The notes under the pieces: generated by a model
What the model saw: only the letters and a program-made list of their open reading frames with translations
Databases searched by the model: none
Told to the model about the DNA's origin: nothing
Position numbers and translations under genes: made by a program
From: Syntrophus sp. PtaU1.Bin005
Lineage (GTDB): Bacteria > Desulfobacterota > Syntrophia > Syntrophales > Syntrophaceae
Assembly (NCBI GenBank): GCA_002067745.1
Contig: MVRU01000022.1
Span: forward strand, 1-37,230
DNA length: 37,230 bases
Direction of reading: 5' to 3'
In this document: positions 1 through 37,230 of the stretch, in pieces
How positions within the stretch are numbered: the stretch's first letter is position 1
Layout: the number at the start of each line of letters is the position of its first letter

Positions 1-445
1 TTTTCAGGAGCGTTTTATAATGATTCTTATCGCATTTAACCGTTGGCGATACCACTTGGATGGGCACATCGGCGGCATGGGTGAGGGCTTGACGGTCCAG
101 AAGATACCATCTTTCAATATGAGGATCCGGAACCGCTGAGATAATCTCCGGATACAAGATGCCGCTGGAGGCGTTGAGAAGCTGCTGCTTCCTTTTTACA
201 AAGCCATTGCAGTTTCCGTCCGATCCAACGATCAGGACATCGGCATCAAGATAATTTCGTTTTTTCGCCTGTTTGAGAAAATCCTTGTAAGCGCGGATGG
301 AACCGCCGCCTCGGGCGCTGAGAACGCGAAGGTCGTAGTCGCTGATATCTTTTCCCTCATCCTGAATCAAGCGTTCGACGATAGCTGGTATGAAGGACTC
401 CTGCGCCGTATCTTCAAGAAAGAAAAAGATTTTATATTTAGCCAC
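1..445 (-). CDS. Toprim/DUF4276-like partner of the adjacent ATPase (3' end missing)
   Basis: An open frame of 148 codons starts with GTG at 445, reads VAKYKIFFFLED and leaves the window without a stop. It overlaps the last 8 nt of the upstream ATPase gene, so the two are probably translationally coupled. An acidic residue after the first hydrophobic strand (Glu11 in FFFLED) and a second hydrophobic strand ending in an acidic cluster (VLIVGSDGN, Asp76) recall the E...DxD layout of Toprim-type nucleases such as DUF4276, RloB or OLD C-terminal domains. Known pairings of AAA15-type ATPases with small Toprim-like proteins occur in defence systems. The family call is inference from motif layout and context; the C-terminal half is outside the window. 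Confidence 0.55.
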   Translation of the reverse strand, partial: MAKYKIFFFLEDTAQESFIPAIVERLIQDEGKDISDYDLRVLSARGGGSIRAYKDFLKQAKKRNYLDADVLIVGSDGNCNGFVKRKQQLLNASSGILYPEIISAVPDPHIERWYLLDRQALTHAADVPIQVVSPTVKCDKNHYKTLLK

Positions 446-1706
446 CGAAATCCCCCCGCACGATTTCCTCTTCGAGGTATTGCTCAATGTTTCCGGAGCG
501 GAACAGGGGGCCGAGTGTCGAAAATGGAATAAAGACCGTTCCGGCTTCCGTCCTTTGACATACCAGCAGGTCTTTGTCACTGAAGTAGGTCGGCAAAATG
601 GGCGAGTGGGTATTGATGAGAATCTGCCGGTTGCTGTCGGCGGCATTTTTTAACAGTTCCGCGATATTTTTCAATCTTCTCGGGTGAACGCCGTTTTCCG
701 GCTCCTCGTAGCCGATCATGGTTGAGCCGGTCACCGGAGACAGGACGGCCAGCAGACCCAATACCCGCAGGGTTCCTTCCGAAATCAGACGATTTGAATA
801 AGAGGCATTGTCTTCACAAAGTCTTAGAAACAATTCCGCCTCGTCGGTGCGTTCGATCTCCAGGTCTTTCAGCCGAGGAAGGAGCTGCATGGCGGCAAGT
901 TTGACCGCCTTGAATTGTGGAGGGTGCATCTCGCGAAGGGTAAAATAAAAGGCCGCGAGATCTTCGCCGCGAGGCCCGATATTGGTCACTTTGGCGACGG
1001 CATTGCCCTGGCGCATCAGTTCACGGGGTTCCAGAAAATAGAAATGGCACCGGGACAGCTCTTCGCGGAGCGCCGTGATATGAGGGTAATGCGGCGCATA
1101 GAGAGACGTCGATGCGATGGCATAGTCAAGTCCGATATCGTGGAATGTCGGGTGCGCCTGTCCTTCCATCCGAAGGCTGATTTTGCCGTTTACTTTTTCA
1201 ATGAAAGGGGTTCGCGTTTTCTCAGAGCCGTCTCTTCGTAGGGCTGTCAGGCGTTCATTCATGATCCGCACTTGACCGGAATGAGAAGAGATTTGAAGGT
1301 CAATCTCATAACGGAGAAAACGGTGCGTGATGATGCTTTTTCCCTGGGGTACAGAATCGGCGCTCTCGATGCCACGCCTCAATTCCCGGATGCGCGCCTC
1401 AACGTCACGAACAACGGGATCGCTGATTTCAATATCGCCGATGAAGGATACATCATGATATTCTTTTTCCTTCAGGCCTGAAATTCCTCCGGATGCATAG
1501 TGAACAACTTCCAGGGGAACGCCGCGATGCTCGGCAAAAGCCTCTTTCAGATTTTTCTTGGTGACCATCTTGGAAAACAGATTCAGCGCATCGAAGAGAT
1601 TGCTTTTACCGGCGGCATTCGGTCCGAAAATCACGACAAGATTGGGCAGACCGACATCTACGTTTTTAAGTGATTTGTAGTTGATCACCTGGAATCGTCT
1701 GATCAT
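438..1706 (-). CDS. AAA15/OLD-like ABC-type ATPase, putative defence or DNA-repair protein
   Basis: The 422-residue protein has a Walker A GPNAAGKS at residues 28-35, a Walker B/signature region around YEEPENGVHP (catalytic Glu near 335) and an H-loop INTHSP with His near 367. The insert between them is long, as in SMC/RecF-like ATPases of the AAA_15/AAA_21 group. The start is the ATG at 1706, preceded by GGGAG. The gene overlaps the downstream Toprim-like gene by 8 nt. Proteins of this family power overcoming-lysogenisation (OLD), PARIS-like and Rlo-type systems in which the ATPase senses an invader and the partner is the effector. ATPase membership is clear from motifs; a defence role is inferred from the pairing. 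Confidence 0.8.
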   Translation of the reverse strand: MIRRFQVINYKSLKNVDVGLPNLVVIFGPNAAGKSNLFDALNLFSKMVTKKNLKEAFAEHRGVPLEVVHYASGGISGLKEKEYHDVSFIGDIEISDPVVRDVEARIRELRRGIESADSVPQGKSIITHRFLRYEIDLQISSHSGQVRIMNERLTALRRDGSEKTRTPFIEKVNGKISLRMEGQAHPTFHDIGLDYAIASTSLYAPHYPHITALREELSRCHFYFLEPRELMRQGNAVAKVTNIGPRGEDLAAFYFTLREMHPPQFKAVKLAAMQLLPRLKDLEIERTDEAELFLRLCEDNASYSNRLISEGTLRVLGLLAVLSPVTGSTMIGYEEPENGVHPRRLKNIAELLKNAADSNRQILINTHSPILPTYFSDKDLLVCQRTEAGTVFIPFSTLGPLFRSGNIEQYLEEEIVRGDFGG

Positions 1707-1791
1707 ATTCCATCTCCCTTTTTATTATCCCGTTCTGCTTTTCCGTACTTGCTGTCAATCTCAATCCGAATGACTTAAAATCTAATCATCT

Positions 1792-1820
1792 TTTTTATGC
1801 CCTGCACAATCTAAAGTCAA
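1792..1820 (-). promoter_or_regulatory. Possible sigma-70 promoter of the ATPase/Toprim unit
   Basis: On the minus strand TTGACT (1820-1815) is followed after 17 nt by TAAAAA (1797-1792), about 86 nt before the ATPase start. A second TTGACA lies a few bases further upstream. The region is AT-rich compared with its neighbours. The -10 match is only four of six. Confidence 0.4.
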
Positions 1821-1995
1821 ACTAATGTCAAGCTAAATATGCTGCTCCAGATTGAAGTGAATTTCTGTTTTCATATTTAACATCAATGATTTCCAGACGA
1901 GGCGTCGGTTTATTTGCAAGCTGATTTATAGATTCAGTATCCTATGGAAGGGAGACTTTAGCTTGGTCTTTAATACAAGCGATATTGTGCTGATT

Positions 1996-4854
1996 CTAAG
2001 ACTTCAATGACCAACATATTAAAAAAAGCGGTAGGACGGTTTCCCTTTGCCTCAACTTGCCCTCAATCTGTGCGATGAGCGCTTCCCGCTGCCGGTCCAC
2101 ATCATCCTGGGCATCGAATAGCGACCGGCGCTTCTGGTTGCGCTGGGATTCCAGAACCTTGATCTGCTTCTGCCCGGCAAGCTTTTCCTCCAGTGTAAAC
2201 GCAGCGGTGGCGGCGCGGCGCGCCTCTTTGATCTGTTGATCCAGTTCTTTTATTTCTCGCTCCAATCCCACTTTCAGATCATCGGCCCAGCCGTCGAGTT
2301 TTTCCGCTTCGGCTTCGAAAAAACGGGCATTGCGCGCAGAAATCTCTTTCTGAATAACGGACTGACGCTGTCGGGCGGCATCCTCTAAAATTGCCATAGG
2401 GGGCGGTTCGGATACATAACCCGTCACCTGAGCCGGTATGCTGAGGAGACGAACGGCCGTTTCTTCTTCCAGCATGTGACCCTGGTCGGTCAGGGCGGTC
2501 ACGATAAGGTGGTCTTCTGCATGATCGAGGGATTCAATCGTGAAGACCGACGCCGTCATCCAGCCGGCCCGGCCCATAAGGGATTCCAAAACGGAGACCT
2601 TGCCGTCATGGCTGGAATAATCGAAGGCAAGTTCGGCAGGTCTCAGGTCCCGGCTTTTGGCCCGTTCCAGCAGTGCTTCGGCAAGGGGATGGGTCCGTCG
2701 GTAGAGATGGGCCTCTCCGGAGCGTCGCGGCAATTCATAGAGGCCTAAAGGGATCTGCTCCGCCTTTTCGGGAAAGGGCGGAGTGTTCAATCGGAAAACC
2801 CCATCGGCCAGGAACTCGGCATGCCCGTTCAGCTCATGGCGGGTCAGCTGCATGAGCTGACGTTCGAAATGATTCAGGCAAGCCCTGGAGGCTTCGTCAC
2901 GGATTCTGAGCTTTTCCCTGACCTCATCATCAAAGTTTTCCAGCAGCTGCTTACGTGTGTAGGCCATGGCCTCGTTGATTTCCATAGTGAGTTCGAGCTG
3001 AAGCTGATCGAAAGCGTTCTGAATTTCTTCCGGTTTCCGGCAGCGTTGATAAATGGCGGCGATGCGCTTTTCGAAATCCACCCCGGACTCGATGGCGCCG
3101 AGGACTTCGTCACTTGCGCCGAAAACTCCTTCGAAGAGCTTGAACTTTTCGGAAAGAAGCTCAAAAACCCGCAGATCGGCGGCATTTTTGCGATTGAGGA
3201 AGTTGACCACGACCACGTCATGCTGCTGGCCGTAACGGTGGCAGCGTCCGATGCGCTGTTCAATCCGTTGCGGGTTCCAGGGGAGATCGTAATTTACGAC
3301 GAGGGAGCTGAACTGGAGGTTGATGCCTTCGGCCCCGGCTTCGGTGGCGATCATGATCCGGCCCTGCTCACGGAAATAATCAACCAGCGCCGAGCGCAGA
3401 TCGGCGGTGCGCGACCCGCTGACCCGATCCGTACCCTGATGACGTTCCAGCCAGTCCAGATAAATCTTACGGGAGGATTCGTCGGCATTGGAGCCGTTGA
3501 AAAGGACAATTCCTTCTGAAAAGGGGCTGTCTGCAAGCAGGCGTAACAGGTAACTCTGGGTACGGCGCGATTCGGTGAAAATGACGGCTTTTTGTGCCGC
3601 GCCGATTTCGGTTGCCTTGGCAAAGGCAATTTCCAGTGCTTTTAACAGAGCCTTTCCCTTGGCATTGTGCTCGATCGATGTAGCCAGCCGGGCAAAGGCA
3701 TCGAGATCAGCGATTTCCTGTTCAATGATTTTCCGATCTTCCTGGGAGAGGGATTCTGCTGGCTCATCTTCACTCCATTCATCGGCCGTTTCTCCCAATG
3801 CTTCATAATCCTGCCCGAGTTCTTCTTCGAACGATTCGGGAAAGGAGTCCTTTCGGATCTTGGCTTTAAGTCTGCTGGACATTGAAACTAAAGCGCCCGC
3901 AATGGCGAAGGTGGAGGATGCCAGAAGCTTGCGCAGGACCAGCGTCATCAGAGAACGCTGACTTGGCGGCAGGGCTTGCAGGTTGTCCCTTTGCAGATAT
4001 TCCGAAACCAGGTTGTAGAGTCTGTCCTCACTTTCTTCCGGTGTAAATTCCTGAACGATGGGCAGCCTCTGAGTGTATTTGATGTAGGGCAAAACCTGCC
4101 GCCGCAGCGTGCGATGACAGACCGGTTTCAGCCGTGTTTTGAGAGTTTGGAAGACTTGCTCTTGATTGAGCTTGGTGAACTGTTCCCGGAAACTTTTCAG
4201 GTCTCCGAAGGTGTATTCGTCGATGAAGCTGACCAGACCAAAGAGCTCCAGCAGGGAATTCTGCAGCGGCGTGGCTGTGAGAAGCAGCTTGTCTTTCCCG
4301 GCCAGGGCCGTCTTCAATGTGCTGGCGATCACATTGGAGGATTTATAGACGTTGCGCAGCCGGTGCGCTTCATCAATGACCACCAGATCCCAGGGAACGG
4401 ATTGGACATCGCTCGCCTTGCTTCTGGCAAAGTGGTAAGAGCAGATAACAATTTCCGGCGCCTCGAAGGGACGGAATCGGCCCTGCCTGCAATGATCATT
4501 GTATGATTTGGACTCCAGCAGGCGGCAGGGCAGGAAAAACTTGTCCGTCAATTCCTGATACCACTGTTTCCGCAAATTGGATGGAGTTATGACGAGAATG
4601 CGACGCTTATGTTCAGCCCACTTCTGAGAAAGCACAAGACCCGCCTCGATGGTTTTACCCAGCCCCACTTCATCGGCCAGTAAAGCGCCCTTGGAAAGGG
4701 GCGATTTACTGGCAAAAAGGGCTGCATCGATCTGGTGGGGATTGAGATCAACCTGGGCATCGACCAGGGTGGCGGTCATTTTTTCCACACTGTCCGGAGG
4801 AAATCGGCGGGTCAATTCGTAAGCAATATATTTTGCCTGATAGTCGGTGAACAT
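1996..4854 (-). CDS. SNF2/RapA-like DEAD/DEAH helicase
   Basis: The 952-residue superfamily 2 helicase has motif I DEVGLGKT at 61-68, the DEAH box at 161-164, motif III LLTATP near 191-196, and a C-terminal helicase lobe with TEAGAEGINLQ near 504-514 and motif VI QRIGRCHRYGQ near 533-543. An acidic, charged insert lies near 340-390, and residues about 830-935 look coiled-coil. It resembles the large RapA/SNF2-type helicases found in defence islands (for example beside methyltransferases or in DISARM-like loci) more than housekeeping RapA, because the RapA N-terminal Tudor-like domain is missing. The ATG at 4854 is preceded by GGAAAG. A gap of 289 nt separates it from the ATPase gene, so it is probably a separate unit. 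The helicase call is firm; the partner system is not visible. Confidence 0.8.
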   Translation of the reverse strand: MFTDYQAKYIAYELTRRFPPDSVEKMTATLVDAQVDLNPHQIDAALFASKSPLSKGALLADEVGLGKTIEAGLVLSQKWAEHKRRILVITPSNLRKQWYQELTDKFFLPCRLLESKSYNDHCRQGRFRPFEAPEIVICSYHFARSKASDVQSVPWDLVVIDEAHRLRNVYKSSNVIASTLKTALAGKDKLLLTATPLQNSLLELFGLVSFIDEYTFGDLKSFREQFTKLNQEQVFQTLKTRLKPVCHRTLRRQVLPYIKYTQRLPIVQEFTPEESEDRLYNLVSEYLQRDNLQALPPSQRSLMTLVLRKLLASSTFAIAGALVSMSSRLKAKIRKDSFPESFEEELGQDYEALGETADEWSEDEPAESLSQEDRKIIEQEIADLDAFARLATSIEHNAKGKALLKALEIAFAKATEIGAAQKAVIFTESRRTQSYLLRLLADSPFSEGIVLFNGSNADESSRKIYLDWLERHQGTDRVSGSRTADLRSALVDYFREQGRIMIATEAGAEGINLQFSSLVVNYDLPWNPQRIEQRIGRCHRYGQQHDVVVVNFLNRKNAADLRVFELLSEKFKLFEGVFGASDEVLGAIESGVDFEKRIAAIYQRCRKPEEIQNAFDQLQLELTMEINEAMAYTRKQLLENFDDEVREKLRIRDEASRACLNHFERQLMQLTRHELNGHAEFLADGVFRLNTPPFPEKAEQIPLGLYELPRRSGEAHLYRRTHPLAEALLERAKSRDLRPAELAFDYSSHDGKVSVLESLMGRAGWMTASVFTIESLDHAEDHLIVTALTDQGHMLEEETAVRLLSIPAQVTGYVSEPPPMAILEDAARQRQSVIQKEISARNARFFEAEAEKLDGWADDLKVGLEREIKELDQQIKEARRAATAAFTLEEKLAGQKQIKVLESQRNQKRRSLFDAQDDVDRQREALIAQIEGKLRQRETVLPLFLICWSLKS

Positions 4855-5009
4855 CAGAGATCTGCTTTCCTGTGGGGTGCTTATTCAAGCATTCCCGTTT
4901 TGCCAGCACAGGGGACGCATAGCACAAATATGTAAAGATAACAACAAAATAGATTCCATGTTCCTGGCGGTCTTGCTTTTTCCCTGTGATCCTGTTTCCC
5001 GATTTGATG

Positions 5010-5038
5010 TTGTGCCAGCCGCCTCTTGCCTGTATAAT
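5010..5038 (+). promoter_or_regulatory. Promoter candidate of the CBS-domain gene
   Basis: A perfect TATAAT lies at 5033-5038, 35 nt before the start codon. At the correct 17-nt spacing the -35 is the poor TTGTGC (5010-5015), and a TG sits directly before the -10. It could rely on the -10 region or on an activator. Confidence 0.5.
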
Positions 5039-5073
5039 GCTAATGCGTTTACTATTTTTATGGAGGTGACGAG

Positions 5074-5523
5074 ATGCCGATCGGAGAAATTTGCAACCGC
5101 GATGTGGTCATCGTGAGGCGGAAGGACAGCATTCTGGACGCGGCAAAACTCATGCGCCAGTATCATGTAAGAGGACTGGTCGTCGTGGAAGACCGGGACG
5201 GCGAGGTGGCGCCCGTGGGGATCGTCACCGATCGGGATCTGGTCGTGGAGCTGATCGCCAAGGAAGTGCCGCTGGACAGCGTTTTCGTCGAAGATGTGAT
5301 GAGTCCCGAGCTGTTTTCCGTGTCGGAGAGCCGGGGCATCTGGGATACGATCCAGTATATGCGGGGAAGAGGGATCCGGCGGGTCGTTGTTGTCAATGAG
5401 AGGGAAACCCTGCTGGGGATCCTCTCCATCGAGGATCTCCTCGAATTGCTGGCCGATGAACTGTCCGATCTGGCAAGGCTTTTCGTGAGGGAGCGCGACC
5501 GGGAAAAAGAGACCAGGGAATGA
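5074..5523 (+). CDS. Two-CBS-domain protein
   Basis: The 149-residue protein consists of a tandem CBS (Bateman) pair and little else: the first runs from about 1 to 66 with GIVTDRDLV, the second from about 74 to 135 with ILSIEDLL. Stand-alone CBS pairs bind adenosine nucleotides such as AMP, ATP or NAD and regulate partner proteins. The ATG at 5074 has a strong ribosome site GGAGGTG at 5062-5068. The C-terminus is very charged (RERDREKE). The gene stands alone between divergent and convergent minus-strand neighbours, so no partner can be deduced. The domain call is firm; the ligand and target are unknown. Confidence 0.85.
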   Translation: MPIGEICNRDVVIVRRKDSILDAAKLMRQYHVRGLVVVEDRDGEVAPVGIVTDRDLVVELIAKEVPLDSVFVEDVMSPELFSVSESRGIWDTIQYMRGRGIRRVVVVNERETLLGILSIEDLLELLADELSDLARLFVRERDREKETRE

Positions 5524-5595
5524 AAGAAAGCGATCAGCAGCCTCGGATCGTCCCGTCACGTAACGATTGCGGCGTGCTGGTTTACAGTTTGGAGG

Positions 5596-5627
5596 TTTAC
5601 GATTAGCGCCTTTTAGCTTTACGATTA
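5596..5627. repeat. Short direct repeat TTTACGATTA
   Basis: The decamer TTTACGATTA occurs at 5596-5605 and 5618-5627, 22 nt apart, and related ACGAT words lie at about 5562 and 5632. The cluster sits between the convergent ends of the CBS gene and the DUF4062 gene. No function can be assigned; it could be residue of a duplication. Confidence 0.45.
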
Positions 5628-5628
5628 C

Positions 5629-7167
5629 TTAACGATCCCTGCTTTTCAGGCGGTAGCGGGTGGAGCGGCCTCCTCCCAGCTTTTCCGCCAGCCCAAGTTT
5701 GACGAGCAGCCCGAAGTCACCGGCGGTGATCGGGCGGGAAACGCCGAATTCCGCCTCGCACTGGCGGCTCGTCAGCTCCTGCCCTTCGGCCAGCCATTGC
5801 AGCATCTTCCGCTGCCGTTCATTCAACTGCGCCTCCGCGGCCGGGGAAAATCGAACGTGCCTGTCCGGAACGCGCAGGAGATCGATGTCTTCGCCGGGCC
5901 CCGGAAAGGTGACCTGGAAATATCCCATGTCCGTGCTCAGAAGGGGCAGATCGAGCCCGTGGTTGAGCATGTGGTCGCGCATCCGGCGGAAGCCGCTGCC
6001 CCGCTCCTCGATGCGGTGAAAATAGGAGAGGCACTGGGCCAGGACGGGATTGCGCGAACAGGGCCGGTACCTGCCCCGGCGCAGGCTGGCCAGGGTGATC
6101 GGTCGGGGCGGGAGGCCGGGGCTGGAAATCACGACCCGGTCGGGAAAGACTTCGAGGATGATCTTGCGGCCGGCGTCTTCGTACTGCCGATGCGCCACGG
6201 CATTGACCAGCGCCTCGCGCAGCCCGTCGACGGGATATTCGTCAAGGCGGATGCGGTTGAGGCCGACCACGCGCATCGGGTGGCGGGTGTTGCGGTCGAT
6301 GAAGCCGATCGCCCGTTCAATGACCACCGGCATGGGACCCCGGATGTCCTCGTGGTCCCGCGGGTCCCCGTCGGGCACCGCGCTCCTGTAGGCGTCCGCC
6401 AGGATGCGGCATTGGGGAAAGACGGCCGAGGGGTCTTTGGCCAGCAGGACAATTCCGGCGGCGGTGGCATAGTGTTCGCCGGAGGAGGAGTCGTACCAGG
6501 CCAGCCCTCTCAGGATCGCACCGGCGAGGAGGTCCTCCTCGGACAGCTCGCCGGGGCTGCACTTCTGGGCCGAGGCGAGAAGGGTGCGGACGACGTTCAT
6601 GTCAAGATCGCACCAGCGGACCCGGTCAAGGGGGCGGGATTCGAAAACCGAGGTGGCCTCGATGGTCGATTCCGCGATGTCATCCTCGTCGCTCGTCGGT
6701 GAAATTTCGTACCGATCCCGAAGCAGCGCCACCAGCGCATCCCGGACTTCCTTCTGGAGTTCGATGATATTGCCGAAACCTCGGCATTCCAGCCCGTCCG
6801 CATCGAGTTCCTTCAGCAGCCCGGCGGTTTCCCCTTCCCTCCGGATAGAGCGGTCGCCCTTGATGAATGCGAGGATGGGAAGCCCCCTTTCCCTGGCACG
6901 GCGGTACTCGGCATGGGGGATGGAGAGTTCGTGCGCCGCCGCTGCCGATTCAACTCCAATGAGAAGCAGGCAAACCTGGCAGCCATCGAGGCATTGCAGG
7001 CATCCCTCCAGGGCTTTGCCCGGAGAGGCCGGCTCGCAATCTGAGAGGAGGGGTATGCAGGAAGCGGAAAGAAAGGGGTCCGTGTTCATCAGGTTCTGGA
7101 GGATCAGGCGTTCGTCTTCCAGTTCCATCGAAACCGAACCGACGTAAATGCGGAGCTTCGTTGTCAT
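5629..7167 (-). CDS. DUF4062-like sensor fused to GHKL-type ATPase and winged helix
   Basis: The 512-residue protein starts with RIYVGSVSMELEDER, matching the N-terminal strand and helix of DUF4062 domains, which carry a TIR-like fold, through about residue 130. After a linker, residues about 310-435 look like the HATPase_c_4 module of RecG-like/AlbA transcriptional regulators (COG2865): REALVNAVAHRQY, VVISSPGLPP and IEERGSGFRRM. Residues about 455-508 form a helix-turn-helix (NERQRKMLQWL, TSRQCEAEFGVS). In ordinary COG2865 proteins an AlbA_2/Schlafen domain comes first; here DUF4062 takes its place. The start at 7167 is ATG. The protein is likely a cytoplasmic sensor or regulator, possibly linked to defence; that role is inference. 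Confidence 0.7.
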   Translation of the reverse strand: MTTKLRIYVGSVSMELEDERLILQNLMNTDPFLSASCIPLLSDCEPASPGKALEGCLQCLDGCQVCLLLIGVESAAAAHELSIPHAEYRRARERGLPILAFIKGDRSIRREGETAGLLKELDADGLECRGFGNIIELQKEVRDALVALLRDRYEISPTSDEDDIAESTIEATSVFESRPLDRVRWCDLDMNVVRTLLASAQKCSPGELSEEDLLAGAILRGLAWYDSSSGEHYATAAGIVLLAKDPSAVFPQCRILADAYRSAVPDGDPRDHEDIRGPMPVVIERAIGFIDRNTRHPMRVVGLNRIRLDEYPVDGLREALVNAVAHRQYEDAGRKIILEVFPDRVVISSPGLPPRPITLASLRRGRYRPCSRNPVLAQCLSYFHRIEERGSGFRRMRDHMLNHGLDLPLLSTDMGYFQVTFPGPGEDIDLLRVPDRHVRFSPAAEAQLNERQRKMLQWLAEGQELTSRQCEAEFGVSRPITAGDFGLLVKLGLAEKLGGGRSTRYRLKSRDR

Positions 7168-7286
7168 CGTGATTCGTTCTTTCCCGCTCTTTATGCTGTT
7201 TCGTCACGGGGACGGGTCCGTCGGCATCCCTGTGAAATCCGTGGGTCATCCGATTGGCCTTTCAGGACAGGCCGTTCATTCATCGG

Positions 7287-7310
7287 AAAAGACCGGCGGG
7301 AGAACCGGTC
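7287..7310 (-). terminator. Terminator of the MORN gene pair
   Basis: Reading the minus strand, GACCGG and CCGGTC (7310-7291) form a six-base stem with an eight-base loop followed by TTTT. It overlaps the stop codon of the 188-aa MORN gene. Confidence 0.5.
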
Positions 7311-7875
7311 ACGCTGTAAATTTGAATTTATCGCCCTCCCATTGACCATTATATTGAGAACCGTCGGGAAAGGTCAAGATCCCCTTTCCGTAAAACTGGT
7401 CTTCCTTCCATTCTCCTTCGTACCGGGAACCGTCGGGAAAGGTCAGGATTCCCTGCCCGTGGAACTGGTCGTTTTTCCACTGCCCTTCATACCTTTTCCC
7501 GTCGGGAAGGGAAATGACTCCCTGTCCTTCTTTCCGGCCGTTTTTCCACTGCCCTTCGTAGCTCGTTTCATCAGCCAGGATCAGGGTCCCCGTTCCCTCG
7601 ATCGCGCCTGCGCTCCATTCCCCTTCATATCGGCCGCCGTCGGGAAGGTTCAGGATTCCCCGGCCGGAGGGAAGCCCGTTCTCCCATCTGCCCGAGTATT
7701 CGCTGCCGTCGGGCCATTTGAAGGAGCCATCCCCTGAAAAGCGCCCCGCCGAAAAATGTCCTTCATAGCTGCTCCCATCTGGATGGGCGTAGAGGCCCTT
7801 CCCCAGGTGGGAATCCTCGCCCCACTGAAACTCGATGCCGCCGTTTCCGGAAAATAACCTGATGAGCTTTTGCAA
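7309..7875 (-). CDS. MORN-repeat protein, small
   Basis: The 188-residue protein is almost entirely MORN repeats of 23 residues (pattern DGSRYEGEWKNG...GxGxLxxP), about seven in a row from residue 33 to the end. MORN arrays form elongated beta-sheet solenoids that bind proteins or lipids. No signal peptide or membrane segment is visible. The start is TTG at 7875, with GAGGGAAA upstream and only 5 nt from the end of the larger MORN gene, so the two are co-transcribed. Consecutive repeats such as the pair ending GQGILTFP and GKGILTFP are nearly identical, which points to recent duplication. The cellular role is unknown. Confidence 0.85.
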   Translation of the reverse strand: MQKLIRLFSGNGGIEFQWGEDSHLGKGLYAHPDGSSYEGHFSAGRFSGDGSFKWPDGSEYSGRWENGLPSGRGILNLPDGGRYEGEWSAGAIEGTGTLILADETSYEGQWKNGRKEGQGVISLPDGKRYEGQWKNDQFHGQGILTFPDGSRYEGEWKEDQFYGKGILTFPDGSQYNGQWEGDKFKFTA

Positions 7876-7880
7876 CGTTT

Positions 7881-10811
7881 CTATTTCCCTCGAATCTTCT
7901 TGTCGGCAAACTGGCCGTTTCGAAACTCGCCGATGTATTTTCTTCCATCCGCGAGGATCATGATGCCCTGGCCATGGGGAAGGCCCTTTTCCAGTTCGCC
8001 CGTGTACTTCCTCCCGTCGATCAGGGTCAGCGTTCCCTGGCCGTGATACTGGTTGTTCCTGAACTCGCCTTCGTAGCGGTCGCCGTTGGGGTACTTGAGA
8101 ATGCCCTTCCCACTTGACAGGCTGTTTTTAAACTCCCCGGTGTACCGTGTTCCGTTGGCCAGGGTTAAGGTCCCCCGGCCGTCGTACTTGCCCCGCTTGA
8201 ATTCCCCTTCGTATCTCTTTCCGTCAGGGTGGATCTCGATCCCCTTGCCGTCGGCCAGGTTGTTTTTCCAGGTCCCCATGTAGGTCCGCACCTCCGGGAC
8301 GATCAGAATGCCTTCACCGGACATGACATCCCGTTCCCACTGGCCGGCGTAGGAGGAGCCGTCCGCGGAAGTCTGGGTCCCCCGGCCGTTTCTCTCTCCG
8401 GCACTCCACTCGCCGACGTACCGCCCGCCGTCCGGATAGGCCATGACCCCCAGGCCGTCGGGCAGATCCTCCTTCATCTCTCCCTGGTAACTTCTGCCAT
8501 CCTCATAGACCCGGGACCACTGCCCCTGGGAAAGGACGGAATCGGTCCCCGTGGACGCCATCTTCCGCTGCAGGGAAAGGTTCCGGGCATCCGCTTCGGC
8601 CAATTGCCGCGCCAGTTCGGTAATGGTTTTCGACTGGTTCTCGATGGTGGTTTTCAGCTCTGCCGCGCCCTCGCTTTCATGCCGTTCGGAGGATTCGAGC
8701 CGTTCTTCAAGGGAGTTTTTCTCAGCCTCCAGAGCGTTGCACCGGTCTTCGAAATCCGCAGCCGATGCGGATGTCTCCCGGGTGGCCGTCATCTGCAGGA
8801 CGAGCTGTTTTTTGAGATCGGTGATCGTCTTTTTCTGGTTCTTGACGGTGGTCTTCAGCTTGGCCGTGCCGGCTTCGTTTTTCTCCTCCAGGGTGGTGAG
8901 CTTTTCTTCAAGGGAGATTTTTTCGGCTTCCAGGGTCTTGACTCGGCCTTCGGCGTTTTGAACGGCGGCGGCTTCGGCCTTCTGCGCCGCCCCGGCCTGC
9001 AGGGCGAGCTGTTTTTCAAGCCGGGCGATGGTTTTCTGATGGCCTTCGAGAGACATCTTCAGCTCGGCCGATTGCCTGAACATCTGCTGTTCAAGGCTTC
9101 TGACGTTGCCTTCCAGGAGGGTTTTCTCCTCTTCCAGGATCCGGCACCGGTCATCGGTATCCGCTTCAGCCGGCTCTTCGGACTTCTGCGCCAGGGCTCT
9201 GTGCGCGTCAAGCTGCCGCTGAAGCTCTGAAACGGACGCGGCATGCTCTTGGAGAGCATTTTCCAGCTCCGCTTCAAGCGCTTTCAACCGCTCTTCCAGG
9301 GTGTTGACCTTTTGTTTCGCCGAACGCTTTCCCGACTCCAGGGCCCTGCATCGCTCCTGTGCGGCGGCGGCATCCGCCTCGGCCTTCTTGGCGGCTATGT
9401 TTTGCAGGGCGAGATGCTGCTGAAGGTCTACGATGGTCTTCTTGCTGCTATCCAAGGTGGAGTCCAGCTCGACGGCGAGAATTTCCATCTGCCGCTTCAG
9501 GCATTGAACTGCTTCCTCCGCGGCATTTTTTTTCTTTTCGAGGGTTGCGCATCGGGAATCGGCCTGGGCGGCGGCGTGGTCGGCCGCCGTCTGTGCCGCC
9601 TCGATCTGCGACGCGAGCTGTTGCTGAAGCTCGGCGATGGTCTTCTGGCTGTTTTCGATGGTGGAATTCAGCTCGACGGCGAGGATCTCCGCCTGCCGTC
9701 TCAGGACGGTGACCTCTTCTTCCGCCGCAACCTTTTCCGATACCAGGCTTTTATAGCGGTTTTCCGCCGCTTCGGCGGCCTCTGCTTCGGACTTCCGGGC
9801 GGCGTCCATCTGGATCGCGAGCCGCTGCTGAAGCTCGGCTACGGCCTTCCGGTGATCCTCATGGGCGGCCTCCATCCGGGCGGCGCTGATTTTTTCCTGC
9901 TGCTCCAGGGCGCATACCTTCTCCTCCGCCTGAAGCTTCCCGGCTTCCAGGGACTTGCAGCGGTCGTCCGCCGCCGCAGCAGCCGCTTCGGCCTTCCGGA
10001 CAGCGGAGCTCTGCAGATCGAGTTGATGCTGAAGCTTCGAGAGGGCTTTGTGGTGATCTCTGGCGGTGGTTTTCAGCTCGGAAGAAAGGGCTTCCGCTCT
10101 TTCCTCGAGTGCTTTGAGCTGTTCCTGTGCGGCGGTTTTTTCGCTTTCGAGGGTCCTGCAGCGGTCCTCCACTTCAGCCGCCGCGCTTTCGGCCTTTTGC
10201 GCCGCGGCGGTTTGCCCTTCGAGCTTCTGCTGAAGCCGGGAAAGGGCTCTTCTGCTCACTTCGCGCTCGGACTCCAGTTCGGCCTTGAGCGCTTCCGACT
10301 GTCGTTCCAGCGTTGCGGCCTTTTCTTCCGCGGAAGTTTTTTCCGCTTCCAGGGCCTTGAAGCGGGCTTCGGTCTCCTTGGCGGCTAGGGTGTCAGTCTT
10401 TTGTGTAGAGCGGGTTTGACGGGCGAGCTGGTCTTGAAGTTCGGAGATGGTTCTGTGCTGGCTTTCAATGGTGATTTTGAGTTCCGCCGACGGTTCGTCC
10501 GCTTTTTCGACTCTGGAAGAACGGCCTTCCTTCCAATCGTTGAGGTACCTGGTCCCGTCGGAAGAGATATATTCTCCCGCTCCCTCCGGCAGGCCCCGAA
10601 GCCATTCCCCCTCGTAGGAGCTGCCGTCGGACCAGACATACGTTCCCCGCCCGGAAGGAAGCCCGTCGAGCCATTGCCCTTCATAGCGGCTCCCGTCAGG
10701 CCACGTGAAGGCTCCCGTCCCGCTGAACGGCGCATCCCGCCATTCGATGCGGTACGGATTTTCCGCAGAGGATCCAAGAACTAACTGCTGCTGCACGATT
10801 GATCGCCCCAA
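7881..10811 (-). CDS. MORN - long repeated coiled coil - MORN protein
   Basis: The 976-residue protein has three parts. Residues about 30-95 hold three MORN repeats, residues about 121-755 form one long charged coiled coil, and residues about 765-970 hold nine more MORN repeats. The coiled coil is made of ten copies of a ~67-residue unit, each opening with a motif like ELQxQLAxQ and containing a CxxLExEK segment. No signal peptide or transmembrane helix is seen, so it is probably cytosolic. It may act as a spacer or scaffold between two MORN ends. The start is TTG at 10811; a GTG at 10796 with better spacing to GGGG is an alternative. It forms an operon with the 188-aa MORN gene. Confidence 0.8.
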   Translation of the reverse strand: MGRSIVQQQLVLGSSAENPYRIEWRDAPFSGTGAFTWPDGSRYEGQWLDGLPSGRGTYVWSDGSSYEGEWLRGLPEGAGEYISSDGTRYLNDWKEGRSSRVEKADEPSAELKITIESQHRTISELQDQLARQTRSTQKTDTLAAKETEARFKALEAEKTSAEEKAATLERQSEALKAELESEREVSRRALSRLQQKLEGQTAAAQKAESAAAEVEDRCRTLESEKTAAQEQLKALEERAEALSSELKTTARDHHKALSKLQHQLDLQSSAVRKAEAAAAAADDRCKSLEAGKLQAEEKVCALEQQEKISAARMEAAHEDHRKAVAELQQRLAIQMDAARKSEAEAAEAAENRYKSLVSEKVAAEEEVTVLRRQAEILAVELNSTIENSQKTIAELQQQLASQIEAAQTAADHAAAQADSRCATLEKKKNAAEEAVQCLKRQMEILAVELDSTLDSSKKTIVDLQQHLALQNIAAKKAEADAAAAQERCRALESGKRSAKQKVNTLEERLKALEAELENALQEHAASVSELQRQLDAHRALAQKSEEPAEADTDDRCRILEEEKTLLEGNVRSLEQQMFRQSAELKMSLEGHQKTIARLEKQLALQAGAAQKAEAAAVQNAEGRVKTLEAEKISLEEKLTTLEEKNEAGTAKLKTTVKNQKKTITDLKKQLVLQMTATRETSASAADFEDRCNALEAEKNSLEERLESSERHESEGAAELKTTIENQSKTITELARQLAEADARNLSLQRKMASTGTDSVLSQGQWSRVYEDGRSYQGEMKEDLPDGLGVMAYPDGGRYVGEWSAGERNGRGTQTSADGSSYAGQWERDVMSGEGILIVPEVRTYMGTWKNNLADGKGIEIHPDGKRYEGEFKRGKYDGRGTLTLANGTRYTGEFKNSLSSGKGILKYPNGDRYEGEFRNNQYHGQGTLTLIDGRKYTGELEKGLPHGQGIMILADGRKYIGEFRNGQFADKKIRGK
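8547..10451 (-). repeat. Ten ~201-bp coding repeats for the coiled coil
   Basis: Within the large MORN gene the block encoding residues about 121-755 is a tandem array of ten units, about 67 codons each. Unit starts are marked by the motifs ISELQDQLA, LSRLQQKLE, LSKLQHQLD, VAELQQRLA, IAELQQQLA, IVDLQQHLA, VSELQRQLD, IARLEKQLA, ITDLKKQLV and ITELARQLA. Units 5 and 6 are the most alike (both contain EILAVEL). The copies are diverged, so the array is old and functional rather than a recent expansion. Confidence 0.8.
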
Positions 10812-10860
10812 ATCCCTGATAAGAGAGTAGGATTCGGATTCTCTGCTTTCCGGGGTCTGC

Positions 10861-12006
<1,146 letters not shown>

Positions 12007-12046
12007 TCAAATGATAAGATCAAGACTGTGGCATGTGCGGTGTTGA

Positions 12047-12392
12047 CATGAGCGTTCCTTCCTTCTTACTGGCAGCTTACTCTGCTGACTTTTCGCGCCT
12101 GCATCGACGCCCTTTCAGGGCTGAGGCGAGATCTTTCCAGGTAAGAGAGTCCTTCTTTACTGCACAACCGCTCTCGTGTCGCCTCGCTTGGATAATGAAA
12201 GCTTCGCGGTTTCAAGCCCACTTGCTCTGCTCGGCAATGCCTCCTATCCGAGGCCTGCCCCCTGTTCGCGGCTTTGCACCATGACTACAATCCATGCTGG
12301 GTCATCCTCCTATCGTTGCTTTCGCTTAGTTCGCTGTGATCAACTTTGTGAAGAGAATTGCACCAGCAAGAGGACGCCCTTGCTGGGCATAC
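12047..12392 (-). mobile_element. Probable 5' remnant of a group II intron
   Basis: Read on the minus strand the segment starts GTATG (group II consensus GTGYG, one mismatch) and soon forms a perfect eight-base hairpin CCAGCAAG/CTTGCTGG (12363-12386). It continues with GC-rich structured sequence lacking a convincing ORF and ends with an SD-like GGAAGGAACG before an ATG at 12049 that encodes only nine codons. This matches the layout of domains I-III plus the start of the domain IV reverse-transcriptase ORF, which is gone. The 5' end lies seven bases after the U-rich tail of a terminator hairpin, the site type favoured by class C introns. Recognition is from layout and memory, not from a structure search. 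Confidence 0.45.
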
Positions 12393-12399
12393 ATAAAAT

Positions 12400-12433
12400 A
12401 AAAAGACAGGACCATTTCTGCCCCTGCCTTTTT
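12400..12433 (-). terminator. Terminator of the PEP-CTERM gene
   Basis: On the minus strand AAAAAGGCAGG and CCTGTCTTTTT form an 11-pair stem with one G-U pair and a 12-nt loop, followed by ATTTTAT. It begins 25 nt after the stop codon of the PEP-CTERM gene. Confidence 0.8.
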
Positions 12434-12457
12434 ATAGTAAACCGATTCTGTGTTTTG

Positions 12458-12999
12458 TTACTTCTTCAACTTTCTGCTGGCTCCTGCCAAACCGACCAGA
12501 CCAAGGCCAAGAAGAAGCATGGCAGTGGGTTCAGGAACGGCGGTGGTGCTCCACGTATGATAATTCGAAAGTTCGTATTTTCCATTTACATCAAGTGGAA
12601 TGGTAAATTGGTCAGTTGGTAACAATCCCCCAACATACCAAACCGCAGTACCGTAATTCGGACCATCATACTTTCCCATAATATAAGCTAATGAACCTAC
12701 GGTAATAACACCAGGATTGTTGCTATCAACCTTCCCATTATCGATGAGTAAACTGTAAGCGGGACCGACCAAATTGGTACGAGTGTACGTTTGTCCGTCA
12801 ATGACTATCGGACCAGCACCAAGCTCCATTGAGAGCAAGTTCTGAAGATATGTATTTTGAGCTTCAGGTGGAATACCGTCATGGATGAATCCTATATAAT
12901 AGGGATCATCGAAATCGAGGTTAATTGGCACGGCCTGTGCGCTGCCAACAGCCAACAGAAGAATCAATGCGCAAAAATACTTACTATTGTTTTTTTCAT
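12458..12999 (-). CDS. PEP-CTERM surface protein with a frameshift in its signal peptide
   Basis: The C-terminus carries a textbook PEP-CTERM sorting signal: VPEPTAMLLLGLG, a hydrophobic stretch, then RKLKK. Such proteins are exported, then processed by an exosortase, usually with exopolysaccharide production. The natural start is the ATG at 12999 with GGAGGTGA at 13004-13011, reading MKKTIVSIFA, but that frame stops at 12964. The frame for the mature part continues LILLLAVGSAQA, the expected rest of the signal peptide, so one base appears to be missing near 12966. From the TTG at 12967 alone the signal peptide would lack its basic start. No other domain was recognised in the ~140-residue mature part. 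No exosortase gene is present here. Confidence 0.75.
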
Positions 13000-13032
13000 A
13001 TTATCACCTCCTTTTTCAATTACAATATTATG

Positions 13033-13048
13033 AGCAATACCAGTGCCA
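13033..13048 (-). promoter_or_regulatory. Sigma-54 (-24/-12) promoter of the PEP-CTERM gene
   Basis: The minus strand reads TGGCAC-N5-TTGCT, which fits the RpoN consensus TGGCACG-N4-TTGCW with correct GG-to-GC spacing and one mismatch at the G. Transcription would start near 13021, about 20 nt before the ATG and just ahead of the ribosome site. Published work on PEP-CTERM systems describes RpoN with the PrsK/PrsR pair controlling such genes, in agreement with this site. Confidence 0.75.
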
Positions 13049-13578
13049 AAATGGTAAGTCATTGAAAATATTGTTGTATTTCCTTTATATGGGTTAATGG
13101 AAAGAGTGTTTTTGTAAAGATATCCGACAATTTTCCGGGGGGAACAAAGATCATGCACTAACTATTAACCTTATTATAACAAGGTATTATCGATGTCTCC
13201 TTCTCTCGGCAATTTCATTAGGATTATATCCCCTTGATTATAATTGGGTTTAATATCGCTCCAAATATTGTAAAGTATCCCGACATATTGTCCGGAAGTA
13301 TCGATGATCCTGACATAGGGAATAACAAAATGCAGATAAATGCCGTATTTCTTGAAGTATTTTATCGGGATGACCTTTACTCGGATGAGGTTTTGGGAGG
13401 TTTGATCCGTATAACTGCAACACATGGTTCTGGTTGTTTGTGAATTTCGGGTAATCGTAAAATAATTTTACACCATGACCGTTGGCCGGAAGCATTGCGT
13501 TGAATGAATCATGGCAGTAACCGATCTGGCGGCAGGCGATGATGGCTGCACCCTCCCCGGAAGGGAGGTGAAGCACTT
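13049..13578. other. AT-rich stretch without a recognised gene
   Basis: The stretch upstream of the sigma-54 promoter is clearly poorer in GC than both flanks up to about 13500. A minus-strand frame at 13174-13425 (83 codons, rich in I, Y and K) and an opposing plus-strand frame at 13234-13443 exist; neither has a good ribosome site or a family I recognise. The region may contain the activator sites for the RpoN promoter. Its composition suggests transferred DNA. Confidence 0.5.
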
Positions 13579-14745
13579 TCATCCCGTCCGCAGGGCGTCC
13601 ACGATCTGCATGCGGGCGGCCCGCAGGGCCGGCAGGACGCCGCCGACGAAGCCCATGGTCAGGGCGAAGAGCAGGGAGGCCGTCACGATCTGCGGCGTCA
13701 GGGAAAAGCTGAAAGCCAGTTCGGAGAACGTCTGGAAATTCATCGTGGATACGGTGATCAACTGGAGAAAGGAAGCGAGGAAGAGGCCCACGAGCCCGCC
13801 GAGGAGACCCAGGAGGAGGGACTCCATCAGGAAGGCCAGCAGGATGCTGCGCCGCTGAAATCCCAGGGCCCGCAGGGTGCCGATCTCGCCGGTCCGGTTG
13901 GCCACGGCGGCGTACATGGTGATCATGGCGCCGATCATGGCCCCCAGGGAAAAGACCAACGTCAGGGTCAGGCCGACGATCCGCAGGAACTTGGCCATCA
14001 TTTCCGACTGATCGGCATAGTACTTCGTTTCTCTCTTGACCTCGACGGTGAGGCGGGGATCTCCTTCCAGGCGCTCCCTGATGGATTCGAAGGCTCCGGG
14101 GTTGCGCAGGCGGAAGATGGCGGAGGAATAGGCGGGGCGGCGGAAGGCCGCCATGAGCTGGTCCGCGTCCCCCCAGATTTCCGAGCTGTACCCACGGTTT
14201 CCCGCATCGAAGACCCCCACGATCCGCCAGTTCCGCATGCCGCAGCACAGGCTTTCGTTCAGGCCGCCCCCCTGGAAGCGCTTGGCGATGCCGGAGCCGG
14301 CCATCATCTCCAGGGAACCCGGCCGGGGCAGGCGGCCGGCCATGAGCTTCACCTGGGGGCGGAGGGGCAGGGAGGAAGGGCCGATGCCCCGGAGAACGAC
14401 GTTGCCCGGATCGCCGCTGACCCGTTTGGGCAGCGTCACCAGGACGACGAGTTCCTTGGCGAAGAGGGGCCGGCCGTCGGGACCTAGGGCGATTTCCCGT
14501 TCCGTTTCGAGAATGGCCGCCTGATCGCGGGGGACGCCGCTCTGGACCTCCGAGACGGAGCCTTTCCGGATGGCCACGACATTGTCGAAAACCCCCGTTT
14601 CCACCAGCGTCGTCTGCAGCCCCTCGGCGAGCATCAAAATGGCGGCGAAGACAAAGACCACGAGGGCCATGCCGGAGATCGTCAAGGCGGTGGTCAGCCG
14701 CCTTGTCCAGAGATTCCGCAGGGTGTAGCCCAAGGGGAGAGCCAT
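13579..14745 (-). CDS. FtsX/MacB-type ABC permease, second of the pair
   Basis: The 388-residue permease starts at the ATG at 14745, which overlaps the stop of the upstream permease (TGATG). It has one membrane segment near residues 20-42, a large periplasmic MacB_PCD-like domain of about 220 residues, then three membrane segments, the first containing the FtsX-like MYAAVANRTGEIGTLRALG. The frame is open far upstream, but that extension (to 15345) is an out-of-frame shadow of the neighbouring gene. With its twin it would form the membrane part of a MacAB/Lol-like mechanotransmission exporter. The substrate is unknown. Confidence 0.85.
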   Translation of the reverse strand: MALPLGYTLRNLWTRRLTTALTISGMALVVFVFAAILMLAEGLQTTLVETGVFDNVVAIRKGSVSEVQSGVPRDQAAILETEREIALGPDGRPLFAKELVVLVTLPKRVSGDPGNVVLRGIGPSSLPLRPQVKLMAGRLPRPGSLEMMAGSGIAKRFQGGGLNESLCCGMRNWRIVGVFDAGNRGYSSEIWGDADQLMAAFRRPAYSSAIFRLRNPGAFESIRERLEGDPRLTVEVKRETKYYADQSEMMAKFLRIVGLTLTLVFSLGAMIGAMITMYAAVANRTGEIGTLRALGFQRRSILLAFLMESLLLGLLGGLVGLFLASFLQLITVSTMNFQTFSELAFSFSLTPQIVTASLLFALTMGFVGGVLPALRAARMQIVDALRTG

Positions 14746-15902
14746 CAGGCGATCCTCCTCAGTCCTTCGGCGATGCGGATTCCCATGGCCCGCTGGAGGG
14801 GGATCAGGGCGGCCGCGACGCCCACCAGGAGGGCGGCGGCCAGGTCCAGGTAGAGCGTATTCGCCGATATGTTGAAGATGGGGAAATAGGTTCCCAGTTT
14901 TGTCTTGATCAGCGCGGCGGCGGGATAGGTCAGGGCGATCCCCAGGGCGCAGCCCGAAAGGGTGATGACCAGGGATTCTCCCAGGATGAGGGCGGCAAGG
15001 TGCCTGGCGCGGAACCCCAGGGTTTTCAGCACGGCATATTCCCCGAAGCGCTCCCGGGTGGTCATGGCCATGGTGTTGGCCACGACGGCCAGGATGATGA
15101 TGATGACGACGAAGGAAACGATCTGAATGGCCACCACGATGGCCCCGGTCATGGCGATGAACCCGAGCTGGAAGGCCTTTTCCGTCTCCGTCAGGGTTTC
15201 CGCCATGGAGTTCCTGAACATCCGGTCGATGGCGGCGGCCACTTCCCCGGCCACTTCGGGGCGGTTCACCCCCACCATGTAGAATCCCACCTGGTCCGCA
15301 CGGCCGGGGGCCGCTTTTTTCAGGGTCTCGTTGAGATAGTCCCACTGGAAGATGAACTGCGTCTCGTCCACGCTTTCATCCCGCCCCCGATAGATGCCCC
15401 TGAGCACGAAATCCCAGTTCCCCGGAAAGATCGTTCCCTTGAGCGTCACCGTGTCTCCCGGCCGCCAGCGGTATTTTTCCGCCAGCTTGCGCCCGGCGAC
15501 AAATCCCTTGCGGTCCCGGAAAAAAGCGGCTTTTTCTTCCGGGGAGAGGGTGTACTCGGGATAAAGGCCCAGATAGGTTTCCGGATCGACGGCAAAATTG
15601 GCGAAGAAGTTCTTCTCGTCGATATAGATCCCGCCGAACCAGTTGCCCCAGGAGACCGTCTGGACGCCGCTGACCTGGCGGATTTTTTCCTTGTAGGAGA
15701 ACGGCAGTGGGAAGATGAGGGAGATGGCGTTGCGCGTCACGAGCCGGGTGGCCGACGAGGCCTCGACGCCGGCGTACCAGGCGCCGATGAGGGTGCGCAG
15801 CAGCCCGAAGGCCAGGATGGCGACGGCGACCCCGAGGATGGTGAGCCCGCTGCGGAGCCGGTTGCGGAAGGCGTTTCTAAAGAGGAGACGAAAGAGCATC
15901 AT
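14745..15902 (-). CDS. FtsX/MacB-type ABC permease, first of the pair
   Basis: The 385-residue protein starts LFRLLFRNAFRNRLRSGLTI, a typical positively charged N-terminus of FtsX-like permeases. A membrane segment near 18-38, a periplasmic domain and three C-terminal membrane segments follow; the loop MTTRERFGEYAVLKTLGF is the FtsX signature. It overlaps the ATPase gene by 26 nt. Two adjacent ATG codons at 15902 and 15899 are both possible starts. With two different permeases the transporter is probably a heterodimer, unlike homodimeric MacB. Confidence 0.85.
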   Translation of the reverse strand: MMLFRLLFRNAFRNRLRSGLTILGVAVAILAFGLLRTLIGAWYAGVEASSATRLVTRNAISLIFPLPFSYKEKIRQVSGVQTVSWGNWFGGIYIDEKNFFANFAVDPETYLGLYPEYTLSPEEKAAFFRDRKGFVAGRKLAEKYRWRPGDTVTLKGTIFPGNWDFVLRGIYRGRDESVDETQFIFQWDYLNETLKKAAPGRADQVGFYMVGVNRPEVAGEVAAAIDRMFRNSMAETLTETEKAFQLGFIAMTGAIVVAIQIVSFVVIIIILAVVANTMAMTTRERFGEYAVLKTLGFRARHLAALILGESLVITLSGCALGIALTYPAAALIKTKLGTYFPIFNISANTLYLDLAAALLVGVAAALIPLQRAMGIRIAEGLRRIA

Positions 15903-16608
15903 TGGTCAGGGTCCCCTTCTCCAGATGCAGGATGATCCCGGCCCTTTCCGCCGCCCGGGGGTCGTGGGTCACCATGATGATGGTCTTGCCGGACTCCTCG
16001 TTGAGGCGCTCCATGAGGTTGAGGATCTCCTCCGCGGAATGGCGGTCCAGATCCCCGGTGGGTTCGTCGGCAACGAGAACCACCGGATCGGTGATGACGG
16101 CCCGGGCGATGGCGACCCGCTGCTGCTCTCCCCCAGAAAGCTGGCGGGGGTAGTGATCGCTGCGGTCGGAAAGGTTCACCACCCGCAGGGCCATTTCCAC
16201 GTGCTCCTGGCGCTCCTTGCGGGACAGGGACGTCAGGTAGAGGGGGAGCTCGATGTTCTCATAGGCGGTGAGCACGGGGATCAGGTTGTAGAACTGAAAG
16301 ATGAAGCCCACATGGGTGGCCCGCCAGCGGGCCAGCTCCGCCTCCTCCAGGGCCGATATGTCCAGGCCGCCCACGAGGATCGTCCCGCTGTCCACGGTGT
16401 CGATGCCGGCGATGAGATTGAGCAGGGTGCTCTTTCCCGAGCCCGAGGGGCCCATGAGGGCCAGAAATTCCCCTTCGGCGATGTCGAAGGAGATGTCCTC
16501 CAGCACGGGGACGGGGCGGCTTCCCCGCCGGTAGGATTTGCTCACGTCCCGGATGGAAACCATGGGCGGGGCGGAAGGGCGCTCTTCGTTCCCCATGGCC
16601 GGCCTCAC
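15877..16608 (-). CDS. ABC transporter ATPase, LolD/MacB type
   Basis: The 243-residue ATPase has Walker A GPSGSGKST, Q-loop FIFQFYNLIPVLTA, signature LSGGEQQRVAIARA, Walker B VVLVADEPTGDLD and H-loop VTHD. The LSGGEQQR form and short length belong to the LolD/MacB/FtsE group that works with FtsX-like permeases. The gene starts at GTG 16608 in a GTGA overlap with the adaptor gene stop; an ATG at 16596 is an alternative. It energises the two downstream permeases from the cytoplasmic side. Confidence 0.9.
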   Translation of the reverse strand: MRPAMGNEERPSAPPMVSIRDVSKSYRRGSRPVPVLEDISFDIAEGEFLALMGPSGSGKSTLLNLIAGIDTVDSGTILVGGLDISALEEAELARWRATHVGFIFQFYNLIPVLTAYENIELPLYLTSLSRKERQEHVEMALRVVNLSDRSDHYPRQLSGGEQQRVAIARAVITDPVVLVADEPTGDLDRHSAEEILNLMERLNEESGKTIIMVTHDPRAAERAGIILHLEKGTLTNDALSSPL

Positions 16609-17822
16609 TTCTCCCGGATCTGAATGCGTGAACCGTCCCGCAGGCGGGCTGCGGGGTTGAGGACGACGCGGTCACCGGGCTTCAGGCCGTCAAGGACCTC
16701 GATAAGGTCGCCGAAGGATTCGCCCGATTTCACCGGGACTTCCCGGACGCGATCACCTTCAATTCTGAAGGCCAGGAGACGTCCGTTCCGCCTGGCCAGG
16801 GCGGAGGCGCTCACCGCCGTGCGCAGGCGCTCTTCGTCCGGACGGGGCGGACGGGAGAGGAAGGCGACCTTGGCGCTCATTTCCGGCAGGATCCGGGGAT
16901 CGGGATCGAGAAAGCGGACCTTGACCAGAATGGTCGCCTTGGTGCGGTCGGCGGTGGGAACGATCATGTGGACCTGTCCGCGGAAGCGGGAATCGGGCAG
17001 GGCATCGAGCTGAATTTCACAGGGTTGGCCGGTCTTGACGAGCTCCAGGTTGGATTCGGCGACATCCGCCTCCACCTGCAGGGAGTTCAGATCCGCGATG
17101 GTCACGACCGCCGCCTTGGCGTTGGCCGCCGCGCCCAGGGGCGTGACGATGTCGCCGATGTCGGCGTTTTTCGTCAGAACGACGGCGTCGAAGGGGGCGC
17201 GGATGAGGCTGTAATCCAGGGAAACCGAGGCGGCCCTCAGGGCGGCCTCCCCCGCCGTCTGCGTCGCTTCCGCAGCGGCCACGGAGGCCCTGGCGCTCAG
17301 GTAACGGGCCTCGGCCGAATCGAATTCCGCCCGGGAAATGACGTCCCGCCGCAGAAGTTCCGTCTTTCTCTGGTAATTCTTCGTCGCGTCGTTCAATTCC
17401 GCCCGGCTCGAAGCTGTCCGGGCGCGGGCGGTGCCCAGGTTGGCGGCGGCCTGATCGCGTGCTGCCCGGGCATCATCAGCCTCCAGCCGGGCGATGATCT
17501 CGCCGGCCCGGACCCGGCTTCCCTCCTCCACCGAAAGGGCGACGAGGCGCCCCGTAATCTTGGCGGCCACGGCGGCCTTCCGCTGGGCGACGACGTAACC
17601 GCTGGCGTTCAGAAGGGAAAAGGTCTGGGAGGGATAGATCCGGGAAACGCCGGCGGCATCCACGGAAACGGCGGGAACAAGGCGCCCCGTGACGTAGAGC
17701 AGGACAAGGATCGTCAGCAGCAGGGCCGCGGCGACCCAGTACAGGGGAGCGATCCTTCGTTTTTTTTGCGCCGCCCGGTCGGACTTGTCAATTTTCAGCC
17801 GGGTGAGGTCTTCTTGGGCCAT
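16605..17822 (-). CDS. Periplasmic adaptor (HlyD/MacA-like membrane fusion protein)
   Basis: The 405-residue protein has an N-terminal membrane anchor (WVAAALLLTILVLLYVTG, about 29-46), a barrel-sandwich/lipoyl half (VSVEEGSRVRAGEIIARLE), a coiled-coil hairpin rich in A and R (about 115-205) and a C-terminal beta-barrel with GLKPGDRVVLNP. This is the order of MacA/HlyD-family adaptors that bridge an inner-membrane pump to an outer-membrane channel. It is the first gene of a four-gene operon with overlaps of 4, 26 and about 3 nt, so the components are probably made in fixed ratio. No outer-membrane TolC-like gene is present in the window. Confidence 0.85.
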   Translation of the reverse strand: MAQEDLTRLKIDKSDRAAQKKRRIAPLYWVAAALLLTILVLLYVTGRLVPAVSVDAAGVSRIYPSQTFSLLNASGYVVAQRKAAVAAKITGRLVALSVEEGSRVRAGEIIARLEADDARAARDQAAANLGTARARTASSRAELNDATKNYQRKTELLRRDVISRAEFDSAEARYLSARASVAAAEATQTAGEAALRAASVSLDYSLIRAPFDAVVLTKNADIGDIVTPLGAAANAKAAVVTIADLNSLQVEADVAESNLELVKTGQPCEIQLDALPDSRFRGQVHMIVPTADRTKATILVKVRFLDPDPRILPEMSAKVAFLSRPPRPDEERLRTAVSASALARRNGRLLAFRIEGDRVREVPVKSGESFGDLIEVLDGLKPGDRVVLNPAARLRDGSRIQIREK

Positions 17823-17901
17823 AGGGGAAATTCTCTCAGCGTAACGACCCGATGGCGGCCGATGTTTTTACGTTCATCGGGTCCTGGATTGGAGGAGCGG
17901 A

Positions 17902-18060
17902 TCACCTTTTCCGGGGGATGATGACGCGAAACCGGACGAGAAGATCCCCGCGGCCGGTGCTGGTGAGGATCGGCATGCCCCTGCCGACCTGAAGAATCTC
18001 GTTTTCGTCACACACGGGCTGACTCCCCCCGACTGCTGATAAGCCTTCTCTCCAGATGGA
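17902..18060 (-). pseudogene. C-terminal remnant of a DnaJ/CbpA-type co-chaperone
   Basis: The minus-strand frame ending at TGA 17902 encodes ILQVGRGMPILTSTGRGDLL followed by VRFRVIIPRKR. This matches the end of DnaJ C-terminal domains (GxGMPxL...GRGDLLVRVxVxxP). Only about 50 codons are open and upstream sequence shows no J-domain or start with a ribosome site, so it is a fragment. It lies just beyond the groEL terminator, in the same direction as groESL. The match is by eye but includes the characteristic GRGDLLVR motif. Confidence 0.6.
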
Positions 18061-18127
18061 CCTGAAGGATATCGCGTTTTTTTTTGAGACGCAACGACTT
18101 CATGGAAATTCACGGGGTTCTCCCCAG

Positions 18128-18161
18128 AAAAAAACCTCCCCGCCATGGAGGCGGGGAGGTT
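18128..18161 (-). terminator. groEL terminator
   Basis: On the minus strand AACCTCCCCGCC and GGCGGGGAGGTT make a perfect 12-pair stem with a five-base loop followed by a run of T (18134-18128). It lies about 30 nt after the groEL stop codon. Confidence 0.95.
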
Positions 18162-18191
18162 CTGTAAAAAGGGGTAAAGAAACCTGCTGTG

Positions 18192-19832
18192 TTAGTAATC
18201 CATGTCTCCCATGTCGGGGGGCATCATGCCGCCGGGCATCCCGGAGCCCTTTTTCTGCGGGGCTTCCGCAATCATCGCCTCCGTCGTGAGGAGCAGGGAA
18301 GCCACGGAGGCCGCGTTCTGAAGGGCAAAACGGACCACTTTGGTGGGATCGATGATCCCCGCTTCCATCATGTCCGTGTATTCGCCGGCATCGGCGTTGA
18401 ACCCGAAGTTGCCGGACTGGCCCTTGACCTTCTCCACGACGATGGATCCTTCATAGCCGGCGTTCGCCGCGATCTGGCGCATCGGCTCCTCAAGGGCCCG
18501 TTTGACGATGGTCAGGCCGTGCCGTTCGTCTTCATCGGCAAACTCGACGCCTTCCAGGGCCGGCAGGCTCCGCAGCAGGGCGACACCGCCGCCTGGGACG
18601 ATGCCCTCTTCCACCGCCGCCCTCGTGGCATGAAGGGCGTCCTCCACCCGGGCCTTCTTCTCCTTCATTTCGATTTCCGTGGCCGCACCGACCTTGATCA
18701 CGGCGACGCCGCCCACGAGCTTGGCCAGACGCTCCTGGAGCTTTTCCCGGTCGTAATCGGAGGTGGTTTCCTCGATCTGGGTCCGGATCTGCTTGACCCG
18801 GCCTTCGATGGCGGCGTGGCTGCCGGCGCCGTCCACGATGGTGGTGTTGTCCTTGTCGATGTGCAGCCGCTTGCAGGTTCCCAGGTCGTCAAGTGTAATG
18901 CTTTCCAGCTTGATGCCCATTTCTTCGGAGACAACCTGTCCGCCGGTGAGAACGGCGATGTCCTCCAGCATGGCCTTTCGGCGGTCACCGAATCCCGGCG
19001 CCTTGACGGCCGCGCACTTCAGGGTTCCCCGGATTTTGTTCACCACGAGCGTTGCCAGGGCTTCGCCTTCCAGGTCTTCGGCCACGATGAGCAGGGGCCT
19101 TCCAGAGCGGGCGATCTGCTCCAGGATGGGCACCAGGTCCTGCATGACGCTGATTTTCTTCTCGTAGAGCAGGATGTAGGGGTCCTCGAAGAGGACTTCC
19201 ATCTTTTCCGGATCCGTGACGAAGTAGGGGGAGACATAACCGCGGTCGAACTGCATTCCTTCCACGATTTCCAGCGAGGTTTCCATGCTTTTCGCCTCTT
19301 CGACGGTGATGACCCCTTCCTTGCCGACCTTTTCCATGGCCTCGGAGATGATTTCACCGATGGTGATGTCGCTGTTGGCGGAAATCGTTCCGACCTGGGT
19401 GATCTCCTTTTTATCCCGGATGTCCTTGGAGATCTTCTTCAATTCGCCGATCAAACGCTCCACGCTCTTGTCGATTCCCCGCTTGAGCGACATGGGATTC
19501 ATGCCGGCGGCAGCCATTTTGGAGCCTTCACGGTAAATCGCCTGGGCGAGGATCGTGGCCGTCGTGGTTCCGTCACCGGCCATGTCCGATGTCTTCGACG
19601 CGACTTCCTTGACCATCTGGGCGCCCATGTTTTCAAATTTGTCTTCCAGCTCGATTTCCTTGGCGACCGTGACCCCGTCCTTGGTGATGGTCGGCGCTCC
19701 CCAGGATTTTTCGATCACCACGTTCCGCCCCCGGGGGCCCAGGGTGACCTTGACGGCATTGGCCAGGGCATCCACTCCCTTCATGACCTTTTCACGGGCA
19801 GTCGTGTCGTATTTGATTTCTTTTGCAGCCAT
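18192..19832 (-). CDS. groEL: Chaperonin GroEL (Hsp60)
   Basis: The 546-residue protein has normal length for Gro[22 protein letters not shown] at the start, the ATP-binding [11 protein letters not shown] and [11 protein letters not shown], and a C-terminal GGM-type tail ([16 protein letters not shown]). It forms the 14-mer folding chamber in the cytoplasm with GroES. The gene follows groES by 18 nt and ends at a strong terminator. Nothing in it looks degenerate. Confidence 0.98.
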
Positions 19833-19850
19833 TTCGTTTCCCTCCCTTAC

Positions 19851-20138
19851 CTATTCGATTACGCCGAGAATATCGTCTTCCCGCATGATCATGTGTTCGA
19901 CGCCGTCGATCTTGACCTCCGTGCCGGCATAGCGGCTGAAGAGGATCCGGTCCCCTTCCTTCACGTTCAGGGGGATGCGCTTGCCCTCATCGTCCCGCCT
20001 TCCCGGACCGGCGGCAATGACCTTTCCCTCCTGGGGTTTTTCCTTTGCCGTGTCGGGGATGATGATGCCTCCGGCTGTTTTTTCCTGGTTTTCCGTCCGC
20101 AGCACCAGGACGCGATCATGTAATGGTACGATCTTCAT
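19851..20138 (-). CDS. groES: Co-chaperonin GroES (Hsp10)
   Basis: The 95-residue protein shows [13 protein letters not shown], the mobile loop [20 protein letters not shown] and the C-terminal [10 protein letters not shown] signature. It caps the GroEL ring. An AAGGAGGAAA ribosome site precedes the ATG at 20138. It is the first gene of the groESL operon. Confidence 0.98.
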
Positions 20139-20184
20139 TTCCTTTCCTCCTTAAACAAACAAGAATATGATTCCCTATCGGATT

Positions 20185-20201
20185 GGCATGCCCGGCATGC
20201 C
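20185..20201. promoter_or_regulatory. 17-bp palindrome in the groESL leader
   Basis: GGCATGCC occurs twice with one base between, so the whole block is an inverted repeat as well as a direct repeat. It lies in the leader between the promoter -10 (20250-20255) and the groES ribosome site. It could be an operator or an RNA hairpin. No CIRCE element (TTAGCACTC-N9-GAGTGCTAA) is visible. Confidence 0.5.
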
Positions 20202-20249
20202 TGTTTTTGCTGAGTACTGCAGAATTTCCATGCGGCGTAAGCAGGCATT

Positions 20250-20277
20250 AAGATAATCACGGAATGCCTCTTGTCAA
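20250..20277 (-). promoter_or_regulatory. groESL promoter, sigma-70 type
   Basis: A perfect TTGACA (20277-20272) is followed after 16 nt by TATCTT (20255-20250). The leader to the groES start is about 105 nt. I do not see a sigma-32 box. Confidence 0.65.
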
Positions 20278-20316
20278 CAAAATGAGGGGAATTTTTTGTG
20301 GGGGTATTTTGGGCTG

Positions 20317-20352
20317 CCGGTTCTGCCCCGCGCAGAACGGGGGCAGAACCGG
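20317..20352 (-). terminator. Strong hairpin after the hsp20 operon
   Basis: CCGGTTCTGCCCC and GGGGCAGAACCGG form a perfect 13-pair stem with a ten-base loop between the end of the hsp20 operon and the groESL promoter. No T-run follows, so it may be an imperfect terminator or an mRNA end-stabilising hairpin. A second hairpin lies nearby at 20394-20416. Confidence 0.5.
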
Positions 20353-20393
20353 AAATCCTGCTGCTGCGGACTGGCCGGTCAGGCCGGGTGGAC

Positions 20394-20416
20394 GGGATGG
20401 CTCAGGGGGCCATCCC
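20394..20416. repeat. Second hairpin after the hsp20 operon
   Basis: GGGATGGC and GCCATCCC form an eight-pair stem with a seven-base loop, 28 nt from the hsp20 stop codon. No T-run follows. Confidence 0.4.
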
Positions 20417-20443
20417 GAAGGCATGCACCGTTTGGTGATGCGG

Positions 20444-20950
20444 TTATTCCGTGGAGATCGGAATTTTCTTGCCCTTGGTCTGGGCCTCCTCCGTTTTGGG
20501 GAGCTTGACGGTAAGGACCCCGTTTTTGAAGGCGGCCTCCACCTTTTCGAGATTGATTCCCCTGGGAAGGGGGATCACCCGGTGGAAGGAACCGTATGTC
20601 CTTTCCAGGCGGTAGTAGTCCTTCCCCTTGTCTTCCTGTTCCTCCTTCTTCTCGCCTTTGAGCGTTACGGCATCGTCGGAAACCAGGACCTCCACATCCT
20701 TCTCGTCAATGCCGGGGATTTCGGCCGTGATGGTCAGCTCTTCATCGCTTTCCCTTACGTCGATGGAGGGGGTGAAACCGGCATAGCGATCTTCCAGCGC
20801 GCCGAAGGGCTCAAGGTCGAACCCACGGAAGAAATCATCGAAAAGCTGATTCATTTCCCGCTGCAGCGAGTAGAAAGGATGCTCTTCCTCGCGCTTTGCA
20901 GGCGTCTCCGTTTTCCTGCGGAGAGAGGGTAAAAGACTTCTGGTTGCCAT
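20444..20950 (-). CDS. Small heat-shock protein, Hsp20 family (third in operon)
   Basis: The 168-residue protein has an alpha-crystallin domain from about 55 to 155 with PSIDVRESDEELTITAEIPG, LKGEKKEE and AAFKNGVLTVKLPKTE, ending in the IPI anchor motif. The ATG at 20950 is preceded by AAAGGAGGAAC; the frame extends to 21052 but only through unrelated sequence. It is the last of three tandem Hsp20 genes with 20 and 28 nt gaps. These ATP-independent holdases form oligomers in the cytoplasm. Confidence 0.9.
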   Translation of the reverse strand: MATRSLLPSLRRKTETPAKREEEHPFYSLQREMNQLFDDFFRGFDLEPFGALEDRYAGFTPSIDVRESDEELTITAEIPGIDEKDVEVLVSDDAVTLKGEKKEEQEDKGKDYYRLERTYGSFHRVIPLPRGINLEKVEAAFKNGVLTVKLPKTEEAQTKGKKIPISTE

Positions 20951-20978
20951 GGTTCGTTCCTCCTTTATTGAAAGTATT

Positions 20979-21383
20979 TTATCCTGCCTTGATGGCAATT
21001 TTCTTTGCCGCGACAGGGGCCGCCTTGTGCAGGACGACTCGCAGCACGCCATTTTTCACGGACGCTTCAATCTTTTCCCTGTCCACGTCTTCGGAAAGGG
21101 TAAAGGTCCGCTGATAATCACCGACTTCATATTCCGCATAGTAGAGGCGTCGCCCCTGGCTTTCCTGCGGATCAACCGTTCCATGAATTTTCAGAACGTT
21201 CTTGTCCAGGATGACTTCGACCGAATTTTCATCAACACCGGGTACGTCTCCAATCAGAACCATTGTTTCCGGAGTTTCGTAAATGTCCACCTTGGGTACG
21301 AAAATCCGCGTGTTCCGTGTCCGTTCCGATTGAGCGGGCTCTTTTGCCGGCTGCTTTTCGTAGTTTTTATATTCCTGATCCAT
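20979..21383 (-). CDS. Small heat-shock protein, Hsp20 family (second in operon)
   Basis: The 134-residue protein has the alpha-crystallin core KVDIYETPETMVLIGDVPGV, a RTFTLSEDVDREKIEASVKN stretch and the C-terminal IAI motif. The N-terminal arm is short and charged (DQEYKNYEKQPAKEPAQSER), so it should form different oligomers from its neighbours. The start at 21383 follows GAGGAGGGAC. Confidence 0.9.
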   Translation of the reverse strand: MDQEYKNYEKQPAKEPAQSERTRNTRIFVPKVDIYETPETMVLIGDVPGVDENSVEVILDKNVLKIHGTVDPQESQGRRLYYAEYEVGDYQRTFTLSEDVDREKIEASVKNGVLRVVLHKAAPVAAKKIAIKAG

Positions 21384-21403
21384 GAGATATCGTCCCTCCT
21401 CGG

Positions 21404-21847
21404 CTATTCGGATTTGATGGCTATTTTGCGGGGTTTGTCTTCTTCCGCACGGGGCAGATGAATCTGCAGGATTCCCTTTTCATAGTTTGCTTCAACCTTT
21501 TGCTGATCCACATTGAAAGGAAGCTGCAGTCCTCGGCTGAAACGGCCAAATCCCCTTTCCTGGCGATGATAGCGGCAGCCTTCCTCCAGGGGCTCCGGTT
21601 CCCTGGATCCCTTGATATAGAGAAGATCTCCCTTGGTGGTTATCTCGATCGCACCGGGATCCATTCCGGGAAGCTCCGCCCTGACCAGGACGTCGTCCTC
21701 GCTGATCCACACATTGATCGGCGGATGCTGCTGGCCGTACTCCTGGGTCAACCCGGAGAAGAATCTGTTCATGTCCTTTTGAAAGCGCGTCATTTCGGGA
21801 AACATGTCCAACATCCGTCCCATTCTCCAAATTCCAGGTCCAAACAT
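21404..21847 (-). CDS. Small heat-shock protein, Hsp20 family (first in operon)
   Basis: The 147-residue protein begins with a Met-rich amphipathic arm (MGRMLDMFPEM) followed by the alpha-crystallin core PPINVWISEDDVLVRAELPG, GRFSRGLQLPFNVD and NYEKGILQIHLPRAEE and the IAI end motif. The ribosome site is AAGGAGGAAGG before the ATG at 21847. A leader of nearly 190 nt separates it from its promoter, so translational control is possible. Confidence 0.9.
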   Translation of the reverse strand: MFGPGIWRMGRMLDMFPEMTRFQKDMNRFFSGLTQEYGQQHPPINVWISEDDVLVRAELPGMDPGAIEITTKGDLLYIKGSREPEPLEEGCRYHRQERGFGRFSRGLQLPFNVDQQKVEANYEKGILQIHLPRAEEDKPRKIAIKSE

Positions 21848-21945
21848 TTCGCCTTCCTCCTTATTTCATTTTATAAAAATCTTATTCTGTTCGGACATCC
21901 TCAACAACCGTGCGCACAACATCTTCCCGATTCGTGGAATTTCCT

Positions 21946-21973
21946 TTTCCCCGGTCCCATCAAGCCGGGGAAA
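21946..21973 (-). promoter_or_regulatory. Hairpin in the hsp20 leader
   Basis: TTTCCCCGG and CCGGGGAAA pair perfectly over nine bases with a ten-base loop, about 100 nt before the first hsp20 start. It does not cover the ribosome site. It may be an mRNA structure that moderates or stabilises the leader; an RNA-thermometer role is speculative. Confidence 0.5.
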
Positions 21974-22044
21974 GAATTTTGAAACGCAGAGTGTCCGTTT
22001 TCAACAATGTCCTGATATCGTTCAGATATTTACGTTCCGATACT

Positions 22045-22072
22045 AATATAGTCACCAAATTTCCGTTGTCAA
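22045..22072 (-). promoter_or_regulatory. hsp20 operon promoter, sigma-70 type
   Basis: A perfect TTGACA (22072-22067) is followed after 16 nt by TATATT (22050-22045), five of six matches to TATAAT. The layout is the same as that of the groESL promoter. Confidence 0.7.
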
Positions 22073-22207
22073 GGCAGGGAGAGAACAGGGATTTTCCCAG
22101 TTCCCCGGGTAAGCCTCCAGGATCATATTCCTGGTGCAGCACCGCCTCGGGTAGAGAAAGGCGAATGTCGCCTCGGGGGGGTATGAAGGGGAATTGAAGA
22201 GGAAAGC

Positions 22208-22236
22208 GGCACCGTTGGCCGGAGGGCCACGGTGCC
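22208..22236 (-). terminator. Hairpin after the L,D-transpeptidase gene
   Basis: GGCACCGTTGGCC and GGCCACGGTGCC form a long stem with one bulged T and a four-base loop, 35 nt after the stop codon. The tail on the minus strand is GCTTTCCTCTT, pyrimidine-rich but not a pure T-run. Confidence 0.55.
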
Positions 22237-22270
22237 TGAAAGGCGAAAGGCCGTTGGAGAGCCGTTATTC

Positions 22271-24028
22271 CTAACTGGAGCCCGATGCCTCGGCGCCCGG
22301 TCGGAGCTGACGGTTCTGATTCTGGAACCGTTCGAGTGAAGCCCTGAGCAGTTTGAGGTTTCCCGGAATGTTGTCGATGTTGTACAGATCCGCGCGGAAA
22401 TTCAGGTTTCCCTCGCGGTCGATCCAGACTGTTTTATAAACGATGTGGACGGGAACGGCCTTGGGAAGCATCAGGGTCTTGTTCTTTCCTTTCCGGATCT
22501 CGGCCTGGAGGCTCCGCATCGACCACGGGTTGTTGGGCGAATCTTTCAGCAGGTAGGAGGCGAGATCCACGGGCTTTTCGATGCGGATACAGCCGTGGCT
22601 GAAGCTGCGCCGGTTCCGCGCAAAAAGGCTCCGCGTGGACGTGTCATGGATGTAAATATCCGCTTCATTGGAAAAGACGAACTTGACACGGCCGAGGGGA
22701 TTGCCCGCTCCCGGTTCCTGCCTCAGGAAGTAGGGGAAATGATCCTTGGAGTATCTCGACCACTTGACGGATTCCGGGGCAATGGGACGGTTTTGATAAT
22801 ATCCGCCCGCGAAAACCTTCATGTTCTTTCCCGAGAGATATCCCGGGTTCTTCTGGAGCTTGGGAAGATACTCCTCTACCGCGATGCTCCTGGGGACCCG
22901 CCAGTAGGGGTTCAGTTCGATCGACGTAACCCGGCTGCTCAACAGGTTGGTTCGCTTGTCGGTCTTGCCGACGATGGCCCGGATGTTCATCACCACGCTG
23001 CCGTTTTCCACCACTTCGAGATTGAAGGCCGGTATGTTGATCAGAAGATGGCGGTCTCCCAGCTCCGAGGGCAGCCAGCGCAGCCGGTCCAGGTTGACGG
23101 CGACCTGGCAGATGCGGACTTCCAGGGGGATGTTCAGCTCCCGAAGCGTGGATGGACCGACGGCACCGTCCTGCTTCAGGCCGTATTGCTTCTGAAACTG
23201 GGCAACGGCGGCTTCCAGCGACCGATCAAACAGATCCTCGGGTGTTTCCTTCAGGGAATCGGGCTTCTCCGAAACCGCCATCAGCCGGGTTTTCAGCAAA
23301 GGGACCCGCTTGTCGCGCATTCCTTTTTTCAGGGTGCGGCCCGCCGGGATGGTCGGCCATCCGCCATTTTCAGCTATATCAATGTAATTATTCAGAATAT
23401 CATGAAGCTTCTGGTAATAATGAAAGCGGGGCGCCAGTTCCTTGAGGGTTCCCTCCAGTTCTCCGCTCTCCAGGGCCTTGCTGAGCGTTTTGACGAGGTC
23501 CGTATGCCGCGGTTTGTAGACCCAGCCGGGATACTGCTTTTGATGATTGATCCTGCCGCCGGAGTAATGCGCGGCATAGGAAAAGAAGGCTTCCGTCAGC
23601 AGCAGGTCCAGGTCGATCAGGAGATCGGGGTTCAGGGGCTGATCCTGCTCCTTGTCCCGGGAAATCGTTTCCATGAGAGATTCGATGCGCTCGATGCCGT
23701 AATCCTGGGGGTACAGAGCTTCCCGGTGGGAGCGTTTCAGGAGGTGGAGCAGCTTCTCCGCCAGCACAGCCGATCCCTCTTCCCCGACCCAGGCCGGCCG
23801 GCCCTTCCGCTCCAGATAGAGGATTTTCATGAGCCGGGCGGTGTCTTCATCGTTGTAATCAAAATTCAGAAGAGAACGTCCCTTGGCGCTTGCGACCCTC
23901 TGCAGAAGGCGGTCTGAAACGGCGTCAGGCGGACTGACGGCGTCCTGCATCCCCGTGGTGATCGACCAGGTCAGGACGACCCCGATCAAAATCAGGAGCT
24001 GGATAAGACGGGCTTTTTTAAACCTCAC
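22271..24028 (-). CDS. Periplasmic L,D-transpeptidase, YcbB/LdtD type
   Basis: The 585-residue protein has an N-terminal signal anchor (LIQLLILIGVVLTWSITTG), a scaffold domain, a peptidoglycan-binding segment (FQKQYGLKQDGAVGPSTLREL, about 283-303, one residue longer here than quoted motifs need) and a C-terminal YkuD catalytic domain with SHGCIR, in which Cys480 is the nucleophile and His478 part of the active site. The size and order match YcbB/LdtD, which forms 3-3 cross-links in peptidoglycan without penicillin-binding proteins. It follows the FHA gene by 73 nt in the same direction and may belong to that operon, linking signalling to the cell wall. The start is ATG 24028. Confidence 0.88.
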   Translation of the reverse strand: MRFKKARLIQLLILIGVVLTWSITTGMQDAVSPPDAVSDRLLQRVASAKGRSLLNFDYNDEDTARLMKILYLERKGRPAWVGEEGSAVLAEKLLHLLKRSHREALYPQDYGIERIESLMETISRDKEQDQPLNPDLLIDLDLLLTEAFFSYAAHYSGGRINHQKQYPGWVYKPRHTDLVKTLSKALESGELEGTLKELAPRFHYYQKLHDILNNYIDIAENGGWPTIPAGRTLKKGMRDKRVPLLKTRLMAVSEKPDSLKETPEDLFDRSLEAAVAQFQKQYGLKQDGAVGPSTLRELNIPLEVRICQVAVNLDRLRWLPSELGDRHLLINIPAFNLEVVENGSVVMNIRAIVGKTDKRTNLLSSRVTSIELNPYWRVPRSIAVEEYLPKLQKNPGYLSGKNMKVFAGGYYQNRPIAPESVKWSRYSKDHFPYFLRQEPGAGNPLGRVKFVFSNEADIYIHDTSTRSLFARNRRSFSHGCIRIEKPVDLASYLLKDSPNNPWSMRSLQAEIRKGKNKTLMLPKAVPVHIVYKTVWIDREGNLNFRADLYNIDNIPGNLKLLRASLERFQNQNRQLRPGAEASGSS

Positions 24029-24101
24029 GGATAATCCTTTTTCACGCGTTCGTTACGGCCGCGGCTCTTCAGCCGTCTGCGGAACCGGGGACGGCCATCC
24101 C

Positions 24102-24806
24102 CTATTCTTCCTTGACATAGAACTGCATCTTCAGACCTGCCACTTCCACAAAATCTCCGTCCTTCAGGTCATAACGGGAGTTCATTTCCTGTCCATTGAT
24201 TTTCATCGATTTACCCCCGGAGGGATTGATGAAGTAGCCCTCTTTCCTCCGGTTGACCAGCGCGGCCACTTTGGGGGCGAAAAAGCCCCTGAGATGGATA
24301 CCCGCACCGTCTTCCTTTCCGATGGTCGTCACCCTCTCCTTCAGGAGATAATCCCTTCTGTCCGCGGATCCGTTCACGATCACGAAGCCCCCCAGGACGT
24401 CCGGCTTGTTTTTGCCCGTGGCGGCCAGAAGATTTTTCTGATCCTGCGGGGCGATCACCATGGTTTCATCCATGGATCTTCCCCTCAGGGTCGCGTTCCG
24501 GGGATCCATTTCCCTGTTCCGGTCGGAAATCACTTCCAGGGTGTGAATTCCGACCAGGACCATGTCGCCGTTGAAAATTTCGCTTTTGAAAACTTTCTGC
24601 CCGTTGACATATGTTCCATTGAGGCTGTTCGTATCCTCAATGAAGAGAGATTCCCCTTCATTCGTGAACTTTGCATGATGCCCGGAGACAGCCTGGTTGT
24701 CAATCACAATATCATTGTCCGGCTTTCTGCCGATGGTTATGACATCTTGCTCGAGGGGGATTTCCTTGACAACGGCTCCTTTGAATTTCAATAAAACCTC
24801 CGCCAT
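24102..24806 (-). CDS. Double FHA-domain protein
   Basis: The 234-residue protein has a canonical FHA domain at about 5-95 (ITIGRKPDNDIVID, SGHHAKF, NSLNGTYVNGQKV), whose Arg, Ser, His and Asn positions bind phosphothreonine peptides. A second FHA-like fold at about 140-230 (VTTIGKEDGAGIHLRGF, MKINGQEM) lacks the SxxH and NGT motifs and is probably non-binding or self-associating. The linker has a TMVIAP threonine that could be a kinase target, as in other FHA partners of Ser/Thr kinases. The gene follows the PP2C gene by 3 nt. Confidence 0.85.
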   Translation of the reverse strand: MAEVLLKFKGAVVKEIPLEQDVITIGRKPDNDIVIDNQAVSGHHAKFTNEGESLFIEDTNSLNGTYVNGQKVFKSEIFNGDMVLVGIHTLEVISDRNREMDPRNATLRGRSMDETMVIAPQDQKNLLAATGKNKPDVLGGFVIVNGSADRRDYLLKERVTTIGKEDGAGIHLRGFFAPKVAALVNRRKEGYFINPSGGKSMKINGQEMNSRYDLKDGDFVEVAGLKMQFYVKEE

Positions 24807-24809
24807 TCT

Positions 24810-25625
24810 TTACCTCCTGAACCATCTAAAAAATTTGAGAACCGACGCAAACCGGCGCTTCTTGGCAAGGTAACCCGTAACAACGGTGATATTGTCCTTC
24901 CCGCCCTTCTCGTTGGCCATCGTGATCAGCTTCTGGCACGCTACAGAAGGGTTGTCCAGGGATGCCGCCGTAAGCAGAATCTCTTGATCGGAAATCATCC
25001 CGGACAAACCGTCGCTGCAGAGAATCAGCACATCGCCCTCCGCCAGAGTCATCTCATCCAGATCGACATCCACAAAGGGTGCAATTCCCAGCGCCCTTGT
25101 CAGAACATGCCGAATCGTGGACTGTTCCGCTTCTTCTTTTGAGATCAGGTCATGCTTGACCTGCTCATATACCAGGGTATGATCGTCGGTCAACTGTTCA
25201 ATTTCTCCTGCCCTGACCAGGTAAATCCGACTGTCTCCCACATGGGCGATGCTCAGTTTTCTGCCCTGGATCATGATGGCCGCCAGGGTTGTTCCCATGC
25301 CATGCAGCTGAGGATTGCTCTTTGCCGCTTCATGAATGGCCTTGTTGGCCAGCTGAATGGCGGAGCAAAGCTGATTGGTCTCATCCGAATAGTTTTCATT
25401 GTAACAGGAGGCAATCAAGGGGGCTTTGCCTTCTCCGGACTGCTGGAAATAATTCCGCAGAACGTCCACAGCCATTTTACTGGCCACTTCTCCGGATGCG
25501 TGTCCTCCCATGCCATCCGCCACAGCCAGAATCCCCCGCTTGGGGTCCAGAAAAAAGTCATCTTCGTTGTTCGGTCGGATGAGCCCTTTATCGGTTTGGC
25601 CGGCAATATTCACTTTCAAGATCAT
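24810..25625 (-). CDS. PP2C-family Ser/Thr protein phosphatase
   Basis: The 271-residue protein contains the PP2C metal-binding motifs: RPNNEDDFF, VADGMGGHASGEVAS, GTTLAAIMI, HVGDSRIYL, LCSDGLSGMI and GKDNITVV. It has no membrane segment. It would reverse phosphorylation by the kinase encoded 3 nt upstream, a classic bacterial kinase/phosphatase pair. The start ATG 25625 is very close to the kinase stop codon. Confidence 0.92.
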   Translation of the reverse strand: MILKVNIAGQTDKGLIRPNNEDDFFLDPKRGILAVADGMGGHASGEVASKMAVDVLRNYFQQSGEGKAPLIASCYNENYSDETNQLCSAIQLANKAIHEAAKSNPQLHGMGTTLAAIMIQGRKLSIAHVGDSRIYLVRAGEIEQLTDDHTLVYEQVKHDLISKEEAEQSTIRHVLTRALGIAPFVDVDLDEMTLAEGDVLILCSDGLSGMISDQEILLTAASLDNPSVACQKLITMANEKGGKDNITVVTGYLAKKRRFASVLKFFRWFRR

Positions 25626-25628
25626 CTC

Positions 25629-28085
25629 CTAAATGTTGGCATAAACGGCGAGGTCAGAGACGAATTCGCCGCCATTCTGGTAGCGCTTCTCCAGGTCCTT
25701 CTCGATGGCTTTGTCCACGATGTCCGCAAAGAGCTCCGGCAGGTGAGGAGCCCGCTCCCTGAGAGGCTTGGGAGCCGTTGAAGTGATTTTGTACATGAGG
25801 GTCCCGATGCTGTCTCCCTGGAATGGCTTTTCCCCGGTCAGCATTTCATAAAAAACGACGCCCAGAGAAAAAAGGTCCGAACGGCCGTCGATCTTCTGGC
25901 CCGAAATCTGTTCCGGCGACATGTAGCTCGGCGTCCCAAGGACGGCGCCCGTCTGGGTCTTCGAAGAGCTCATGACGCGGGCGATTCCGAAATCGGCGAC
26001 CCGGATCTCGCCATTATTAAGGATCATGATGTTCGAAGGTTTGATGTCCCTGTGCACAACCCCGTTTCGGTGGGCATAGTCCAAAGCGCCGGCCACGAGG
26101 CCTACGATCCGGACGACTTCCGGGATCGGCAGGAGGCTTTCCCGGCTGCAGTATCTGACAAGGTCCGTTCCGTCCAGCAGCTCCATGGCCATGTAGGCGA
26201 GATCGGAATCCTCCCCCACGTCATAGATGGTCACAATGTTGGGATGGGATAGCTTTCCCGCGGCTTCCGCCTCCAGGAAAAACCGCTTCTTGGTTTCCAG
26301 GAGCCTCTCTTCCTCAATCTCTTCATAGCGCAGTGTCTTGATCGCCACTTCCCTGTTTATCTTCGGATCCTTGCCCAGGTAAACCGTCCCCATGGCTCCG
26401 CGTCCAAGCTCCCGGCTGATCTCGTAGCGTCCAATCGTCGGCTTGATTTCGGTTTCCTGCAGAATGACTGTATCATCCTTTCTGCTCCCGGCGGGCTGAT
26501 GGTTGATGGTATCGCCCGCCAGTTTGATCCTCTGGATCCGGTCATTGATGTCCTTGAAGCTGCCGGCCTGGGCAATGTGGTTGTAAACGGCGGAAGCCTT
26601 TGAGAAAAGCCGCTTTCGTTCGAAGTCGAGTCCGAGATTGTACAGGAGCTCTTTCGTGGCTTTGTCCTCAACAGGGCACTTCCGGAATGTATCAAAGGCC
26701 ATGTCCAGCATTCCCTGGCCCTGAAAGGAAAGCCCGAGCATTTTGCTGGCTTCCACGCTGTCCGCCTCGATGCTCTCCCGTGGGCTTTCGGAAAGGAGAT
26801 AGTTCCGGGAGGCCGTAACGAGATATCCGAGAATCAGGACCAACGCGGGATGGACGGGTTTTATCCAACAGCCGTGGCCGGCGAGGAGATAAACGGCCGA
26901 CCCGCACCAGAGGGCCAGCATGGCCAGCATGGCGGCGGCGCTGTACAGGAAGTTCAGCCTGGAGGTGATCAGGATGACCAGGCATCCGAACAGGACCATG
27001 CTTCCCAGTTCGAGCCAGATGGCCCATGAAGGCCGCGTGATGTGCTTCTGGTAGAGAATGTTGTTCACCGTGCTGGCGGTCCCGAGCCAGGACGGGGTGT
27101 CGGGCCCGATGGGGGTGGCCTGAAAAGATCCCAGGCCGGTGGCGTTGAGGACAAGAATCGCAATCCTGTTTTTAAAGACATCGGGCCGGACTTTGTGGTT
27201 GATGACATCCACAAAGGAATAAACAGGGACATCCCCGCCGTAATGGATCAGCATCTGATGCCTGTCAAAGGTGGGAATGCGGGCGCTGCCGATTTCCAAC
27301 CCGTTTTCCAGGCGGATGTGCTCCAGGTTGTATTTGAGGAACTTCAGGGTCAGCTGCAGGGCGAAGGAGGGGTAATAGCGATTTTCATAATGGATGAGCA
27401 GCGGTTCGCTGCGCACGGCGCCGTCCTTGTCGGGCTCCACGTTGGTGTGCCCCAGTGCCAGGGCCGGTTCCGCGAAGGCAGAAAGGGGCGAAATCAGTTC
27501 CCTGGCGGTCAGGCTCGGGGCCGTCGTGCTGAGCTTCACCGAATTCCGCATCAAATAATCGGGCAGGGCCTCCACCGCCGCGAGGGAGCCCCCCAGGACA
27601 AAGGACAGGGGGAGAACGACCTGGTTGCTCTCAGCGATGGCTGCCGCTAGTATGGTGTCTTGATCCAGCCGCTCTTCCGCTTCTTTCAGGCTTGTGTAAA
27701 GCTGTCCGTTGCGGACGCCCTTTGATTCCAACCCGTTGAGAAGATTGCGAATCTCCTCAAGTCCCTGGCCTTGGTCCTTTTCGGAAAGGGGAATGGCAAC
27801 CCCGATGACCCTGGTTCCGTAAGCTTTCAGTGTGCTGATCATCTGGGCGAGGTGTCCCCTGGACCAGGGCCAGCGGCCGATGGCGGCAATGCTGTTGTTG
27901 TCGATCCCGATGATGACGACATTGGATGCCGGGGTCTTATCCTTCAAGGCGGAAATGGCATCATAGGCCTTGTATTCAAGTCGTTCCGTGGGGGTCCAAC
28001 GCAGGATGCAGGCACCGGCCAGCAGAATGACAAGGAAAACAACGATGACCACATCTGCAGCGATCGAATTTTTAAGCCGGATCAT
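25629..28085 (-). CDS. CHASE2-domain transmembrane Ser/Thr protein kinase
   Basis: The protein has 818 residues from the ATG at 28085, which follows CAGGAGGAATT; an upstream in-frame extension to 28277 is unlike the family. A membrane anchor at about 10-30, a periplasmic CHASE2 sensor (about 35-330) and three membrane segments (about 345-430) come first. A helical linker follows, then a Hanks-type kinase at about 551-818 with GRGAMGTVYLG, Lys583, HRDIKPSN (Asp680) and DFGIAR (Asp698). The activation segment ends GTPSYMSPEQ. All catalytic residues are present. CHASE2 senses an unknown extracytoplasmic signal. It heads a tight kinase-phosphatase-FHA operon. Confidence 0.92.
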   Translation of the reverse strand: MIRLKNSIAADVVIVVFLVILLAGACILRWTPTERLEYKAYDAISALKDKTPASNVVIIGIDNNSIAAIGRWPWSRGHLAQMISTLKAYGTRVIGVAIPLSEKDQGQGLEEIRNLLNGLESKGVRNGQLYTSLKEAEERLDQDTILAAAIAESNQVVLPLSFVLGGSLAAVEALPDYLMRNSVKLSTTAPSLTARELISPLSAFAEPALALGHTNVEPDKDGAVRSEPLLIHYENRYYPSFALQLTLKFLKYNLEHIRLENGLEIGSARIPTFDRHQMLIHYGGDVPVYSFVDVINHKVRPDVFKNRIAILVLNATGLGSFQATPIGPDTPSWLGTASTVNNILYQKHITRPSWAIWLELGSMVLFGCLVILITSRLNFLYSAAAMLAMLALWCGSAVYLLAGHGCWIKPVHPALVLILGYLVTASRNYLLSESPRESIEADSVEASKMLGLSFQGQGMLDMAFDTFRKCPVEDKATKELLYNLGLDFERKRLFSKASAVYNHIAQAGSFKDINDRIQRIKLAGDTINHQPAGSRKDDTVILQETEIKPTIGRYEISRELGRGAMGTVYLGKDPKINREVAIKTLRYEEIEEERLLETKKRFFLEAEAAGKLSHPNIVTIYDVGEDSDLAYMAMELLDGTDLVRYCSRESLLPIPEVVRIVGLVAGALDYAHRNGVVHRDIKPSNIMILNNGEIRVADFGIARVMSSSKTQTGAVLGTPSYMSPEQISGQKIDGRSDLFSLGVVFYEMLTGEKPFQGDSIGTLMYKITSTAPKPLRERAPHLPELFADIVDKAIEKDLEKRYQNGGEFVSDLAVYANI

Positions 28086-28424
28086 AATTCCTCCTGGTTC
28101 TTGTCCCACCCGCTTCGTAGTAAAGGGAGCGTCTCCGGTGATGGAAATTCCAACAGAAGCGTCAAAATATGATGTTTCATGAGAGGGACGAGGCGTTCGG
28201 CATTTTCCTGCGGATGTTCTTCCCTTCAGGTGCTGTTCTATGCAAAATGTGACCCCAGATATGAGCAGAGGCCCCATAAATTTTTTTGTGCCGATCCATC
28301 CTGGTTCTTTTATGATCCATCCATGGGATGCGGATTGCGGCAGAAGGCATAAAAAGGGGTGGAAAGCGGGTGCCCGTGCAATTCGGCGGGCCCCCGATCA
28401 GGGGATTCAGAGGGCGGAGTTTGT
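28086..28424. other. Intergenic gap between the two kinase genes
   Basis: No supported gene is present in these 339 nt. Small frames on both strands lack ribosome sites and family similarity. The promoter of the CHASE2 kinase operon is probably here, but I cannot pick it with confidence. Confidence 0.4.
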
Positions 28425-30239
28425 TCAATGGATCAGGACATTGAGATCGTCGATGATGGACTGATAGTCCTGATACCGGTCCTCCGGCTTCTTGGCCATC
28501 ATCTTCCCTATGATATCCGATAGATCGCTTGACAGGATGGGGTTTCTCTTCTTCAGGGGAACCAGCTCCTCATGGAGGTGCTTGAACAGGATCGCTTCGA
28601 CGTAGTCGCCTTCAAAGGGGGGAACGCCTGCAAAAACGTTGTAAAACGTGGCGCCCAGGGAATAGATGTCACTTCGGCAGTCCAGCGGCTGGCCCATAAT
28701 GGAGTCCGGAGAGGCGAAAAGGGGTGAGCCGACCAGGCCCTCGGCCTTCTTTTTTCTGCCGGTTCCGTCATTGACGATGGCGACTCCGAAGTCCACGACC
28801 TTCAAGATGCCCTGGTCGTCAATCATGATGTTGGCGGGCTTGATGTCCCGGTGGACGATGTTCTGCCGGCTGACGAAATCCAGCGTCCGGCAGATGGTGA
28901 TGAAGTGTTCCAGCCCTTTGGCGGTGTTGAGATTATTGCGGTCCTTGATGATGTCTGCCAGGGTCCCCCCATTGATCAGCTCCATGGCGAAGTAGAGGAC
29001 ATCCTCGACCTGGTCGATGTAGTAGATCTGTGCGATGTTGGGATGGGTAAAACGGGAGACGAGGCGCGCCTCCTTGACAAACATGTCTCTGTAGGACGCG
29101 ATGGAGGAGAGATTGTAGGAGATGACCTTGAGGGCCACGTTCCGTTCAAGGACAACATCCCATCCCTTAAAAACACCCCCCATGCCTCCGGCGCCGATAA
29201 AAGACACCGCCTTGTAGTTTCCCAGTTTCTTTCCCACCAGGCTGCGATAAAACTTGATTTCCAGCGCCTTTTCGCTTCTGGGCTCGCTGGAATGGTTCAA
29301 TAGCGGATCGGCAGGCGCCTTCCTGTTGTCCGCCATACGGATGATCATGTCGGCGTGAATTTTTTTCTGGATGGGCCTGTCCACCTCTGCAGATGGCTTT
29401 TTGACTGCGGACTTTTTCCCCTCCTCCTTCAGATTGACGACGTAATCGTATGTTTCGATCCAGTCGATAGACTGCTCCGTTTCCACCCCTATTTCCGCCG
29501 ACAGCTTGTGGTTGTTGATGGAAATGTGCCGGATGTGGCTCTCGACGACGCATGTCCCGCAAGGCAGGGAGAACCGGATGTAAAGGGCCATGCCGAGCCG
29601 CCCGAGCAGGGAGGTTTCTATCAGCAGGCCCTGCCTGCTGATGTTTTTTATTCGTCCCGGAAGCCAGAGAATGGAATCGCGGGATAGTTCGATGTTCACC
29701 GTCTGTTTGGGGACCAGCCTTTCGCTTTTCCGGCACTCGGCCGGCGGCGGCGAAGAAGCGGCCTCCGGGGGCGGGGCAATGGATTGGTGAAACCCTTCGC
29801 CGGGCAATGCGGATATTCCCGCCCTGCCGGTCTTGGCGGGCAGTGTTTCAGCGATGCGTTTCATCAGGACGTTCGGGGCCCCGCTGTCCGGCGTATAGAC
29901 GATGAAATCGGCGGCCCCCATGCCGAAAGCCTTCCCGGCGTTCCCTTGATCGTGGACGGGCACGAAAAAGACAAAGGGAATTTTCTTCAAGAGGGGAGTG
30001 TGCTTGATAAACTCCAGGAATTCATAGCCGCTGGAATCCTCCAGTTCGCTGTCGCAGATGATGAGCGCTACGGAATTGTTGGAGAGCAGATTCAGGGCGC
30101 TGCTCATGGCGGTGGCGGTAAGCACCGGGTATCCGGCCCCGAGGAGAGATTTGCAGACCACGTTCAGAAATTTCTTGTCGCGGTTGACTAACAGAATGTA
30201 GCTTCTAAGGTCCATAGATCTCGACATGAAGATATCCAT
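28425..30239 (-). CDS. Receiver-PilZ-Ser/Thr kinase fusion protein
   Basis: The 604-residue protein joins three modules. Residues about 12-130 are a receiver-like domain with IICDSELED (Asp63), but it lacks the usual acidic pair and the Lys-Pro pair (TP instead), so it is degenerate. Residues about 170-265 are PilZ-like, with RKSER, NISRQG and a following barrel; these match the RxxxR and DxSxxG c-di-GMP contacts, with Asn for Asp. Residues 339-604 are a Hanks kinase with GAGGMGGVF, Lys371, HRDIKPAN (Asp465) and DFG (Asp483). No membrane segment is seen, so it is cytosolic. In-frame ATGs at 30227 and 30215 are alternative starts. It should couple c-di-GMP or partner signals to phosphorylation; this is inference. 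Confidence 0.8.
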   Translation of the reverse strand: MDIFMSRSMDLRSYILLVNRDKKFLNVVCKSLLGAGYPVLTATAMSSALNLLSNNSVALIICDSELEDSSGYEFLEFIKHTPLLKKIPFVFFVPVHDQGNAGKAFGMGAADFIVYTPDSGAPNVLMKRIAETLPAKTGRAGISALPGEGFHQSIAPPPEAASSPPPAECRKSERLVPKQTVNIELSRDSILWLPGRIKNISRQGLLIETSLLGRLGMALYIRFSLPCGTCVVESHIRHISINNHKLSAEIGVETEQSIDWIETYDYVVNLKEEGKKSAVKKPSAEVDRPIQKKIHADMIIRMADNRKAPADPLLNHSSEPRSEKALEIKFYRSLVGKKLGNYKAVSFIGAGGMGGVFKGWDVVLERNVALKVISYNLSSIASYRDMFVKEARLVSRFTHPNIAQIYYIDQVEDVLYFAMELINGGTLADIIKDRNNLNTAKGLEHFITICRTLDFVSRQNIVHRDIKPANIMIDDQGILKVVDFGVAIVNDGTGRKKKAEGLVGSPLFASPDSIMGQPLDCRSDIYSLGATFYNVFAGVPPFEGDYVEAILFKHLHEELVPLKKRNPILSSDLSDIIGKMMAKKPEDRYQDYQSIIDDLNVLIH

Positions 30240-30294
30240 TGGAAGTCACTGTTTTGAAGTGCAGGGGTCCTGGTGCATGGGCCTTGGATCGATC

Positions 30295-31140
30295 TCAGGA
30301 CAGGGTCGTTTTCGGTTTGATGCAGACATGCAGGGCAAAGGACTGTGTCCCGACCTGGAAGATCAGCACGGCGACGGAGGTGTTCTGCAGATAGCCGATC
30401 TGGTGGCCGGGGCCGACGACGACCGAGGGAAGCGATATTTCGAAATGGTACGGTGTTCCCACAAATTCCTTTTTCGTGGAGCCGCTGATCATGTTTATGA
30501 TTTCGCTGACTCCGTCATGGATCAATTCCGCATCGATTTCCCCCTCTTCCATTCCCATCATCTTCGCGACGATCGCTTTTGCCAGATCCCAGTAGAACGT
30601 GACCACGAGCGTTCCCTCGGCATTGCCGGAAAGCCCCATGATGCCGGAAACGTCACCGAAGATTCTGATGGTATTGGAGAAGTAGACTTTCTTGAACTCC
30701 ACATGGATGGAGGCCATGGTCTGCAGGATATGGCAGGTATTTTTGATGAAGGGGTCCAGGTATTCGAATTCCTCTTCGAGGGGCTCCCTGCCGGGGATCA
30801 GGTATCCGTTCATGATGTGCCTGCAGGCGGGCAGGGGATCGGACAGGGACAGGACTTCCGTTGCTCCGGCGATGATGTAGGGTTGCGACGGGATGTCTTT
30901 TTTCCGCGCGTTGATGAGAATGATGGGAATATTCTGAAAATTGCATGCATACCGAAGCTTGCAGATCTGCTGCACAACGTGTTCCTGGTTTCTGCCCATT
31001 TCCAGAATGATCATCTGATAGCCGTTGAGGGCGATCCCGTCATGAAATTGTTCATATTGAACATCGTCGTTTCCCCCGAACAGCCCGGAAACAACTTTTT
31101 CGACCTTTGGACTGCAGTCAATTCCAAGTATTCTCTTCAT
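30295..31140 (-). CDS. Pseudo-receiver-CheX phosphatase
   Basis: The 281-residue protein counted from ATG 31140 (SD GGAG; an ATG at 31155 is the alternative) has an N-terminal receiver-like domain in which the phospho-acceptor Asp is replaced by Glu47 (MIILEMG). The C-terminal half from about 125 is CheX/CheC-like, with the signature SEIINMISG that carries the ExxN catalytic pair used to dephosphorylate CheY-P. It lies between CheY and the receiver-PilZ-kinase gene, so either could be its substrate. Cytosolic. Confidence 0.78.
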   Translation of the reverse strand: MKRILGIDCSPKVEKVVSGLFGGNDDVQYEQFHDGIALNGYQMIILEMGRNQEHVVQQICKLRYACNFQNIPIILINARKKDIPSQPYIIAGATEVLSLSDPLPACRHIMNGYLIPGREPLEEEFEYLDPFIKNTCHILQTMASIHVEFKKVYFSNTIRIFGDVSGIMGLSGNAEGTLVVTFYWDLAKAIVAKMMGMEEGEIDAELIHDGVSEIINMISGSTKKEFVGTPYHFEISLPSVVVGPGHQIGYLQNTSVAVLIFQVGTQSFALHVCIKPKTTLS

Positions 31141-31260
31141 AGAATCCATCTCCATTTTCTGTTTCTGGTAAATTAGCCGGACCGCCTGATGGATTTCCGG
31201 GAGCTGTGACCCGGCCCGTCATGCCATGGCGCTTCTGAACAGATTCTGTGTTCAGGGGAG

Positions 31261-31632
31261 TCAGTGTTTTTCCAGCACCTGATGAATGGCATCGGTCAGC
31301 TGATCCGCGGTAAAGGGCTTGGTGAGATAACCCTGGGCGCCGGCGCGGATCGCTTCCTGTATCCGGTCTTCTTCAGATTCCGTCGATATCATCAAGACGG
31401 GAATCTTTTTGAAGCGATCGTCGCCGCGCATTTTTCTGATGACGTCGATGCCGCTCACAAGAGGCATGTTCCAGTCCAGGAGAACCAGATTGATCTCGCC
31501 GCCGCTTGCTTCCAGAAGGCTCAGCGCCTCCCTGCCGTTGCCGGCCTGCACGGCTTCGAAACCAATCGATGCGGCTGTCTTTTCGATAATGCCGCGTATT
31601 AAACGTGAATCATCTGCAACAATCGCTTTCAT
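31261..31632 (-). CDS. CheY-like single-domain response regulator
   Basis: The 123-residue protein is a complete receiver with the acidic pair Asp7/Asp8, phospho-acceptor Asp53 (LLDWNMP), Thr84 and Lys105 (TKPF). It has no output domain, as in CheY. The start ATG 31632 has a GGGGGAAGAGG purine-rich site upstream. The next gene downstream encodes a CheX-type phosphatase, so a CheY/CheX pair is likely. No chemotaxis kinase CheA is in the window, and the signal could instead feed the neighbouring kinases. Confidence 0.9.
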   Translation of the reverse strand: MKAIVADDSRLIRGIIEKTAASIGFEAVQAGNGREALSLLEASGGEINLVLLDWNMPLVSGIDVIRKMRGDDRFKKIPVLMISTESEEDRIQEAIRAGAQGYLTKPFTADQLTDAIHQVLEKH

Positions 31633-31663
31633 CCCTCTTCCCCCTTTTGCATAGTCGTGTTCC

Positions 31664-31803
31664 TTATTTTTTCAGAGCAATCACCACATCGGGATTGACT
31701 TTTCGGATGATGACCCTAAACTGGGCATGACGTCCATTGCGGTACGGTCAAGGTCAAACAATGTTCCCAAGGCTTTTCCGGCTAAAGCATCTTTTTCCTT
31801 CAT
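31664..31803 (-). pseudogene. Frameshifted ~46-codon ORF upstream of cheY-like gene
   Basis: From ATG 31803 the minus strand reads MKEKDALAGKALGTLFDLDR and then runs out of frame; the adjacent frame carries on with YRNGRHAQFRVIIRKVNPDV and ends VIALKK before TAA at 31664. One missing base near 31745 would join the two into one coherent basic protein of about 46 residues. I do not recognise the family and the ribosome site is weak. It may be a small protein gene that decayed or carries a sequence error. Confidence 0.35.
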
Positions 31804-31860
31804 GCTATAACTGTTCCGCCTGTGCGGTCCGGCCGGGTCGGGTATGATATTTGTCTGCCT

Positions 31861-31891
31861 TCATGGTCACGAATCTTTTCCGTGATCATGA
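31861..31891. repeat. 11-bp inverted repeat
   Basis: TCATGGTCACG and CGTGATCATGA are inverted copies (10 of 11, with the odd pair G-U in plus-strand RNA) around a nine-base spacer. It lies in the divergent region between the cheY-like and cyclic-nucleotide genes. It is either an operator or the end of a small transcript; no T-run follows. Nothing else was seen in 31804-32030. Confidence 0.5.
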
Positions 31892-32030
31892 CCTACAGGG
31901 TGCGGATCGGATGCAGGGCCGCCGTCCGATGCGATCAGGAGAAGATGGCGGATGTATGATAAAAATCACCTTCGGAAGTCATCGACTTGACGACTGAACA
32001 TTCTCTCTCCGGGTGGAAGGGAGAGAAAGA

Positions 32031-32150
32031 ATGACGCTGTACGTCAATAAATCATGTCCTTGTCTGTTTTGTGCCGAGATGATGGCGGCGCTCGTCAGGG
32101 GGCCGGATCGGCTTGAAGCGCAGGCCGCCGTGCAGGGAAGGGAGATTTAA
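32031..32150 (+). CDS. Small ORF with CxCxxC motif upstream of the cNMP-binding gene
   Basis: A 39-codon frame from ATG 32031 reads MTLYVNKSCPCLFCAEMM and ends at TAA 32148-32150, three bases before the next gene's GTG. A purine-rich GGAAGGGAGAGAAAG stands before the ATG. The three Cys resemble a metal- or redox-binding knuckle. It is too short to match a family by eye; it may be a leader ORF that couples translation to the downstream gene. Confidence 0.4.
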   Translation: MTLYVNKSCPCLFCAEMMAALVRGPDRLEAQAAVQGREI

Positions 32151-32153
32151 CGG

Positions 32154-32651
32154 GTGTTGAACGTGAACCGTTCGGAAGGGATGATCCCGGCGGTATCGTC
32201 CCTCGAGGAAAGAGCGGAGCTGCTGGAGCGCAGCCAATGGATGCCGGAACTGAGCTGGCGGCAGGTGGAAAATTTAGCCCGCTATCTCCAGGGAGCCAGA
32301 ACGGTCAGGGGCGGCACGATGATTCACGAAGGCTCCCGGGAGGCGTTCATGTGTATCCTGGCGGAGGGGCGGGTTCACATCATCAAGGAGGATGTGGAAG
32401 GAAGGGAGAAGCTGCTGTCTGTCATAACGAGGGGTCAGACCTTCGGCGAAATGTCCCTCTTTGACGGGGAGCCGCGCTCCGCTTCGGTGAAGGCTGCCGA
32501 AGATACGACCGTGCTGGTCCTGACCCGGGCGAATCTTCACCGGCTTATGGAAGAGGCCCCCATCCTCGGGGCAAAAATCCTGTACAAGCTGGGCCGCCTG
32601 ATGAGCCAGAGGCTGCGTATGACCAGCGGGAAACTGGTGGACCACCTGTGA
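32154..32651 (+). CDS. Stand-alone cyclic-nucleotide-binding protein (Crp-type sensor without DNA-binding domain)
   Basis: The 165-residue protein consists of a cNMP-binding beta-barrel at about 30-150. It shows the phosphate-binding cassette FGEMSLFDGEPRSASV with the Glu and Arg used to hold cAMP or cGMP. The helix-turn-helix of Crp/Fnr proteins is missing. The family includes stand-alone sensors that act on partner proteins. The start is GTG 32154 after GGGAG (32139-32143); the adjacent TTG is possible too. The gene probably shares a transcript with the 39-codon ORF. Confidence 0.85.
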   Translation: MLNVNRSEGMIPAVSSLEERAELLERSQWMPELSWRQVENLARYLQGARTVRGGTMIHEGSREAFMCILAEGRVHIIKEDVEGREKLLSVITRGQTFGEMSLFDGEPRSASVKAAEDTTVLVLTRANLHRLMEEAPILGAKILYKLGRLMSQRLRMTSGKLVDHL

Positions 32652-32718
32652 CGGGAAGCGGCATTTTTCCTCCACAGGCCCGGAATGGCGGAATGTTTAG
32701 CCGCCCCGTTTCGAGCGT

Positions 32719-33081
32719 TCAGTTCCCGGCGGGAAACGCAGGCGAAATATGTTCCAGTGCGGCCTGGAGTTTCTCCAGGGGAAAGGGTTTTCTGAAATAG
32801 ATGTCTGCACCGGCTTCCTGGAACTTTTGCACCTCCAGGCAGCCGGTGATCCCGATAATGTACATGTGGGGATATCGGAAACAAATCTGTTTGCACAACT
32901 CAAAACCGGTCATTCCGGGCATCTGAGCATCAGTTATGACAACATCGTAAGGACTCTGCTGCAGCATTTTCAGAGCTTGCATGCCGTTGTTCGCCTTGGC
33001 GGCGGAATAGCCCCAGAGGGAGACGCTGGATTCCAGCAGATCGACTATTTCCATGTCATCGTCAACGATTAGTATGTTCAT
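32719..33081 (-). CDS. Single-domain response regulator
   Basis: The 120-residue receiver starts at ATG 33081 after AAAAAGGACGG; an upstream extension to 33162 is unlike the family. It has DDD at 7-9, phospho-acceptor Asp51 (VITDAQMPG), Thr79 (GITG) and Lys98 (RKPF). No output domain is present. It converges with the cNMP-binding gene and stands alone, so its kinase is unknown. Confidence 0.88.
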   Translation of the reverse strand: MNILIVDDDMEIVDLLESSVSLWGYSAAKANNGMQALKMLQQSPYDVVITDAQMPGMTGFELCKQICFRYPHMYIIGITGCLEVQKFQEAGADIYFRKPFPLEKLQAALEHISPAFPAGN

Positions 33082-33292
33082 GTTCCGTCCTTTTTTACGT
33101 GGATTTGTTCCGGCTCTGATGCCTTGGGAACCCTTTGCGTCCAGGATGGGATTCTTCTGCAACGTTCTCCCGTTGAGATGACTTCTTAGAATGATGCTGA
33201 AAAATTTCCTATCAAGGAAAAGCTTATTTTAGAGGATTTATGTCCTTATTTTTTTCTAAGGGAATGGATGAGAAAAGAGACATTGGAGGAAC

Positions 33293-34168
33293 TTGTCCGC
33301 TTTAAGTTTCCTGCTATCCTTAATCGCCGCCCTGAGCCTGGCAACGTCCGACGCCTTGACCAAGCGATTTTTCAGTGACCGGCCCGCCTATGAAATGGGG
33401 CTGATCCGCCTGGCCTACACGCTTCCCTGGCTGATCGGCGCGTCGTTCTTCATTTCACCCGCCCGGACGGATGCCGTTTTCTGGGCCTGTGTCCTGGCGG
33501 GCCTGCCCCTGGAGGTGCTCGCCTTCCTGTGCTACATGAAGGCCCTGAAAGTGTCCCCCCTCTCCCTCTCGGTGCCTTTCCTGGCCTTTACGCCCGGCTT
33601 CATCCTCGTCACCGGCTGGTTTCTTCTCGGGGAAACCGTCCGGATGGGCGGGTTGGCCGGAATCCTTATGATCATCGCCGGTTCGTACTGCCTCAACATA
33701 TCTTCCTTCAAGCTGGGGGCTTTGCAGCCCGTGCTCGCCATTTTCCGGGAGCCCGGCTCCCGGCTGATGCTGCTGGTTTCCTTCATCTATGCCTTTACGG
33801 CCACCCTGGGGAAGCTGGCCGTTCTGCACTCAAGCCCGAGCTACTTCGGCATTGTTTATTATCTGATCCTCACGGCGCTGATGTTGGCGGGCCTGGCCTT
33901 CACGGGGAAGAGGCCGGACAGGATCCTGAGAACGCGGAATCCTGGAATGGCACTGGTTCTTGGCGGAATGGTGGCCGTGACGATCTTCAGCCACATGCTG
34001 GCTATTTCGTTGACCCAGGCGGCTTACATGATCGCGCTGAAGAGGACCAGCCTCCTGTTCGGCGTGCTGTACGGAGCCTGGTGGTTTCGGGAAGAAAAGA
34101 TCGGGGAAAGGATGACGGGAGCCACGCTCATGGTGACGGGAGCCCTCCTGATCGGTCTGACCGGTTAG
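33293..34168 (+). CDS. EamA/DMT-superfamily transporter
   Basis: The 291-residue inner-membrane protein has about ten hydrophobic segments in two EamA-like halves (about 3-135 and 150-290), normal for this superfamily. The start is TTG 33293 with GGAGGAAC just upstream. Drug/metabolite transporters of this group export or exchange small metabolites; the substrate cannot be read from sequence. The gene ends convergently on the glycosyltransferase remnant, with the two stop codons overlapping. Confidence 0.85.
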   Translation: MSALSFLLSLIAALSLATSDALTKRFFSDRPAYEMGLIRLAYTLPWLIGASFFISPARTDAVFWACVLAGLPLEVLAFLCYMKALKVSPLSLSVPFLAFTPGFILVTGWFLLGETVRMGGLAGILMIIAGSYCLNISSFKLGALQPVLAIFREPGSRLMLLVSFIYAFTATLGKLAVLHSSPSYFGIVYYLILTALMLAGLAFTGKRPDRILRTRNPGMALVLGGMVAVTIFSHMLAISLTQAAYMIALKRTSLLFGVLYGAWWFREEKIGERMTGATLMVTGALLIGLTG

Positions 34169-34393
34169 CCGAGGAGCGTGTCCCGGGGGCTGAGGGCATC
34201 GTCATTGCCGGTTTCGGATGAATATGCGTCCAGGATGGTTGCATAGAACTCCGTCATCCTGGAGGCGCACAGCCGGCTGCAGAAGGCGGGCGCCGTTTGA
34301 AGGGCGGCCTGCCGCCAGCGTCAGAACGGATCGGGCGACCCCTCCGATCTGCGGGATGGATATATTGGTGAACATGCAGACTTTCACCGTCAC
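34165..34393 (-). pseudogene. Glycosyltransferase (GT4-like) with internal deletion
   Basis: From GTG 34393 the frame reads VKVCMFTNISIPQIGGVARS, the typical start of family 4 (group 1) glycosyltransferases. After about 26 codons another frame carries RMTEFYATILDAYSSETGND and ends at TAA 34165, resembling the last helix of such enzymes. The central ~300 codons are missing. The start overlaps the stop of the zinc-ribbon gene by 4 nt, showing it once followed that gene in an operon. The deletion has also shifted the frame, so no product is expected. Confidence 0.6.
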
Positions 34394-34884
34394 AGATCGT
34401 AGAGCGTTTCATCCACCCTGGGCTGAGCGCGCCGGCTGGTTCCCCTGGTCGTTTTCTGCGCGAGGGTGAACGGATCTTCCGAATCCAGGAGGTCAGCCAT
34501 TTCCTGTTCGATCTGTTCCGGATCTTCACCCCGCTCCATCCGGCTCAGGGCTTCTTCCATGCCGTCTCCCAGCTGAAGGCCCGTCAGGTCGGACAGCTTC
34601 CGCATCAGGCGGACCGCCTGGCGGGGATCCTCCTCATCGATTCCGTCCATCTCGCCGGCCAGCATGTTCATCGCCTTTTCCATCCGGCTTTCGTCGATGG
34701 GGGGCATATCGTCTTCCGACGGCTCCTCGCGGCCGCGTGTTATTCTGGCAAACACCGACATCTGGCGCGTCAGGGGAACCGTTTTGCAGGTGGGACAGCT
34801 GGGAATCGTTTCCGTGTCGACCCTTCGAGAAAAAAAATTGTAAACCGTGTTGCACTGCGGGCAGTAGAATTCGTAAATCGGCAT
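34390..34884 (-). CDS. FmdB-type zinc-ribbon protein with acidic tail
   Basis: The 164-residue protein starts at ATG 34884 (SD GAGGAGAAG); an in-frame extension to 35025 is not supported. Residues 1-40 are an FmdB-like zinc ribbon: MPIYEFYCPQC and CPTC give two Cys pairs. The rest is long and acidic, with DEEDP and DGMEEALSRMERGEDPEQ, unlike the usual ~80-residue FmdB proteins. The function is unknown; FmdB-like proteins are regulators or chaperone-like accessory factors. It has its own promoter at 34919-34946. Confidence 0.8.
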   Translation of the reverse strand: MPIYEFYCPQCNTVYNFFSRRVDTETIPSCPTCKTVPLTRQMSVFARITRGREEPSEDDMPPIDESRMEKAMNMLAGEMDGIDEEDPRQAVRLMRKLSDLTGLQLGDGMEEALSRMERGEDPEQIEQEMADLLDSEDPFTLAQKTTRGTSRRAQPRVDETLYDL

Positions 34885-34918
34885 GACTTCTCCTCGCATC
34901 ATCGAAATGTGTGGGGAT

Positions 34919-34946
34919 ATTTTAGTGCTTGGATGTGAAAAATCAA
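34919..34946 (-). promoter_or_regulatory. Promoter of the zinc-ribbon gene
   Basis: TTGATT (34946-34941), a 16-nt spacer and TAAAAT (34924-34919, five of six matches) stand 35 nt before the start codon. Confidence 0.5.
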
Positions 34947-35044
34947 GTTCATCGAACACCGTCGGACCGCAAAAGCCGGTCGCCCGCGGCAGGAAAGCCT
35001 TGAAGGTCCCGCCTTTTCCAGGCATGGGCGGATCGTTTTCCGGT

Positions 35045-36301
35045 TCACGGCTGCCGGGGCATCAGGCGGGTAATCCGTTCCAGAAGCGGCGGGTGGGAAT
35101 AGTGAAACGCAACGTACAGGGGATGAGGAAAGAGATTGGACAGGTTGTCCCTGGCCAGGCGCTTCAGGGCCGAAACCATGGGGGCTGATGTGCCCAGGAT
35201 GGCCCGGCTGAAGTCGTCCGCTTCCCGCTCGAACCGGCGGAGCACCGCGGCGGCAAGGGGGCTTAGAAAAAAGAACAGGGGGCCCGTCAGGATTCCGATG
35301 AGCAGAAGCCCGGCGTACGTCACGGGCTGCGGAAAGCCGAAGGTGGCATAGAGCAGGGGCCAGTCCAGCAGGCGGGAGAACAGGTAGAACATCCCCAGCG
35401 AGGCGGCTTCCATGAAGATCAGCTGCTTGAGGATGTGCCGTTTTTTCCAGTGCCCGATTTCATGAGCCAGGACGGACAGAATTTCCTGCTGCGTGGAAGA
35501 AGCGAGAAGGGTGTCGTACAGGACGATCCGCCGGGTTTTTCCCAGGCCGGTGAAATACGCGTTGGTGTGGCGGCTCCGCTTGCCTTCATCAACCTGATAA
35601 ATTCCCGATATCTCGAGCCCGGCCCGATTCGCCAGATCCATCACGGCCTCTTTCAAATCCGTATCCTGGATCGGTTCGTAGCGGTTGAACAGGGGGGCGA
35701 TCACCACCGGATAAAGCCATAACATGAGCAACTGAAAGGACGCGAACACAAGCCAGGACCAGATCCACCAGGATTTCTCGGCGTAGTGGAGCAGCGACAG
35801 GAAGGCTCCCCCCAGCAGGCCCATGAGGATCGTGGAAATGGCGAAGTTTTTCAGGAGGTCTGCCAGCCATAGCCGGAAGGTCATGGTGGTGAATCCGTAG
35901 TGCTTTTCGATCCCGAAGATTCGGTAGAGGTCGAAGGGGAGGCCGAACATGCCGCCGGCCAGCGCCAGGGTGCCGAAGAAGACAAGGCCTGACAGGACAA
36001 AGGGAAGCTGCATGCCGGCAAGGGCGCCGGTCAGCCAGGGCAGAACGCCGCAGAAGAGAACGGCCAGCGTCAACAGGTCGCCGGCGATTTCCTCCAACGT
36101 GGCCAATCGGGATGACTCCACCGTATAATCCGTCATCCGGGAAAGGGTGCCCTCATCGATTTCGCCGTGAAGCATTTCCGGGACGCGCCGTCCATGGCGC
36201 TGCAGATGGCGGATATTCAAGAGGGTTAAGCCCTCTCTCAGCAAAACACGGAGAAGAAACACGATCAGGAAAGCCGCCAGCAAGGCGTTAAACTGCACCA
36301 T
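35045..36301 (-). CDS. M48-family integral membrane metallopeptidase (Ste24/CAAX protease type)
   Basis: The 418-residue protein has about six to seven membrane segments and the zinc-binding HEIGH at residues 280-284, with the third ligand Glu in EREADDFSRAI further on. Length and layout match the bacterial Ste24-like CAAX-type endopeptidases rather than the shorter HtpX. It cleaves membrane or membrane-associated proteins within the cytoplasmic membrane. The start is ATG 36301. A 160-nt gap with a promoter separates it from the downstream zinc-ribbon gene. Confidence 0.88.
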   Translation of the reverse strand: MVQFNALLAAFLIVFLLRVLLREGLTLLNIRHLQRHGRRVPEMLHGEIDEGTLSRMTDYTVESSRLATLEEIAGDLLTLAVLFCGVLPWLTGALAGMQLPFVLSGLVFFGTLALAGGMFGLPFDLYRIFGIEKHYGFTTMTFRLWLADLLKNFAISTILMGLLGGAFLSLLHYAEKSWWIWSWLVFASFQLLMLWLYPVVIAPLFNRYEPIQDTDLKEAVMDLANRAGLEISGIYQVDEGKRSRHTNAYFTGLGKTRRIVLYDTLLASSTQQEILSVLAHEIGHWKKRHILKQLIFMEAASLGMFYLFSRLLDWPLLYATFGFPQPVTYAGLLLIGILTGPLFFFLSPLAAAVLRRFEREADDFSRAILGTSAPMVSALKRLARDNLSNLFPHPLYVAFHYSHPPLLERITRLMPRQP

Positions 36302-36618
36302 CGGTCCCCCAACACCCCTCTATTTTTTCGTTCCGCCCTGTGTGGCGGTCAACAGCAGGTTTTCGTCATGCTCGACCGGCGCATCGGCTCCCGCGCCGGT
36401 TCTCTTCAAGCCTGGCGCCTTAGATACCACCTTTGAATCCGAATTGGAATAAACATTGAGCAGCCCACTGCCGCCCCTGCAGCCGGCCCATCGTTCACGC
36501 GCGGGAGATGCAAAATTAGATATTGAATGTTGTCGGATTTGGTGACATGATCACTCGTTGAAAAATGATATCCCAATAAACCTCAAAGAAAGTGAAACGA
36601 TAGCTGCCAAGGATGCCT
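36302..36618. other. Divergent intergenic region with a hairpin
   Basis: The region between the M48 peptidase and the DEAD-box helicase contains no supported gene. ACCGGCGC (36375-36382) and GCGCCGGT (36393-36400) form a perfect eight-pair stem, and CCGCC/GGCGG a smaller one near 36334. The downstream 120 nt are AT-rich and probably contain the helicase promoter. TGTCGGATTTGGTGACA near 36527-36543 is a TGTC/GACA inverted repeat. Confidence 0.45.
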
Positions 36619-37230
36619 ATGGAACCCAACCTGGAAAATTCTGAACCCGAATTCACAGAGTCAAAAGAGAGTAACTTGAATCCCGACCGGGAAGAGCCGG
36701 TCCTGGAGCCGGCCGACACCCTGGCGGAGGTCCGTCTCGAAGAATTGTCTCCGACCATGCAGGCCGCCGCAGCCAACGCCGGCTGGACTTCACTGATGGA
36801 GGTCCAGGCAAAGGCGATGCCCTACATCCTGGCCGGACGGGATCTCATGATCCAGTCCAAAACAGGCAGCGGCAAAACGGGCGCCTATCTCCTGCCCATC
36901 CTGGAGCGTATCAACCCTCGGGATGCCTTCTGCCAGGCCCTGATCCTCGTTCCGACGCGGGAGTTGGCCCTTCAGGTTTCAAAAGAGGCCCTTCTGCTGA
37001 GCGGGAATTCGGGAATCCGGACCGCCGTAGCTTACGGGGGCGTGGGGTATACTCTCCAACTGGAAGCTTTCCGGGGAGGGGCGCAACTCGTTATTGGAAC
37101 GCCGGGAAGGATCCTGGACCACCTGATGAGGGGCTCGTTGTCCCTTAAGAGGCTATCGATTCTCGTCTTCGATGAGGCGGACCGCATGCTTTCCATGGGG
37201 TTCTACCCGGACATGAGGCGGATTCAGGAA
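36619..37230 (+). CDS. DEAD-box RNA helicase, N-terminal part
   Basis: The open frame of 204 codons leaves the window. After an acidic 35-residue N-terminus it shows the Q-motif region MEVQAKAMPYILAG, motif I SKTGSGKTG, motif Ia VPTRELALQ, motif Ib IGTPGRILDHL and motif II VFDEADRML. These are diagnostic of ATP-dependent RNA helicases. The ATG 36619 follows AAGGA; an in-frame ATG six bases upstream is too close to that site. The C-terminal lobe is not in the window, so a subfamily (DeaD, RhlE) cannot be named. Confidence 0.93.
   Translation, partial: MEPNLENSEPEFTESKESNLNPDREEPVLEPADTLAEVRLEELSPTMQAAAANAGWTSLMEVQAKAMPYILAGRDLMIQSKTGSGKTGAYLLPILERINPRDAFCQALILVPTRELALQVSKEALLLSGNSGIRTAVAYGGVGYTLQLEAFRGGAQLVIGTPGRILDHLMRGSLSLKRLSILVFDEADRMLSMGFYPDMRRIQE

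Follow-up and report, generated by a model that had tools for sequence, protein, structure and literature searches.

The open reading frame at positions 28425..30239 (minus strand) of a 37,230-nucleotide stretch of Syntrophus sp. PtaU1.Bin005 DNA (hereafter the window) was predicted to encode a degenerate receiver, a PilZ domain and an intact Hanks-type kinase in one chain, and it raises the question of whether c-di-GMP could control a Ser/Thr kinase within a single protein. Analysis of the whole 604-aa protein, read from its ATG, revealed Pfam matches to Response_reg (residues 15-114), PilZ (170-254) and Pkinase (342-590), each above its curated cut-off, which bore out the three-domain architecture. 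A search for this architecture, as the original prediction had suggested, covered relatives, a phylum sample and two further orders and yielded 17 orthologous loci with the same domain arrangement, all in Desulfobacterota-type genomes. Of 155 genomes belonging to the same order as the window, 8 had a kinase orthologue, as had 7 of 85 and 2 of 3 genomes of the two further orders; the six found in the 395-genome phylum sample were all among the 17 loci. Named carriers include Syntrophus sp. PtaB.Bin001. No relatives were found in the viral contigs searched. Comparison with the orthologues placed the likely true start at M9 (coordinate 30215), where the orthologues begin, so the true residue numbers may be 8 lower than those given here. 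AlphaFold modeling of the full-length protein, with four sequences in the alignment, gave an unusable model (pLDDT 36). The architecture is not due to chance, since it is shared by 17 orthologues and the best Foldseek matches of the PilZ model described below were solved PilZ domains.

The two domains that flank PilZ differed in the state of their functional residues. The receiver (residues 15-114, positions 29898..30197, minus strand) scored 37.0 bits against a Pfam cut-off of 30.2. All 16 aligned orthologues had N19-R20 at the position of the acidic pair, and none had the conserved Lys (replaced by Tyr in 15, the window protein included, and by Asp in one). Asp63 was kept in the window protein and most orthologues, the exceptions noted being Gly in L041 and Glu in L067; notwithstanding this residue, the domain does not have the combination of acidic pair, phosphoacceptor Asp, Thr/Ser and Lys that defines a phosphorylatable receiver. 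The predicted degeneracy was thus confirmed, and the receiver of the kinase is, as judged from its residues, a pseudoreceiver. Phosphorylation of this domain was considered and rejected because the acidic pair and Lys are missing. The kinase domain (residues 342-590, positions 28470..29216, minus strand) scored 153.2 bits against Pfam Pkinase and was intact as predicted, with the catalytic residues K371, E390, HRD (D465) and DFG (D483) kept in 10 of the 10 proteins checked. Its best match among solved kinases by phmmer was PknB (1e-47). The host encodes three Ser/Thr kinases only, and two of them lie within this window.

The PilZ domain (residues 170-254, positions 29478..29732, minus strand) was examined by profile and structural comparison. 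The match of the whole protein to Pfam PilZ (PF07238) was marginal (23.4 bits against a cut-off of 22.5); when the segment was scanned alone the score was 28.4 bits (E=2.2e-6), and 8 of 10 isolated orthologous segments also matched. No PDB sequence matched the PilZ profile at E<=1 in an hmmsearch. AlphaFold modeling of residues 164-270 from four sequences (mean pLDDT 77, pTM 0.67) predicted a barrel of six strands followed by a C-terminal helix. Foldseek comparison of this model with the PDB revealed PilZ domains as the best matches (E 1.9e-4, TMq 0.6-0.7), including BcsA, VCA0042 with c-di-GMP, MotI and YcgR, and several of the structural matches were solved with c-di-GMP. VIA comparison with PilZ structures gave Z scores up to 13.4, with 101 of 107 residues and an rmsd of 2.7-4.0. 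The PilZ fold on which the original prediction depended is therefore present in the AlphaFold model and its Foldseek and VIA matches.

Both motifs of a c-di-GMP-binding PilZ domain, RxxxR and (D/N)xSxxG, were found in the window protein, as R170-KSE-R174 and N199-IS-RQ-G204; their residue numbers agreed with the original prediction, and the c-di-GMP motif was conserved. When three further PilZ proteins encoded by the genome were aligned with it by hhalign, the motif fell in register, but the probability was only 13.6%, and the fold comparison was relied on instead. The host genome encodes 7 GGDEF and 7 PilZ domains, from which it follows that c-di-GMP signalling exists there. Binding of c-di-GMP by the PilZ domain of the window protein is likely.

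Conservation of the motif was then compared across the orthologues. RxxxR was kept in 14 and NxSxxG in 10 of the 17; Gly204 was present in all 17 and Ser201 was missing from 7 (all counted by eye). L086 carried RxxxK instead of RxxxR, and L041 and L069 had lost both motifs while their kinase remained intact. These losses could mean that the PilZ domain is no longer a c-di-GMP receptor and that, together with the pseudoreceiver, it docks a constitutive kinase in a complex with CheY and CheX. The intact kinases of L041 and L069 and the frequent loss of Ser201 fit this explanation, as do the marginal Pfam score of the whole protein and the example of Pkn1, the PilZ domain of which has no motifs, yet which matters for development. 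However, within positions 137-185 (the linker and the first strand), an otherwise variable stretch with a mean conservation of 0.38, R170 and R174 were the most conserved residues (14 of 16 each, 0.875), and the window protein has the full motif. A tree of the orthologues built without the PilZ part placed the losses in L041 and L069 in separate clades, each of which also held motif-bearing relatives; L068 and L069 were firm sisters, and the position of L041 beside L040 was not firm within its clade. The losses look derived, and the tree fits their having occurred independently in at least two lineages. We consider a purely docking role for PilZ somewhat unlikely. The c-di-GMP site was probably ancestral, and the pattern suggests that selection has maintained it in most lineages, at least two having lost it. 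L041 and L069, with neither motif, and L086, with RxxxK, nevertheless count against a universal c-di-GMP switch, and the intact kinases of the two motif-less proteins indicate that c-di-GMP is not the sole reason for the kinase and is dispensable in some lineages. The kinase protein is real and conserved, and the case for a putative c-di-GMP input is sound. The orthologues also provide both candidate binders, in the majority that keep the motif, and natural negative controls, in the at least two lineages that have lost it.

Analysis of the adjoining genes revealed a fixed block of three, the last of which is the kinase gene. Upstream of it on the same strand lie the genes for an intact, stand-alone CheY-like receiver (31261..31632, minus strand; Pfam 88.5 bits), the phosphorylation residues of which were conserved across the orthologous loci, and for a 286-aa pseudoreceiver-CheX protein (30295..31155, minus strand), with a CheX domain at residues 169-266 (Pfam 66 bits) and the ExxN motif within SEIINMI. 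The order and strand of the three genes were identical in 17 of 17 loci and contiguous in 16; in the remaining genome, G255, the block was split by a contig end, with 89 bases left beyond cheX on one contig and 30 bases ahead of the kinase start on another. The CheX protein (>=50% identity) was found in exactly the kinase-bearing genomes (6 of 100 relatives and 6 of 395 genomes of the phylum sample), and the ExxN motif that, within a CheX domain, marks a CheX phosphatase was present in all 17. The arrangement resembles the CheY/CheX phosphatase pair of chemotaxis in that a CheY-like receiver adjoins a CheX domain with ExxN; it differs from that pair in the fusion of CheX to a pseudoreceiver and in the kinase gene that always follows. 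Distant 'full-length' CheX matches (28-32%) were rejected as members of the module; the ones inspected turned out to be a cheY and a cheX gene joined only by reading through a stop. Five loci with distant relatives of the CheX protein (L117-L121) were cheY-cheX tandems, with an flhA-like gene next in L120 (by eye).

The CheY-like receiver, the CheX protein and the kinase probably form a small signalling switch. The original prediction had joined three signalling systems in the one protein; the kinase and PilZ domains stood, whereas the His-Asp part was overstated because the receiver of the kinase has neither acidic pair nor Lys. The neighbouring CheX protein and intact receiver are the likelier route for the His-Asp link, and the fixed block offers concrete candidate partners linking His-Asp, c-di-GMP and Ser/Thr signalling.

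Downstream of the kinase gene, a further set of signalling genes almost touch one another. These encode a CHASE2 Ser/Thr kinase (25629..28277, minus strand; Pfam CHASE2 and Pkinase, synteny in L080, L081 and L082), a PP2C phosphatase of the Stp1/IreP family (24810..25625, minus strand; NCBIfam NF033484 above cut-off, synteny) and an FHA-domain protein, a phospho-Thr reader (24102..24806, minus strand; Pfam FHA 84 bits, synteny). The 882-aa CHASE2 reading frame probably begins about 64 residues too early, the true start being nearer 28085. G002 has the same set downstream, and so do two distant genomes, G343 and G301, which have an extra kinase as well. The partners of the pseudoreceiver-PilZ kinase are probably the receiver and CheX proteins and, in this genome, also the FHA protein.

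Beyond anatomy and conservation we infer a mechanism in which a three-gene CheY/CheX-type module has a c-di-GMP-responsive Hanks-type Ser/Thr kinase for its output arm; we give this explanation roughly even chances. c-di-GMP would bind PilZ through R170/R174 and N199/S201, and the linker that joins the pseudoreceiver to PilZ would fold onto the barrel. Since the RxxxR loop lies between these two domains, ligand binding should move the pseudoreceiver, which would act as a docking domain and not as a phosphoacceptor. The kinase, on its long flexible linker, would be brought to or released from its partners, the CheY-like receiver, CheX and the FHA protein, and would then phosphorylate them or a downstream target. 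The CheX protein would dephosphorylate the CheY-like receiver, so that one Ser/Thr kinase could receive both a His-Asp input and a c-di-GMP input. Resetting of the Ser/Thr marks may fall to the PP2C phosphatase in this genome, and their reading to the FHA protein. A point against this explanation is that no chemosensory kinase gene adjoins the block in most of the loci. It is possible, and we suggest this tentatively, that the CheY/CheX pair and c-di-GMP jointly gate the Hanks kinase through PilZ, which would make it the first c-di-GMP effector of this kinase class and the block an undescribed conserved module.

c-di-GMP might instead act directly on catalysis, through PilZ-kinase contacts or dimerisation and with no need for CheY/CheX. 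PilZ precedes the kinase in the chain, and c-di-GMP binding rearranges PilZ in YcgR/VCA0042-type proteins, to which the fold of the PilZ model matches; Caulobacter ShkA, a kinase freed by c-di-GMP acting on its pseudoreceiver, provides a precedent. However, the linker between PilZ and the kinase is long (about 50-70 aa), variable and poorly conserved across the orthologues, which makes rigid coupling or tight allostery less likely, and the fixed partnership with the receiver and CheX proteins also argues against this route. We regard it as improbable.

We also considered the flagellar or chemotaxis apparatus as the target of the kinase, which would then be a Ser/Thr brake parallel to the YcgR-type PilZ brakes. 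Being a statement about the target, this proposal can hold together with the output-arm mechanism. The surroundings of two loci are flagellar or chemosensory clusters: in G561 the block is preceded by a CheA fragment and by genes for MCP, CheR and CheB, and in G255 its neighbours are fliD, fliS, cheD, flagellin-type, cheB and cheA genes. A cluster of motB-cheY-cheX-cheA type was also recognised by eye in the host, and the distant CheX relatives described above are cheY-cheX tandems, followed by the flhA-like gene in at least one case. In most loci, the window included, no motility gene was identified near the block, and the block is sparse even among relatives; a motility brake therefore appears unlikely.

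Comparison with known systems revealed partial precedents. The fusion of PilZ with a Ser/Thr kinase is not new in kind, since Myxococcus xanthus Pkn1 also combines a Hanks kinase and PilZ in one protein (PMC8316039, PMC8844925). In contrast with the window protein, Pkn1 has an N-terminal kinase, a C-terminal PilZ without c-di-GMP motifs and no receiver (PMC8316039, PMC8844925); its absent motif leaves open whether it is a c-di-GMP-regulated kinase, and the window protein, with the reversed order, the motif and an extra pseudoreceiver, is not of the Pkn1 type. M. xanthus PixA likewise joins a PilZ with binding residues to a receiver, but in the opposite order (PilZ-receiver), with an intact receiver and no kinase (PMC8316039). 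In Caulobacter ShkA, c-di-GMP likewise controls a kinase that carries a degenerate receiver, and does so by way of that pseudoreceiver; ShkA differs in being a hybrid histidine kinase in which c-di-GMP binds the pseudoreceiver itself and in having no PilZ (PMC7010744, PMC12632262). A kinase-TPR-GGDEF protein of Clostridium thermocellum, a kinase-GGDEF fusion noted in 2005, also ties a Ser/Thr kinase to c-di-GMP in one chain, but through a synthase domain and not a receptor (PMC1262709). In searches of the literature on PilZ with Ser/Thr kinases, and on CheX with kinases and PilZ, Pkn1 was the sole true PilZ-kinase fusion found. Within the open-access literature, which gives incomplete coverage, we found no description of the pseudoreceiver-PilZ-kinase order or of its CheY/CheX partnership, and no report of a Ser/Thr kinase regulated by c-di-GMP binding. 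The new elements are the domain order, the retained motif and the partnership with CheY/CheX.

Two minor observations were also made. A promoter scan identified 7 candidates compared with 4.2 expected, a difference that was not informative. Elsewhere in the same genome (L079, on contig C156), two small PilZ proteins have as their neighbour a frame of 285 aa that contains four nearly identical SPARAGFPLPMKE repeats.
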